Part shown: positions 1-64,000 of the stretch, piece by piece
How positions within the stretch are numbered: position 1 is the first letter of the stretch
How the letters are laid out: every line of letters begins with the position of its first letter
Assembly (NCBI RefSeq): GCF_950295315.1
Contig: NC_080181.1
Span: 39,647,375-39,711,374, forward strand
Direction of reading: 5' to 3'
Origin: Erinaceus europaeus
Taxonomy: Eukaryota > Chordata > Mammalia > Eulipotyphla > Erinaceidae
DNA: 64,000 nt
Made by a program: the position numbers and the translations under genes
Notes under the pieces: model-generated
What the model was told of the DNA's origin: nothing
Databases searched by the model: none
What the model saw: only the letters and a program-made list of their open reading frames with translations

Positions 1-130
1 CTGAAGTGACTCAGCAGGTTCAGTGTTGGGCTTGTGTTCCTGAGGTCCTGGTCTTCATTCCTGTTACCACATGACCAGATTTGCAGGAGTCGTACTATGG
101 CCTCAGTCCCTCTCATTCTCTCTCCCTTCC
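1..130 (+). mobile_element. SINE family F, left-truncated by window edge
   Basis: The start resembles a tRNA-like SINE head (gactcagcaggttcagtgt, then a gaggtcctggtcttcattcc box-B-like stretch) followed by a pyrimidine-rich tail. It is similar to the copies at 12543 and 48808. The left edge is cut by the window, so the assignment is tentative. Confidence 0.45.
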
Positions 131-134
131 TTTC

Positions 135-362
135 TTTCTTTTAATTTTTTGAAAATTATCTTTATTTATTTATTGGATAGAGACAGCCAGAAATCAAGAG
201 GGAAGGGGGTGATAGAGAGGGAGAGGGAGGGAGACAGGGAGACACCTGCAACATTGCTTCACTACTCACAAAGCTTTCCCCCTGTAGGTGGGGACCGAGG
301 GCTCGAAACCCGGTCCTTGCTCATTATAACATGTGCTCAACCAGATGTACCACCACTCGCCT
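135..362 (-). mobile_element. SINE family B
   Basis: Reverse copy of the B family. The A/T-rich tail (tttatttatttattggatag) is at the left. The core (cacctgcaacattgcttcac, gtaggtggggaccgagggct) follows, and the head, seen as ccaccactcgcct, is at the right. The tRNA-like box B appears as ggctcgaaacccgg. B is a tRNA-derived, LINE-mobilised SINE without coding capacity; the small open frames over it are chance. Confidence 0.85.
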
Positions 363-639
363 CCTTGTCTTTCTTACAAAATATAATAAGATAAATCTTT
401 ACAACTGGTGTCCACGAGTTGCTATCTATTATATGAGGAAGGATGTGATTTTTGCTCTAGTTTCTCTGGCATGCTACTCAAAGAAGACAAGGTTCCAGGA
501 TCTGACCCCAGCAAAGGCTGTTCATTCTCTGCCATGCTATGAATGAGGAAAAGAATAAACTTAGGAAGTTTCAGTCTGAGAAGAGAGCACTCTCTGGGCC
601 AGAAGGAATCTTAGGTGGACCAACTTGCAATTTATTTCC

Positions 640-851
640 TCTCTTTTATTTTTTTTTTTTATTATCTTTACTTATTTATTAGATAGAGGTAGCCAGAAAT
701 TGAAAGAAAGGTGGAGAGAGACAGAGACATACCTGCAGTACTGCTTCATTTGTGAAGCTTTCCCTGGCAGGTGGAGACTGGGGGCTTGAGCCTGGGTCAT
801 TGCACATTGTAACAAGTGTGTGCTCAACTGAGTCCACCACCACCTGACCCC
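640..851 (-). mobile_element. SINE family B
   Basis: Reverse B copy with a T-rich left end, the gatagaggtagccagaaatt core and a caccacctgacccc head at the right. It is moderately diverged. Confidence 0.85.
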
Positions 852-1245
852 TTTGCAACTTCTTTTCTAAAACATAATTAGACCTTTACATTGAATAGTG
901 GAGCTCACATGACTGCATTGCTATAAGGTGCTAAGATGCTCATAGCAGAGGATGCCCCTAGACAACTAGTCCTTCTGAGGGGAGGATTCTGCTCCATGAA
1001 GGTGTTGAGAAGGTAGCAGGCCTAATAAAGTACCTGAAAGTCTTGTGGTAGTGTTTCCTCAGTGGAACACAGAGCCAGGAGGATGTATAGATAGACATGC
1101 ATTGGAGCAACTGACTCATGTGATTGAGGGCTGGACAACTCTGAGAGCTGCTGAGTGGATTGGTGTTTCATTTGGAGCTTGAATCCAAAGGCAGATCAGT
1201 GCAAAACCCCTTCCTGTTGGAGGGCTTCAGACTGCTTTCTCTCAA
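852..1245. other. Unclassified sequence
   Basis: About 390 bp with no recognisable repeat, gene or motif. Confidence 0.4.
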
Positions 1246-1259
1246 GGTTTTTAATTTTA

Positions 1260-1558
1260 TTTTACTATTTATTTTTTAAATATTTATTTTCCCTTTTGTT
1301 GCCCTTGTTCTTTTATTGTTTTTGTAGTTATTGTTGTTATTGATGTTATCATTGTTAGATAGGACAGAGAGAAATGGAGAGAGGAGGGGAAGACAGAGAG
1401 GGGGAGAGAAAGATAGATACCTACAGACCTGCTTCACCACCTTTGAAGCGACACCCCTGCAGTTGGGGAGCCAGGGGCTTGCTTGTACCAGGATCCTTAT
1501 GCTGGTCCTTGTGCTTCCTGCCACGTGCGCTTAACCCGCTGCGCTACTGCCCGGTTCC
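1260..1558 (-). mobile_element. SINE family A
   Basis: Near full-length reverse A element. Its tail (tatttattttcccttttgtt, gccctt, ttgttgttat) is at the left, followed by the purine block ggacagagagaaatggagag, the core ctacagacctgcttcaccac, and the head at the right ending gctactgcccggttcc. A is the commonest young SINE in the window. Its head carries tRNA-like Pol III A and B boxes and its tail has trinucleotide CAA/TAA repeats plus AATAAA motifs. Confidence 0.9.
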
Positions 1559-1767
1559 TCTCTCAAGATTTTTAACTGATGGAATGAGACCTTTCATATC
1601 CAACAGACTCATCTGCTTTACTCAATTCTGTCTACTGATTTAAATAGGAATCCCATTTAAAGTAGTGGGAATCACATCTAGAACTCTCCTCATACCATTA
1701 TGGACTCTAACATTTGATCAAACACCAGGCACTGTGGCCTAGCTAAACTGACATAAAATTAACCAGC

Positions 1768-2178
1768 ATGAGTGGCTGAGAAAGTTGAATATATACACAA
1801 TGGAATACTACTCAGCTTTCAGTAATGATAAATTCACCTTCTTCACCTCATCTTAGATGGAACTTGAAGGAACCAAATTGAGTGAGATAAGCGAAAGAAA
1901 GAGGATAAGTATGGGATGATCTCACTCTTAGACAAGAGGTTGAGAAATCAGAGCACAAAGGGAAGCACAAAGCAGAACTTGGTCTGGGTTTGGTGTGTTG
2001 CATCAAAGTAAAGGCTTTGAGGGGTGAAGGGGGTATTTTCAGGTCCTGGTACAAGATGGTTTAGGAGGACCTAGGTTGGGGGTGAGAGTGTTTTACAGAA
2101 AACTGGAAATTATTACACATGTCCCAACAACTGTATTTACTGTAATTGATTAATCTCCCCAGTAATAATAAATAAGAA
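1768..2178 (+). mobile_element. L1 3' end: last part of ORF2 plus 3' UTR
   Basis: The left part reads as the end of L1 ORF2 (atatacacaatggaatacta encodes the IYTMEYY-like segment typical of L1). It continues into a 3' UTR with ggtcctggtacaagatggt and ttacacatgtcccaacaact, ending near aataataaataag. It is 5'-truncated, and its ORF is broken relative to intact L1. The same 3' UTR is shared with the copies at 23384, 46008 and 50735. Confidence 0.8.
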
Positions 2179-3350
2179 CATGGTTAAGATGTATGTTATT
2201 TTAAGCTACAAAGTTATGTGGTTATGTAGCATTTTATTACTAGTAAACTCAGTATATATGAATATAAAAATATTAGCAATCATACCATGTTATGAATGGA
2301 TTCAAATCAAAAGACTAGACAAGTTTATCTGGATGAGAAAGGAGTTTTGACCCCTGATTAAGGCTGTTTTTCTTTGTTTGAAGGGCCTCTGAGAAGCAGG
2401 AAAGTTTGAAATGTTCTTGGGATTCTGAAGGGAAGGACTGGGTACTGACTGGACTAAGCAGGTGTGAATATGAGGTAGGCAAGAGCTGGCTGCCCTGGGC
2501 ATAGAACAGACTGGTTTTCTCACCTTTCTGGAAGCACTGACATTGTCTTGAGCTTTTGTTGAGGAAGAGACCTGTTTCTCCCTCTAGATGACCTATGCTA
2601 TACTGTCAGATAATATTTACCTTAAGGCTTTGTGATGGTGAAATGATTCAAAGGTTCTTTTCCAAAACAGACTTGAGTAGGTGTAATACAAATGCAAGTC
2701 AAAGAAATAGGTCAATCCTGAACTCAAACATGGCAAAGCAGTGGTCGATGTGGGCACACAGGGTGACTGTACAATAGACACCTCATCATAAGATCCCAAT
2801 GAAAGTGGAGCGTGTATGTGTGATTTCTCAAGAACAGGTGAGTGCAATTCTCACTGTTTTATTCCAAAAGCTCAGAGAGGGTGTTTTGGAAATGAGGTGT
2901 CAGCTGGTTCTTATACTAAGGAGGTCAGAACACAGGGTCCACAGAGCTATAATAACTGTAATGACCAATGAGAGAAGGGGGGTAGAAGCAAATGCTAGAA
3001 GAACGTGGAGTGAAGGGTCGTTTCTCTATAAGTGAGTTTTATGAGGATTTTTTTCCTGTAGTTTTGTTCTGTAAAACTTGTAATAAGATCAGTGATATGC
3101 ATCTTAAATCCCCTATGTATGGTTAGAGCTGAGTGTTGGTTTCATTGCCAAGGTGTTGACTGACAGGGTTAGATCAATGCTGGAGATCTCCATGCTGGTC
3201 CCTGCAGACTTGCTGGGTTTCAAGTAGGGTCTGTCCTCTGAGCAGAGATCTGCTCAGTGGAACTCCTCTCCCACTCTGCTTTTCATGTCCAGGCTAGAGA
3301 CATGATTCAGAGGAACTCCCACAAACATTTCATGGGTTTCCATTTAAGCA
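2179..3350. other. Unclassified, apparently single-copy sequence
   Basis: About 1.2 kb without a recognisable repeat or exon. Short open frames here have no family resemblance that I can identify. Confidence 0.4.
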
Positions 3351-3365
3351 AAAACAAATTTATAA

Positions 3366-3376
3366 GAGGCAGAGGC

Positions 3377-3408
<32 letters not shown>

Positions 3409-3410
3409 GA
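3366..3410. repeat. (GA)n tract
   Basis: Purine-rich AG repeat, probably the remnant of a SINE tail read in reverse. Confidence 0.7.
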
Positions 3411-3700
3411 ACATAACATCAAAACTTCCTTTAGTGTATCAGTAGAGACTCATTTAGGCAATTGTACAGACACTGAGCTCTTCCTGCTCTTGACTTCTGT
3501 GTAGCCTCCACGAGGCACAGAAGTGCCCCCAGAACTTCACTCCATGTGCTGCCAGCAGCTAGGGCTTCAGAAGAACAGAAATCCTGACTGTGTACCTGGT
3601 CATGTCTCAGGACTGACCTGACCCGGGATGTGAGGGCTGCCATCACCCCATTGTGAATATAGCGCGTATTATTGAGTCTCTAATACTGTTTCTCTCATCT
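3411..3700. other. Unclassified sequence
   Basis: Nothing recognisable. A 71-codon reverse open frame lies here, but it has no known motif and I do not call it a gene. Confidence 0.35.
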
Positions 3701-3704
3701 CCCT

Positions 3705-3800
3705 CTCCCACTCCTGCTCCCTCTTCCTCCTCCTCCTCCTCCTTCTTCTCTCTTTCTCTCTCTCTCTCTCTGTGTCTGTGTGTGTGTTTGTCTCAGTGTC
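3705..3800. repeat. Pyrimidine-rich (CCT)n/(CT)n/(GT)n compound repeat
   Basis: Runs of tcctcctcctcc, then tctctctctc, then tgtgtgtgtg, on the + strand. Confidence 0.8.
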
Positions 3801-3851
3801 TTGTTAATCCCTCTGTCTCTGTTTCTGGATGTGCCTCTATCCTTTCTCTTT

Positions 3852-4140
3852 AAAAATTTTTTTTAATATTTATTTTTTTCCCTTTGTTTCCCTTGTTTTT
3901 TATTGTTGTGGTTATTATTGTTGTTGTTGATATCATTGATGTTAGATAGGACAGAGAGAAATGGAGAGAGGAGGGGAGGACAGAGAGGGGGTGAGAAAGA
4001 CAGACACCTGCAGACCTGCTTCATCACTTGTGAAGCGACTCCTCTGCAAGTGGGGAGCTGGTGGCTTGAACCAGGATCCTTTCGTCAGTCTTTGCGCTTT
4101 GTGCCACCTGCACTTAACCTGCTGCACTGCTGCTTGGTCC
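3852..4140 (-). mobile_element. SINE family A
   Basis: Reverse A element. T-rich tail and cccttgttttttattgttgt are at the left, the core cacctgcagacctgcttcat in the middle, and the head ending ctgctgcttggtccc at the right. Confidence 0.9.
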
Positions 4141-4344
4141 CAAGGACTCTCCTTATTTGGAGCTATGCAACTATATTTCCCTCAAGTACAAGAAGAGCAA
4201 TAGCTAATGGAAAGGTCAGGATGCGCATGCTATAAACATTTACACAGAATGTCTGGTAGTACTTACTGGGCAAATAAATTCTTGACCTGTCCATTTATAG
4301 GAAACAATCAGACTGTAGCTACATCTTGAAATGCTCTAGTTACT

Positions 4345-4605
4345 GTCTTTCTTTTTATTCTGTTGTAGTTATTATTGTTGTTGTTATTGATGTTGTTGTT
4401 GTTGGATAGGACAGACAGAAATGGAGAGAGGAGGGAAAGACACAGTGGGGGGAAAGAAAGGTAGATACCTGCAGACCTGCTTCACCGATTGTGAAGCAAC
4501 TTCTCTGCAGGTGGGGAGCCTGGGGCTCGAACTGGGATCCTTACTCTGGTCTTTGTGCGTTGCACCATATGTGCTTAACCTGCTGTACCACCACCCAGCT
4601 CCCCC
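4345..4605 (-). mobile_element. SINE family A
   Basis: Reverse A element with a (ttg)n tail, the core cctgcagacctgcttcaccg and the head accacccagctccc at the right. The tail is slightly shortened. Confidence 0.9.
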
Positions 4606-5107
4606 AGTTGCTGTCTTTCTGTGCTGATGTCTGGGTGAAATTTGGACAACAGCACCATTTCCCCAATTTTAAAACTCTTCTGTGAACCTCATCATAGCCA
4701 TCAAATACTGACAAAAAGAGAACACAAACAATTAATTATTAAAGCAGTTTCATGAGTCAACTTCAAAGTAAATGAGCAGGGATTTAGTGCAGAGATGGTT
4801 CAGGAAAATTTGATGCTCCAGATGAGTGTGCTCTTGCTATCTGTGTCCATGTTGGGAAAAAGGAAGAAAACTCATCTTCCTTCTCTTCATTTTTCTGAAG
4901 CCCAGGAAATTCATTGGACATTTAGATTCAGGTGGGAGCTTTACAATCCATTTAAGAGCTGTGGCAGAACTCCAAAGTTTATGAGGAGACAGTCCCTTTT
5001 GTTGGGCTAAAGAATTGTCAAGAGGTGGTTGGAACACTTGACTTTTTGTGCATATTGTCTTTCTCAAAGCTCACATTTAGGAAGATTCTGGTAAACTCAT
5101 TATATAA
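4606..5107. other. Unclassified sequence
   Basis: About 500 bp in which I see no repeat or gene. Confidence 0.35.
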
Positions 5108-5121
5108 GATGTCAGTTAAGG

Positions 5122-5325
5122 GAGATGGGAGTTGGTGCATGCTGATGAGCACACATATTAACATTGTGCAAAAAACCAGGTTCAAGCCCTGCTCCCCACC
5201 TGAAGCTTCATAAGTGGCGGAGCAGTTTTGTAGGTGTCTGTCTCTTCTTCTCTGTCTCCTTCTTCCTTCTTGATTTCTGTCTGTCTGTATCGAATAAAGA
5301 AATACATAAAGAAGTAATTTGAATA
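5122..5325 (+). mobile_element. SINE family B with target-site duplication
   Basis: Forward B element. Head gatgggagttggtgcatgct, box B caggttcaagccc, tail ending gaataaagaaatacataaag. Flanked by near-identical direct repeats gatgtcagttaagg (5108-5121) and gatgccagttaagg (5326-5339), the target-site duplication made on insertion. Confidence 0.85.
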
Positions 5326-5825
5326 GATGCCAGTTAAGGAGAGGTCTTAAAAAGTGTCCATTGTAAATACTTGAATGGCATCTATATTATCCTCTGTGGG
5401 TATTTGCATTTAGTGTTTATTTGAAATAAACTAATGGGATGAGGTTCTAGCTGGGGTATTGGGGCACCTTCCAGTACAACACAGCAGGCAGGATTATTAG
5501 GTAGCAAAGTCTTTCTTTCTGAAATCACAGTTACTTCTACCTCTGCTCTTTGAAGGAAAGTTTTTACTTTTAGATGCTTTAGATGGGGCTAATGAGGAAA
5601 GTAGCTTTTGTCAGGGAGGCAACTGAGGTAAAACTAATAGCTATTATTCCATGCATAGCCAGTCCAATTAGGAAGAATTCCTCCAGCACAGGGTTCAGAA
5701 TTGTGCTTGTAAGTATGCTAGAAGGGGCAAGTCTCAAAGGAAGAGATACGGGCCAGTTCTTTAGTTAATATTATTCATTGAGCATCTCTGTAGTCAGAGT
5801 CTCTATATATTAAAAAATGTTCCTG
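5326..5825. other. Unclassified sequence
   Basis: About 500 bp with no recognised element. Confidence 0.35.
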
Positions 5826-6106
5826 GGAGTCGGGTGGTAGCACAGTGGGTTAAGTGCACATGGCGCAAAGTGCAAGGACTGGTTTAAGGATTCCAGTTCG
5901 AGCCCCTGGCTCCCCACCTGCAGGGGAGTCACTTCACAGGCGGTGAAGCAGGTCTGCAGGTGTCTGTCTTTCTCTCCCCCCTCTGTCTTTCCCTCCTCTC
6001 TCCATTTCTTTGTCCTGTCCAACAGTGATGACATCAATAACAACAATAATAACTACAACAATAAAACAACAAAGGCAATAAAAGGGAATAAATATATATA
6101 TAAGAA
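5826..6106 (+). mobile_element. SINE family A
   Basis: Forward full-length A element with head gggagtcgggtggtagcaca, box B-like gttcgagcccctgg, and tail caacaataataactacaaca followed by aaataaatatatata. Confidence 0.92.
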
Positions 6107-6139
6107 AACAAGCTACATTTAAAGATCAATATTAAACGA

Positions 6140-6390
6140 GGTGCCAGGCAGTGGTGCATCTGGCTAATTGCACATATCACCATGCCTAAGGATCCAGCTT
6201 TGAACCCCAGCTCCTCACCTGGTGAAGCAGGTCTGCAGGTATCTCTATCTTCCCTTCCACTCTCAATTTCTCTCTGTTCTGACAAAAAAAAAAAAAAGGA
6301 AAAATGACTGCCAGGAGTCCTGGATTCATAGTGCTGGCACTAAGCCCTAGCAACAAACATGATGGGAAAAAAAGAGAAAAATATTATGCT
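6140..6390 (+). mobile_element. SINE family B-long
   Basis: Forward B element (head ggtgccaggcagtggtgcat) with a poly-A linker near 6285. The extra 3' module follows: tgactgccaggagtcctgga through agccctagcaacaaacatga, then a poly-A-rich end. Confidence 0.85.
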
Positions 6391-6394
6391 ATAA

Positions 6395-6548
6395 GATTTT
6401 TTTTTAACAGAATAGAAGACAAAGCAGTAAGCAGAGAGTGAAAGAGACCACAGCACCAAAGCTTCCTTCAGTGAGGTGGGCACAGGCTGGCCTCAAAGCA
6501 GGGTTTCATACATGGCAAAGCAGTGAACTATTCAAGTGAGCTGTAAGA
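6395..6548 (-). mobile_element. SINE family E
   Basis: Reverse copy. A poly-T end is followed by agagagtgaaagagaccaca, a box-B-like ggctggcctcaaagc, and a head whose complement reads as agctcacttgaatagttcac. Confidence 0.65.
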
Positions 6549-7560
6549 TATGGAACAATGTGGAAAATAATAATCTTTTTTTTTGTCTTTAAAGTTGTAA
6601 TCTTTGGTTAATACTAGTTATGTCCCAATCTATTCATAGCCCAAGAGTGTGAAATGTAAATGATAATCGCAATGAGAGTTATTTAAGGCTATTGGAAATG
6701 TCTAACCATGAAAAGTTTGGGAAATGTGAACTATCAAGATAGAATAGCAAACCAATTCTAAGTACTTTGGTTCTTGTTCAGTAACAAGCTGAAGAACAGT
6801 TTGTGCTATGAAACAGAACTCTTCTACAGGAATGGTCCTTGCATGTTTGTGTACTCGTGTCAATGTGTACACACACAAGTAAAGTGCCTGGGTTTCTTTG
6901 GTCTAGCCATATAGTAGGGTTAAGGAACTATATTAATAATCAAGGTGACTGAAGCCTACTGGTGGTGGTGTGTGGGGAGTACCTTTTTGGAAGGCAGAAG
7001 CTAGCCAGGGTTACACAAGCTGCCTTCTCAGTAAAAGTTCAGTCTGACCTTCATGTCTCTACTTGTTATCACTTGCTCACTCAGTGAAAGCCCCCTGCAC
7101 TGACCTCATGGACTATCTCAGTGATTCTGTTCTGTGTTGAGGCCTTCTTATAAATATACCACAATCATACAAGCACATTTTCTGAGGCTGAAATTTTGGA
7201 AATTCTCCCCCAGTAGTTCTAGCTCCACTCAGCTTCCAAGTTGTTTATTTTGGGCAAAGTAGGTCTGCAGGAAGACCCCACCTGGGGCTCTTACGATCAG
7301 TGTACTATAGCCATGACTCACCCTCCACCATTACAGACTTGCCAGGATCACCTGGAGGTGATATTGGAAATTGAATTTGTGTAACTTAAGCACTAATTGC
7401 CAAGAGAAACAGAAGTGTAGTTAAATGGAATATTTGGGGGCAGGTGTTAAAAAATCCATTGCTTAATGACTTGATGCCTTGGATAATGTAATTCATGTTT
7501 TGTGCAAGCAAACTTAACAGTCATTCCCAAGTAGAATTATTAATTGTCTCAATTCTTTTC
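6549..7560. other. Unclassified, apparently single-copy sequence
   Basis: About 1 kb with no repeat family I can name and no plausible exon. Confidence 0.4.
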
Positions 7561-7564
7561 TCTT

Positions 7565-7722
7565 TTTAAAAATAGATTTTTTTTTTTAACTAGAAGGAGT
7601 CAGAGATTGGGAGGGGGTTTTACAGAGGATTACTTGGCTTTGCTATAAGATGATGCCAGAGATTGAACCTGGGACCCCTGGGGCTTCAGGCATGCAAATT
7701 TGGCATCTCTATCTCCTAAGAA
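7565..7722 (-). mobile_element. SINE family C, diverged
   Basis: Reverse copy: T-rich end, agagattgaacctgggaccc (complement of box B), then a head-like end gcatctctatctcct. Confidence 0.65.
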
Positions 7723-7728
7723 ATCTAT

Positions 7729-8062
7729 TCTTTTTTTTTTTTTCCTCCAGGGTTATTTCTGGGGCTTAGTACTGGCCCTACAAACCCACTGCTCTTGGTG
7801 GCCATTTTTTCTTTCTTTCCTTCTTTCTTTCTTTCTTCCTTCCTTTCTTTCTTTCTCTATCTCTTTTTTTTTTTAGTGGCTAGGACAGAGAGAAATTGAG
7901 AGAAGAGGGAAGACAAAGAAGGAGAGAGAAAGATAGACACCTCTACACCTGCTTCACTGCTTGTGAAGCACCCCCCCCACCACCACTGCAGATGGGGAGT
8001 GGGATGTTTGAACTGGGGTCCTTGTGCTTAACCTGGTATGCCACTGCCCGGCGGCCCCCAAT
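7729..8062 (-). mobile_element. SINE family A-long
   Basis: Reverse A element carrying the extra 3' module at its left (cctccagggttatttctggg, then ggtggccatttttt). A (ctttc)n tract follows, then the A core and the head ccactgcccggcggcc at the right. Confidence 0.88.
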
Positions 8063-8739
8063 CCCTTCTTTTCTTAGATATGCTTTCCACAGTATTTCTG
8101 TTCATATTCACCTGTCTTGAAACATATGTACACACACAGAGGCCCAAAATGGAGGGATGCTCAGAGTTCTCATCTTGGAGCTGCTTTCTGATTGAGTTAT
8201 ATTGTCTTGAAAAGAGTCTGAGGATGGAGGTGAATGAAGGTAACATGGTACAGTTTCCTCTTTGGAACCAACTCTCTCTTTTGAATAGGACCGGGCACTG
8301 AATCAAAGCCAAAGATTTAGTTGTGCAAGTTGCAAAGGAGCTTTACCATTTTCATTGCTGTTGAAAAAATTGGGAAAAGAGAAACCACAGTGCCATGAGG
8401 AAAACAGCCCCACAATCTCAACTGGACTCTGCTCTCAGAGTGTAATTTAATATTCAGTGCCTCATTAAGAGACCCAGGGACTCCTGAGATTTCTGAAACC
8501 TCAAGTAATTATTTCACGGGCAGGCTAGGTAGCTTGGTAAGTTTGATCCTACCTATTTCAGTCAGAAGGTAGATGGAGGCTTGCATTATGCATGGCTTAA
8601 CCTTCCATGGGAACTTGGGTCCATATAATGTATGTGACTTATCTCAAGCGCAAGTCATTGTCAGGTCTAAATGTGAACCATGTCTTTCTTCTATGCAGGA
8701 CTGTAATATTGCCCCTTTACGACTTGCCTTTCTGGAAGT
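8063..8739. other. Unclassified sequence
   Basis: About 680 bp with no recognised repeat or exon. Confidence 0.35.
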
Positions 8740-8958
8740 GAAGACGGGAAATGAACAAAGTGGATACACATGCACGCATGCATGTACAGAGATAGATAGG
8801 CATGTTAACCTATATCTGTTACCTTGGGAAAATGATTGTAGTTTCTGCTGGAGGAGGATGGGGACATAGAGCTCTCGTGGTATAAAAAGTGTGGAATTAA
8901 ATTCCTTTTATCTTACAATTTTGTAAATCAATATTAAATCACATATGAAAAACTTTTT
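8740..8958 (+). mobile_element. LINE-like 3' end (second 3' UTR type)
   Basis: Shares with 23600-23775 the run ggaggatggggacatagagc, a gtggaattaaattcc-like stretch, and the terminal tacaattttgtaaatcaata plus ttaaatcac before an A-rich end. Two copies ending at the same place indicate a retroelement 3' terminus. I infer an L1 subfamily, but no coding part is present. Confidence 0.6.
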
Positions 8959-9109
8959 AAATGAAAAGAGCCTCCAGCTTGGCTTTTCTCCCATTTTTTC
9001 CTAAGTGACCCATATGTCACTCTCTGTGCCTGCTTTTCATTTTTCTAAATAAATGTTTATAATGCCTGACGGGGCCAGGGGAGACATGCTTTTGTGACAT
9101 AGGTATGTG

Positions 9110-9316
9110 TGTGTGTGTTTACATGTTTATATACTGATGTATTTATCATATAGAGAGAAATGGAGAACACCAATAGGGAAGAGATAAAGAAGGAAATAGA
9201 GACTTGAACCACTGCTTCCCCCCTGCAGGTTGGCGCGGGGGGCTTTGACCTGGGTGGGTCCTTCCACACTGTAACATGTGCACTCTATTGGGTCATCACC
9301 TCCACTCTGCCCCTTG
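9110..9316 (-). mobile_element. SINE family B
   Basis: Reverse, diverged B copy: agagagaaatggagaacacc, cccccctgcaggttggcg, and the head ctattgggtcatcacctcca. Confidence 0.75.
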
Positions 9317-9324
9317 CTTAGTTT

Positions 9325-9445
9325 TGTTTAAACCAGAGCAGTGTTCAGTCCTGGCTTATGGTGGGGCCAAGGGTTGAACCTGGAACCTCCTTGGAGTCTC
9401 AGACATGAGCCATTTGTATAATCTCCTGCTATCTCCCTAGCCCTC
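9325..9445 (-). mobile_element. SINE family C
   Basis: Reverse C element: accagagcagtgttcagtcc, gttgaacctggaacctcc, and the head end tataatctcctgctatctcc. Confidence 0.7.
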
Positions 9446-9815
9446 TGGAACTATTCTGTTGTTATCTTATAAAACTCTATTAAATCACTATTAAAAATAA
9501 AGAAGAAAAAAAATCTCATTGGAATAGACTAAAGTAGAATGATCGATGTATTCCCACTAAGATGCCAAAGCAATAACAACAATTGGCGAATTTCTGGTCA
9601 TACCCTTGCCCATAATTTTGTAGTTATGTCTTTATTCTAATTTTACAATTTTAAGCACATTTTGTCAGCTTAAGAGACGCTGACAACCACATCCGGCAGA
9701 GCTTTGCATTGCCTCACAACTATTCCAGCTCCCGTTACTGTGTTCTCTCTGTCTGTATTTATTAGTTCCTCACCTTTTAATGGTGTTTTAGCTGCCACCT
9801 GAGTAACATCTTAAA
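9446..9815. other. Unclassified; possible short LINE 3' remnant at left
   Basis: ggaactattctgttgttatc followed by aaatcactattaaaaataaa at 9446-9510 resembles the second LINE 3' end type. The rest shows nothing I recognise. Confidence 0.35.
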
Positions 9816-9933
9816 TGCTACTAATAAAGAATTGCAGGACACATGCAGAGGAAACAGTGCTGCAGATGTCTCTCCTTTTCTCTGTCTCTCTCCACTTCTC
9901 TCTTCCCACCTCTCTCAATTTTTTAGAATTATT

Positions 9934-10203
9934 ATTTTATTTATTTATTCTCTTTTATTGCCTGTGTTTTTTATTGTTGTGGTTATTGTTGTTGTTGATG
10001 ATGTCATCATTGTTGGACAGGATAGAGAGAAATGGAGAGAGGAGGGGAAGACAGAGAGGGGGAGAGAAAGACACCTGCAGACCTGCTTCACTGCTTGTGA
10101 TGTGACTCCCCTGCAGGTGGGGAGCCGGGGCTCGAACCGGGATCCTTCCTCAGGTACTTGCGCTTTGTGCCACATGCGCTTAACCCAGTGAGCTACCGCC
10201 CCC
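9934..10203 (-). mobile_element. SINE family A with target-site duplication
   Basis: Reverse A element flanked by ttagaattatt at 9923-9933 and 10204-10214. It sits between pyrimidine-rich B-tail sequence (9830-9922) and another reverse B copy. Confidence 0.92.
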
Positions 10204-10214
10204 TTAGAATTATT

Positions 10215-10426
10215 TTTCAAATATTTATTGATATATTTGGATGGAAACAGAGAAATTTAGTAGGGAGGGGAAGATAGAAAAGAAGAGAGACAGAGAGACA
10301 CTTTTGCAACACTGTTTCATGGCTCATGAAGCATCTGCCCTGCCGGTAGGGACCTGGGGCTTGAGCCTGGGTCCTTGTGCACTGTAACATGCACAGTCTA
10401 TTGGGTGCACAATCACCCAGCCCCTT
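10215..10426 (-). mobile_element. SINE family B
   Basis: Reverse B copy: tatttattgatatatttgga tail, ggtagggacctggggctt core, head caatcacccagcccc. Confidence 0.85.
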
Positions 10427-10459
10427 CCTAGTACCTTCCTCTGTACCAAAATAAAAAAA

Positions 10460-10545
10460 TAAAAAAAAAATTGCCACGTGGAATAGTGGAGTTGTATTGA
10501 ACACCAGAAAAACCCTGGTGCAAATAAATAAATAAAAATAAGCAG
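10460..10545 (+). mobile_element. Stand-alone or orphan 3' module
   Basis: ttgccacgtggaatagtgga through agaaaaaccctggtgcaaat resembles the extra 3' module of the long SINEs, without a convincing tRNA-like head directly before it. A (TAAA)n tail follows. Confidence 0.5.
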
Positions 10546-11250
10546 AAGAAAGTAAGGAAGAAAGAACAGAACGAATGACCTAGTGGACTAATATGTTAAT
10601 TGGCAAATTTATCAATGTATAACTCCTAGAGATTGATTCAGAATTTGCTGCCAGTAAGCATATTTTATAGATGACCTGTGTTATGAATAATGTGTTTTTA
10701 AGAGAAGACATAAAAAAAATGACTGAAAGGCAAAGATAAAAATAGAAAAAGAAGCTGCTTTAATCTGGAGTTTCCCCTGTAAGTAGTCATCAATTAACTT
10801 TTCACATTCTGTCTTTTATCCCAAGAAGTGAAAATTTTAGACAGACTTTTTAACACTATGATGAATTGCTAGATTTATTTCCAGGTGCCTGGGGATTTGG
10901 ACCCTCCTTCCTGCCTCAGACCTCAGTTTCCTGCCTGAGGTCCCTCATTCTTACTTTAGCTGCCTCTTTCTTACCTGAAACCCCTTCTTACTGATTGTCA
11001 TCCATAGTCTTAGTGTGAGCACTAAATGTGAAGCATTTTTTTTTTAAGACTGATTTTTTTTTTTTTAAGACTGATTTGCTTTGAATTCAAATGCTTCCTG
11101 TGACTCAGCCATTACCTGCTAGGGTGTACTCCGAGGCATATTTGCTGTCATTTTCATGTTGCTATTGTTCAAAGTAAGGCATGGGGACTCAGCTCCTATC
11201 CCACAAACACACAAAAATAAACATATAACTTTCTCAAAGATCTTTTTTGT
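10546..11250. other. Unclassified sequence with a short tandem duplication
   Basis: Mostly featureless. Near 11035-11080 a T-run plus aagactgatt is present twice in tandem. Confidence 0.4.
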
Positions 11251-11257
11251 TTTGTTT

Positions 11258-11492
11258 TGTGGGTGGACAGTTGTGTATCCAGCAGAGCACATATGTTACA
11301 TGTACGAGGAGCTGGGTTCAAGTCCCCAGTTCCCACCTACTTGGGGGAAGACTCATGAGCAGTACTGCAGGTGTCTTTCTCCAGCTTTCCCCTCCTCTCT
11401 TTTCCTTTTCCTTTCTGTTTATATAAGGGAAACAATGGAGGTGACGGAATCAGCATACAGCAGGTACTACAGTAATAATCCTGGTGGGTTTT
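11258..11492 (+). mobile_element. SINE family B
   Basis: Forward, diverged B element: acatatgttacatgtacgag, box B gggttcaagtccccag, gcagtactgcaggtgtcttt. It ends in a partial 3' module (acagtaataatcctggtggg). Confidence 0.75.
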
Positions 11493-11494
11493 CT

Positions 11495-11622
11495 AAAAAT
11501 ATTATTTTATTTTTAGGAAGGGGAGATCAGAGCACTGTTCTGGCATGTGCAGTGCTGGGACTGAACCTGAGTATTCAGGCATGAGGTCTTCTGTCCTACT
11601 GCTGGACCCTTTCACTTGCTCA
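11495..11622 (-). mobile_element. SINE family C
   Basis: Reverse C element: gatcagagcactgttctggc, ctgggactgaacctgagta, ctgtcctactgctggaccc. Confidence 0.65.
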
Positions 11623-11807
11623 ATACTTGCTGTAACTTTTGATTCCTCTTACCTGCTGTTGAACTCAGGACTTGCCTGAGTTAATAACATAATAACATAA
11701 ATAGGTTGGCTCATACTTTGTATTTTATTTGTATTGGGTACCACATAGGCATTTTTACATAAAAGTATATTAAAAAATGAAAATGCTACTATGAAAATCA
11801 TAAGGGA

Positions 11808-12105
11808 GAGGTGGTCTTGGCAGTGGAGGACGTAATTAAGCATACATATTAGCCTGCACAAGAACCCAGGTTTGAGCCCCCACCCCCTACCTTCAAGGGG
11901 GGGACACTTAACGAGTGGTCTTCAGGCATCTGTCTTTCTCCCTCTCTATCTTCCCTTCCCTTGTCAATTTCTCTGTCCTATTCAGTAAAATAGAAATAAA
12001 ATAAAATAAAATGGCTGCTGGGAGCTGTGGATTTATAGATCCCCAGTGATCCAGTGGCACAGATCCCCAGTGATCCAGTGATAACCCTGGTGGTGATAAA
12101 AAAAA
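11808..12105 (+). mobile_element. SINE family B-long with an internal tandem duplication
   Basis: Forward B element (head gagaggtggtcttggcagtg), (ATAAA)n linker, then the 3' module ggctgctgggagctgtgg. Within the module the 20-mer agatccccagtgatccagtg occurs at 12037-12056 and again at 12061-12080, a local duplication with a 24-bp period. Confidence 0.82.
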
Positions 12106-12109
12106 AAGG

Positions 12110-12272
12110 GAGGGGTAGACAGGGAGTAGATAGCATAATGTTTATGCAAAGATACTCTTATGCCAAAGGCTCAAGTCCCAGGTTCAGTCCCTCACACTGC
12201 CATAAACCAGAGCTGGTCAGTGCTCTGGTAAATAAAGAAATAAATGCTAATAAATTAAAATTAAAAAACAAA
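12110..12272 (+). mobile_element. SINE family C
   Basis: Forward C element: agtagatagcataatgttta head, caggttcagtccctcacac box B, ccagagctggtcagtgctct, then an A-rich tail with aaataaagaaataaatg. Confidence 0.82.
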
Positions 12273-12542
12273 ATACATTAATGGAACTATATCTACTGTA
12301 ATTTTAAGTATGCCATTTGTTTTTAAGATAATCCACATACAAAGGGACCCAGAAGTTGAATCTTGTGTTGCTCAAGGCTCAGCTGTGATTCTCCTTTGAT
12401 TGTATAGAGACTGGCGTGGGCTGACTGATGACCCTGGGCACCATTCCACACTGCTGGGTGACAAGCAGTTTCTTCTCTCTGCTCCAAGTGCCATAGGGGG
12501 TGATACAGTATCTTAAGTGAACAGTTAAGACTAAGTAATTTA

Positions 12543-12720
12543 AGGGCCAGGAGATATCTCAGCAGGTAGAGTGCACACTTTCTCAAGGTCCTGTGTCCAA
12601 GTAATCAGGTAGGAGCACCTGCCCAGTAGAACCTGCAGAAGCATTGGGACAGCATTGTGGTATTTCTCCTCCTCTCTCAAGACTTTCACTGCCTAAAAAA
12701 AAAACAACAACAAACCTTGT
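12543..12720 (+). mobile_element. SINE family F
   Basis: Head gggccaggagatatctcagc, then aggtagagtgcacac; a diverged B box; tail ctcctctctcaagacttt and poly A with caacaacaa. The next approximately 70 bp (gagtgatggaatgatgcagt, ctcagtgaaaaccctgatgg) resemble the 3' module. Confidence 0.65.
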
Positions 12721-12792
12721 CTTCTGAGAGTGATGGAATGATGCAGTCGTAAAGCCTCAGTGAAAACCCTGATGGAAAAACAACAACCACAA

Positions 12793-12958
12793 AAACCCTG
12801 TAAAGCAGACCATCTGATTTGTCTGTTGAGAGGTTCCTGGTTCAATCCATAGCACCACATGTATTGAAGTGGTGCTCTGGTTTCTCTCTCCTCTCTTTTT
12901 CTTTCTCATCTGTGAAACTCTCTCCTATGTAATAAGTTAGCTAAATCTTTTCTTAAAA
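12793..12958 (+). mobile_element. SINE family D-like, diverged
   Basis: Contains ttcctggttcaatccatagc as box B, accacatgtattgaagtggt, and a ctttctcat...aataagttagctaaatctt tail as in other D elements. Confidence 0.6.
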
Positions 12959-12959
12959 G

Positions 12960-13500
12960 GAGGGCCATGCATGGAGCTCCCTTTCCTAAGAGAGGCTGTG
13001 AAGAGAATAAAGAGATGGAACCCTGAACTCATTCTTCCAATGGTTTAAAATAAATACTCCATTAAAAATGAATCTTGTCACCAGTTGGCTGGCATCCATC
13101 CTACAAAGAACTAAAATAAATAAATAAATAAATAAATAAACAAATAAATAAATGATAAGCTTAAGAAAGCAGTTAGAATTTGAACACCCCCCGCCCCTTC
13201 TCTGGTAATTTTGTTGTGGATATTGAGTTCCTGAAATGACTTGAACAGAAATGCCCCAATTTAGTGCCCAGCTTGTTTTTACAAAATGAGTTGGAATTAG
13301 TCTCAGGGAGAGCTGTCCCAGGAAAACCCCAGGAGAGGACAATTTGCAGCTCAATCATGAGAAGCCCTGATTTTTTTTTTTTTGCTTAAAATGCAAATTC
13401 TACTATTTTGTGTATTTTTAAATATGCGAGTATGGAAAGCTCTTACAATTTTGTTGTGGAATACATTTTAAGCCACCATGGACCAATTGTTTATTGAGTC
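12960..13500. other. Unclassified sequence with (AAAT)n at 13110-13154
   Basis: An (ataaat/aaat)n microsatellite lies inside otherwise unrecognised sequence. Confidence 0.5.
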
Positions 13501-13639
13501 TAAATTGGCTCTATGCTTTGTTTCCCTTTTCTTGTTTCCTTTCTTCCCTCCCTCTTCCCTCTATTTCTGACACCAGAATTATCATTGCAATTTGGTGCCT
13601 CTACAGTTTCACCTCTCCAGGCAGCCATGTTTTCCCTTT

Positions 13640-13870
13640 CTACTTTTGATAAGATCATGGGAAAGACAGGGAAGGAGTGGGGGGAGAGGGAGGGAGAGAG
13701 GAAGTGAGAGCAAGAATGAGAGCAAGTAAAAGGGAGGGGAGTGGGAGAGAGGGAGAGGGAGAGGTAGAGGTAGAGAAAGAGGGAGAGGGAGAAAGTCTAG
13801 GTACTATACTACTCATAAAGCTTGGAGGGGACCAGGGTCTTAAATGCATGGTAGTGTTTTCCTCTGGCCT
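13640..13870 (-). mobile_element. Probable diverged SINE B with an expanded purine tract
   Basis: A long GA/GGGA-rich stretch (13655-13797) leads into tactcataaagcttggagg and ggaccagggtcttaaatgca, which resemble the B core in reverse. The purine tract looks like expansion of the gagagaga segment of the SINE. Confidence 0.5.
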
Positions 13871-14184
13871 TTAATCTCTTCTTATCATTCCTCCTTCCAC
13901 TGCTTATTTTTCACCACCACCTCCAGATACATCTGCATGTCTCCATTCCCATCATGCTTTGCATGTCCTGGAATCCCCACACACACACACTGCAAGCATT
14001 TCTATTATTGTGTATGAAATGGAGATATACAACAACAACAACAACAAAAAGACAGGACATGGAACAGGACATCCTTGAAGGTTCTAAGCATCCTTGAAGG
14101 TTCAAATAAAAGGATGGGAGACAGAAAAAACAAACTTAGTTGCAAGCAGGATGCAAATAATTATTCCAATGTTGTTTTTGCTTA

Positions 14185-14760
14185 TTTTTAATTTTTTACT
14201 TTATAAAATGGAAATACTGATAAGACCATAGGATAAGAAGGGTACAATTCTACACAGTTCCCACCACCAGAACTCCATATCCCTTCCCCTCCCTTGAAAG
14301 CTTCCCTATTCTTTATCCCTCTGGGAGTATGGAACCAGGGACATTATGGGGTACAGAAGGTGGAAGGTCTGGCTTCTGTAATTGCTTCTCCGCTGAACAT
14401 GAGCATAGGCAGGTTGATCCATACCTCTCTTTTGGGTCAGGGATCTGGGGAAGTGGAGCTCCAGGACATATTGGTGGGGTCATCTGCCCAGGGAAGTCAG
14501 GTTGGCATTATGGCATATATTCCAAGGGGTCCATGACTTTACTAGTACTTTTCCCAGATTTGGGAGCTACTCTATTCCCTGATCTAGCTTTCTAGTGCTT
14601 TTTCCAACTATGACACCATCTCCCCAGACAATATCTTGGGTCCACCTGCATATTAGCTGTCAGGCTCAGGCAAAAACTAGTGAAGTCATGGACCCCTTGG
14701 AATATACCTAAAATAGACCTACTAGCTTTTTCCAACTTTTTCTTGATAAGATCCTTTCTC
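14185..14760 (-). mobile_element. Repeat G (LINE-like 3' region), rearranged copy
   Basis: On the minus strand this ends with a poly-A-rich tail (T-rich on + at 14185-14215). The conserved body on + includes ccataggataagaagggtac, ccaccaccagaactccatat, ttccctattctttatccctc and gcagaaggtggaagg-like stretches. Shared with 21660, 50945 and 53340. Near 14510 it diverges from the other copies and carries a 31-bp inverted repeat (14516-14546 and 14676-14706). No ORF of note. I infer an L1-type 3' UTR, unproven. Confidence 0.7.
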
Positions 14761-14764
14761 CTTA

Positions 14765-15865
14765 AGTGAAACTATTTACTGATATGTGCCAAAGTGAGTT
14801 AACACTTTCATAGATGTGAAATTGAAAAATAACTTTTCCCCTTAGATGAGATAAAAATCAAAACTCTTCTGAAAAGTGACTCTGGAAGAAAACAATTTCT
14901 AGTATAAGATCTGCTCCGAATTTCCAGAACTCTGTTCCTGTGGCATTTGGGAAGGAGGAAAGAACTGAACATCTCTTTTCCAAAAACTCATTTCAGTTTT
15001 TTTAAATAGTAAAGAAGTAAATTGAAAACATGCCAACCATAAAACTTATGAAATACAATAAAGCCATTCTGAGATCCTAGCAGTAAAACCAACCCAAATT
15101 AATCAAATATGAAATTTATAATTCTTTAATGCATCTCATCTGTACTATACCCCCAAGCATTTATAAAGCACATGATTCTATTACACATTCTGTTGGTCTC
15201 CTGATGAATGTTTAAAGTGCTCTAGAAACAGCAGGAGAAGATGCAGCCCTCATTGAGAGGTGGTTTTTCAGCAGTCTAACTTCAGTCTCCACTTAAAAGA
15301 ATATGTCCCCGATTCTAAGTTAAATCCTCTATCTCCCTACCCTCCAAGATACAACATGTAGATGTCCACTGAAGCATCTTTATGTCTATTTTAATTGAAA
15401 GAATGGTGAATTATAACATTATAAACGTTTCTGGCGTGTATGTGTGTGTGTGCGCGTTTGAGGGAACATTTCGATAGGGTAATTTTCCTTAGACATATTT
15501 GAGAAATGAATTTGGATTTTGTTATGAATCTGTGAGGTTCTCATAGAATCTGATGAATTCTGTTTACTTCAACCCTTCAAGTGATGGAAATTTTCCTTTA
15601 CAGTTTATTTTACACTGCAAAAGTTTTAGGAGAGAGCAAGAAATGAGGGCAGTTGTTTTCCTTCTGTTTTAAGGCAATTCAAGAGGTGGGACCAGGAAAA
15701 CTAGAGATTGTATATTTCTTTTCTTTATGGACATGATGTCAGGGAAAATTTCAGTGTCTTTTCTTTGGACTCCATGCAATTCTGTGGCCTTATTCATTGT
15801 CACTCACCTGTCAGAAATCTCATAGACAAAATCTTATAGATAAGGGAACTTTTTAATGAATGTGA
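14765..15865. other. Unclassified, apparently single-copy sequence
   Basis: About 1.1 kb without recognised repeats or coding evidence. A short interrupted GT run is near 15438-15455. Confidence 0.4.
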
Positions 15866-15867
15866 CA

Positions 15868-16045
15868 GGAAAAACCAGGGCCTGAAAGTCAAGCTTAAGG
15901 ACTCAGGTCCAAGTCCTTGGTCCCCAGGTCCCTGGTTGTGGAGGTGAAGCTTCTTAAGTAGTGAAGCAATGCTGCAGGTACTTCTCCCCCCCCCCAACTA
16001 TTCACTATCTCTATCCAATAATTAAACAAAGAAGAATTTTTTAAA
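15868..16045 (+). mobile_element. SINE family B, diverged
   Basis: Forward B copy: ggactcaggtccaagtcctt, gaggtgaagcttcttaagta, aatgctgcaggtacttctcc, and the tail atccaataattaaacaaag. Confidence 0.7.
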
Positions 16046-16052
16046 GGAAAAG

Positions 16053-16053
16053 T

Positions 16054-16107
<54 letters not shown>
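16053..16107. repeat. (GT)n microsatellite
   Basis: About 26 uninterrupted GT units. Confidence 0.97.
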
Positions 16108-16108
<1 letters not shown>

Positions 16109-16149
16109 CCAGACTGGAGCCTTAAACATGTGTGACTTCACTACCCCAG

Positions 16150-16322
16150 TCCACTTTTTCATTCAGATAGAGAGACAAAGAAACAAAGAGGGAAAATCAG
16201 AGTAGTGTGGGAGCTTCCTCTATTACCATAGCACCTTCTATGTGATTGTGGTGCTGAAGTTGAACCCAGAACTGGTGTGATACCAATGCCGGCACCTTAC
16301 TGGTGAGTCATTTCTCAGTCAA
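16150..16322 (-). mobile_element. SINE family E, diverged
   Basis: Reverse copy: cagatagagagacaaagaaa, tgctgaagttgaacccagaa, and a head-like tggtgagtcatttctcagtc end. Confidence 0.55.
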
Positions 16323-16580
16323 AGGGAATATCCTTTTAAGTTATGCTATTTTCAGTATGCGTGTTTCTATTTCATCCAATTTCTCCAAATACAGTCACTT
16401 GGTAGAGGTTTCTCACTGCTACTTCCATATCTCTCTATTGAAAACCTAGGAACTATAGTATATAATATGGGCACAGAACTGGTCCTTTCTGAAAAGGTGG
16501 GGGATGGTGTATGTGCTTCAGTTCCAAACCCCTGTATTGCTCCTTTGTGTACAGGGCTTGTCCTCAGTCTTCTGTTTCTA
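16323..16580. other. Unclassified sequence
   Basis: Nothing recognised. Confidence 0.3.
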
Positions 16581-16581
16581 C

Positions 16582-16935
16582 TTTATTTGTTTGTTTGTTT
16601 ATTTATTTTTATGACTACCAGGATTATCACTGGTGCCTAACGTATGCTTGATGAATCTATTGCTCCTTGAAGCCTTCCTTCCTTCCTTCCTTTCTTCCTT
16701 CCTTCCTCCCTTCCTTTCTTTCTTTCTGTCTTTTATTCTCTTTCTTTTTAATAAGAAAGAGAGAAATTGAGAGTGCAGGAGGAGATAGAGAAGGAGAGAG
16801 AAAGGGAGACACTAGTAGACTTGCTTCACCACTTTGTGAAGCTTTCCCTTGCAGGTGAGGAGTGGAGGCTTGAACCTGGGTCTTAATGCATGGTGATTTC
16901 TGTACTTAACTCAGTACACTTCACCCCAGTTCCCT
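16582..16935 (-). mobile_element. SINE family B-long with (CTTC)n expansion
   Basis: The 3' module (gactaccaggattatcactg, ttgatgaatctattgctcct) lies at the left. An expanded (cttc)n tract at 16673-16735 follows, then the B core cactagtagacttgcttcac and the head cacttcaccccagttcc. Confidence 0.82.
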
Positions 16936-17075
16936 TCCCCTGCTCTTCTCACTTCCTGCCAACTTCCCATGCCATTCTCAAAACTCACACTACCAGCACC
17001 ACTTCTTGGTAGGGACTCACAATAAAAGACAAGATACCTCTTATGTGGCCAACCCTCCTTAACCTGGCCTGCACT

Positions 17076-17093
17076 CCCCCCCCCCCCCCCCCC
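17076..17093. repeat. Homopolymer C run
   Basis: 18 consecutive C residues; likely length-variable and error-prone in sequencing. Confidence 0.95.
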
Positions 17094-17320
17094 GTGGACT
17101 TTTTCTAAAGGCTCCCTCCCCAGTTCTCTACTCTGCCTACCTTCCTGTCACCCCTGCTTCCAACTCTACAGTTTATCATTCACTTCCCAGAAAACTTGTC
17201 TCTTTCCTTATTCTGTTCCCTACTCAGCCTGCTCCCAGTATCCTTGCTTAGTTCAGAAGTCACTAAGGAACTCACCTGAATGACTGTCTGCTGTGGTCAG
17301 GTACTCAGAGGGACTGGAGA
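17094..17320. other. CT-rich unclassified sequence
   Basis: Pyrimidine-rich, no motif recognised. Confidence 0.3.
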
Positions 17321-17344
17321 TGTATAGTATCATTATTATTATTA

Positions 17345-17565
17345 TTTTAATTAAAGATAGAGTCAGAGTGATAGGTCACCAGGTAGGGTGAATGCCCTGG
17401 TTGGAACTGTGGCCCCATGTGGAGGTACCAATGCACCAGGAGCAGCTGTTGCGCTAAACTGTCTCTACCCCCTTCTCTCTCTCTCTGAATGAAAAATGCC
17501 TGGTGGAATTTGACATGTCACGGGCCTGGATTCTGTAAATAAATAAGTAAATAAATAAAATAAGA
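17345..17565 (+). mobile_element. SINE, tRNA-like head, family uncertain (D/F-like)
   Basis: Head gagtcagagtgataggtcac with caggtaggg, core caatgcaccaggagcagctg, pyrimidine tract, partial module atgcctggtggaatttgac, and the tail taaataaataagtaaataaa. Confidence 0.6.
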
Positions 17566-17584
17566 AAAAAGTTATTTTTAGTAG

Positions 17585-17795
17585 TCTTTTAAAATACTTG
17601 TTTATTAGTAAGGGGAGTGAGTGTGGCTGGGCGGGGAGAAGGGGGGAAGAGAAAAAGAGAGATATACACACACACAGAGAGGGAATGAGAATGAACACCA
17701 GAATGTCACTTTGGCATATGAAATGCCACGGACTGACTTGGGACCTCATACCTGAGAGTCCAACACTTTGTCCACTGTGCCACCTCTTAGGCCAT
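17585..17795 (-). mobile_element. SINE family D
   Basis: Reverse D element: tacttgtttattagtaaggg tail side, gacttgggacctcatacctg, then the head gagagtccaacactttgtcc with actgtgccacctc. Confidence 0.8.
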
Positions 17796-17810
17796 GACAA
17801 AGTTATTTTT

Positions 17811-18078
17811 TAAAAATTTATTTTCCCTTTTGTTGCCCTTGTTTTATTGTTGTTGTGGCTATTATTGTTGTTGATGTCGTCATTGTTAGATAGGACAGAG
17901 AGAAATGGAGAGAGGTGGGGAAGACAGAGAGGGAGAGAAAAAGACACCTGCAGACCTGCTTCACCGTTGTGAAGTGAGTCCCCTGTAGGTGGGGAGCCGG
18001 GGGCTAGAACCGGGATCCTTACAACGGTCCTTGCGCTTTGCACCACATGTAACCCCCTGCGCTACTGCCCTACTCCCT
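17811..18078 (-). mobile_element. SINE family A with perfect target-site duplication
   Basis: Reverse A element flanked by identical 15-bp repeats gacaaagttattttt at 17796-17810 and 18079-18093. It inserted at the head end of a D element. The identical flanks indicate a fairly young insertion. Confidence 0.95.
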
Positions 18079-18093
18079 GACAAAGTTATTTTT

Positions 18094-19085
18094 AACCGAG
18101 TCTGTTTGGAGTATCACTTTATGTGAATGTGACCCAATATACTGAGGAGTAGCTTTGTATAAAGTATGTGCTAGATAATATCAAAAGAAACCAAAGAGAG
18201 AAATCAGTCCTCTCCTTGGGGTGGTTGAAATCAGCTTAAATCATTCTCACTTGGCACCAAGACACACAGGGAAGTTTTCTGTTACTAACAACATCAGTGT
18301 AGACCACAGTTCCTCCCTGGATGAGGGTTCAGTGCTGGCAAGTGACAGTTTGCTTGTCTTTGTGTCACTAACCTATTTTACTTCTTCTTGTTTTTTTTCC
18401 CCCAGTAATCAACACAAATTTGATTTTTCTTTCTGCCCCCAATAAGAGATTTTCACAGGCATCAGGCATTTGAGAGGGAAAGGATCTTCAGCTGGAGTTT
18501 TTTAAAATGAATTTTACTGCTGAGCTTCCAGAAGTCTACCTGCACCGACAGCGTCTTGCTGGCATCCTGCAGGATGTCCTATGAACGCTCATCTTGACTG
18601 GGGACTCTGGGAGGGAAGGGAACATTGAGCTTGGGGTTGGGGAGAAGCTAGAATTCCATTAGCTTCCACAGGTAACAGAAAAATTCCGACAGCATGTCGA
18701 CTTTGCTTCAGTCGCTGAATTTCTTTGGAATAAATAAGTTCTCACCGTTTGTTAGCTGTGTGACTGTGGACACATTGGTCCTTTGCCCTGTGCCTCAGTT
18801 TCCTCTTGTGCAAAATGAAAATGTGGAGTAGAGGCAGGGTGAGGCCTCCTTGGCAATGCCATTTTGGAGTCATGTGATCATATCTGCAATGTACTGGATG
18901 ATACAGGGGGGCCCTGTACCAAGAAGGAGCCCAGGTCTGAGACAGGAGGGAGGGGTGGGCGTCACAGGAAAGGACCCAAAGGTGAGGGAGGATCAGGAAC
19001 ATGGAAGGAAGTTTTGGACAGGTTGAAACTCCAGTATGCGTGGTTGGCTGTTGGAAAGATAGCAGACCTCCAGTAAAACAGTAAG
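18094..19085. other. Unclassified, apparently single-copy sequence
   Basis: About 1 kb. Contains a reverse open frame of about 147 codons (18742-19185) extending into a SINE; it has no recognisable domain and I do not call it. Confidence 0.4.
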
Positions 19086-19092
19086 TGGCAGG

Positions 19093-19218
19093 CCAAAAAA
19101 ATAGTTCACTTGGATGGTGTGCTGTTTTGCCCTCACTGTGATCCAGGTTTAAGCACAACTCCCAGCACACTGAAGGAAGCTTCATGGGTTGGTTTTTTTC
19201 CTTCTCTCTTCTTTCAGA
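19093..19218 (+). mobile_element. SINE family E (left half of a tail-to-tail pair)
   Basis: tagttcacttggatggtgtg head, gatccaggtttaagcacaac box-B-like, gaaggaagcttcatgggttg, then a pyrimidine tail that meets the reverse copy. Confidence 0.7.
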
Positions 19219-19345
19219 TAGAGACCGAGAGTGAAAGCAACCACAGCACTGAAGTTTTCTTCAATGTGGTGTGGCTGGACTTGAATCTGGGTTGTCCACA
19301 GGGCCAAGCAGGACACTGTCCATGTGAGCAATTGCTGCAACCTTT
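19219..19345 (-). mobile_element. SINE family E (right half of the pair)
   Basis: gagaccgagagtgaaagcaa, cttgaatctgggttgtccac, and a head complementing to ggttgcagcaattgctcaca. With 19093-19218 it forms an inverted pair. Confidence 0.7.
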
Positions 19346-19436
19346 CTCTCTCTCTCTCTCAAAAAAAAAAAAAAAGACAAACATTGAAAACAAAAACCAG
19401 AAAGGGGGTCTTAGACTATGGTTTAAGAAAATAAAA

Positions 19437-19640
19437 GGGGCTGGGTGGTGGCACACCTGGTTGAGCGCACATATTACAATGCACAAAGACCCAGGTTCAA
19501 GCCCTCAGTCCCCACCTACAGGAGGAAAGCTTTGCGAGTGATGAAGTAGTGCTGCAGGTCTCTGTCGCTCTCCCTCTCTATCACCCTCTTGATTTCTGGC
19601 TGTCTCTATCCAATAAATAAAGATAGTAAAAAAAAAATGA
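19437..19640 (+). mobile_element. SINE family B
   Basis: Well-preserved forward B element: ggctgggtggtggcacacct, caggttcaagccctcagtcc, and the tail atccaataaataaagatagt. A good representative of the family. Confidence 0.92.
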
Positions 19641-19644
19641 AAAA

Positions 19645-19915
19645 AAGGAGACTGGGCACCAGTTAAATGGCCCTGGGTTCTAGCCCCACTCTCCACCTGT
19701 GGTGGGGAGCACTTCATGAGCAGTGAGGCAGCTCTAGCTATAGGTTGTCTATCTTTCTTATCCCTTCTCTATCTCCCTCCCTCTCTCAATTTCTCTCTGT
19801 CCTATCAAATAAAAATTAAGAGGAAAGAAAAAGCCTCCAGGAGCAGTAGAATCACAGTACAGGCACTGAACCTCCAAATAACCTTGATGGCAAGGAAGGA
19901 AGGAAGGTAAGGAGG
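19645..19915 (+). mobile_element. SINE family B-long
   Basis: B-like body (ccctgggttctagccccact) with the 3' module (gcctccaggagcagtagaat to ccttgatggcaagg) and a (GGAA)n tail. Confidence 0.8.
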
Positions 19916-19920
19916 AAGCG

Positions 19921-20045
19921 AGGGTCAATGAAATAGCTCATTTGGACAGTGTGCTGCTTTGCTGTATAAGCCACTCAGGTGGCTTGAAGGAAGCTTAAGA
20001 TTTGTGGTCTCTTTCACTCTCTCTCTGCATCTCTTCCTCCAAAGA
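19921..20045 (+). mobile_element. SINE family E (left half of a second tail-to-tail pair)
   Basis: caatgaaatagctcatttgg, cagtgtgctgctttgctgta, ggcttgaaggaagcttaaga, pyrimidine tail. Confidence 0.7.
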
Positions 20046-20049
20046 AAAA

Positions 20050-20238
20050 AAGACAGGGACTAGAAAGATGGTGAGAGAGGGAGAGAGGGAGAACAAGAGG
20101 GAGAGGCATCATAGCACTGCAGTTTCTTCCAATGCCAAAACACTTCAAATATGGTACTGGAACTTGAACCAGGGTCTTGTAAGTAACAAGGTATGCATCC
20201 TACCAGGTGAATAATCTCTCTTGCTCTGGCCCTGATTT
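20050..20238 (-). mobile_element. SINE family E (right half of the second pair)
   Basis: gagagggagagagggagaac purine tract, actggaacttgaaccagggt (box B complement), and the head aggtgaataatctctcttgc. Confidence 0.7.
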
Positions 20239-20690
20239 CTCCTGGGCACATCTCCCATTTGAGAGCAGCTTAGGTCATCCAAATCTTGAGTTGTGAAATA
20301 CTGCTTCTGCCTAAGTCCTTTCTCCTTCTGAAGGGATACCCTTCACCTGGGTTCTCTTAGATGTCTCCACCCCTAAGTGACCCCATTTCTATGGAAGTTT
20401 CAAGTCTTGCAGGTAGTTTTAGGACTCCCCAAGGGGTTATTGGCTGGTCTTCCTCATTTCCTGTTTTCTGGAACTGCTTGCCTGTTGACATGTAGTAATG
20501 ATTAATGAGATCAGTAGCAGCTACAGTCTCTGTAACTTGCAGACACTTTCACCTCCCTCTACATTTGCCTGTTGCTTCTGAAAGTGCCTCCCATCAATCA
20601 GCAAATGGCTCATGATGCATCTGTAAGGGTGACTGCGTCTCTCAGCCTTTTTCTGCTTTGCATGCCTGAGTGACTTCAGCTTTTACACGC
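20239..20690. other. Unclassified sequence
   Basis: Nothing recognised. Confidence 0.35.
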
Positions 20691-20696
20691 GTGCAT

Positions 20697-20697
<1 letters not shown>

Positions 20698-20758
<61 letters not shown>
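20698..20758. repeat. (CA)n microsatellite
   Basis: About 30 near-perfect AC units, preceded by acacgcgtgcatgcac. Confidence 0.97.
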
Positions 20759-20761
<3 letters not shown>

Positions 20762-21100
20762 CAGTGAGCCTCTGGTGAGAGGAAAATACATTACCTCTGA
20801 CAAATGACTTTTCAGAAAGAATTGCAGTGAAAAATATTCAGTGCTTGCTTCCCATCTGCCCTGTAATAGAAATAAACTACTCAGTTGGTGCCTTAAAGAT
20901 TGTTTGACCATAAGTAATATGGTACTTGGTTAGAGTGGTGGAGTCGTGCTTTCAGTCTGAACAATTCATCCTCCCTGGAAACCTAAAAATAGCGTCACAC
21001 TTGGATGGATTATTGAGGCGTTTCACAGAGGCCATTTTTCAGTGCTATTGTCCTTATGTAAGCATACATTCTCTTGGACAGTAGCTTTGGGTTAGAAAGC
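20759..21100. other. Unclassified sequence with one MEF2-like motif
   Basis: Single-copy-looking sequence. ctaaaaatag at 20983-20992 matches the MEF2 consensus. A single 10-mer is weak evidence of function. Confidence 0.3.
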
Positions 21101-21103
21101 AAC

Positions 21104-21163
21104 ACTCGTGTGTGTGTGTGTGTGTGTGTATGTGTGTGTATGTGTGTGTGTGTGTGTGTGTAC
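21104..21163. repeat. Interrupted (GT)n microsatellite
   Basis: GT repeats broken by GTAT units. Confidence 0.95.
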
Positions 21164-21267
21164 ATGTGTGCATGAGCCTGAGTGCACATGTGTTTGAGAA
21201 AAAAATAATTTAGGGTCACAGAGTTTCAACTTAGCATTTTCTGAAGTAGAAAAAGTTTTATTTTCTT

Positions 21268-21522
21268 CTCCTTTTTAATTGCCAGCAGGGTTATCATTGG
21301 GGCTTAGTGCCTACATGACAATTCACTACTACCTCTGGTGGGTGAGTTTGAGACAGAGAGAAATTTAGAAGGAAGGGGGTAACAGAGAGAAAGAGAGATA
21401 CCTACAGCACCGCTTCACAGCTCCTGAAACTTGGCCTTTTATAGGTGGGGACCAGGGAATTGAGCCTGGGCCTCTCAGATATGATAATGTGTGTTCTCCT
21501 GGGTGTGCAACTTCCAGTCCCA
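21268..21522 (-). mobile_element. SINE family B-long
   Basis: 3' module at the left (gccagcagggttatcattgg, ccataatt absent), B core gacagagagaaatttagaag, and head ggtgtgcaacttccagtccc at the right. Confidence 0.82.
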
Positions 21523-21654
21523 ATATAGAATGGTCTTATACTAGAAAGCCTTCTTGTCTTGGTGGTTTCTCATATGGGAAATACTGTACCTTTAGTATAT
21601 CTATTACTCTGATCATTTATTACAACCAATAATCATATTTAGGTTCATTATCAT

Positions 21655-22375
21655 ATACAACTTTAAAAAAATTTATTTATAAAAAGGAAACATTGACAAA
21701 ACCATAGGATAAGAGGGCTACAACTCCACACAATTCCTAAAACCAGAACTCCGTAACCCATCCCCTCCCCTGATAGCTTTCCTATTCTTTAACCCTCTGG
21801 GAGTATGGACCTAAGGTCCTTTTGGGATGCAGAAGGTGGAAAGTCTGGCTTCTATAATTGCTTCCTCACTGAGCATGGGCACTGACAGGTTGATCTGTAC
21901 TCCCAGCCTGTCTTTCTCTTTCCCTAGAGGGTAGGGCTCTGGGAAAGCAGAGCTCCAGGACACATTGGTGGTATTGTCTGTCCAGGGAAGTCTGGTCGGC
22001 ATCCTGCTAGCATCTGGAACCTGGTGGTTAAAAAGAGAGTTAACATACAAGGCCAAACAAATTGTTGATCAATCATGAACTTAAAGACTGGAATAGTGCA
22101 GATGAAGACTATGAAAGGGAAGGTCTCACCTGAGTAATGAGGATGAAAGGTTGACATTCCACGCCTGACGTCTCTGGACACAGTCTGAAGTGAAGCATGC
22201 TGAGGTGGTACTCGTTGTGTTGATTAGGTTGGGATCAGAGGATGCAATATCATTTGGTATGAATTGCGAGAAGCAGGCAGGAAAGTGAGCCCCACCCTAG
22301 AGGTTCCAGGACTGGGGGAAATATAGGCTCTGTTGGGGAAGTGGGAGGTTCCTGCTTTCTTAGGGTTAACATATG
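21655..22375 (-). mobile_element. Repeat G, longest copy
   Basis: About 720 bp. On + it starts with the T-rich complement of a poly-A tail, then ccataggataagagggctac, cctgatagctttcctattct, ggactctggg-like segments, and caggacacattggtggtatt. It continues through ttgttgatcaatcatgaact to agtgagccccaccctagagg. 5' truncation is at about 22375. Open frames on the minus strand (for example 21811-22056) are not conserved in the sister copies. Confidence 0.75.
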
Positions 22376-23010
22376 CAACTTTTTATAATAATTCATTTCA
22401 GTGCTGTCATAAAAGGTTGCTCAGTTGAATTTTTGAAAAGAAAAGAAAATACAAAGAAAATACAAGAAAATCCCTGCACGGAAGTCAGGTGAGCTTTTAT
22501 CATCTTCAGATAGAAGGTAAAATAACCATGACCCCCCCCCAAAAAAAAAAAAAAAACAACCTGAAGTGGCATATTAGAAGTCTGAAATCCATCCAGCCTG
22601 GATGACAATGTGGACATTTACACTTTGCTTTTACAACTCCTTATCCCCTACTCTTCTTGCTATGTGTGGGTGTGGAAGGTCACTTTAGACAGAACATAAG
22701 CTGGATATGTCCAAAAGGAAGTATCTGCTTTTATTGCTTCTGTGACAGCTACTTGAAAAGGTACTTTTGTCCCTCAAGTTTTAGTCCATGGCTATTTCCA
22801 ATAGGACCTGAGTGATCTGTACCAGCTGTACAGGTGTGCATTATGTTTCTGTTTCACATTTATGGAGCAAGATGATTCAGGTCTGCAGCCATCGGGTTTC
22901 TCCTCACACTGAAAGGCACAGTGCTGACATTGAATAGATTCATAAATGAAGAGGAGACTTAATCCAGGTCATGGTGGGGCACTGCCATCCTCTGCTGGCC
23001 CTGTCTCTTA
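22376..23010. other. Unclassified sequence
   Basis: Nothing recognised apart from a C/A homopolymer junction near 22531-22556. Confidence 0.35.
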
Positions 23011-23024
23011 GCACGAACACCCCA

Positions 23025-23375
23025 GAAGACATTGGGGGAGACCACCCAGTAGAGTGCACACATTTCCGTGCAGCCGGACCAAGGCCCAGGCCTCTGGTCC
23101 TCAGCTGCAGGGGAGAAGCTTCACTAGTGGTGAAGTGGAATAACAGGCCTTTCTCTTTCTCTCTCCCTCTCGATCCCCCTTCCTTCTCATACATACTTTT
23201 TTTTTAAAAAACAGAGCACCGGTCAGCTCTGGCTTATGGTGTGTGTGTGTGTGGGGGGGGGGGGCTTTGAACCTGGGACTTCAGAATGTCAGGCATGACA
23301 GCTTGTTTGCATAACCATTATGCTATCTATCTGCTCCCACCCCTTCCTTCTCAATATCTGTCTCTATCAAAAAGT
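23025..23375 (+). mobile_element. SINE family B split by a C element
   Basis: Forward B: head-like agaccacccagtagagtgca, gccggaccaaggcccaggcc, gaagcttcactagtggtgaa. Its tail is interrupted at about 23191 and resumes with ccttccttctcaatatctgt to tctatcaaaaagt after the nested C copy. Confidence 0.8.
23192..23339 (-). mobile_element. SINE family C nested in a B element
   Basis: Reverse C element with (GT)n and (G)n expansion at 23239-23264, tttgaacctgggacttcaga, and the head ataaccattatgctatctat. Flanked by ccccttccttctca at 23176-23189 and 23340-23353, copied from the host B tail. Confidence 0.85.
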
Positions 23376-23383
23376 GGCTTCTG

Positions 23384-23575
23384 GTTGGTGTATTGTACCA
23401 AAGTAAAGGACACTGGGGAAGTGGGGAAGGGTGGGTTTCAGGTCCTGGTGCATGATGGTGGAGGAGGACCTAGGCTGAGGGTGAGAGTATTTTGAGAAAA
23501 CTGAGAAGTTTTACACATGTACTAACAACTGTATTTATTGCAAACTATCAATTGCAAACCAATTAGAAAAAAAAA
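23384..23575 (+). mobile_element. L1 3' UTR end
   Basis: Same 3' UTR as 1768-2178: ccaaagtaaaggacactggg, ggtcctggtgcatgatggtg, ttttacacatgtactaacaa, ending in an A-rich tail. Confidence 0.8.
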
Positions 23576-23599
23576 AAAGTGAAGGCAGGGCCATAGGAA

Positions 23600-23862
23600 A
23601 AAAACAGGATGCATACACACACATAGATATAGTTATAAAATCAGTTCATATCTGTGAGCTTGGGAGAACTACTACAGTTTCCAATGGAGGGATAGGGACA
23701 CAGGTGGGAACAGGTGGAATTACACCCTAATTACCTTATAATTTTGTAAATCATTATTAAATCACCTAATAAAAAATGGCTGCTGGGAGTAGTGGATTTG
23801 TCCTGTAGGACCCCCTCCCCTAGGAATAACAATAGTGACAATATAAATAAACAAGCAAGCAA
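23600..23862 (+). mobile_element. LINE-like 3' end (second type) followed by a 3' module
   Basis: gaactactacagtttccaat, gtggaattacaccctaatta, tataattttgtaaatcatta then aaatcacctaataaaaa. Directly after the A-rich end comes ggctgctgggagtagtggat, the 3' module otherwise seen on long SINEs. Confidence 0.65.
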
Positions 23863-24237
23863 ATTAATGCATGTCCTGAGACAATACTGCAAAGCACAGA
23901 AACATTTGAAAGGTGGAGAAAGAAGACAGCCTGCCTTGCATTTCATGTATGTCAAGTCCAGTGGTGGAGAGTTCCTGGTTTTTTTTTTCCTGTTGTCTCC
24001 TGTATGCTGGTGTCACATGGTGTCAGTGAGTGCATACCCTACAATCACCAATATAACACGCCATTCAAATCCTGGTTCCCAGGCAGAGGACTAGAGAAAG
24101 GGTGACCTAACATCACAGAGAACATCTTGACAATATATGATGCTATCCAGTCAAAAACCCAACAACAGAAATAGACAACCTTTCCTTCTTACCCCCAAGG
24201 TTCTCATGGGGGTCAAATGGAGCTAATTCATGGGGTC
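23863..24237. other. Unclassified sequence ending in a short tandem duplication
   Basis: Near 24207-24247 the unit ggggtcaaatggagctaa occurs twice. The second copy is part of the duplication flanking the next SINE. Confidence 0.45.
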
Positions 24238-24252
24238 AAATGGAGCTAACTG

Positions 24253-24543
24253 GGGAGTCGGGCTGTAGCACAGCGGGTTAAGCGCAGGTGGCGCAAAGCA
24301 CAAGGACCGGCATAAGGATCCCGGTTCAAACCCCGGCTCCCCACCTGCAGGGGAGTCGCTTCACAGGCGGTGAAGCAGGTCTGCAGGTGTCTATCTTTCT
24401 CTCCTCTCTGTCTTCCCCTCCTCTCTCCATTTCTCTCTGTCCTATCCAACAACGACAACAACAATAATAACTACAACAATAAAATAACAAGGGCAACAAA
24501 AGGGAATAAATAAATAAATAAATAAAATAAATATTAAAAAAAA
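24253..24543 (+). mobile_element. SINE family A, full length with perfect target-site duplication
   Basis: Head ggagtcgggctgtagcacag, box B cggttcaaaccccggctc, tail caacaataataactacaaca and (AAAT)n. Flanked by identical 15-mers aaatggagctaactg at 24238-24252 and 24544-24558. Among the best-preserved A copies here. Confidence 0.96.
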
Positions 24544-24558
24544 AAATGGAGCTAACTG

Positions 24559-24925
24559 TGTGCCTGTCTTGAGCACAGTAGGCACTGCTGTCAGAGTCCA
24601 CACATGTTGGTCAAAGGCACTGACCAGCAAGCTACCTTTGGCCTTTGGTCTGACAGAGCAAACTGAGTGCCCAGTTCCCTGCCAGGGTGGTACTGATGGG
24701 TATTATAGCAGATTTGATCTTCCCTCCACTCCCTCAATGGGGTAGTGCCTGTGAGGTCCACTGGGGAGCTATACCTGCACCTCAACTTTGGACTTGAATG
24801 AGGCAAGGTGCAGGGAAAAGTCCACACTGTTTCCCCCGCCCACCTCCATCTCAGTGGAGAGGTGAGCACTGACTCCTACAAAAGAGCACCAAGACTGAGC
24901 AAAGTGGTGTGGGTTAGGATCCAGG
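24559..24925. other. Unclassified sequence
   Basis: No repeat or exon recognised. Confidence 0.35.
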
Positions 24926-24929
24926 GCAC

Positions 24930-24961
<32 letters not shown>

Positions 24962-24962
24962 G
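24930..24962. repeat. (CT)n tract
   Basis: About 16 CT units. Confidence 0.95.
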
Positions 24963-25469
24963 AGTTTTCATTGACCTTCTCTATCTGACAGCAGTGAGAG
25001 TGAATGGGATGCAGTGAGGCAGGACTGTCAGTGTTTTACTTCCTCATCCTCCTCTCCCAACCTCCACCATAGCAATCAAAGGAGGACTTTGTCTTTCTGA
25101 CTAAACCTTTGCTCCTCAAATCCATGGAGTTTGGCAGCATAGGTGAGCAGTGAATTTCCACCCCTACCTCATTCTAGCAACGAGGTGATAAAATCAACTC
25201 TCTGTCTTTCTCCTCCTACTTTTTCTGCTGGCAGTGTGTCCAGTAAGGGATGAGAGCATTGCTTTTCCTGAGAAGGTGCTGGTGGGTCCAAGAGGAGGCT
25301 GAACTCTTGGTAAACATGTTTGCACTGAACTGTTGTTCATTGCAGGCTGTGTCTCCTCCATGTCTGTTTCTGCATGGCAGTATTCCACGAAGTATCAGGG
25401 AGGTCATGTCAGGCATGATACACTTTATGCAGAGAAATGAATACATGTGCACAGCAATGCATGGGTTAT
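24963..25469. other. Unclassified sequence
   Basis: About 500 bp immediately upstream of the L1 fragment; nothing recognised. Confidence 0.35.
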
Positions 25470-26235
25470 CTGGGCAAAGAGACCCCTCACAGAATGGGAG
25501 AAGATCTTCACATGCCATACATCAGACAAGAAACTAATCACCAAAATATATAAAGAGCTCAGCAAACTTAGCACCAAAAAAGCAAATGACCCCATCCAAA
25601 AATGGGCAGAGGATATGAACAAAACATTCACCTCAAAGGAGATCCAAAAGGCTAACAAACATATGAAAAACTGCTCCAGGTCACTGATTGTCAGAGAAAT
25701 GCAAATTAAGACAACACTAAGATACCACCTCACTCCTGTAAGAATGGCATACATCAAAAAGGACAGCAGCAACAAATGCTGGAGAGGTTGTGGGGACAGA
25801 GGAACCCTTTTACATTGCTGGTGGGAATGTAAATTGGTCCAGCCTCTGTGGAGAGCAGTCTGGAAAACTCTCAGAAGGCTAGACATGGACCTTCCATATG
25901 ATACAGTAACTCCTCTCCTGGGGTTATACCCCAAGGACTCCATAACACCCAACCCAAAAGAGGTGTGTACTCCTATGTTCATAGCAGCACAATTCATAAT
26001 AGCTAAAACCTGGAAGCAACCCAGGTGCCCTACAACAGATGAGTGGCTGAGAAAGCTGTGGTATATATACACAATGGAATACTATGCAGCTATCAAGAAC
26101 AATGAACCCACCTTCTCTGACCCATCTTGGACAGAGCTAGAAGGAATTATGTTAAGTGAGGTAAGTCAGAAAGGTAAAGATGACTATGGGATGATCCCAC
26201 TCATCAATAGAAGTTGAGTAAGAAGATCTGAAAGG
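25470..26235 (+). mobile_element. L1 ORF2 C-terminal fragment, open reading frame intact
   Basis: One frame stays open from 25447 to a TGA at 26215-26217 (256 codons); L1 similarity starts about ten codons in. The segment corresponds to the end of L1 ORF2p, downstream of the reverse-transcriptase core. Visible landmarks: PLTEWEKIF near residue 13, [18 protein letters not shown] near 84-101, and the L1 C-terminal cysteine motif C111-x3-C115-x7-H123-x4-C128 (CWRGC...LLHCWWEC). Then PLLGLYPKD and [14 protein letters not shown] follow. Intact L1 ORF2p is about 1,275 residues, so only about the last fifth is left; endonuclease and RT catalytic parts are absent. No 3' UTR or poly-A follows the stop, unlike other L1 ends in this window. 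The reverse 215-codon frame over it is a shadow. Confidence 0.93.
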
Positions 26236-26595
26236 GAAACCATTTATAGACTTTCTAAAGTGTCTGCCTTTTTTTCTTTTGTAAGTCATACCTGCCTTCT
26301 TCTTGAGGTGTTCTTTTACAACTCTTCTCATTAAGCAAGGGAAACAAACCAAGGGCCTGGTCTAGTCCCTCTGGTTTTATTCTATTTCTAACATCGTGAG
26401 TCCAATAGTGAGACTGAATGGAAACATTTGCTAATAGAGCCAGTGGATCTCACTGGAAGACTGATCATCCATTCTACCTGAATGTGCATACTGCACCCTA
26501 AAGTATTGACTGCTAACTAAAAGCAAAGGCTGAATGCAATTCAGAGTTGTATGACTTTTCTTTGTTGTTGTTCATTATTATGTCTCACTGCTGTG
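26236..26595. other. Unclassified sequence
   Basis: Sequence after the L1 stop; it does not match the L1 3' UTR seen elsewhere here. Confidence 0.35.
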
Positions 26596-26599
26596 AGCC

Positions 26600-26742
26600 A
26601 ACTTTTTTCATGTACAGTGACCCAGGGAGAGAAAGAAAGATACCATAATACTGAAGGTCCCCCCAGTGCAATAGGCACTGTGCTTGAACTTGAGTCACCT
26701 GTGTGACAAAGCAGGTGTGCATACAATCCAGATGAGCATTCT
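26600..26742 (-). mobile_element. SINE family E
   Basis: gacccagggagagaaagaaa, gcttgaacttgagtcacctg, and a head complement caaagcaggtgtgcatacaa. Confidence 0.6.
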
Positions 26743-26856
26743 TTGCAGGCCCTGGAGTTTTACAACATAATATTCAAAATGTCCAACATGCAGTTAAAGT
26801 TATCTCATACTTAGAACCAGGAGGATCAGATGTTGGGGTATTCAGACAATGATTTT

Positions 26857-27240
26857 TTAAAAATATTTTTGTCAGACAGAAAGTTTTATTTTATTTTTTC
26901 CTCCAGGGTTATTGCTGGGCTTGGTGCCTGCACCATGAATCCACCGCTCCTGGAGGCCATTTCCCCCCCCTTTGTTGTTGCCCTTGTTGTTGTAGCCTCG
27001 TTGTGGTTATTATTATTACCATTGTTGATGTCGTTCGTTGTTGGATAGGACAGAGAAATGGAGAGAGGAGGGGAAGACAGAGAGGGGGAGAGAAAGATAG
27101 ACACCTGCAGACCTGCTTCACTGCCTGTGAAGCGACTCCCCTGCAGGTGGGGAGCCGGGGGCTCGAACCGGGATCCTTATGTCGGTCCTTGCTCTTTGTG
27201 CCACGTGTGCTTAACCCACTGTGCCACTGCCCGACCCCCG
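26857..27240 (-). mobile_element. SINE family A-long with target-site duplication
   Basis: Reverse element with the 3' module at the left (cctccagggttattgctggg, ggtgcctgcaccatgaatcc), the A core, and head ccactgcccgacccc. Flanked by agacaatgatttt at 26844-26856 and 27241-27253. Confidence 0.93.
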
Positions 27241-27297
27241 AGACAATGATTTTAAAGCATGAATCAGAAAAATGATTAAGTGCACAATACAGTCAAG

Positions 27298-27690
27298 GAG
27301 ACTGGCGGTGAGCGCACATTACAATGCATAAAGACCCAGGGTCAAGCCCTTAAGTGGTGAAGCAGGTCTGCAGGTGTCTCTCTCTCTCTCTCTCTTTTTA
27401 AGTATTTTATTTATTTATTTACTTATTATTGTATAGAAACAGAGAGAAACTGAGAGGGGAGGGGGAAGATATGGAGAAAGACAGAGAGACACCTGCAGCC
27501 CTGATTCACCACTAGTGAAGCTTTCCTCCTGCAGATGGGAAGGCTTGAACCTGGGTCATTACACACTGTAATATGAGTGCTTAACCAGTGCACCACCACC
27601 TGGCCCCTTGTCTCTCCCTCTCTGTCTTCCCCTTCCCTTTCAATTTCTGATGGTCTCTATTCAGTAAATAAATACAATGAAAAAACTTTA
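27298..27690 (+). mobile_element. SINE family B, split by a nested reverse B copy
   Basis: Left part ggcggtgagcgcacattaca to tgcaggtgtctctctc (27298-27394); right part ctctccctctctgtcttccc to agtaaataaatacaatg (27609-27690). A shortened core (missing about 40 bp) suggests an internal deletion. Confidence 0.82.
27395..27608 (-). mobile_element. SINE family B nested in a forward B element
   Basis: Reverse B copy: tttatttatttacttattat tail, cacctgcagccctgattcac, head caccaccacctggcccc. It must be younger than its host. Confidence 0.87.
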
Positions 27691-28100
27691 AAAAACTTAA
27701 TTGCTTTAAAAAACAATATAATTAATCTCAAAACAAGTATAGGATAAAACAAAACCAGAAAAATCTCAGCATTAAATGGGAGATACAAAAATAATCAAAG
27801 AGGAATTTATAACTGAAATATACAAGTGAGTTTTTCTAAGCCTCACTAGATGGAGATCACAGATAGGAGTCAGTAAACTCAAAGGCAAGTCAATAAATAT
27901 TACTCAGCCTGAAACTATATTGTAAAATTGGAACCATATGGGAAAGTCACAAAAAAACTGGTGTTGCATCACCAGAGTCCCAGAGGAAAGTATAAAAAGT
28001 ATGGTGCTAAAAGCAAAATATATAATAGCTAGATAGATATTTCCCTCAATTGTGTACAGTGTATAAAATGTCAGATTCAAGAAGCTTAGTGAATTTAACA
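27691..28100. other. AT-rich unclassified sequence
   Basis: No repeat or exon recognised. Confidence 0.35.
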
Positions 28101-28101
28101 T

Positions 28102-28103
<2 letters not shown>

Positions 28104-28147
<44 letters not shown>
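28104..28147. repeat. (CA)n microsatellite
   Basis: About 22 AC units. Confidence 0.97.
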
Positions 28148-28148
<1 letters not shown>

Positions 28149-28349
28149 CAAAAGCATGTATGACAGAAATTCAAAGCACACCACATCATTATGAAACTAA
28201 TGTAAAGAAAAAAAAATCTGTTGAAAGCAGTTAGGGAGATGTGCAACTTTATCTACAGGAAAAGAAAAAACCCTACAATTTGAATGACAGTGAATTTCTC
28301 ATTTGAACTTGGCACAGTTTTCAAGTGTTGAAAGAAAACAAACATCAAC

Positions 28350-28512
28350 TGTGTGGGCCAGGTGGTGGTGCACCTGGTTAAGTGCACATACTACAGGCAC
28401 AAGGACTTGGGTTTAAACCTCCCCACCTGCAGGGGGAAAGCTTCATGAGTGGTGAGGCAGGGTGTCTCTCTCTCCCTACCTTCCCCTGTAAACATAACAA
28501 TTATAAATGCAT
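28350..28512 (+). mobile_element. SINE family B, 3'-shortened
   Basis: Head gggccaggtggtggtgcacc and core gggggaaagcttcatgagtg are well preserved. The pyrimidine tail is short and ends near ccttcccctgtaaac. Confidence 0.88.
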
Positions 28513-28659
28513 TTCCTAAGTGGATATTAAAACATACCCCAGATATAACATGCTTTCTATAAGGATCTCACTTCAACTATTAGTAAAATTATAGAAATAA
28601 ATGCAGTTATTACTTTTTTTTTTTTAAGCAGACTTGGCTGTAATTATATCAGGCAAAAG

Positions 28660-28955
28660 TAAGAGCAGAGGTGGAAGAAATAGTGTTATGGTTATACAAA
28701 AAAGACTTTCAAGCCTGAGGCTCTGAAGTCACAGCTTCAGTTCCCTGTGCTATCAGGAGCCAGAGCTAAGCAGTGCTATAGTATGTGTCTCCTGCTCTCC
28801 TTCCCTTCCTTTCTCCCCCTTTCTGTACTTTTCTCATTAAAATAAAACAAAGTACCACTACAAGCCACAGCTAAGTGGTGCTGTAGTATGTGTCCCCTTC
28901 CCTTTTTCTGTATCTCTCTTGTTAAAATAAAACAAATATTTTTTAAAAAGGTGAA
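28660..28955 (+). mobile_element. SINE family C with a duplicated 3' half
   Basis: C head aatagtgttatggttataca and box-B-like segment, then agccagagctaagcagtgct (28760-28779) plus a tail to aaaataaaacaaa. The agccacagctaagtggtgct segment and the same tail then repeat (28860-28945). Confidence 0.75.
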
Positions 28956-29310
28956 AGAAAGAACATTATATAATGATGAAAAGACTACAAAGAAGACATA
29001 GCAATTCTAAATGTTCATGTACCAAAAAACATGGCATGCATGAAGCCAAAATTAACAGATCTTAAGAGGAGACATAGACAGATCCTCAATTACTCTCGGT
29101 AACTTCCTGCTCCTCTCAGCAATTTGTAGAACCACCAGACAGAAAATCATGTAGTGTTTCTAAAAATAACATGATTGCAGAGTTGGAGAACATATTAAAA
29201 GTTGTCAGGGGTTGTGGGCAGAAGGGAGATATGCTGTTAAAATTTTAAAAGGGTCACAAAACTATTCTGTTTCTGGGTTGTGGTGGTGATTCCACAAATG
29301 AACACATGGG
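28956..29310. other. Unclassified sequence
   Basis: No confident family; part may be old LINE. Confidence 0.3.
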
Positions 29311-29322
29311 GAAAGAGTGCTT

Positions 29323-29383
29323 AGACACACACACGCACACGCACATGCACACGCACACTCACACATGCACACACACGCACACA
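29323..29383. repeat. Interrupted (CA)n repeat
   Basis: ACACAC broken by CGCACA/TGCACA units. Confidence 0.93.
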
Positions 29384-29539
29384 GAACTGCATATAAAGCA
29401 TGCTTTGTTATGCATATCACCCAAGCTGGATTTCAGCCCCCACGCCCTGCCCTCTCACACACAAGAGAAAGTTTGGTGCTTTGGTACCTTTACCTCTCTC
29501 CCTGTCTCTCTCTTTCTATCTGAAAACTGACTAAAATCA

Positions 29540-30375
29540 AAAGAAGTGAAGAATACTGACACTACGGAATGTCAGTGGATTTGTTGGAGTTGCTTCTGTA
29601 CTGTTGGTAATAGCTTTGCCGCCATCATCAAATAATGCATGCCTCTTTTTTGACCGGATTGAGACTGGAGTTGGCAATGACTGGCCCTGAAACATGCTCA
29701 TCTGTCCTGTAGACTGAAAGTGAAGGCCTTTATCTTTTGTCTGGGGATGTGTAGCCTCACGAATGACAAGCAGGGCCATGACACTTGCTTTTCCCGTGCA
29801 TCTGTAGAGAGGTAACATAGCAATGGTGCTGCACATAGTAATTAAGCCTAATCGTTGTGAGTTTTACTCAAAGCATCAGAAGCTAAAAATAGGGCCATTT
29901 ATTTCCTGATGCAGGTGTAACATCAGTGGAACTGCTCCTGGCTGTGAAAGGGCAGCATAACCTAGGGATGAGGAGCTTGTGATTGGTCACATCTACTGAT
30001 GAAGTGACTATGGCCTAACATCCCCACTGGGATGAAAATCCTCACGTGTTCTGCCAATTACAAAGCGAACAATTCATATGTGATTAACACTCTTTTTAGA
30101 AATACCTTTGAAAGCAGAGAGCCTTTGGAAATTGGAGTATGAATACTGCTCTATGGTGACGGAGGTGTCTATTTTCTTTGTTGGGAAACATGAAATGAAG
30201 ATGAAAGGGCATAAGTAAAACCACCTGGGGAGAAGTGTGGCTGGGAGAAATATTCTCTCTGTGGACTGTATGAAACTAAGGTCTCTGCTCTCTAAGTGGC
30301 GGATTTGATAGCTAAAAGTAATTTTGTCGCTTATTACCAATATTATGAAACATAGTAGAGATGTTCAGATACATA
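29540..30375. other. Longest clean single-copy-looking block in the central part
   Basis: About 830 bp with no repeat family. Contains a perfect MEF2-consensus 10-mer ctaaaaatag at 29883-29892 followed by ggccatttatttcc. A 99-codon reverse open frame (29537-29836) has no recognisable domain. A conserved non-coding element is possible but not shown. Confidence 0.35.
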
Positions 30376-30392
30376 GCTTATCAGTTTAAAAT

Positions 30393-30620
30393 ATTTTATT
30401 ATATTTATTTATTTATTGAGGCTTTTAAAAAATCTTTAGTTATTTACTGGATAGAGACAGCCAGAAATCTAGAGGGAAGGGAGTGACAGGGAGGGAGAGA
30501 GAGACACCTGTAATGCTGCTTCACTTACTGAACTTCCCCCCTGCAGGTGAGGACTGGGGTTTGAACCTTGCACACTGTAATATGTGTGCTCAACTAGGCG
30601 TGCCACCACCTGGCCCCCTG
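30393..30620 (-). mobile_element. SINE family B with target-site duplication
   Basis: Reverse B element flanked by tcagtttaaaat at 30381-30392 and 30621-30632. The tail has tttatttatttattgaggc. Confidence 0.9.
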
Positions 30621-30642
30621 TCAGTTTAAAATCTTAACCTTA

Positions 30643-30915
30643 TAGCTAGGTAGTGGAGCATGCAGTGGACCTCACATATTACCATGGACAAACAAGGAAG
30701 GATCCATCTTCAAACCTCAACTTCCCACCTGTAGGGAAGGAGGCTTCACAGTGCTGCAAGTGTCTCCACTTCTCTCTGTCTCCCTCTCTGTCTCTCTGTC
30801 TCACCCACTATGTAAAAAACAAAGGGAAAAATAACCACTGGTAGCAGTGGAGTCATTTTGTAGTCACAGAACCCCAGCCATAACCCTGATGGCATAAGTA
30901 AATAAATAAATAGGT
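30643..30915 (+). mobile_element. SINE family B-long
   Basis: Head ctaggtagtggagcatgcag; tail with tctctctgtc repeats; then the 3' module accactggtagcagtggagt to ataaccctgatggcataag and (TAAA)n. Confidence 0.8.
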
Positions 30916-31324
30916 AAGTCTTGTCATAAAGGAAACATGACTTGGGGACAAACTAGTCAATTTAACTATCTTGGAGGATATGATGCCTGATTTGTTAAAA
31001 TTAAAGTTTCAGGAACTTAAATAGCAAGGCTTCCTTTTTTCCTTTCTTTTCGCCATCACTGTGATATTTAAGTTATTTTAAATGAAGTTTCAGCTTCATT
31101 TGCAAACAGAAAGTGAACTTTGCATAACTAAATGGTTGTGTGTGATCAGAAATATGTCACAGTGGATCCAATACTTTGTGAATACTCTTCCCAGACCTGC
31201 CTACTGATGAGCAAAATGCAGTGGACACAGACTCCATTTTTATGTGGTCAGAGGGGAAAGGGGAACTATATTGCAGAGGTGGAAATGGAATTGCTTGTAG
31301 GAACAACTGAATCAATTTATTTTT
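30916..31324. other. Unclassified sequence
   Basis: Nothing recognised. Confidence 0.35.
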
Positions 31325-31338
31325 GCATTGTCATTTTC

Positions 31339-31633
31339 TTTTTTTTTTTATAATTTTTTTTAATTTTATTTATTCCCTTTTGTTGCCCTTGTTTTTTTTA
31401 TTGTTGTAGTTATTATTGTTGTTGTCATTGTTGTTAGATAGGACAGAGAGAAATGGAGAGAGGAGGGGAAGACAGAGAGGAGGAGAGAAAGATAGACACC
31501 TGCAGACCTGCTTCACCGCCTGTGAAGCGACTCCCCTGCAGGTGGGGAGCCGGGGTTCGAACCGGGATCCTTATGCCGGTCCTTGTGCTTTGCGCCACCT
31601 GCGCTTAACCCGTTGCACTACAGCCCGACTCCC
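31339..31633 (-). mobile_element. SINE family A with target-site duplication
   Basis: Nearly consensus reverse A element flanked by gcattgtcattttc (31325-31338) and gcattgttattttc (31634-31647), one mismatch. Confidence 0.95.
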
Positions 31634-31825
31634 GCATTGTTATTTTCACCTCTGACCTATCGTCCAAATGAATAGCCTCTGGTTGCTTCTGATGTTCAAT
31701 TTTAGTCTGGAGTGTGCTGTTTCAGTTGACAGCATCACACTTGTGGGGATATTAGTGATCAAAACAGCCAATTTCCATTCAACTGCCAGTCAATATGGAG
31801 AGAGACCGAATTAACTTGTTTTTAA

Positions 31826-32418
31826 TTTAATGGCTTCCGGGGTTATCACTAGGGGTCACTGCTTGCACAATAAAGTCGCATCTCCCAGTGGCTTTTTTTC
31901 TTCTTCTTCTTCTTTCTTTTGTAGTTGGAGAAAGAGAGAAACTGGGATGGAAAGGGAGATAGAGAGGTGGGGAAAGGGGCCAGGTGGTGGTGCACCTGGT
32001 TGAGTACAGGATACCATAAGCCAAGGACCTGGGTTCTAGTCCCTCCCTGGTCCCAAACCACAGGGGGAAAGCTTTGTGAATAGTAAAGCAGTGTTGCAGG
32101 TCTCTCTCCCTCTCTGTCACTCCCTTCCTTCTTCATATTTGGCTGTCTCTATACAATAAATAAAGGTAATAAAAAATAAAATAAAATAAAAAAGAGAGGG
32201 AGAGAGAAAGAGACATCTTTAGCATTGCTTCAACTGCTCACAACCCTTGTCCCTTTCAGATGCAAACCTGCTTCACCACCAGTGAAATGTAGTCTCCACT
32301 CCCCACCCATTCCCCCCTAGGACAGGTGGGGAGCAGAGGGCTTGAATCCGGATCCACACTGGCTTTCTTGTGCTTCCACCTTAGTGCAATTAACCGGGTG
32401 TGCCAAAGCCTGGCCCCC
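31826..32418 (-). mobile_element. Long SINE (A/B-long type) interrupted by a forward B element
   Basis: Module at the left (ggcttccggggttatcacta, tgcttgcacaataaagtcgc), purine block to about 31972, interruption, then core resumes (gagaaagagacatctttagc). The head ends ccaaagcctggccccc. The core has a partial duplication (two cttcacc-like segments, 32225-32300). Confidence 0.75.
31975..32195 (+). mobile_element. SINE family B nested in a reverse long SINE
   Basis: Forward B element: ggggccaggtggtggtgcac head, gggggaaagctttgtgaata, tail tacaataaataaaggtaata plus (AAAAT)n. Host purine tract (gagagaggtg / gagagggaga) flanks both sides. Confidence 0.9.
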
Positions 32419-33080
32419 AAGTTCTAACCTTCTAAGAACATAGCTGCCTTCTCTGGGGACTGGTGCTTACTCTTTGGTACTTTCCAAAAGTTACCTTGAA
32501 CATAGAAAAAGGCTTCTTTATTGCCCTCTTCATTAACATTATGAGGTGCAATTGAATCTCTACAGGTTGGCTCCCATCTGGATAGAAAGGTTTCACTTGT
32601 TTCACAAGCCAATCACATAATTATTGCCTGAGTTTACTGAGGAAAATCCACATTGCAAGAGTATAAGAGTATAAGGAGGAGGTACTAAGCCACTTAGACA
32701 AGGTCTGGGAGATCAGTATGAAAAGTTGTATTGCAGGGGTGTAGAACAATTTCCTGAACACCATAGACTCAGCTAGCAGAATCCTGCTCCTCTGCCAGAA
32801 CCTTTGCTAGCAGCTACTGAAGTTTGGAGAAGGCTGCAGAGGTTACTTTAGAGGTCTATTATCAAGGCCACCTATTAGTTTTAATTAGGACTAGACTTCT
32901 TGGCACAACTAGACCTTTATCTTGCCTTGCCTCACACACTTTTCAGTTTGTCAGTGTACTCATAAATAAGTGGTTATCCTGGTTAATGACAAAAGTCACT
33001 TTTCAAATGCATAATTTTATGATCAGTCAGAATCATTACAGTACATACAATGGAAGGACCAGAAACAAAGATGAATATCA
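32419..33080. other. Unclassified sequence
   Basis: About 660 bp without recognised repeats. Confidence 0.35.
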
Positions 33081-33084
33081 AATG

Positions 33085-33242
33085 TAGTGGTCTGGAAGGT
33101 GGCACAGTGGATAAAACACTGGACTCTCAAGCATAAGGTCTCGAGTTCAATCCCCGGCAACACATGTACCAAAGTGATGTCTGGTTCTTTTTCTCTTTTC
33201 TCTTTCTCATTAATAAATAAATAAAATATTTTTAAAAAGAGA
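33085..33242 (+). mobile_element. SINE family D
   Basis: Good D representative: ggtctggaaggtggcacagt, ggataaaacactggactctc, box B cgagttcaatccccggcaac, and the tail cattaataaataaataaaat. Confidence 0.88.
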
Positions 33243-33487
33243 AAAATGCAGACTTATATCTCAGATATATACTAGTCATAGTTTTTATAGGTACCAGATG
33301 TCTGTGAATTAGTGTTGATATCCTACTGTTTTTTGGTGTGTGTTGTGAAAACACAATGGCCCCACCCATATGAAGTAATGAAGAATGTTTAGCATGAATT
33401 GTGTCCCATTCCCATACTTTTTTTTTGTTTGGTTATTAGCTCACTATTTTTATTATCTGGGATTTTATTCACATAAAATATATAGAG

Positions 33488-33685
33488 GGCAGGAGGCTGG
33501 GTGGTTGTATACCTGATTGAACATACACATTACAGAGTGTGAGAACCTGTGTTCAAGTCTCTGGTCCTTACCTTCAGGGGGAGACCATAAAACAGTACTG
33601 CAGATATCTCTCACCTCTCTCCTTCTCTACCTTCTGCTTCTCTCAATTTCTCACTGTTGCTATCAAAAAGAGAGAGAGAGGGGTC
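33488..33685 (+). mobile_element. SINE family B
   Basis: Forward, diverged B: ggaggctgggtggttgtata, tgttcaagtctctggtcctt, aacagtactgcagatatctc. Confidence 0.8.
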
Positions 33686-34428
33686 TAGTAGGTTGTCATC
33701 TCATATTCACACCCAGTTCCCTTACACCAGTCACTCTTATTGAAATAGAGCAAGTGATCACTGACTTTACATTTCACTGTCAAAATTACTTTGCACTCAT
33801 CAATTGGACTGATACCAGTTTTCTCTTAAATCTTCTCCAAAATAGTAAGGAAAGAGAAGTCAGTTTCCTTCACTTACCACAACCTTAAATACAAACAATT
33901 CAAAGGGGAATTATGTCTAGCAAAGTAATATAGTAAATAAGATAATCTTTTCTGTAAGATGTAAAGTCAGTCACAAAGCTAAGCTACTTTTCCTAAGACC
34001 ACATTCTGCCCACAGCAAGGTCAGCACTTGTAGGATGAAGGGGAAAGTGTGGATGAAGGTAAAATTGTGTTTTCCAAAGACCACCATGAAAAAGCTTGTG
34101 GGTATATACCAAAGCTCTGTCTCCCAAAGATGGATTTCATTCCCTTTCAGTCTAAATTTGTAAGAGAAGATTCTACTTAGAGGGCACAGGTTTCAGGTAA
34201 GAATGAAGTTGACGGAGGTTCTGCTGTCCATTCAGTGACACAAAAAAATCCAAAAAATTATGACACTAGTTTTTGCAAAAAGGGAAAAAAATGGAGGGGT
34301 AAAATAAAAAAGGCTTTATTGCCATCTGAATACACCATAGAGGTCTGTACTCAAAGTATACTCTCAAATTAACCTCATTAAACACACAGGAGAAAAATCT
34401 GAATGTATTTTTTACTAGAAAGTCAAAT
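33686..34428. other. Unclassified sequence
   Basis: About 740 bp; no family recognised. An AT-rich aataaaaaaggctttattgc block near 34302 resembles a reverse poly-A signal but has no supporting context. Confidence 0.3.
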
Positions 34429-34494
34429 TTTAGGGGGCTGACCAGTGACTCATCTGGTAGAGAAAACATATTACCAGTGCAAGGTCCCTAATTT

Positions 34495-34673
34495 TATTTT
34501 TTACTTTACATAACAACTTTATTTTTTATAGGCATATAGACAATAAACAAAGTAAACATTTAGCTGGTTCTTAACATCTGCCAAGTATGAATCTGTTCTA
34601 AACTGTTCCATTAAGTTCCAGTCTCTAAATATTTTAAATTCAATAATCGTCGTTGTCATCAGAGTCCCTACTT
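34495..34673 (-). pseudogene. 3' fragment of a processed pseudogene, parent gene unknown
   Basis: On the minus strand this reads as the last codons of an mRNA ending ...SDDNDDY-stop. About 150 nt of AT-rich 3' UTR follow, then AATAAA (complement at 34518-34523), and an A-rich tail about 15 nt later. Flanked by near-identical direct repeats gtccctaattt (34484-34494) and gtccctacttt (34674-34684) inside an older SINE. Direct repeats, poly-A signal and tail are hallmarks of L1-mediated retrocopying. I could not identify the parent mRNA, and the coding part is too short to name. Confidence 0.6.
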
Positions 34674-34747
34674 TGAGCCCCTCAGCCACATGAGAGTCCC
34701 TTCAAAGGAGGAAGCTTCACAAGCATCGGAGTGGTGCTGTGGTGCAT

Positions 34748-34841
34748 CTCTCTCTCTGTCTCTCTCTCTCTGTCTCTCTGTCTCTCTCTGTCTCTCTCTC
34801 TCTGTCTCTCTCTCTCCCTCTGTGTGTGTGTGTGTGTGTGT
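34748..34841. repeat. (TCTCTG)n / (GT)n compound repeat
   Basis: Expanded from the pyrimidine tail of the surrounding SINE. Confidence 0.93.
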
Positions 34842-35108
34842 ATGTTTCTATCTTTCTGTTTTTGACCCTGTATCTAGAGGAAAGAAACAAATGGCCATTA
34901 GTTGTTATGGAATCATGCAGGTACCAAACCCCAGTGAGAACACTTGTGTCAAAGTAAATAAAAATTAAGTAAAAAGAGACAAGTTTTAGTTTTCAGTAGC
35001 TGTCTTTTTGCCTCGTATTTTACTAATGCCAACTCAAGTTATAATTAACTGCACAAACACACAATGAAACAAATAAAATCAGCTTTCATCTGGAAAGAAT
35101 AAGACCAT

Positions 35109-35396
35109 GCTGGGAGTCAGGCAGCACAGAGGGTTAAGTGCAGCTGGTGCAAAGCGCAAGGACCAGCTTAAGGATCCCAGTTCCAGCCCCAGGTTCCCCA
35201 CCTGCAGGGGAGTCGCTTCACAGGTGGTGAAGCAGGTCTGTAGGTGTCTATCTTTTTCTCCCCCTCTCTGTCTTCCCCTCCTCTCTCCATTTCTCTCTGT
35301 CCTATCCAACAACAATGACAAGAATAATAACTACAACAATAAAACAACAAGGGCAATGGGAAATAGATAAATAAATATTTTTTTAAAATTCTTAAA
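35109..35396 (+). mobile_element. SINE family A with short target-site duplication
   Basis: Forward A: gctgggagtcaggcagcaca head (slightly shortened), tail caataaaacaacaagggcaa. Short flanking repeat aataagac at 35098-35105 and about 35400-35407. Confidence 0.9.
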
Positions 35397-35499
35397 AAAA
35401 ATAAGACTCTATGGAAGTTTAACATCTAAATAAATGATTTCAGGCAGATAATCAAAATTAACATGCCAAGTAGTATAACATAAATAAAGCAATATGCAA

Positions 35500-35575
35500 A
35501 TATACACGTCCCATGGTCTTCATGCTTGGTAACCTGTGCTCTCTACTGGATGAGCCACCAGCTGGCCCCCATTTG
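35500..35575 (-). mobile_element. SINE family B head fragment
   Basis: ggatgagccaccagctggcc is the complement of a B head; the rest is missing. Confidence 0.6.
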
Positions 35576-35621
35576 CAAAAATGTTATATAACCTCCGAGA
35601 CTTTCCAAGGTATCCTTTTTT

Positions 35622-35950
35622 TTCCTGCCTCCCCCCCTTTCTTTCCCCTGTTTCCAGGGTTATCTCTGGTGTTCGGTGATTGCACTACAAATCTACTGCT
35701 CCTGGTGGCCATATTTTTCTATTTATTTATGTATTATGTGTTTATTTATTTTTATAAGATAGAAATTGAGAAAGGGGGAGATAGAAAGGGAGAAAGAAAC
35801 ACACCTTCAGATCTGCTTCACCCCTTGTGAAGTGACCCGCTCCCCCCCCCCCCGGCAGGTGGGGAGCTGGGACTCAAACCAGGACCCTTGCACCCCTCAT
35901 GCTTTGTACTATGTGCACTTAATCCGGTGCACCACTGCCAGGCCTCCCCC
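35622..35950 (-). mobile_element. SINE B-long/A-long hybrid
   Basis: Module (tttccagggttatctctggt, gctcctggtggccatatttt), tttatttatttttataagat linker, then gaagtgacccgctc, a C-run at 35844-35854, and head ccactgccaggcctccc. Confidence 0.8.
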
Positions 35951-35967
35951 CACCCCCTTTCTTTCTT

Positions 35968-36105
35968 TCTTTTTTTTTTTTTTACCAGAGTACTCACTGC
36001 TCAGCTCTGGTTTCTGGTAGTGCAGTGAATTGAACCTCAGACATTGGAACCTCAGGCATGAGAGTCTTTATGAGATAAGCTTTATGCTATCTACCTCAGC
36101 CAGGG
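35968..36105 (-). mobile_element. SINE family C
   Basis: Poly-T end, ctcactgctcagctctggtt, tgaattgaacctcagacatt, head ataagctttatgctatctac. Confidence 0.8.
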
Positions 36106-36194
36106 ATCCTGTTTTCTAGTAATTACTTACTTATAATTGACTTAGTTCTTGATGTTATGTCTGTTTTAAACTATTGATAATAATGCTATTAATA

Positions 36195-36308
36195 GCAGAC
36201 CAGGAGGTGGTATTGTGGATAGAGTGTTGGACTCTCAGGCTTGAGGTCCTGATTTTGATCACCTCACACACTTTCTCATGAATAAATAAATGAATCATTA
36301 AAATTAAT
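36195..36308 (+). mobile_element. SINE family D, internally shortened
   Basis: gaccaggaggtggtattgtg, gatagagtgttggactctca, then a deleted middle, and the tail tctcatgaataaataaatga. Confidence 0.78.
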
Positions 36309-36409
36309 GTTGTTAGAAATGTCTGGAGGCATTCACCTAGATCCAGGTAAATTGCTCATGCATATTCCCTCCTTTCAAGCCAGTGTTATGTTTGGACTAG
36401 CCTACAGGG

Positions 36410-36696
36410 TTTGGTTTTTTTTTTTTTTAATTTTTTAAAAAAATATTTATTCCCTTTTTGTTGCCTTTGTTGTTTTATTGTTGTTGTTGATGTTGTCGTT
36501 GTTGGATAGAACAGAGAGAAATGGAGAGAGGAGGGGAAGACAGATGGGGGAGAGGAAGACACCTGCAGACCTGCTTCACTGCCTGTGAATCAACTCCCCT
36601 GTAGGTGAGGAACTGGGGACTCAAACCAGCATCCTTATGCCGGTCCTTGTGCTTTGTGCCATGTGTGCTTAACCCGCTGCGCTGCCACCCAACTCC
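36410..36696 (-). mobile_element. SINE family A with target-site duplication
   Basis: Reverse A element flanked by ctagcctacaggg (36397-36409) and ctagcttacaggg (36697-36709). Confidence 0.94.
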
Positions 36697-36709
36697 CTAG
36701 CTTACAGGG

Positions 36710-37165
36710 GTCTTAAGATTGCAAGATGTTCTTTAGCAGTAGCCACCAGGAAACTTCAAAACAGGTTTCCTATTTAAAGACCTGGAAATTACTCAGCATT
36801 CCTGAACTATAGTGAGGTTATATCCTGCAGACAAAGAAAGAATCAGGGCCTTGGGGTCCTGGTTTTTTCTGGTTTGACTACCTTACACTTTGTTGATGAA
36901 GTTAAATGATAAGGACAGGGATTCAAAACTGGGGGAGAAAAATAAAAGACGTGAAAGGGGCAAAAAAGACAAGTCTGTTCTGATTTGCCATCATCTAAAT
37001 CAGTCAGGATCTTTAAACAAAGGGAGACTGGTAAAATGTCTCAGTTCTCCTTGAAGTAGACACTAGTTTCTGCATCAAGAAAAAAATCAGCTGTGGACAC
37101 TTACAGTACCATTCATTATTGAGATTAACGAAGTTTGCACAGAGGTTTTCTTCTTTTAAAAGACA
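36710..37165. other. Unclassified sequence
   Basis: Nothing recognised. Confidence 0.35.
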
Positions 37166-37167
37166 AG

Positions 37168-37470
37168 TATTCGGGGTCAGGCAGTTATACACTTGGCACA
37201 TATCACCACATGCAAGGATATGAGTTTGAGTCCCCACTCCCACCTGTAGGGAGGACACATCACAAACAGTGAAACAGGTCTGCAAGTCTCTGTCTGTTTC
37301 TCTCCCAATCTACCCCCCCCCCAATTTATCTCTGTCCTGTCAAATCAAACTAGAAAGAAAAAAGGAAAAAAAAAAGGCTGACAAGAACCCTGGCTTCTTT
37401 GTGCTGACACTGAGACTCAGCAATAACTCTGGAGGCAAAAACAAAAAACAAAACAAAACAAAAAAAACCC
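37168..37470 (+). mobile_element. SINE family B-long
   Basis: ggggtcaggcagttatacac head, gtttgagtccccactcccac, C-run in the tail, then module ctgacaagaaccctggcttc to cagcaataactctggaggca and an A-rich end. Confidence 0.82.
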
Positions 37471-37484
37471 AAGTTTTCTTTTTA

Positions 37485-37592
37485 AAAATATGTTTACCTT
37501 AGTTGGATGAGAGATACAGAGAGAAAGAGAGATCAGAGCATTGCTCAGCAGGAACATCTTTTGCATAACTATTATTGTGTCTCCTCTGCCCT
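37485..37592 (-). mobile_element. SINE family C, shortened
   Basis: agagatcagagcattgctca and head gcataactattattgtgtct. Confidence 0.7.
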
Positions 37593-37608
37593 CAGAAGAT
37601 TGCTTCTT

Positions 37609-37900
37609 TTTTTTTTTTTAACATTTTATTTATTTATTTTCCCTTTTGTTGTCCTTATTTGTTTAACATTGTTGTGGTTATTGATGTAATTGTTGTCGGA
37701 TAGGACAGAGAGAAATGGAGAGAGGAGGGGAAGACAGAGAGGAGGAGAGAAGGACAGACACCTACAGACCTGCTTCACTTCTTGTGAAGTGACTGACTCC
37801 CCTGCAGGTGGGGAGCCAGGGGCTCGAACCGGGATCCCTTAAGCCAGTCCTTGCGCTTTGTGCCACATGCACTTAACCAGCTGTGCCACCGCCTGACTCC
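37609..37900 (-). mobile_element. SINE family A with perfect target-site duplication
   Basis: Reverse A element flanked by identical 16-mers cagaagattgcttctt at 37593-37608 and 37901-37916. It has a 4-bp gact duplication in the core (gaagtgactgactcccctgc). Confidence 0.95.
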
Positions 37901-37916
37901 CAGAAGATTGCTTCTT

Positions 37917-38380
37917 ATAGTAAAGTTATGGTACAATTTCTACCTCTGCATTCGGAAGAGTATGGAAAAGGACACTAACACTTGCTACCTTGTTTTAAAA
38001 ATGAATCTGATGCCCAAACAGTGGAGTGACCAAGTGCTGGTAAAGGAGTTTAGCTTAGGAACCTCTCCATGTGCCTCAGAGAAGAGGCAAACTTCAACAG
38101 ACTATTGTGCTTGATGACTGTTAAAACATGCATGTCAACAAATCACAGAGATAGAATGAAGACACTGCAGATGTCACAATATGTCAGAGATTTAATAGCT
38201 GTAATAGACGTGGAGTACAGAGATTTGAGTAACTCCAGCTCTAGAGGGAAATCTAGGCAAAGGTCCCATTTTTGTCTTGTCACCGATGAGGAAATGAAAG
38301 TGATACAACTTATGTATAATTGATAATCTAGTAAATGCAAATTAAAGCAATAATGAGCTTTCTCTTTGATTTGTTTCATT
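37917..38380. other. Unclassified sequence
   Basis: No repeat or exon recognised. Confidence 0.35.
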
Positions 38381-38382
38381 TT

Positions 38383-38565
38383 TTGGGTTAGTATTTATTT
38401 ATTTGAGACAGAGAAATTTAGAAGGGAGGGAGAGATAGAGATAAAGAGACAGACTAAGACACCTGCAGCCCTGCTTCACTACTTGTGAAGCTTTCCCCCT
38501 GCAGGTAGGGATAGTGGGCTTGAACCTGGGTCCTTGTGCACTGTAATGTGTGTGCTTAACCCCTT
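38383..38565 (-). mobile_element. SINE family B, head truncated
   Basis: tagtatttatttatttgaga tail, cacctgcagccctgcttcac, then ends at gtgtgcttaacccct without the distal head. Confidence 0.82.
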
Positions 38566-38661
38566 TTATTTGCTTTATAAATGATCTTCAGTATAAGTAG
38601 AAGACCTGCAAGCAGCTACTCCTAGAAGTTAACTCATGTGAGCAAATCTTAAGAATATACA

Positions 38662-38797
38662 CTCAGGTAGGGGTAGTTAGCATAATGATTATGCAGAAGA
38701 CTCATGTTGGAGGCTCTGAAATCTCAGGAGGTTCAATCCTTTACACCAGCTGAGCAGTGCGGTGCTCTGGTAAAAGAAAAAGGAAAAAAAAAAGAAT
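38662..38797 (+). mobile_element. SINE family C
   Basis: ggggtagttagcataatgat, tatgcagaagactcatgttg, gaggttcaatcctttacacc, tgctctggtaaaagaaaaag. Confidence 0.85.
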
Positions 38798-39940
38798 GTA
38801 CATTTGTAACCTGTATGTATTCCACAAAATAGCCAGTAGTATGGACACTGATCTTTATGTCATAAAGTTATCTTCACTGTGTAATTTATAGCATTGAAAA
38901 AATGGGGATTGGATTAAACTGTGGTGCATCCACTTAATGGATTATACTGCTACCAAATAGCCTAGCTCTGAGTTCTGAGAAATTGGAATACAAATTTCAG
39001 ACACAGGATATAGATTGTAAAGAATATGTTTATCAGAAGGACAGCTCAGAGAGGAGACAATGGAAAGTGAGTCAGCTGACCTTTGAATAGCTACAGCACT
39101 GGGCACATATGTCAGGTGGGAGTAAATAGAAATTAGAACCCATTTGATTGTCTTTGAACTTCTTAGTTCTAGCATTAGCATAAACATGTCACACAGGAAA
39201 ATGTGAAAATGTGTTGGAGATTCTGGGGATACTTGGTTTCACTGTTTGTCCAGGTTTGCAAATAAAGTTGTCTCCCGTCCACATTTATCCTATATAGAGA
39301 GAAATACTGAAAATAAGATGCTGACAGTGAAGGTTTTTAGATTTTTCTTCATCTAGATTTTCCTGTCTACCACTGCCAGCTGGTTCTTAATAAAATTTCT
39401 CTTCTTCATTTACTAGCACAACCCTCCTGTGTTCCTTGTCTAGTTAGCCTGCCTCAATACTGTAATAAATGAATCTTTGAAAAAGGTTGAATGAGGGAAG
39501 AGGTCCAACATGTAATTTTAGATGTAATGAAATACTCAGCTGAAAATTCAATATATGCTTGATAATATTCATTTGCAATGTGAATGTGTTTATTTCTTTG
39601 AAATCTCTCCAATAAATAATTGTTTTCTTTAATCAGAGAAATATACTTACTAAAATACTTTTCAAAATGAAAGTTAAACTCCCTCTTTTTTTTTTTGCCA
39701 TAAGTTAACTTGGAGTTTTAAAATCACATGTGCTCATTGTCTCTTTGAAAGATCACATAAAATGGCTCTCTCATACTTCATAATGCATAGAGCTGCCAAG
39801 ATTTGCTGGCTTAAAAAATTAACATTCATGTAGTTTAACATCCTAGTAAACATTGCATTGTCTCTGAGTACTTTTATAACTATCTTTACCATTTTCAAAA
39901 CGGATTGATAGTATTTCTTTCAGACAAGACAGGCAATTTT
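38798..39940. other. Unclassified, AT-rich, single-copy-looking block
   Basis: About 1.1 kb. Contains ctggttcttaataaaatttc at 39381-39400 and gcaaataaagttgtctcccg at 39258-39277, both of a form seen in retroviral LTR polyadenylation regions. No boundaries or paired LTR are visible, so this is only a hint. Confidence 0.3.
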
Positions 39941-39949
39941 ACATCATAT

Positions 39950-40090
39950 ATACTCATGCTCACACACACAGAGAAGGGGGGAGGAGGAAGGGAGGGAGGG
40001 AGATCAGAACTCTACAACAGGATGAGTATCCCAGGGATCAGACTGGAAAGTTCAGCCATGTAAGTTCTGTGTTTTACCAGCCTCACTGTT
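39950..40090 (-). mobile_element. Probable diverged SINE (C/E-like)
   Basis: Purine tract (gaggaggaagggagggaggg), agatcagaactctacaacag and a head-like gttttaccagcctcactg. Confidence 0.4.
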
Positions 40091-40137
40091 TGCTCCATTG
40101 TAATTTCCCAAAATTTCTGTCATTTTAAAAAGAAGTA

Positions 40138-40298
40138 CTTATAAGTCAAAGACATAGCTTAACTTATTATAGTACTGGACTTGCATATGTGAGGCCTAAA
40201 GGCCAGATTCAGTTCTGGCAGTACCATCTTATGCCAGAACTGAACAGTACTCTGGTGTCTCTCTCTCCTTCAAAAAAAAAAAAAGTAGAAAAGAAAGA
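40138..40298 (+). mobile_element. SINE, tRNA-like, diverged
   Basis: aagacatagcttaacttatt head-like, cagattcagttctggcagta, cagaactgaacagtactctg, tail tctctccttcaaaaaaaaaa. Confidence 0.5.
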
Positions 40299-40454
40299 AA
40301 AAGAATACACATAGTCTCAAAGGAGATGAACTTACCCAAATATTTTGATATTGCAATATATTCTTTGTCAACTTCATACATATTTCCTGTTAAATTAAAA
40401 AAAAAAGTCATTTGTAGTTCGGTTTAAAGCTGAGGGAAAGAAGGTATTAGAGAG

Positions 40455-40738
40455 GGAGTTGGGTGGTAGTGCAGCGGGTTAAGCACAGGTGGTGCCAAGT
40501 GCAAGGACTGGCATAAGGATCCCGAATTGAGTCCCAGGCTCCCTACCTGCAGGGGGGTTGCTTCACAAGTGGTGAAGCAGGTCTGCAGGTGTCTTTCTCT
40601 CTCCCTCTCTGTCTTCCCCATCTCTCTCCATTTCTCTGTCCTATCTAACAGTGATGATGTCAACAACAAAGATAACTACAACAATAAAAAACAAAAAGAG
40701 CAACAAAAGGGAAACAAATATAAAATATTTTTTTAAAA
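40455..40738 (+). mobile_element. SINE family A with target-site duplication
   Basis: Forward A element; gggagttgggtggtagtgca head, tail acaataaaaaacaaaaagag. Flanks gaaggtattagag (40440-40452) and gaagctattagag (40741-40753), one mismatch. Confidence 0.93.
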
Positions 40739-40954
40739 AAGAAGCTATTAGAGGGTGTCCCACTCACTCTGTCATGCCCATGATGTTCATTTCCATGTTT
40801 CTATATTTTGGACTCAGAACAAATAGACATAAGTAATCACTGTCCAAACATTAGATTGGACTCTATTTGGGACCCCACTCCATGGTCTAAGAACCTCTAA
40901 AAGTGCGTGGTTGTGTTTCAACCTATGGATTGGAGGCGATTAAGAGTTTTAAGG

Positions 40955-41062
40955 GTCTGGGTAGTAGTACACGGGGTAGAACAGACAAGTTTTCTTGAAC
41001 AAAAACGTGGATTCATGTCCCTGGTCCCCATCTACATGCAAACACTAGAAGGGCCATACCAG
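40955..41062 (+). mobile_element. SINE family B fragment (head and core only)
   Basis: gggtctgggtagtagtacac and gattcatgtccctggtcccc; the tail is missing. Confidence 0.6.
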
Positions 41063-41194
41063 TTGGTATAGACACATATGAGTACCGTCTGTGAAGCCTC
41101 CACCTGGACACAAGAGATAAGGGAGCTCTTTATAAGAACCTCAGTCCTTGCCCAAGGTTGGTACCTCACTAGAGGACCCCCTCCCATTTCTTTC

Positions 41195-41497
41195 TTTCTT
41201 TCCTTTTTTTTTCCCTTCTTTCCTACAGGGTTATTGTTGGGGCTTGGCACCAGCACTACAAATCCACTGCTCCTGGTGGTCATTTTTTTCCCATTTTATT
41301 GGATAGAAATAGAGAGCCATTGAGAGAAGAGGGGGAGATAGAGAGGGAATAGATAGAAAGAAGCACTTGCTTCACCGCTTGTGAGGCGTCCTCTCTTGCT
41401 GGTGGGAAGCTGGGGGCTTGAACCCAAATCCTTGCATGGGTCCTTGTGCTTAGTACTATGTGTGCTTAACTAGGTGTACCACCTGGCCTGGCCCCCA
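41195..41497 (-). mobile_element. SINE A/B-long
   Basis: Module ctacagggttattgttgggg, tgctcctggtggtcattttt, cattttattggatagaaata; core; head accacctggcctggccccc. Confidence 0.85.
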
Positions 41498-41516
41498 CCC
41501 CTACTATTTCTTTTCT

Positions 41517-41665
41517 TCTTCTTCTTTTTTAATAGACACCTGCAGACCTGCTTCACAGCTTGTGAAGCAATTCCCTTGCAGGTGGGGAGTGGGGAGCGGG
41601 GGGCTGGACTCAAACTGAGATCCTTACACTGCACTTAACCTGCTGCGCTACTGCCCGACTCCCTT
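41517..41665 (-). mobile_element. SINE family A, tail-shortened, with perfect target-site duplication
   Basis: Contains only core and head (acacctgcagacctgcttca to ctactgcccgactccc) after a short T-rich end. Yet it is flanked by identical 19-mers cccctactatttcttttct at 41498-41516 and 41666-41684. The missing tail and purine block suggest internal priming or an internal deletion. Confidence 0.9.
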
Positions 41666-41684
41666 CCCCTACTATTTCTTTTCT

Positions 41685-42430
41685 GGAGCACCTCTTCAGC
41701 TTCCCTCCTATCCCTTCCTTCCTGGAAGGGCTACTCTGCTCCTAATAAACTTGCCCTGTACTTTACTCTGTCTGCAGAGCTATACTATGTTTCCCTTTCT
41801 TGAATGTAGTGACTGCCACCCATTCTTGTTTGTCTAGGTCTCAAGAACCAGAGAAACGAAACAGCACTAGAACTCCAACTAGCTTAGCACCTTGCTCAAG
41901 GCTCTCATTTTGCAGGCTGGGGGAAAGCAAGACCCAAGGAACACTTTTTGTGTGGAGGCCAGCTCAGGCTCCAGTCTGGGTCCTTCCCCTAAGCCAGGCT
42001 GCCTTCAGGCTAGGAGGGCACTCCAGAGGAAGCCCTTCTCAGGCATCACAAGGAACAGGCTGGGATCTGTCAGCAGAGCCTGGCAAATCTGCTTACAACT
42101 CCATATCCAGCAAAGCGGCTTCCAAATCCCAGTGGAGAGCCAGAGGGCTTGAGACAAGCCAAATATCAATCTGATAAATCAGAACCAAGTGTGAAAACTG
42201 TCACTTGCTCCTTGTTCCTGCTTCTCTCTAGAGCCATTTTTATTTTTCCTTTTCATCACCTCGCCATTTTTATCCCAGAGGCATCTGCTAGCCTGCTTGT
42301 TTCTATCAAGAGCTCTCTTGCCATCTTTCCCCCAATGCAGCAAATGAGGGGTGGACTGGCCCTAAAGAAGCCCATGTACAGGACAAGACTTGAGCCTGTT
42401 CTTGGTAGGTCTTCCATTGGTCAAGAGCAC
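41685..42430. other. Unclassified sequence, possible LTR remnant at left
   Basis: ctcctaataaacttgccctg and actttactctgtctgcagag at 41738-41779 resemble the poly-A signal/R region of an endogenous-retroviral LTR. No ends or internal region are visible. A 124-codon open frame (41800-42174) has no recognised motif. Confidence 0.35.
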
Positions 42431-42433
42431 ACA

Positions 42434-42585
42434 GCCCCTGAGGGGGGAGAGAGCATAATTGTTATGTAAGAAGACTTTCATGCCTGAGGCTCCTTGAGAG
42501 TTCTGGTTCAATCTTCCACACCAACAAATCAGAGTTGAGCTGAGCTCTGTTCCCCTCTGTATCTTTCTCTCTAACATAAGGACTC
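42434..42585 (+). mobile_element. SINE family C
   Basis: gagagagcataattgttatg, aagactttcatgcctgaggc, ctggttcaatcttccacacc, gagttgagctgagctctgtt. Confidence 0.85.
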
Positions 42586-42587
42586 AC

Positions 42588-43700
42588 TTTTTTTTTTTTT
42601 GCCTCCAGGGTTATATCTGGTCACTGTGCCTGCACTTCTTCTTCTAGCGTTTGCCCTTCTTCCATAGCCAGTCAACAGCATCAGGTTGAGCCTGATGTAA
42701 AGTTTCGAGACCTCCTTTGAATCTGGAGAGGTGGCAGTCATTGACTATGTGGGTCATAGTCTGTCTGGAGCCGCAGGGGCAGTTCGGGTCGTCTCTGGCT
42801 CCTCAGCGATGGAACATAGCGGCGCACCGGCCATGGCCTGTTCGATAGCGATTGAGGAGGGCCCAGTCATAACGTGCTAGGTCAAAGCCGGGTTGACGCT
42901 TGCAGGGGTCTGTGATGAGGTGTTTGTTCTTGACCTCAGCTGACTGCCAACTCTGTTTCCAAGAGACTGGAACAGAGAAGTTCAGTGTAGGCGTAGGGGA
43001 CCAGATTGGGTGACGAGACATCAAACGTTGAACAGGGTGGGCAAAGATATCCGTGTATATTGGCAGGTCCGGTCGAGCATAGACGTGGGAAATGAACTTA
43101 GATGATGCCGCATCCCGACAAATATCTGGCGGGGCGATGTTGCTAAGAACTGGCAGCCATGGAACCGGGGTGGAACGGATGGTTCCAGAAATTATCCTCA
43201 TGGAGGAATATAATTTGGAATCGACCAAGTGGACATGGGGGCTACGGAACCATACTGGGGCACAGTATTCTGCAGTGGAATAGCATAATGCCAGAGATGA
43301 TGATCGTAGTGTGGAAGCGCTCGCGCCCCATGAGGAGCTGGCCAGTCTTGCAATGATGTTATTCCTCGCGCCCACCTTTGCTGCAGTTTTTATGAGATGT
43401 TTGTGAAATGACAGAGTGCGATCGAGAGTAACGCCAAGATAGACTGCCTGCACTATGAATCCACTACTCCTGGCAGCCATCTTTTTTCTATTATTGTTGA
43501 TGTTATTGGATAGGACAGAATGAAGCTGACAGAGATGGGGAAGACAGAGGAAGAGACGCTTGCTTCACCTTTTGTGAAGTGACCCCCCTCCCCCCGCAGG
43601 TGGAGAGCCAGGGGCTCAAACCTGGATCCTTATGCCTGTCCCCACAATTAGCACCATGTGCGCTTAATCCATGCAGTACTGCCCAGCCTCTGCCCCTTTC
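42588..43700 (-). mobile_element. SINE family A-long, split by a Vingi LINE insertion
   Basis: Left piece is the start of the 3' module (poly T, gcctccagggttatatctgg, to 42635). The right piece resumes at 43445 (tgcctgcactatgaatccac, ggcagccatctttttt), then the core and head actgcccagcctctgcccc. The 9-bp tgcctgcac is present on both sides of the insert. Confidence 0.88.
42636..43444 (-). mobile_element. Vingi-type non-LTR retrotransposon, 5'-truncated RT C-terminus
   Basis: An 809-bp insert flanked by an exact 9-bp target-site duplication, tgcctgcac (42627-42635 and 43445-43453), inside a SINE. On the minus strand one frame runs through the whole insert. It starts at VYLGVTLDRTLSFHKHL (the post-catalytic RT/thumb region), passes YSTAEYCAPVWFRSPH and PWLPVLSNIAPPDICRD, and reaches a terminal Cys/His cluster C-x-C-x7-H-x4-C. 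One in-frame TGA (42803-42805, probably a former Trp codon) splits it; 52 more codons follow to the natural TAG (42644-42646). The stop lies directly against an AAGAAGAA tail, so there is essentially no 3' UTR. This protein type is unlike L1, L2, CR1 or BovB. From memory it matches the Ingi/Vingi group reported in hedgehogs by Kojima and colleagues. Endonuclease and RT catalytic motifs are absent. The clade assignment is from recognition, not a search. Confidence 0.85.
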
Positions 43701-44017
43701 CCCGACTTTTCTTTTTTAAAGAGCACACAGCCACAGAAGTGGGATACCACCACACACTACATTTTTCCCCAGTAGTGTTACTCCCTCCTGAGGTCTGGTC
43801 TTGAAGAGTCTCCCTGAAACTGCTTCCCCAAACAGGCTGGGTGTTACCTGTTTTAGATAATCTGCATTTTATATGACGACAGCAGGGGTCAGGTCTTCTC
43901 CTAGGAGTGAATTTGCAGAGAATGAGAGGTCAGGCAGTTCATCTGATAAGAAAGATATGAAGCATATTTCTTGAAACTCTGGTCCTCAATTCTTTCTATA
44001 CATATTAACATATCCAT

Positions 44018-44116
44018 ATTGTGATGGCTCAGTGGCAGAGCACCACATTAGGGAATATAAAGTCTTGAGTTCAGTCCCTGACAGCACGGACTAGAGTTCT
44101 GGTACTCATCCCTTAT
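44018..44116 (+). mobile_element. tRNA-like SINE fragment, family uncertain
   Basis: gatggctcagtggcagagca is a box-A-like head and gagttcagtccctgacagca is box-B-like. It abuts a D element. Confidence 0.55.
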
Positions 44117-44117
44117 G

Positions 44118-44224
44118 GTTGCATAGTGGACAAAGTAATAGGTAGGTATGTGGTCCTGAGTTGGTTCCATGGACCAGAGTAAAGCTTTAGGTCTCTCATT
44201 TCTTTTTCATTAATAAATAAGTTT
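44118..44224 (+). mobile_element. SINE family D
   Basis: ttgcatagtggacaaagtaa, gtcctgagttggttccatgg, tail ttcattaataaataag. Confidence 0.7.
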
Positions 44225-44225
44225 T

Positions 44226-44508
44226 ATTTGTTTGGCCACCAGGGGTTACTTGTGGGCTCTTTGCACAGTGAATATAACATTCCTGGTCATCCCCCCCTTT
44301 AAATTTCTCCTATTTTAATGGAGATAGAAATTGAAAGTGAACAGAGATAGGGATAGACACGAGCAGAGAGATAGGGATAGACACCTGTAGCACCATTTCA
44401 CTGCTTGTGAAGCTTATCCCTGCAGATGGGGACCAGGGATTTGAACCCAGGTCCTTGGGCATGATAATGTTTTCACTTTATTAGTTGTGTCACCACCCAA
44501 CCCCTAAA
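44226..44508 (-). mobile_element. SINE family B-long with internal tandem duplication
   Basis: Module gccaccaggggttacttgtg, ccattttaatggagatagaa-like linker. The unit cagagatagggatagacac occurs twice (about 44341-44385). Head gtgtcaccacccaacccct. Confidence 0.8.
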
Positions 44509-44754
44509 TAAGTAAATCTTAAAAAGAAAAATTAAGTATGGTCATGCTCATATGAAATTTCTAGAAAAACTGAAAAATTAGACAGAAAGCAGTTTTGATG
44601 TTTGGGACTAGGATTGCTAACATTTTGCAGGGGATTAAGTCTTTTAAAAATAGAATGTAGTCATGACTACACAAGTAAATGCATTTACTACAAATCATTG
44701 AACTGTATATATACACAATAAATGAGTTTTATGTAAGTGTATTTTATCTCTTTT

Positions 44755-45045
44755 TTCTCTTTTTTTTTTTTGCCTCCAGGGTTATTGCTGGAGCTCCATG
44801 CTGGCACTAAGAATCCACTGCTTTTGGCAGCCATTTTTTTCCATTTTATTGAATAGGACAGAGAGAAGTTGAGAGGGGAGGAAAAGATAGGGAAAGGGAA
44901 AGATAGACCCTATAGACCTGCTTCACTATTTGTGAAGCTTGCCCCCTGCAGGTAGGGAGCAGGGACTGGAACCCACATCCTTGCTCATGTCTCTGTGCCT
45001 AAATACTCTTTGAGCTTAACTGGATGAGCCATCATCCATCCCTCA
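44755..45045 (-). mobile_element. SINE family A-long
   Basis: Poly T, gcctccagggttattgctgg, ggcagccatttttttccatt, core tagacctgcttcactatttg, head gagccatcatccatccct. Confidence 0.87.
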
Positions 45046-45790
45046 GTATCTCAACAAAATAATAAAAAATTAAAATATGTTTAAAACAAAATTTTAAAGT
45101 TTGTTCTCTAAAGAGGTATCAATTCCTTAGATTGATTTCCTCATCAAATGCTCCTTAGAGCATTTGATGAGGAAATCATCAGTTAATAAGGAAAACCAAA
45201 AAGATTCAGGACTTGGAATCCTTGGATAACTAAAATACCCCATCCACCCAGGAGTCAGAGGTCCATATTTTTCTAAAATCAATGTCTATATAGCACATAG
45301 GAGTTTGTATTCCACCTGATTGTGCTGTCATTTGTATAATGCTATAATTATAAGACACATCAAGGAAGGAGACGTATATATCAGAGTCTTCTGTCTCTCG
45401 AGGTGATTGAACTTATCATAAGTCCCTTTAATATCAGTTTTTTTGTATTAACACTTGGCATTCATCTATCTGCCCATAAAAATCATAGGGTATCCTGACT
45501 TGTAAAAGCACTTATACATATACAGTCTTGTTGAAATATCTCCTTGGTGATTTTCAACAGAGGAAATGTCAGAGAGATACTAACATCTTGCACACTCACT
45601 GGTCTTAAGGCTGGCACCTTCCCTGGGACACAGGAAATGACACACACAATAGAAGAAAGTCAACAGAACTACTTTAACTGTATAATACAACAGATTTTGA
45701 TTTCCCTGTAATTCCATATATATAATCTGTATGTATCTATATATTTTATATATGTATATTTGAAAATATATCTAGCCAGTGTGAAAGCTA
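45046..45790. other. Unclassified, AT-rich sequence containing a perfect hairpin
   Basis: No SINE or LINE recognised. The notable feature is the inverted repeat listed separately at 45123-45193. Confidence 0.45.
45123..45193. repeat. Perfect 21-bp inverted repeat with a 4-nt loop, extended by an imperfect stem
   Basis: Arms tgatttcctcatcaaatgctc at 45133-45153 (21 nt) and its exact complement at 45158-45178, separated by ctta. An outer 7-bp stem (ttcctta 45123-45129 / taaggaa 45187-45193) lies beyond an internal loop. About 71 nt in all. Confidence 0.93.
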
Positions 45791-45794
45791 CTTC

Positions 45795-45925
45795 CCTGCT
45801 TCCTTCCTTCCTTCCTTTCCCCCCTTTTTGATAAGAGATATAAAGAGAGAGGAAGAGAGATGCTGAGAATACTGTTTCACAGCTCATGAAGCTCCCCCCA
45901 CCCCTGAAAACCTTGTCCTCTACAC
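45795..45925 (-). mobile_element. SINE family B, partial
   Basis: (TTCC)n, gagatataaagagagaggaa, ctgtttcacagctcatgaag, then a degraded head. Confidence 0.65.
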
Positions 45926-46005
45926 AAGAGGCAAATTCTACAGCTTATTGATAGCTATCAGCTTGACTCATTGGAACATCTCAAATATGGCATTATTTAA
46001 TTGTA

Positions 46006-46200
46006 TTTTTTACTGGGGGATTAATGATTTACAGTAATTACAGTTGTTGTTACATGTGTAAAACTTCTCAGTTTTCTGCAAAACACTCTCACCCCAGCCT
46101 AGGTCCTCCTCCACCATCATGCACTAGGATGTGGTATCTTTTGATGATATGCGAACCAAAGAGCTCTTGTTCTGCCTGCCATCATTGTACCTTTCTATCT
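46006..46200 (-). mobile_element. L1 3' UTR end
   Basis: Complement of the 3' UTR at 1768 and 23384: ttgttacatgtgtaaaactt, cctaggtcctcctccaccat, gagctcttgttctgcc. Confidence 0.8.
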
Positions 46201-46284
46201 CAATGCTTTGGCTGCTGCCCTGGGATTAATCTAAGAATTTCAAATATTCTGATGTCATGACATGAAGAGTTGTTCTTTTAATAT

Positions 46285-46450
46285 TCTTATTTATTTATTT
46301 TTAAAACTTAATTTATTGGGACAAATACAGAGGAAGACTAGAGCACTGCTCTTCTCTGGCTCATGGTGGTGCTGGGGATTGAACCTGGGACCTCAGAGCC
46401 TCAGACATGAAAGTCTTTTTGCATAACTATTATGCTATCTCCCAGCCCAT
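46285..46450 (-). mobile_element. SINE family C
   Basis: Well-preserved reverse C: agagcactgctcttctctgg, tggggattgaacctgggacc, tttgcataactattatgcta, ctcccagccc. Confidence 0.88.
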
Positions 46451-46512
46451 TGTTGCTTTTTTGAAATTTCCTTTGTCCAAGGAAATGATACTTATACCTT
46501 TTGTTTTATTTT

Positions 46513-46693
46513 CTTCTTCTTCTTCTTCTTCTTCTTCTTCTTCTTCTTCTTCTTCTTCTTCTTCTTCTTCTTCTTCTTCCTCCTCCTCCTCCTCCTCCTC
46601 CTCCTCCTCCTCCTCCTCCTCCTCCTCCTCCTCCTCCTCCTCCTCCTCCTCCTCCTCCTCCTCCTCTTCTTCTTCTTCTTCTTCTTCTTCTTT
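46513..46693. repeat. (CTT)n-(CCT)n-(CTT)n compound microsatellite
   Basis: About 180 bp of uninterrupted pyrimidine triplets on +: CTT units, then CCT units, then CTT units. It gives false poly-Ser, poly-Leu and poly-Pro open frames. Confidence 0.98.
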
Positions 46694-46835
46694 TTCTTAA
46701 CCTTTATAAATTCCTTTTAGGGCTTTGATATTGGGAGAGTCAGTGCTGGTAAAAGTCAATGGGTTAAGAGTAGCTCTGGTAAGTTACCCTTGTCTGGAGA
46801 ATGTGAGTGGTTAAGTGGAATAATCTTTCCTTCCT

Positions 46836-46863
46836 GTGCTCGCTTCGGCAGCACATATACTAA
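46836..46863 (+). ncRNA. 5' fragment of a U6 snRNA copy (pseudogene)
   Basis: 28 nt identical to the start of vertebrate U6 as I know it: gtgctcgcttcggcagcac (the 5' stem-loop) then atatactaa. The remaining approximately 80 nt are absent; (CCTT)n begins at once. No upstream PSE/TATA context was recognised, so it is a retro-derived or truncated fragment, not a gene. Confidence 0.85.
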
Positions 46864-46927
46864 TCCTTCCTCCCTCCCTTCCTCCCTTCCTTCCTTCCTT
46901 CCTTCTTTCCTTCTTCCTTTCTCATTT

Positions 46928-46991
<64 letters not shown>

Positions 46992-46996
46992 TTTCC
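46864..46996. repeat. (CCTT)n-(CTTT)n microsatellite
   Basis: Tetranucleotide pyrimidine array beginning right after the U6 fragment. Confidence 0.97.
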
Positions 46997-47167
46997 TTTA
47001 CCCTCTAATTGGATATCCTGAAAGTGGGGGTTCTTCTTTGAGAGCTCTGATTCTCGCAGGATTTGGAATGACTCAGTGATTTTTTTTTTCTTTAACAAAT
47101 TGCTGAAGCAAAGGATCTTTGTGTTCTGAAGGCCTTCATCTTTGACAAATATACAAAGCTTAGCCCT

Positions 47168-47362
47168 TTTTTCAAAGACTTATTTATTTATTAATTTATA
47201 AGAAAGGACAAAAGAGGAAGAGGAGAAAGAGAGTCAAACTGGGAGCCACAGCACTGCTCGGTTGTGGTACAGGGTTGTGCTGCATATTGAACCAGAGTGA
47301 CATAGGTACATCAGACATGACATGGTGTTCTACCCAACTCAGCTATGTTCCTGCCCCCTTTT
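47168..47362 (-). mobile_element. SINE family E/C-like
   Basis: tttatttattaatttataag tail, cagcactgctcggttgtggt, ttgaaccagagtgacatag, head accCaactcagctatgttcc. Confidence 0.65.
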
Positions 47363-47437
47363 ATTTGTGTGTGTGTTATATTTAAATAAAACAGCCTCCT
47401 GTGCATGTAATTTCATTACTCACTAGCTAACCTTTTT

Positions 47438-47575
47438 ACTCAGAGCAAGGGTGAGAAAGACAGAAAGGGAGAGAACTGCCACAGCACTGGAGTTTCCTTT
47501 GGTGCCACGGCACTTCCATATGGTTCTGGAACCAGAACCTGGTATTCACTCTACTTGGTAAACTATTTCTTTTCT
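47438..47575 (-). mobile_element. SINE family E
   Basis: agaaagacagaaagggagag, ctgccacagcactggagttt, ggaaccagaacctggtattc. Confidence 0.6.
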
Positions 47576-47589
47576 CTTTTCTTCTTTCT

Positions 47590-47703
47590 ACAACTCTCTT
47601 CTTCTTCTTCTTCTTCTTCTTCTTCTTCTTCTTCTTCTTCTTCTTCTTCTTCTTCTTCTCCTCCTCCTCCTCCTCCTCCTCCTTCTCCTCCTCCTCCTCT
47701 CTC
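47590..47703. repeat. (CTT)n-(CCT)n compound microsatellite
   Basis: Second pyrimidine triplet array, same strand bias as 46513-46693. Confidence 0.97.
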
Positions 47704-47724
47704 TCTTTTCCATTAAAGAATATC

Positions 47725-47935
47725 TCTTTTTATTAACTTTTATTTATTTCTTTTTATTTCAAAGGACAGAGAAAATTAAAAGTAAAGGCGGGAGAGAGGA
47801 GAAAGAGACACCTGAAGCTCTGCTTCATCACTTGTGAAGCTTCCCAACTGCAGGTGGAAACCCAGGGGCTTGAACCTAGGTCCTTGCACATGGTAACATG
47901 TATGCTCAACTGGGTGCACCACTGTCCAGAGCTGC
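47725..47935 (-). mobile_element. SINE family B
   Basis: tatttatttctttttatttc tail, gacacctgaagctctgcttc, head gcaccactgtccagagctgc. Confidence 0.85.
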
Positions 47936-48094
47936 TTTCAGCCCCATAACTCTCCAAATGGTTGTTCTGTTGAGTAGAACTTTGATAAGGCCTGTTATTG
48001 AATCTCATTGTCAGTCAGATTGTTAATCCCTTGAAGCTCATTCAGAAAGGCTGGAATGAGCCCTTGCTCTGTTTGATACCCTTTGTCATAAGCA

Positions 48095-48278
48095 TAATTT
48101 GTAGCAACCCAGTAGTAGATAGTATTGGATTCACAAACATGAAGTCCTGAGTTTGATTCCCCAGCACTGTATGTGCCAGAGCAATAATCTGATAATCTCT
48201 CCCTCTTCCTCTCCATCCATCTCCCTCTCCCTCCCTCTCTCTCATTAATAAATCAATCCATGTTTTAAAAAATACTTC
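48095..48278 (+). mobile_element. SINE family D
   Basis: cccagtagtagatagtattg, gattcacaaacatgaagtcc, tgagtttgattccccagcac, tail ctcattaataaatcaatcc. Confidence 0.75.
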
Positions 48279-48297
48279 ATAAAATTAAAAACTGGAC

Positions 48298-48428
48298 TGA
48301 AAATTTTAATTAGAAGGGGAGAGACAGAAGGAGAGAGGGAAAGATATCACTGGAGCCCCCCTCCCCGCCTTGCAGTGCTCAAACCTGGGTCTTGAGAATG
48401 AAAGAACAGATACTGCTCAGATGAGCTC
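48298..48428 (-). mobile_element. SINE fragment (E/C-like), reverse
   Basis: gacagaaggagagagggaaa, gcagtgctcaaacctgggtc, actgctcagatgagct. Confidence 0.5.
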
Positions 48429-48805
48429 TATCTTGTCAGATCTGCACTATCTTTTAAGTAAAGAAAGCAACTTTATTGTAAGGTCAGCCAACAAGGAGAC
48501 AGGAGACAAGGCTCAGATCTGTCTCCCTACTCTTGGGAAAACTATTTATGGCATTAGGAGATCAGACAAATATAGGAGAAGCTTGGCTTGGATCTAGTTA
48601 TTGACTCAATCTGGAGTCAGGTTATTATGGACTGCAGCAATTCAGGACACTCATTACTGCTTGAGCAGGTTCACTGATCAAGATCTCAGTGATCCTTGTT
48701 TTACTTTTATGGGGCTTTTACTTTTACTGTTTCTACCTATTGACCAAGGTCACTGAGAAGACAAGGTTCTGTGAAAAGTAACCTGAGAATGAACTATTTA
48801 TTGGA
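48429..48805. other. Unclassified sequence
   Basis: Nothing recognised. Confidence 0.35.
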
Positions 48806-48807
48806 GC

Positions 48808-49036
48808 TGGGACATAGCTCACCTAGCAAGGCATACACCATCCTGTGTACAAGGACCCCAGCCAGCACATAGGAGCAACATGCAAAGGGAAGGCACATCA
48901 CAAGTGTTAGGGGTATGTCCTTCTCTCCGTCTCACTGTCAATCAGGAAGAGAGAGAGAGAGAGATGAAAGAGGTAGATAGGAAGGAAGAGTCTGCTGGGA
49001 ATAGTGGAGCCAGTACTTGGCCAACGATAAATTAAG
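48808..49036 (+). mobile_element. SINE family F
   Basis: gctgggacatagctcaccta, gcaaggcatacaccatcctg, ccagccagcacataggagca. Tail with gagagagaga, then the 3' module gtctgctgggaatagtggag. Confidence 0.7.
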
Positions 49037-49045
49037 TAAATCAAG

Positions 49046-49258
49046 GGGGCCAGGTGGTGGCACACCTGGTTGAGCACACATGTGACAATGCACAAGGACC
49101 CAAGTCCAAGCCTCTGGTCCCACCTACAGGGGGAAAGCTTCATAAGTGGTGAACCAGGGCTTGCAGATATCTCTCTGTATCTCTTCCTCTCTATCTCCTC
49201 CTTCCTCTCAATTTCTGGCTATCTCTCTCCAATAAATAAAGATAATAAAAATAAGTAA
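49046..49258 (+). mobile_element. SINE family B
   Basis: Well-preserved forward B: gggggccaggtggtggcaca, gtccaagcctctggtcccac, tail ccaataaataaagataataa. Confidence 0.92.
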
Positions 49259-49418
49259 ATAAATCAATCTAAAAGAAAAAACATTGTTTATGCCAGTTCT
49301 GCATAACACTTTTCTGCTATTTTATGTGGTGTTGAGTGAGGTTTTTATATGCAGCAGTTAATAATTCAAAGAGATGGTTGAAATTTTGACTTATATTACC
49401 TTAATAAAAGAACAATAA

Positions 49419-49621
49419 GGGAGTCGGGCGGTAGCACAGCATGTTAAGCACAAGTGGCACAAAGCACAAGGACCGGTTAGGATCCCGGCTCCCCACCTGC
49501 AAGGGAGTCGCTTCACAGGAAGTGAAGAAGGTCTGCAGTCGTTTCTCTGTCTCTCTTCCTCTCTATCTTCCCCTTCTCTCTCAATTTATCTCTGTCTCTA
49601 TCCAATAACAAATAAATAAAT
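49419..49621 (+). mobile_element. Chimeric SINE: A head and core with a B-type tail
   Basis: Head ggagtcgggcggtagcacag and core ggagtcgcttcacaggaagt are family A. The 3' part (tctcaatttatctctgtctc, tatccaataacaaataaata) is of B type and lacks the A caacaataat tail. Flanked by taaaagaacaata on both sides (about 49406-49418 and 49622-49634), so it inserted as one unit. Confidence 0.85.
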
Positions 49622-49634
49622 AAAAGAACAATAA

Positions 49635-50050
49635 ATTGATAGAGAAGTGACAGGTCAAGGAAAGTTTCTAGGAGTTAGAAATTATGGGGAAATATGTGGG
49701 GGAAAGCAGTGACCAATAAGAGCTAGATACAAGTACCATGTCATGTCTACTGGTAAGTTTCCTTTCCTGCTATGGGAATTGGGACAGAAGGGAACACTTC
49801 CACTAATGAACTTTATCTTCTGTCTCTTGGTAGCTGGGGAAGACAGAGAACTCTTCCTGTACCTGCTGTTTCTCAGTTTCCTTCAACTCAAATTATTTTT
49901 ATAGCAGAACAACACATCTTGGGGTGATGTACTCTGTAGCCAGTCAGTATAAGCTAGATAATGGCATGTAGCAGAAACTAACTCAGCCCTCTGTTGGATT
50001 CCACAGGAACACAGGAAGTTTGCAGAGTTGTGTGTTAAGCTTGAAGTTGT
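49635..50050. other. Unclassified sequence
   Basis: Nothing recognised. Confidence 0.35.
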
Positions 50051-50052
50051 AA

Positions 50053-50192
50053 GGCAGGGGTAGATAACATAATATTTATGCAAAAAGATTCTCATGCCTG
50101 AGGCTCTAAAGTTCTAGGTTCAATCTCCTGCACCACCATACACCAGAGACGATCCATGTTCTGGTAGAAAGAGAAGGAAAGAAAATGAAAAA
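50053..50192 (+). mobile_element. SINE family C
   Basis: ggcaggggtagataacataa, ttctcatgcctgaggctcta, gttcaatctcctgcaccacc. Confidence 0.87.
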
Positions 50193-50730
50193 AATTAAAT
50201 TTGAGTGGCAAGACTGCTCACAGAGCCTAGCACAGCCATAAGAGCAGGCAGAGAAACACATGCTTGGACAGACAGTTCCCTGATATTCAAATTGCTTGCT
50301 ACTCTGAGGGCCAGTTAACTAAGAGACAGAGGTTGCTGTGAGAAAAATGGATTTAATCAGTGCTCATCAACCTGAGAAGACATGGCAGACTCATGTTTCC
50401 AAAAACCATCTTGCTCTGAGGCTGAACTTCAGGGCTTATAAAGTATAATGCATCAGTGGAGGAAAAGGGGTTCAGTTATGTAGCATTCTGGCTGATGTAA
50501 AGGATCTTGTGAGGAGATTGTCTATCCAACTGGAGACGATAAGTAGTTTCTCCATCTGGGGAGACTAAGTAGTTTCTCCATCTGGAATGGGCTCTGTCAT
50601 AAGGAATGAATCATTGGAGCCTAGTGGTCTATAAAACTTTGAGAAAGAATCATTAAGCAAAACTTTCTCCCTGATGTGTACATAACACCATGGCCTTTTC
50701 CTGGAGGTTTATGTGACAGAATTTATATAT
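50193..50730. other. Unclassified sequence with a short tandem duplication
   Basis: taagtagtttctccatctgg occurs twice between 50540 and 50586. Otherwise nothing recognised. Confidence 0.45.
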
Positions 50731-50734
50731 ATGA

Positions 50735-50945
50735 TTTTTTTATAGGGGGTTGTTTATAGTCAACAGTAAAATACAGTAGTTTGGACATATGTAACATTTC
50801 TCAGTTTTCCACATAACAGTTCAACACCCTCTAAGTCCTCCTCTGCCATCATGGTCTAGGACCCCATCACCAGATCATTTACTTTGGTGCAATGCACCAA
50901 ACCCAGTCCAAGTTCTGCTTTGTGTTTTCTTACTTTTCAACTTCT
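50735..50945 (-). mobile_element. L1 3' UTR end
   Basis: Complement of the L1 3' UTR: ggacatatgtaacatttctc, aagtcctcctctgccatcat, cagtccaagttctgctttgt. Confidence 0.8.
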
Positions 50946-51205
50946 TTTTTTTTTTTTTCAATTTGTGATTTAATAATGATCTAAGAGAGGTACAATTCTA
51001 TACAGTTCCCACCACCAGTGTGTCATATTCCATCTCCTCCCCTGGAAGCTTCCCTATTCTTTATCCCCCTGGGTATATGGACCAAAATTCTTTATGTGGT
51101 ACAAAAGGTGGAAAATCTGGCTTCTGTAATTGTTTCTCTGCTGGACATGCGCTTCGACAGATTGATCTATACCCCCAGTCTTTTGCTTTTAATTTTCTTT
51201 AATAT
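50946..51205 (-). mobile_element. Repeat G, short copy
   Basis: Poly-T (tail complement) at 50946-50961, agagaggtacaattctatac, cctggaagcttccctattct, gtggaaaatctggcttctgt, ttgatctatacccccagtc. Confidence 0.75.
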
Positions 51206-51334
51206 TAAAAATATTATTATTGGAGAGCAAGATGGTGTCTTTAAGGCACACTTACTTGTGCCAGAAAAGAGACTAGAATTATTTAAAGAAATAATGAAGA
51301 GTCAGTGTTCTGTGCAGAAGAAAAGATATATATT

Positions 51335-51618
51335 TTTTTATTTTTCTTTCCCCCCTCCCCCTCTATGGTTATTGCTGGGGTTTGGTGCTGACACTGTAAA
51401 TCCGCTGCTCTCGGTGGCCATTTTTTCTATTTTATTGGATGGGACAGAGAGAGATTGAGAGAGGAGGGGGAAGTAGAGAGGGGGAGAGGAAGATAGACAC
51501 CACTTGTGAAGCTTCATCCTGCAGGTGGAGAGTGGGGTCTCGAACCCAGATTCTACTGCAGGTCCTTCTGCGTAGTACTATGTGTGCTTAACTGGGTGCA
51601 CACCTGCCCAGCCCCCAA
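51335..51618 (-). mobile_element. SINE A/B-long
   Basis: Module tatggttattgctggggttt, ctgctctcggtggccatttt, cattttattggatgggac-like linker, truncated core, head acacctgcccagccccc. Confidence 0.83.
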
Positions 51619-51689
51619 GAAGAAATAATTTTCTGTCTACCCCTCTATGTTATTGACTGATACCCCTGGAATAAGAAAAACCTCTAAAT

Positions 51690-51800
51690 AAAATGAAAGG
51701 AGAAGGAAGGAAGGGAGAGAACAAAGAAGGAAAGGAAGAAAGAGAGAAAGAGAGAGGAAGGAAGAAGGAAAGAAAAGAAAGAAAAAAAGGGAAAGAGACA
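51690..51800. repeat. Purine-rich (GAAA/GGAA)n tract
   Basis: Low-complexity purine block. Confidence 0.85.
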
Positions 51801-52350
51801 ATATCTATTAACAGGAGAAAAATAACCGGGGTATAATAGTATGTGTGTTCTCTTTATGCCTGGAAAAAAACTCAAGGAATCAGCAACTCCCTGAAACAAT
51901 AGAAGCCCTCACCTTAAATGCCATCTTCATCAAACTGGCAAAATAATGAAGTCACAGGTGGGAGGACAAGTTATGGGATGCTATCAGAACAAGCTTGATA
52001 AGCTAGAGCTAGGCTGTTAGGCAGGTTTAAGTAGCTGTCTTTTCATTGATAAGAATTTAGTCCTCTTTCTTTTCCTGCTGCAGAGAGGATGACGCTCTTA
52101 CAAATAGAGATTTCCCTGACGTATGTAAATTTCCCCTCACAAAAAGGCAACTTCTACTCTGTTCTCAGAGATTCTCCTGTGTTGGCAGCTTCTCAGAGAA
52201 AATCATCCGCAAATAATCCTTATGCCAAAGATGTCATAGTTGGCTTTCCTCCACTCCTTATATTGTGCCTGGATTTCCAGTAGGAAAAAGATTGTTCATG
52301 AATATCAAGGATGTGCCACGGATGTCCTAGAGAGTTGCCTTCCCCATATT
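51801..52350. other. Unclassified sequence
   Basis: Nothing recognised. Confidence 0.35.
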
Positions 52351-52352
52351 AA

Positions 52353-52384
52353 GTGGTGGTGGTGGTGGTGGTGGTGGTGGTGGT

Positions 52385-52434
<50 letters not shown>
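52353..52434. repeat. (GGT)n-(GT)n compound microsatellite
   Basis: About 11 GGT units followed by about 23 GT units. Confidence 0.97.
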
Positions 52435-52435
<1 letters not shown>

Positions 52436-52494
52436 TTCCTGCACATGGTACTGTGCACTCTCAACTAGGTATACCACTATCTGGCTCTGTTTCC
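52435..52494 (-). mobile_element. SINE family B head fragment
   Basis: cctgcacatggtactgtgca, actaggtataccactatctg; the rest of the element is probably replaced by the expanded microsatellite. Confidence 0.55.
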
Positions 52495-52915
52495 TTATTT
52501 ATATTTATTTTCCCCAATCCCCCTTAATGTATTAGAACTAACAAGTTAGATCAACTATGTTCTGTCTCTTCTACATTATGTGCCTTCACTATTTCTTTGA
52601 GTCTTGTGTTTGCTTTTTATTTTTGATTAGTGGTATAATAGGATTATAGTGTACCGCAGAGTACCTACCACCAAAGTTCTGTGGCCCTGTCCCTCAATGA
52701 CAACTACCAGAGTTCTCACAGTCTTAGAGATTGTTGTCTGTTCTTTCTGTTCTGTTTTGTTTTTTGCGAATGCATTGCTTCAGATCTCTAAATTATATGA
52801 CTGGAACCATCTGGTAGTTGTTTTATTATGTATATAACTCTTGGCTCTTCTGGAAGCATAACTGCTTCACTTTTGGACATTTTGTGGTCTTTTCCCTGAC
52901 TTTCAGAAAGTTGAA
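52495..52915. other. Unclassified sequence
   Basis: Nothing recognised; possibly old LINE 3' UTR. Confidence 0.3.
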
Positions 52916-52917
52916 AG

Positions 52918-53062
52918 TTAGGTTGACAATGTAGCTCACTCAGGTAGTGTGCTGTTTTGTCATATGGATGACCCAGGTTCAAGCCTGACCTCCGCTGCAT
53001 TGGAAGAAACATTGGTGTTGTGTTCTCATTGACTCTCTCTCTCTTTCTAAAAAAAAGTTGAA
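52918..53062 (+). mobile_element. SINE family E
   Basis: ggttgacaatgtagctcact, caggtagtgtgctgttttgt, cccaggttcaagcctgacct, tail ctctctctctctttctaaaa. Confidence 0.78.
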
Positions 53063-53137
53063 AATTAAGGTAAGTCTTGCAGACATTCCTTTAGTTCAGT
53101 TTCTTCTATTGTGTGTGTGTGTGTGGGGGGAGTTGGG

Positions 53138-53312
53138 GGATCAGCTACTGGGACCCTGCCTGATTTCACCATTTTACGTTACTTTCTAATTCAAAGAAAG
53201 GAACATTATTGTCATTATACCACACATGTGGTGCTGGGGCTCAGACTTGGTTCCTGCATGGCAACGCAGGAATTTAACCCCTACCCTTTCAGCTGACTCT
53301 CCATCTCTGTCT
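53138..53312 (-). mobile_element. SINE family E/C-like, reverse
   Basis: tattgtcattataccacaca, tggggctcagacttggttcc, tttcagctgactctccatct. Lies tail-to-tail with 52918-53062. Confidence 0.55.
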
Positions 53313-53339
53313 TCTTTCTTTTCTTTCTTTCTTTCTTTC

Positions 53340-54010
53340 TTTTTCTTAATGTATAAAGTAGAAATATTGACAAGACTATAGGATAAGAGTGACACAATTA
53401 CCACCACCAAAACTTCTTATCTCACCCTTTCCCTTGCAAGCTTTCCTATTCTTTATCCCTCTGGAACTATGGACCCAGGATCATTATGGAGTGCAGAAGG
53501 TGGAAGGTCAGGTCTGGCTTCTGTAATTGCTTCTCCTATGAATATCAGTGTTGGCAGGTTGATCCATACACCAGCTTCTCTCCTCTCTTTCCCTAGTGGG
53601 TCAGGGCTCTGAGGAGGCTGCGGTTGTCAGCCCAGGGAAGTCAGGTTGGCATCATGGTAGCAACTGGAACCTGGTGGCTAAAAAAGTTAAAATATAAAGC
53701 AGAACAAATTGTTGACTAATGATGAACCTAAAAGCAAGAATATTGTGGATGAGATTTGGGGTCTCCATTTTGGAAAAAGCTAGTAGGTCTACTGCCTTCT
53801 ATTCTTTTAAAGTTAATACTATAGGTCTGGACTATATCTCCAAGCATTTGAGTATCTTTCTGTGATTTTCCCACTGAGAAAAGGCCAGCCATCAATTATT
53901 AATTCACTTTCATCTCCCCTCAGATTGGAGAACTGTGTAGATGTGTCTAGATGATGATGTCAGGGGCAAACTTCTGGTATTCCACAATATCTTTGCCCAA
54001 ATGTTCTCTT
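53340..54010 (-). mobile_element. Repeat G
   Basis: (TTTC)n tail complement, gactataggataagagtgac, gcaagctttcctattcttta, gtgcagaaggtggaaggtca. It continues through ttgttgactaatgatgaacc; its right-hand part differs from the 21.7 kb copy. Confidence 0.73.
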
Positions 54011-54134
54011 TATAGGGAGACTCTGAAAACTGAATTGTCTTATGAAAAAGACATTTATTTACATGTGTAAAGGGAAATCTCTCACTGTTACAATATTTAT
54101 TCTATGACTGTTTTAGGAAGACCTAGATTCTGGA

Positions 54135-54186
54135 AATATATATATATATAATATATATATATTATATATATATTATATATATAATG
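54135..54186. repeat. (AT)n palindromic tract
   Basis: TA-repeats broken symmetrically by AA/TT, self-complementary. Confidence 0.95.
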
Positions 54187-54472
54187 TTGTATTGTTATGT
54201 AATACAACGTGTGTTGATGGGGATTGACCTTGAGACTTCATTCTTGTGTGTCTACCACGTTAGCTACTGTACTACCTTCTGGGCTGCTAAACTCCTTAGC
54301 TTTTGCCCATGGAGAAGACAGACTAATACTGTATGACCTCTCCTTCCACCCCCAGAATGGCTGAGGTTATGTAAGATTGTGAATGAACCCTTATAGAGAG
54401 TCACTTAGTCTTACTGAAGCTCTCCATGCCTACAGGAAGTATGCATGTCTTATCACTAATTTTTGTTTTTCC

Positions 54473-54602
54473 AGTAGCTTGTGAGATAGCACAACGGAGA
54501 GTTTAATCCCCAAGATCACATATGCCAGAATGACACTCTTTTTCTCTCTCTCTCTCTTACTTTCATTCATATTAATAAATAAATTGCATCTTTAAAGAAT
54601 AA
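54473..54602 (+). mobile_element. SINE family D
   Basis: gcttgtgagatagcacaacg, atcacatatgccagaatgac, tail catattaataaataaattgc. Confidence 0.7.
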
Positions 54603-54736
54603 AGTTCTTTTCAGCTTTGTGTTTTCAGTCTACCTGATACTTGTCTGGTTATTTGCCAACCTGTTTGTCAGATGGATGCTAGGAGTTTCCTCTGTGCCCT
54701 GACAAACTTAACTATTGACATTTCTCTTTCCTATAT

Positions 54737-55015
54737 TCTTTTTTTTTTTTTTTGCCTCTAGAATTATTGCTGGGGCTCCATGCAGACACTACTAATCCAC
54801 TGATCCAAGTGGTCGCCCTTTTTTCCATTTTATTGGATAAGACACAGAGAAATTAAGAGAGGAGGGGGAAGGAGAGAGAAAGATACCTGCAGACCTGCTT
54901 CACCACTTGTGAGGCCTCCCCCCTGCAGGTGGGGAGCCGGGGACTAGAACCGGGATCCTTGTGCCTCATACTATGTGCGCCTAACCCAGTGCACCACCGC
55001 CTGCCACCCCCTGCT
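54737..55015 (-). mobile_element. SINE family A-long
   Basis: Poly T, gcctctagaattattgctgg, ccattttattggataagaca, core gacctgcttcaccacttgtg, head caccaccgcctgccacccc. Confidence 0.87.
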
Positions 55016-55575
55016 CCCATATTCACTCAAGGAAATTGCCAATTATGGGCTACAAGCAGGAAATGAGGCATTTGGTGGAAATTCATGGTTCTCAAGGAGC
55101 CCTAGTCCAACAGAAGTCACTGAGGGGAGGAATCTTTTATGAATAAGCCCCACAGAGATGCTAACAGAGGTGACAGAGTGGTCCTGGCTACCTCTGGGAA
55201 CCAAACAGGGAGATGGGGATTTTAGCTAGTTCCACTGGCGGAGGCCAGGAACATGAACCTCCTAGGATGGGCCCATGGCAGAGCTTGTGAGACTCAAATC
55301 TACAGATCCTGATTAGATGAGTGTAAAAGAGGGCACAGTCATTGCCTTTCTGTCAGTAGGGACACCCTGGTCATAACATAAGCGTATCACCCAGCAGATA
55401 CCCGTGCCTGCTCCCGATCTCAGGGATCAGGTCAACTATTCATTCACAAAAAGAGTCTCCTGAGTAATTTTAAAAACAAACTTGCTGGATGACTGCTCAT
55501 TCACAAACCATTCATCTCAGATTTATCATATTTTGCTAAAGGCAACGATGGTTTTACAGTATAGACTCAAAATAA
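55016..55575. other. Unclassified sequence
   Basis: About 560 bp without recognised repeats. Confidence 0.35.
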
Positions 55576-55576
55576 T

Positions 55577-55642
55577 AAGCTGCAGCTTTTTAAGAATAGA
55601 AGGGGGTTGGGGGCTAGCTGCAGCTTTTTAAGAATAGAAGGG
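55577..55642. repeat. 26-27 bp direct duplication upstream of a SINE
   Basis: agctgcagctttttaagaat plus agaaggg occurs at 55578-55604 and 55616-55642, separated by gttgggggct-type sequence. Confidence 0.9.
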
Positions 55643-55968
55643 TGGTGGGCGCACACATGGCACAAAGTGTGAGGACTGGTGTGAGGATCCTGGTTCGAGC
55701 CCCCAGCTCCCTATCTACAGGGGAGTCGCTTCATAAGTGGTAAAGCAGGTCTGCAGGTGTCTGTCTTTCCCTCCCTCTCTCTGTCTTCCCCTCCTCTCTC
55801 CATTTCTCTCTGTCCTCTCTAACAACGATGACATCATCAACAACAATAATAACCACAACAAGGCTACAAAACAAGGGCAACAAAAGGGGGAAAAAGTGGC
55901 CTCCAGGAGCAGTGGATTCATTGTGCAGGCACTGAGCCCCAGCAATAACCCTGGAGGCAAAAAAAAAA
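55643..55968 (+). mobile_element. SINE family A-long, head shortened
   Basis: Begins within the head (ggtgggcgcacacatggcac). The tail has caacaacaataataaccaca, and the full module gcctccaggagcagtggatt to ataaccctggaggcaaaa follows. agaatagaag recurs after the poly A (55970-55979), matching the pre-element duplication. Confidence 0.9.
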
Positions 55969-56119
55969 AAAGAATAGAAGCAGGGATATACATATTCATC
56001 TACCCCCTTATTATGATTTCTGTTTCCAGATGGAGACTTAGTTCTCTTTATCTTTAGCCTGGATAAGAAAGTGATTATAGATCATAATCCATTATGGGCT
56101 AGGTGCTTCCTTTCTTTCT

Positions 56120-56178
56120 TTACTTAACCAGAGCACTGCTCTGCTGTAACTTATGGTGGTACTAAGGATTGAACGCAC
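56120..56178 (-). mobile_element. SINE family C fragment
   Basis: accagagcactgctctgctg and taaggattgaacgcac. Confidence 0.6.
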
Positions 56179-56290
56179 AGGGTTGGTGTGATAGCTCACC
56201 TGGATAGTATGTCTGCTTTGCCATGGACACGCCTCAGTCTCAAGTCTAGTACCCATACTTTGTTCTTATCTCCTGCATTCTTCAACTTAC
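56179..56290 (+). mobile_element. SINE family E
   Basis: gggttggtgtgatagctcac, ctggatagtatgtctgcttt, cagtctcaagtctagtaccc. Confidence 0.7.
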
Positions 56291-56364
56291 TTCTGTTTAT
56301 ATTCCCACTACCCTTCAGGACTCTGTCTTCCTGCCACTCATAGAATGTTCCAGATTGGAGGTGG

Positions 56365-56598
56365 GGTGGGGTGGAAGTCAGTTGCACACCCTGTAGAGCA
56401 TATACTTTACCATGCACAAGGCCCTAGGTTCTGTTGCCTGGTCCATATTTACAGGGGAAAGCTTCACAAATGGTGAAGCAGTGCTGCAAGTGTTCCACTT
56501 CCCCTCTCCCTCTACATCTGCCTTGCCCCTCTTGGTTTCTCTCTGTCTCTAGCCAATAAATAACAAAACATAACAACAACAACAACAACAAAAGACCT
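56365..56598 (+). mobile_element. SINE family B
   Basis: tagagcatatactttaccat, gcacaaggccctaggttctg, aagcttcacaaatggtgaag, tail tagccaataaataacaaaac and (AAC)n. Confidence 0.8.
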
Positions 56599-56661
56599 AA
56601 TGGAGGTTGTATTATGTGGAAAACTGAGAGATGTTATGCATGTACAAACTTTTGTATTTCT

Positions 56662-57012
56662 TTTTTTTTTCCCTCCAGGGTTATTGCTGGGTTCGGTGCC
56701 TGCACCATGAATCCACCTCTCCTGGAGGCTACTTTTTCCCCCTTTTGTTGCCCTTGTTGTTATAGCCTCATTGTGGTTATTATTATTGCCCTTGTTGACG
56801 CTATTCGTTGTTGGATAGGACAGAGAGAAATGGAGAGAGGAGGGGAAGACAGAGTGGGGGAGAGAAAGATAGACATCTGCAGACCTGCTTCACCGCCTGT
56901 GAAGCGACCTCCCTGCAGGTGGGGAGCCGGGGGCTCAAACCGGGATCCCTACACAGGTCCTTGCGCTTTGCGCCACATGCGCTTAACCCACTGTGCCACC
57001 GCCCGACCCCCT
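56662..57012 (-). mobile_element. SINE family A-long, full length with perfect target-site duplication
   Basis: Complete A-long element from poly T and ccctccagggttattgctgg through the A core to ccaccgcccgaccccct. Identical 16-mers aaacttttgtatttct lie at 56646-56661 and 57013-57028. A good reference copy for the long subfamily. Confidence 0.96.
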
Positions 57013-57029
57013 AAACTTTTGTATTTCTA

Positions 57030-57285
57030 TAAATGGTGAAACAGCTCTGTAGGTATCTACCTTTCTCTCTTCCTCTTTATCTCCCCCCTCTCCTCTCAAT
57101 TTCTTTCTGTCCTGTCAACTAAAATAGAAAGAGAAAGAGAGAGACAGAGACAGACAGAGACAGACAGACACGGTGGAGGCAGGGGTGGGGGAGAAAGGAA
57201 TAACAAATGGCTGCCGGGAGTGGTAGGTTTGTAGTGCTGACACCATGCCCCAGCAATAATCTAGGTGACAAAAATTTCAGCTCTC
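57030..57285 (+). mobile_element. SINE family B-long, head missing
   Basis: aatggtgaaacagctctgta, pyrimidine tail, (GACA)n at about 57140-57172, then the module ggctgccgggagtggtaggt to cagcaataatctaggtgaca. Confidence 0.75.
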
Positions 57286-57319
57286 AAATTTCTCCTTTAA
57301 AAATCTTTTAGAAATCTAG

Positions 57320-57500
57320 ATTAGAGGGTGGAGGGTAATTAACATCATGGTTGTGCAAACACACTCTAATGCCTGAGGCTCCAAAATCCAAGGTTCAGCC
57401 CCCCCTCACCACCATAAGCCAGAGCTGAACAGTGCTTTGGTTAAAAAAAAGAAGAAGAAGAAAAGAAAAAAGAAGAAGAAGAAAGGAAGAAAGAAATATA
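57320..57500 (+). mobile_element. SINE family C with (GAA)n tail
   Basis: ggagggtaattaacatcatg, gcctgaggctccaaaatcca, ccagagctgaacagtgcttt, then a (AAG)n/(GAA)n tail. Confidence 0.83.
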
Positions 57501-58020
57501 GATTAGATGACTTAGTTAATTGACTATGGTAGAAATACAAGACAAGGCTATATGCTTATAGCTTTATCTGCTACTTGTGATATTTACTACAGAGATGGAA
57601 ATAGTGTCTAAAATGATTGTGTATGAAATGAGTTTTTTTGTATTTAAGGAGGGAGGGATACACACTCGATGTAAAGGTCTACATGTTTTTGTTTAAATAA
57701 GTTTTGATAGTTATGAGCTTTCTTGTGGGTGCTAAGATAAAATACAGTGTAGCCTTTGCAAATACCACAGCCTAAGGGATCCCAGGTAGCTCCTGATTAT
57801 TTTGCCCTTGTTGCACAGAGCAATGAGGATTCTTCTTCTTGGCAATTTTATTTATAAAGGGAACATGCTTTGGAAATGCCATGACTTAATAAAATCCATC
57901 TCATCTTTTTCCCCCTTGATTCTTTTTATTTGAAAGGGCTTAAGCGAGTCTACATTGTAGCTGCTTGCTTTGTTCAGCTCTGTGTTTTCTTTCTTGTTTA
58001 ATTGATTCCTGTCTTTCACA
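57501..58020. other. Unclassified sequence
   Basis: Nothing recognised. Confidence 0.35.
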
Positions 58021-58025
58021 CATGC

Positions 58026-58026
<1 letters not shown>

Positions 58027-58065
<39 letters not shown>
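58027..58065. repeat. (GT)n microsatellite
   Basis: About 19 GT units at the tail side of the following C element. Confidence 0.96.
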
Positions 58066-58067
<2 letters not shown>

Positions 58068-58182
58068 ACTCAGAATACTGTTCAGCTCTGACTTATGGTG
58101 GCACTGGGAACTAAACCTGGAACATTTAGTGCTTCAAGCATAAAAGTCTTTTAGCAAAAATTATGCTATTCCCCCCAGATTT
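58066..58182 (-). mobile_element. SINE family C
   Basis: ctgttcagctctgacttatg, actaaacctggaacatttag, aaaattatgctattcccccc. Confidence 0.8.
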
Positions 58183-58187
58183 TGGTT

Positions 58188-58328
58188 TTTAAAGAGTTAT
58201 ACTATTTATTAGTGAGTGAAGGGGTGGGTTAGGCACTATTGGGGCATGTACACTACCAGGGACAGAACTCAGGACATCATGTTTGAGGGTCCAACACTTT
58301 ATCCACTGTGCCACCTCCTGGGTCCTGT
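58188..58328 (-). mobile_element. SINE family D
   Basis: ttatactatttattagtgag, ggcatgtacactaccaggga, gggtccaacactttatccac, tgtgccacctcctgg. Confidence 0.83.
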
Positions 58329-58400
58329 CAACCCTGTGTTTTAAGTAGCATAAAACTCTCCCTCTCTCTCTCTCTCTCTGTGTCTCCATGCCTTCTTTTT

Positions 58401-58702
58401 AATTTAATTTAATTTAATTTTAATTTTATTTTATTTATTTATTCCCTTTTGTTGCCCTTGTTGTTTTATTGTTGTAGTTATTATTGTTGTTGTTGTCATT
58501 GTTGTTGGATAGGACAGAGAGAAATGGAGAGAGGAGGGGAAGACAGAGGGGGAGAGAAATACAGACACCTGCAGACCTGCTTCACCGCCTGTGAAGCGAC
58601 TTCCCTGCAGGTGGGGAGCCGGGGTTCGAACCGGGATCCTTATGTCGGTCCTTGTGCTTTGCGCCACCTGCGCTTAACCCGCTGTGCTACAGCCCGTCTC
58701 CC
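58401..58702 (-). mobile_element. SINE family A, full length with perfect 19-bp target-site duplication
   Basis: Near-consensus reverse A element with an (AATTT)n-like tail complement. Identical 19-mers gtctccatgccttcttttt lie at 58382-58400 and 58703-58721. Together with 24253 and 31339 it is one of the freshest copies here. Confidence 0.97.
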
Positions 58703-58721
58703 GTCTCCATGCCTTCTTTTT

Positions 58722-58955
58722 CAGGTAGATTACCAAAGGGCTTTATAGCAGGCATCCTATGTGATGGGAAAACTCTATCTTTATAGTATATGATATGGTT
58801 CATCGGGTTCTTGGTTGTAAGATTGTGTTTCAACTTTGCCAACCATTGTTGGAACTTGGATGCAGATAGAGGGCCTCTCTCCATATAATTTCTATAAATC
58901 CCAAGGAATTTATAAGTATCTCAAAATATGTATTTATCTTGCCAGGTGTTGGCAC
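58722..58955. other. Unclassified sequence
   Basis: Nothing recognised. Confidence 0.3.
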
Positions 58956-58984
58956 TTTCACATATGATTTCATCACTCCTGGAC

Positions 58985-59335
58985 CAATTTTAGATACAGA
59001 GAGGTAGGGAGAGAAGAGAGAGACAAGGAGAGATGAAGGGACTCCACTGTCCTGCTTCACTATCTTTTTAAAAAATATTTTATTTATTAACTAGTGAGTG
59101 GGGTAGGGGGAGAGAGAGAGAAAGAACCATTCATCACTCTGGTATATATGCTGCTGGGGATTGAACTTAGGACCTTAAGCTTGAGAGACTTAACAATTTA
59201 TCTATTGTGCCACTTCCCAGACCACCTACTTCACTATCTATAGAACTTCCCCTGAGTGCTTATAGTGCTTCCATGTGGTGTCAGGGTTCAAACCCAGCAT
59301 TATAGCATGGTATGGGGTATCATTTGAGTAACTCT
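58985..59335 (-). mobile_element. SINE (B/E-like) split by a D element
   Basis: Left: gatacagagaggtagggaga to cctgcttcactatct. Right: atctatagaacttcccctga, agggttcaaacccagcatta, tcatttgagtaactctctg. Confidence 0.65.
59066..59228 (-). mobile_element. SINE family D nested in another SINE
   Basis: Reverse D: attttatttattaactagtg, ggggattgaacttaggacct, tttatctattgtgccacttc. Flanked by cttcactatct at 59055-59065 and 59229-59239. Confidence 0.85.
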
Positions 59336-59627
59336 CTGTACCTATGTTGGTTTGAATTACTGTGTGGTTATTTTGCCACTCTTGTAAATTTGATTAGGGT
59401 TGGATCTTTCAACACCTCTGAACACTTAACTTGGAAATGCATTGAGACCATGTCTTTCTTTAATTTTGGGAGGAAATTATATCTACATTTCTTCAACTCT
59501 GAATACGGATGTATCCTGTCAGTTTGCATGGATGAGATAAATCCTCCATAGTGCATACTGGTTATATGGGAACTCTCTGCCTGTTTCCTGCAAACCAGCA
59601 ACTATTTAAATAAAATTCTTATTAAAG
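59336..59627. other. Unclassified sequence
   Basis: Nothing recognised. Confidence 0.3.
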
Positions 59628-59629
59628 AA

Positions 59630-59930
59630 AAAATGCAGGACTTGGCAGTGGCACACCAGGTTGAGCACATTCATCACCATACCTGAGGACCTGGGTTCTA
59701 GTTTTGGATCTACACCTGTAGGGGGAAAGCTTTACAAGCAGAGCTACAGATGTCTCTCTGTAATCCCCCCTTCCCTGTCAGTTTCTCTCTGCCCTATCAA
59801 TTGAAAATTAAGGGGAAAAAAAAAAGAAGGAGATGAAAGAGAAGGAGAGGAGAAAGAAAAGGAAGAGGAGGAAAAAGAAGGAGAAGAAGGAAAAGGAGAA
59901 GAAGGGCGAAGAAAATAGCCAGTAGGAGGG
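59630..59930 (+). mobile_element. SINE family B with purine-expanded tail
   Basis: acttggcagtggcacaccag head, gggggaaagctttacaagca, then (GAAGGA)n-like expansion at 59820-59915 and a module-like agccagtaggagggattgat. Confidence 0.78.
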
Positions 59931-60002
59931 ATTGATTTTTCCCAGTGGGTGCAAAGCCCAAGTGTTAACTGACATGCTCACTACTGCAGGGACTCAGTGA
60001 TT

Positions 60003-60105
60003 GGGGCTGGGGAAATATTGTAGTGGTTATACAAAAGGCTTTCATGCCTGAGAATCCAGTTTCCCAAGTGCCAAGTTCAATCCCCAGCACAACCATAAGC
60101 AAGCT
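60003..60105 (+). mobile_element. SINE family C
   Basis: ggggaaatattgtagtggtt, ggctttcatgcctgagaatc, agttcaatccccagcacaac; the tail is replaced by (CTAT)n. Confidence 0.8.
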
Positions 60106-60182
60106 ATCTATCTATCTATCTATCTATCTACCTATCTACCTATCTACCTATCTATCTACCTATCATCTATCCATCTATCCCT
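60103..60182. repeat. (CTAT)n microsatellite
   Basis: Tetranucleotide repeats with CTAC interruptions; likely length-polymorphic. Confidence 0.96.
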
Positions 60183-60242
60183 ATCTCCTTGATATAAATG
60201 AATTAATGAATGAATGAATGAATGAAGTCTTAAAAAGAAAGG

Positions 60243-60450
60243 GCCCAGGGTGGTGGGACAGCTTAATTTTTATACAAAGAGGTTCTTATGCTTGAGGCTC
60301 CAAGATCTCAAGTTTAATCCCCTGTATCACCATACCACCATAAACCAGAGCTGAGCAGTGCTCTGATAAAATAGTAGGTAGTAGTAGCAGTAGCACTAAC
60401 AGTAGTAATACAAAACCCTAAGTAATAACAACAACAAAACACCCTTTGTC
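60243..60450 (+). mobile_element. SINE family C
   Basis: ggtgggacagcttaattttt, cttatgcttgaggctccaag, aaaccagagctgagcagtgc, then (GTA)n/(AAC)n tail. Confidence 0.78.
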
Positions 60451-60940
60451 AAGGCAAACCTACTGTAGTTTCGGCGGTGCTTTGACAGTATGTTTAAGGC
60501 AGTGCCTCGCCATGTCCGGCAATGCACAAGAAAGACAGGCCAAAGGAAGGACTAGATGGGACAAGAGCAGGAAGAGACAAACCCATGGGAATCTGCTGTT
60601 TACGATAGTGGTTGGAACAAAGAAGTGATTAGTGAAGTGAGGTCTTGTAGGTTTTTAGTGTCAATGAATAGATCAGTGCCACTAATTAAATGAGCTAACT
60701 TGGGAGGGCAGGCAGGCTTGAAAGGACACCGAGTTTGCTGGTTGATAAGGAGGGCATCCACCTGGGTTTTGTCTTCTGAAGATTGAGGAGGATAAGAAAC
60801 TGAGCAATGGGAAAAAGCATCACATATGTCTTGTAAGTGTCTGTTTTACAGGGGGATCTCAGAATCATGGATCGGTTATGCAAGTGCAACAGAAGGGTCA
60901 CACTATAATCGCTCTGAGTCTACTAAAAAGAAAGATATCC
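60451..60940. other. Unclassified block
   Basis: About 490 bp, unlike the SINEs around it. No coding evidence or named family recognised. Confidence 0.35.
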
Positions 60941-60942
60941 CT

Positions 60943-61205
60943 GAGGCCTCACCCAGGACAGCACCCATTTTACCATGTGTGAAGACCTGGGTTTAAGTCC
61001 CTGATCCCCACCTGTAGGAGAGGGGAGCTTCATGAGTACTGGGGCAGTTCTGAAGATAACTCCCCTTCTGTTTCTCTCTTTCTCTCTCCCCCTGTCTTTT
61101 ACCCTTTATCAAAAGGTAAGAGAAATAATGGCCACTGTAAACAGTAGATCATGTAAGCACTGAGTCCCAGTGATAACTCTGGTGGAACAAAAATAATTAA
61201 AGATA
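60943..61205 (+). mobile_element. SINE family B-long
   Basis: ctgggtttaagtccctgatc, gagcttcatgagtactgggg, pyrimidine tail, module agtagatcatgtaagcactg to gtgataactctggtggaaca. Confidence 0.77.
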
Positions 61206-61362
61206 AACACAAGGAAGGAAAAGATAAAAAGAAAGACAGAAAGGAAAGAAGGAAATGAAAGTGAAGAAGAAACAAAGAAAGAGAAAGAAAGGCATGAAGG
61301 AAGAAAGGAAAGGGAAGTGAAAGAAGGGAGGAAGGAAGGAAGAAAGGAAGGAAAGTTGAAAG
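61206..61362. repeat. Purine-rich (GAAA/GGAA)n tract
   Basis: Long low-complexity AG block following the SINE tail. Confidence 0.9.
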
Positions 61363-63130
61363 AGAAATTCAAAAAGAGCAGATAACACAGAACAGTAGAT
61401 GGCATCTAGACACCTGCACAGTGGGGCATTGCTCTGCACTTGGAGTTGTGGAGCTCCTGGTCTCCCAGGAGGGAGGGAGAGAAGATCAGATTGAGGTGTG
61501 TGGAAGGAGGTGAAGGCAAACCTACTGTTTGGTACACTGAACTGAGAAGCACTGGCCTTCAGCCACTTAAGATATGATGAAAGATGTTAGATTTCCCCTC
61601 TGCCTTGGAGAAAAGAGTGACAGCCCCCAAAAGGCACTACTGTAAGGGAATCACTATTGAAAATGATGCCTGGCCTGTTGTTAGTTACCCTTTTAACTCC
61701 TGGGCTTCATCTTGTCCCATTTTCATCCCTGCCACCAACACCAAGTTCTGCATTATGAAGTCTCCCCACCCAGGATCATTCCAGCTACCATCCCAGAAGT
61801 GACATAAAAGAATGCCTTGCTCACCTTCCTGCTGTAGTCTCAACCTTCTTCTGATGACTGTTGACTAAGTTCTCTCCTCCCTATGGGGCTTTCTCCTCCC
61901 TCTTTTTTGCACTGTCACACTCCTCCCCAATCACTTTGTGCACCCCTTTCCAGCCTAGGCCCTCCTTTCTTCCAAGCATCTGACTGGTTACTGGAGCATC
62001 TTCTGTAAATGAGGAGTTTCCTCTGTGAAGTGATATGTGAAGTCCCTTAGGACATCAGAATTAACCTGGGATGCCTTGATTGAAGGAGGCCTTTCATTCC
62101 TACTAACTGAACATTCAAGTCCTGAAGTTGGTCAACAGACTTGCTCAAAACAATGGATACCTTCACTGAAAACCAAACTAGAAGATTCCTTCCTAGTTCC
62201 TGGATTAACATTGTGGTGAGAACTGTTTCAGAGATGACTTGTTTGTTGTCCTTGGATCTTATTTCTTCACTAACAAGACAGTAAAACAGACAGCTTGTGA
62301 ACAAACTCCATGTTGAAATCTTCAAGAACGCCTTTAATCAATGGCTGTATTAGTCATCAATTCACTCTTTTAATCACTTTGGTTATAAAATTAAGAAACC
62401 TATTATCTCCTTAAAAAACTTGTAATGTGTTTTAATAAAATATCAATATTTGTATAAATCTCTCTGCACATGTGTAAACTAAGATCAGGGAATGGCTTAA
62501 CCTACTGGGCTCCATTCTTGGCTCTGCATGGAAATGCCATGAACAGCACCAAGGGATCTCCAAAGATAGTAGAGTGAAGTTTGTTGTCTCTTTATCTGTC
62601 TCTTCTTCTTTCAAGAACATGGATAAACCATGGAATGGACAGGTTACTCTCTCTGAAAATACCTGTGGTGCTATACCTGTACTTCATCCTGGGCTCATTG
62701 CCTGGTATTACTTTAAAATGTAAATTATGGAAGATAGCTTAATAGCAATTGTGTGATATTAAATATTTGTACATATTTATATATAATGTAAACACTTAAA
62801 CTGATATAACTATAAAATGCATAACATGCCTGTTATATGCATAGCTAGATCATAACATAAAGTTATTCTGATACATGCACAAGAAGGTAAATGCTTCCCA
62901 AGAACATGTATTTTGATGCATGTGTTTCCTGTCTTGTGATAATCACATCTGAAAGCTAAAAATCTAGGACTCTGGGGCAGCTGGTGTGACCGAACCAAGG
63001 CAGGCAGTGTGCTCCATAGATCTAGGGGCTTTCTTGCCTGTTACTAGCTCTCTTTATCATCTTTTTTTCTTTGATTTGCCCTTCCTAGCTCACAAATTTA
63101 TCTTTAGAATTAACAAATGGATGAAAATGA
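61363..63130. other. Longest repeat-poor block near the right end
   Basis: About 1.8 kb without recognised SINEs or LINEs. Several short open frames exist, none with a recognisable domain or flanking splice context that I trust. Confidence 0.4.
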
Positions 63131-63153
63131 CTTATATTATGAGCTTACTTTGT

Positions 63154-63401
63154 TGTATTATTTTAAATGTGTCTTTTAAAAAATTTTATTTTAAATTTGA
63201 TAGGACAGAGAGAAATTGAGAAGGGAAGGGGAAATAGAAAGAGAGAGAGGGAGGGAGAGAGAGAGAGAGAGAGAGAGCCGCAACACTTCTTCACCCCTTG
63301 TGAAGCTTTCCTCCTGTAGTTGGGGAGCTAGGGTTTGAACCTGAGTCCTTGGGGCATGGTGATGTGTGTGCTCATCCAGGTTTGCCACTGCCTGCCACTT
63401 C
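63154..63401 (-). mobile_element. SINE family B with perfect target-site duplication
   Basis: Reverse B element, (GA)n-expanded at 63239-63278. Flanked by identical 15-mers atgagcttactttgt at 63139-63153 and 63402-63416. Confidence 0.93.
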
Positions 63402-63416
63402 ATGAGCTTACTTTGT

Positions 63417-63720
63417 ACAAGCCCCCTTTCTAGGCCCCTCACATATATTGGGCTATAGGTAGTTTTCTGATTTTCTATGAAAAGATGGGTCATGACTTTT
63501 CTGACAACCCAATATTATACTCACTGCCTCTGATAACAATCCCCTTTCTTTCAAGTTTGCTCAGAGATCCCTGCTTTGTTCACTTATGTAAGTCAGATGA
63601 AGAACTCTATCTTCCCTCAGGTATAAATTCTGAAGTCATTGTGTGCTGTTTCCCTGGCTAGTGATTTGTACCATGGACATCAGAACTTTGAAAAACCTAA
63701 TGGCCTGCCTGCCTGGGAGA
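63417..63720. other. Unclassified sequence
   Basis: Nothing recognised. Confidence 0.3.
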
Positions 63721-63723
63721 TTG

Positions 63724-64000
63724 ATTTTTTTTTTTTTAATTTTCATTTATTTATTCCTTTTTGTCGACCTTGTTGTTTTTTATTGTTGTAGTTATTATTA
63801 TTGCTGTTGATGTCATCTTTGTTGGATAGGACAGAGAGAAATGGAAAGAGGAGGGGAAGACAGAGAGAAGGAAAGAAAAATAGACACCTGCAGACCTGCT
63901 TCACCACCTATGAAGCGACTCCTCTGCAGGTGGGGAGCCGGGGGCTTGAACCAGGATCCTTCAGCCAGTCCTTGCACTTTGCGCCACGTGTGCTTAACCC
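63724..64000 (-). mobile_element. SINE family A, cut by the right window edge
   Basis: Reverse A element: poly T, ttattcctttttgtcgacct, core cacctgcagacctgcttcac, head reached at gtgcttaaccc where the window ends. Confidence 0.93.

What the first reader, a model, noticed from the sequence alone, without database searches (positions are those of the whole stretch)
42636..43444. Vingi-type LINE fragment: a non-mammalian-looking retrotransposon in a mammalian genome
The sequence shows an 809-bp insert with an exact 9-bp target-site duplication. A single reverse frame encodes an RT C-terminal region (VYLGVTLDRTLSF, YCAPVWFRSPH, PWLPVLSNIAPP) unlike L1, L2, CR1 or BovB. From established knowledge, Vingi elements were described in hedgehogs and proposed as horizontally acquired. 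The copy has a single nonsense mutation over about 270 codons, so it is fairly young relative to most LINE fragments here. It also identifies the host lineage.
Basis: partly seen in the sequence, partly recalled or inferred. Interest (0 to 1): 0.82.

Follow-up and report, generated by a model that had tools for sequence, protein, structure and literature searches.

The report
Truncated Vingi-type LINE in mammal SINE
A young, shortened and dead copy of a LINE retrotransposon, of a kind already reported from hedgehogs, sits inside an older SINE; it is an ordinary member of a known but, for a mammal, unusual family.

Summary
The insert is 808 bp (42637-43444, element on the minus strand). An exact 10-bp target-site duplication (42627-42636, 43445-43454) flanks it, and it lies inside an older SINE that other window copies show uninterrupted. 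It encodes the last 266 codons of a LINE protein with one nonsense codon, then TAG and a short AGA-type tail. The genome (2.72 Gb, unnamed) gave 2547 first-look candidates; the 40 scored, the window included, are 97-100% identical. A full-length copy (3.08 kb) has one 995-codon frame with endonuclease and reverse-transcriptase domains and no RNase H, as recalled for Vingi. Passages seen here report Vingi in hedgehogs, one calling it a likely horizontal transfer. The window copy differs at 1.24% of sites from the majority of 20 close copies, and its stop is private: it is young. Five of 46 scored full-length matches have no stop. Not shown: a direct match to Repbase Vingi-1_EE, the donor or direction of transfer, the host species, the orthologous site elsewhere. 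Verdict: correct reading, known family, low novelty.

The parts
42637..43444 (-). 5'-truncated Vingi-type LINE copy, 808 bp, 3' end intact
   Evidence: Exact duplication on both sides; 20 fetched genome copies align over all 808 bp at 97.5-98.1%, no indel in the window copy against their majority
42627..42636 (.). target-site duplication, left copy TGCCTGCACT
43445..43454 (.). target-site duplication, right copy TGCCTGCACT
42644..43444 (-). last 266 codons and TAG stop of the element's single ORF: the region after the RT core, starting at VYLGVTLDR, with a CxCG..QTM.HIV..C motif near the C-terminus
   Evidence: corresponds to the end of the 995-codon frame in L018
42803..42805 (-). nonsense codon TGA at codon 214; Trp in at least 95% of 70 aligned relatives; private to this copy (0 of 20 other genome copies)
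42637..42643 (-). short 3' tail AAGAAGA directly after the stop codon; other copies carry AGA-type tails of varying length
42588..43690 (-). host SINE (tRNA-type head near 43690 recognised by eye, A-rich end near 42588; edges approximate), interrupted by the LINE copy in the same orientation
   Evidence: 29 other related copies collected in the window; several run uninterrupted through the insertion point

Best explanation
This is a dead-on-arrival copy of a Vingi LINE family of the kind reported from hedgehogs (EN + RT, no RNase H). Most likely steps: the element's endonuclease nicked the DNA of an older SINE; the RT primed at the AGA-type 3' end of an element RNA and copied 808 bases before stopping; second-strand synthesis closed the gap and left the 10-bp duplication. 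After or during insertion the copy picked up a nonsense codon and a handful of other substitutions. Shown: boundaries, duplication, 3' end, truncation, membership of a multi-copy family in this genome, kin with open full-length frames, youth. Inferred: target-primed reverse transcription, the name Vingi, the host being a hedgehog, horizontal origin of the family.
For: Exact 10-bp duplication. Uninterrupted SINE at the same site in other window copies: 10 of 39 blast pieces span the joined site by 15 bases each side; alignment. Genome: 2547 first-look candidates, 40 scored, the window itself and 39 others at 97-98%. 20 of those 39 fetched: all 20 keep the 3' end; 2 reach the 5' end and 18 begin at 18 different points by blast extent, 2 of these 18 being inversion junctions. 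Full-length L018: 3082 bp, 10-11 bp flank match, one 995-codon frame with PF03372/PF14529 and PF00078 and no RNase H family at E <= 1. PF00075 is in the precomputed domains of 0 of the 120 relatives listed. Window copy 10 of 808 sites (1.24%) from the majority of 20 copies, whose own range is 0.87-2.10%; the stop is private. Literature: PMC5753468, PMC3183009.
Against: No Repbase or Dfam sequence of Vingi, Ingi, Jockey, L2, CR1 or RTE could be compared, so the clade name rests on architecture, relatives and literature. The Kojima 2011 paper is not held. A 2025 survey of African hedgehog LINEs does not use the word Vingi in its main text and lists 4476 'I-Jockey' copies instead (PMC12026660); whether these are the same elements is not known. 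A flank match of 8 bp or more was found in only 10 of the 20 fetched copies.
Confidence: 0.92

Rival explanations
1. It belongs to another LINE clade of the I/Jockey/Ingi group, and 'Vingi' is the wrong label.
For: No clade reference was at hand; a hedgehog survey lists I-Jockey copies and does not name Vingi in its main text.
Against: No RNase H match in a 993-aa full-length protein argues against Ingi and I, which carry it (recalled); two papers place Vingi in hedgehogs.
Confidence: 0.06
2. It is an ordinary mammalian LINE fragment (L1, L2, CR1 or BovB).
For: Mammalian genomes are full of these (recalled).
Against: The full-length protein matches L1 ORF2 chains in the PDB only over the RT core (residues 422-644, E about 7e-12), whereas 57%-identical relatives over 98% of the length exist, without organism names. 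The close copies are only about 1-2% diverged, while L2 and CR1 are ancient in placentals (recalled). L2, CR1 and BovB were not compared directly.
Confidence: 0.02
3. The family was inherited vertically and lost in other mammals, not acquired horizontally.
For: Old Vingi traces exist in human (X12_LINE in PMC5753468; one pre-amniote Vingi fossil in PMC9004415), and Vingi is reported in reptiles.
Against: No mammal is among the named rows of the listed relatives, whereas the named rows listed for an L1 query in the same database are mammals. PMC3183009 calls it a likely horizontal transfer. In the full-length tree the element sits on a long branch of 0.64 changes per site, so no near donor is seen either. 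None of this is decisive.
Confidence: 0.25
4. The sequence is assembly contamination.
For: The organism-named relatives are not mammals.
Against: The copy is nested in a local SINE with a duplication, and the scored copies lie on many contigs, most of them the large ones.
Confidence: 0.005

Closest known systems
Vingi-1_EE / Vingi-1_AAl (hedgehog Vingi LINEs; Kojima, Kapitonov and Jurka 2011, seen here only as a reference in other papers; the _AAl name is recalled)
   Same: Host group as inferred, EN+RT ORF without RNase H, young multi-copy family
   Different: Not compared letter by letter; no difference known
Ingi (LINE clade)
   Same: Vingi is titled an 'Ingi-related clade' (reference)
   Different: Ingi carries RNase H (recalled); none matched here
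L1
   Same: AP-type endonuclease plus RT, 5' truncation, target-site duplication, and 5' inversions of the twin-priming kind in some copies
   Different: Protein alike only over the RT core; AGA-type tail, not poly-A; one ORF of 995 codons found

Membership tests
Vingi clade of non-LTR retrotransposons | ORF with AP-type endonuclease followed by reverse transcriptase | tested here: met
   L018 protein: PF03372 27-184, PF14529 116-209, PF00078 490-733
Vingi clade of non-LTR retrotransposons | No RNase H domain, unlike Ingi (recalled as the distinguishing feature) | tested here: met
   No RNase H family at E <= 1 in Pfam for the 993-aa protein; PF00075 in the precomputed domains of 0 of 120 listed relatives
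Vingi clade of non-LTR retrotransposons | RT phylogeny: sister of Ingi, among Vingi references | not testable with these tools
   No named Vingi or Ingi references held; the trees hold proteins without clade names
Vingi-1_EE (hedgehog family) | High DNA identity to the Repbase consensus | not testable with these tools
   Repbase/Dfam not available; Kojima 2011 not held
Vingi-1_EE (hedgehog family) | Young, multi-copy in a hedgehog genome | tested here: inconclusive
   Young and multi-copy: met. Hedgehog host: inferred only; G000 is unnamed
LINE inserted by target-primed reverse transcription | Target-site duplication, intact 3' end, variable 5' truncation | tested here: met
   Window copy. Other copies: 3' end in 20 of 20, 18 different 5' starts plus 2 at the 5' end, flank match of 8 bp or more in 10 of 20
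L1 | L1 ORF2-like protein over its length and poly-A tail | tested here: not met
   RT core match only; AGA-type tails

The most novel reading that the evidence does not exclude
The family may still be able to move in this species: 5 of 46 scored full-length matches have no in-frame stop, and some copies are 5'-inverted in the way twin priming makes them for L1, so a LINE whose named kin are not mammals would be working in a mammalian germ line today.
Probability: 0.3. Interest if true: 0.45.

Novelty: already known. Interest (0 to 1): 0.22.

Why it matters
The copy is an everyday member of what is most likely a published family. The family is of interest as a rare case of a mammalian lineage with a restricted, probably horizontally acquired LINE. 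The numbers here (2547 first-look candidates for the 3' part, of which 40 were scored; close copies at 1-2% divergence; several open full-length frames) show that a chromosome-scale assembly could date its burst and test present activity.

Tried and rejected
Ordinary L1: rejected. Contamination: rejected (nested in a SINE with a duplication; copies on many contigs). A first look at decay used 41 positions conserved in at least 95% of 70 relatives and found two departures, codons 109 and 214; 21 of the 70 relatives had as many or more, so this did not set the copy apart. The genome copies then showed codon 109 to be a family variant shared with 10 of 20 copies, so only the stop is private damage there. 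Pfam on the fragment in two pieces finds nothing, since the fragment begins after the RT core; PDB on the fragment finds nothing. A scan of viral contigs found no relative. The L1 search meant to name the host gave mammals but no hedgehog in the 120 rows listed of 7999. Trees: the fragment tree (71 rows: the 70 of 120 listed that span the fragment, plus the window) put the window copy beside unnamed P0003 (93/89), in a group of 35 rows (93/93) that also holds the eel and turtle rows; 27 of 68 inner branches are well supported. The full-length tree (45 rows: the element and 44 of 104 usable relatives, namely the rows at 50% identity or more, the organism-named rows and every sixth of the rest) put it in a 24-row group of unnamed proteins (100/100) apart from the named arthropods; its bootstrap had not settled and the element's branch is flagged as long. 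Neither tree names a donor.

Full report
Observation. The minus strand of 42637-43444 carries an 808-bp insert with an exact 10-bp direct repeat on both sides, TGCCTGCACT at 42627-42636 and 43445-43454. Read on the minus strand, the insert opens at VYLGVTLDR, runs for 266 codons with one TGA at codon 214, ends at a TAG and has AAGAAGA before the next repeat copy. By blastn at E <= 1 the only other match in the window is a 19-base chance stretch.

Site. The flanks are the two halves of a SINE on the same strand. With one copy of the repeat removed, 10 of 39 blast pieces from the window span the junction by at least 15 bases on each side, and an alignment with 29 other collected copies shows several running through the site. 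The host SINE is 71% identical to the rough majority of these copies, so it looks much older than the insert; this figure mixes subfamilies and is only a guide.

Family in the genome. The window lies in an unnamed 2.72-Gb genome of 1172 contigs. The insert gave 2547 first-look candidates, of which 40 were scored; one is the window itself and the other 39 are at 97-98% identity, nearly all over the whole query. I fetched 20 of these 39 with flanks. All 20 keep the same 3' end. Two (L009, L018) reach the 5' end; 18 begin at 18 different points by blast extent, 824-2651 bp from the 3' end, some of them one base apart. In two of the 18 (L012, L024) that point is the junction to an inverted 5' part. 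In 10 of the 20 a flank match of 8 bp or more is found, against 5 of 380 mismatched pairs; the test looks at the apparent 5' edge, so it cannot find the duplication of the inverted copies.

Full-length anatomy. L018 is 3082 bp from TGGGATGC to the tail, with a 10-11 bp flank match. It has one 995-codon frame with AP-endonuclease (PF03372, PF14529) and RT (PF00078) matches and no RNase H match at E <= 1. A protein search of the genome scored 46 of 75766 first-look candidates; all 46 are about full length, and 5 have no in-frame stop, L018 (the query) among them. On the other side, L009 and three further full-length copies read here (L030, L031, L032) have broken frames, with longest stretches of 357-712 codons. 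A search with the 5' 801 bp gave 2918 candidates, 40 scored at 97-100%. Of 6 such copies read, three are full-length, two (L029, L034) show the 5' part inverted against the 3' part, and one (L033) breaks off after base 1508 of the reference. In L029 and L034 the inverted part ends and the upright part begins within 2-3 bases of the same element position, as twin priming predicts.

Age. The window copy differs from the majority of the 20 copies at 10 of 808 sites (1.24%); one more site, at codon 109, is a 10:10 tie among the copies. Six of the ten are CpG transitions; two of the ten are private, one of them the stop. The 20 others range from 0.87 to 2.10%, and 4 of the 20 have one stop in this piece. 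The 20 were taken from the places nearest to the window copy, which biases the figure low. CpG observed/expected in the insert is 0.72, against 0.11-0.19 in 8-kb bins of the window. With a recalled mammalian rate near 2e-9 per site and year this means a few million years; I put no more weight on it than that.

Relatives. The 213 codons before the stop match 816 proteins, 120 listed. Twelve of the 120 rows name an organism: an eel (58%), a turtle (53%), a pseudoscorpion (two rows) and insects (eight rows); none is a mammal. The full-length protein matches 478 proteins at E <= 1e-20, 120 listed. Eleven rows name an organism, all arthropods; one unnamed metagenome fragment is 96% identical over 57% of the length, and the best full-length relative, unnamed, is at 57%. 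The named rows listed for an L1 query in the same database are mammals. The fragment tree groups the element with unnamed relatives, the eel and the turtle, apart from the named arthropods; the full-length tree, which has no eel or turtle, groups it with unnamed relatives, again apart from the named arthropods, on a long branch. This fits but does not prove horizontal transfer.

Literature. Papers seen: PMC5753468 (passages: Vingi reported in hedgehogs and reptiles; X12_LINE listed under Vingi in human); [quoted passage not shown] Vingi-1N3_EE with 311 copies under 1% divergence in hedgehog); PMC9004415 (one passage: one Vingi among pre-amniote fossils in human); PMC12026660 (abstract, passages, section 3.3: African hedgehog, 4476 I-Jockey LINE copies, the word Vingi absent from the main text); PMC3391268, PMC7561263 and PMC3747384 (passages). 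The others were seen as search listings only. Kojima, Kapitonov and Jurka 2011, the original description, is not held and was seen only in reference lists; that Vingi lacks RNase H and that other mammals lack young Vingi are recalled.

Verdict. It is an ordinary copy of what is most likely a known family. The unanswered questions are about the family (donor, route, present activity), not about this copy.

Noticed in passing
L012 (near 7224), L024 (near 6930), L029 (near 101), L034 (near 3303-3313): Copies of the family whose 5' part is inverted against the 3' part, as twin priming (known from L1) would make: 2 of 20 copies fetched by their 3' end and 2 of 6 fetched by their 5' end.
   Followed up: partly
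L009, in element orientation around 5750-5812: The 5' end of this full-length copy is preceded by a second, partial copy of roughly the first 30 bases of the element, which hints at a 5' repeat unit.
   Followed up: no
window 25441-26217 (+): An uninterrupted 258-codon frame of the C-terminal part of L1 ORF2; best database match 72%.
   Followed up: partly
window 46511-47699: Long pyrimidine-rich arrays (TTC, TCCT, TTCT, TCT, CTC) in the 2-kb bin with the strongest strand skew of the window.
   Followed up: no
G000, 46 scored full-length protein matches: 5 of 46 have no in-frame stop, so some full-length copies keep an open frame.
   Followed up: no
L033: A 5' copy that breaks off after base 1508 of the reference with no further match in the stretch fetched; cause not determined.
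   Followed up: no
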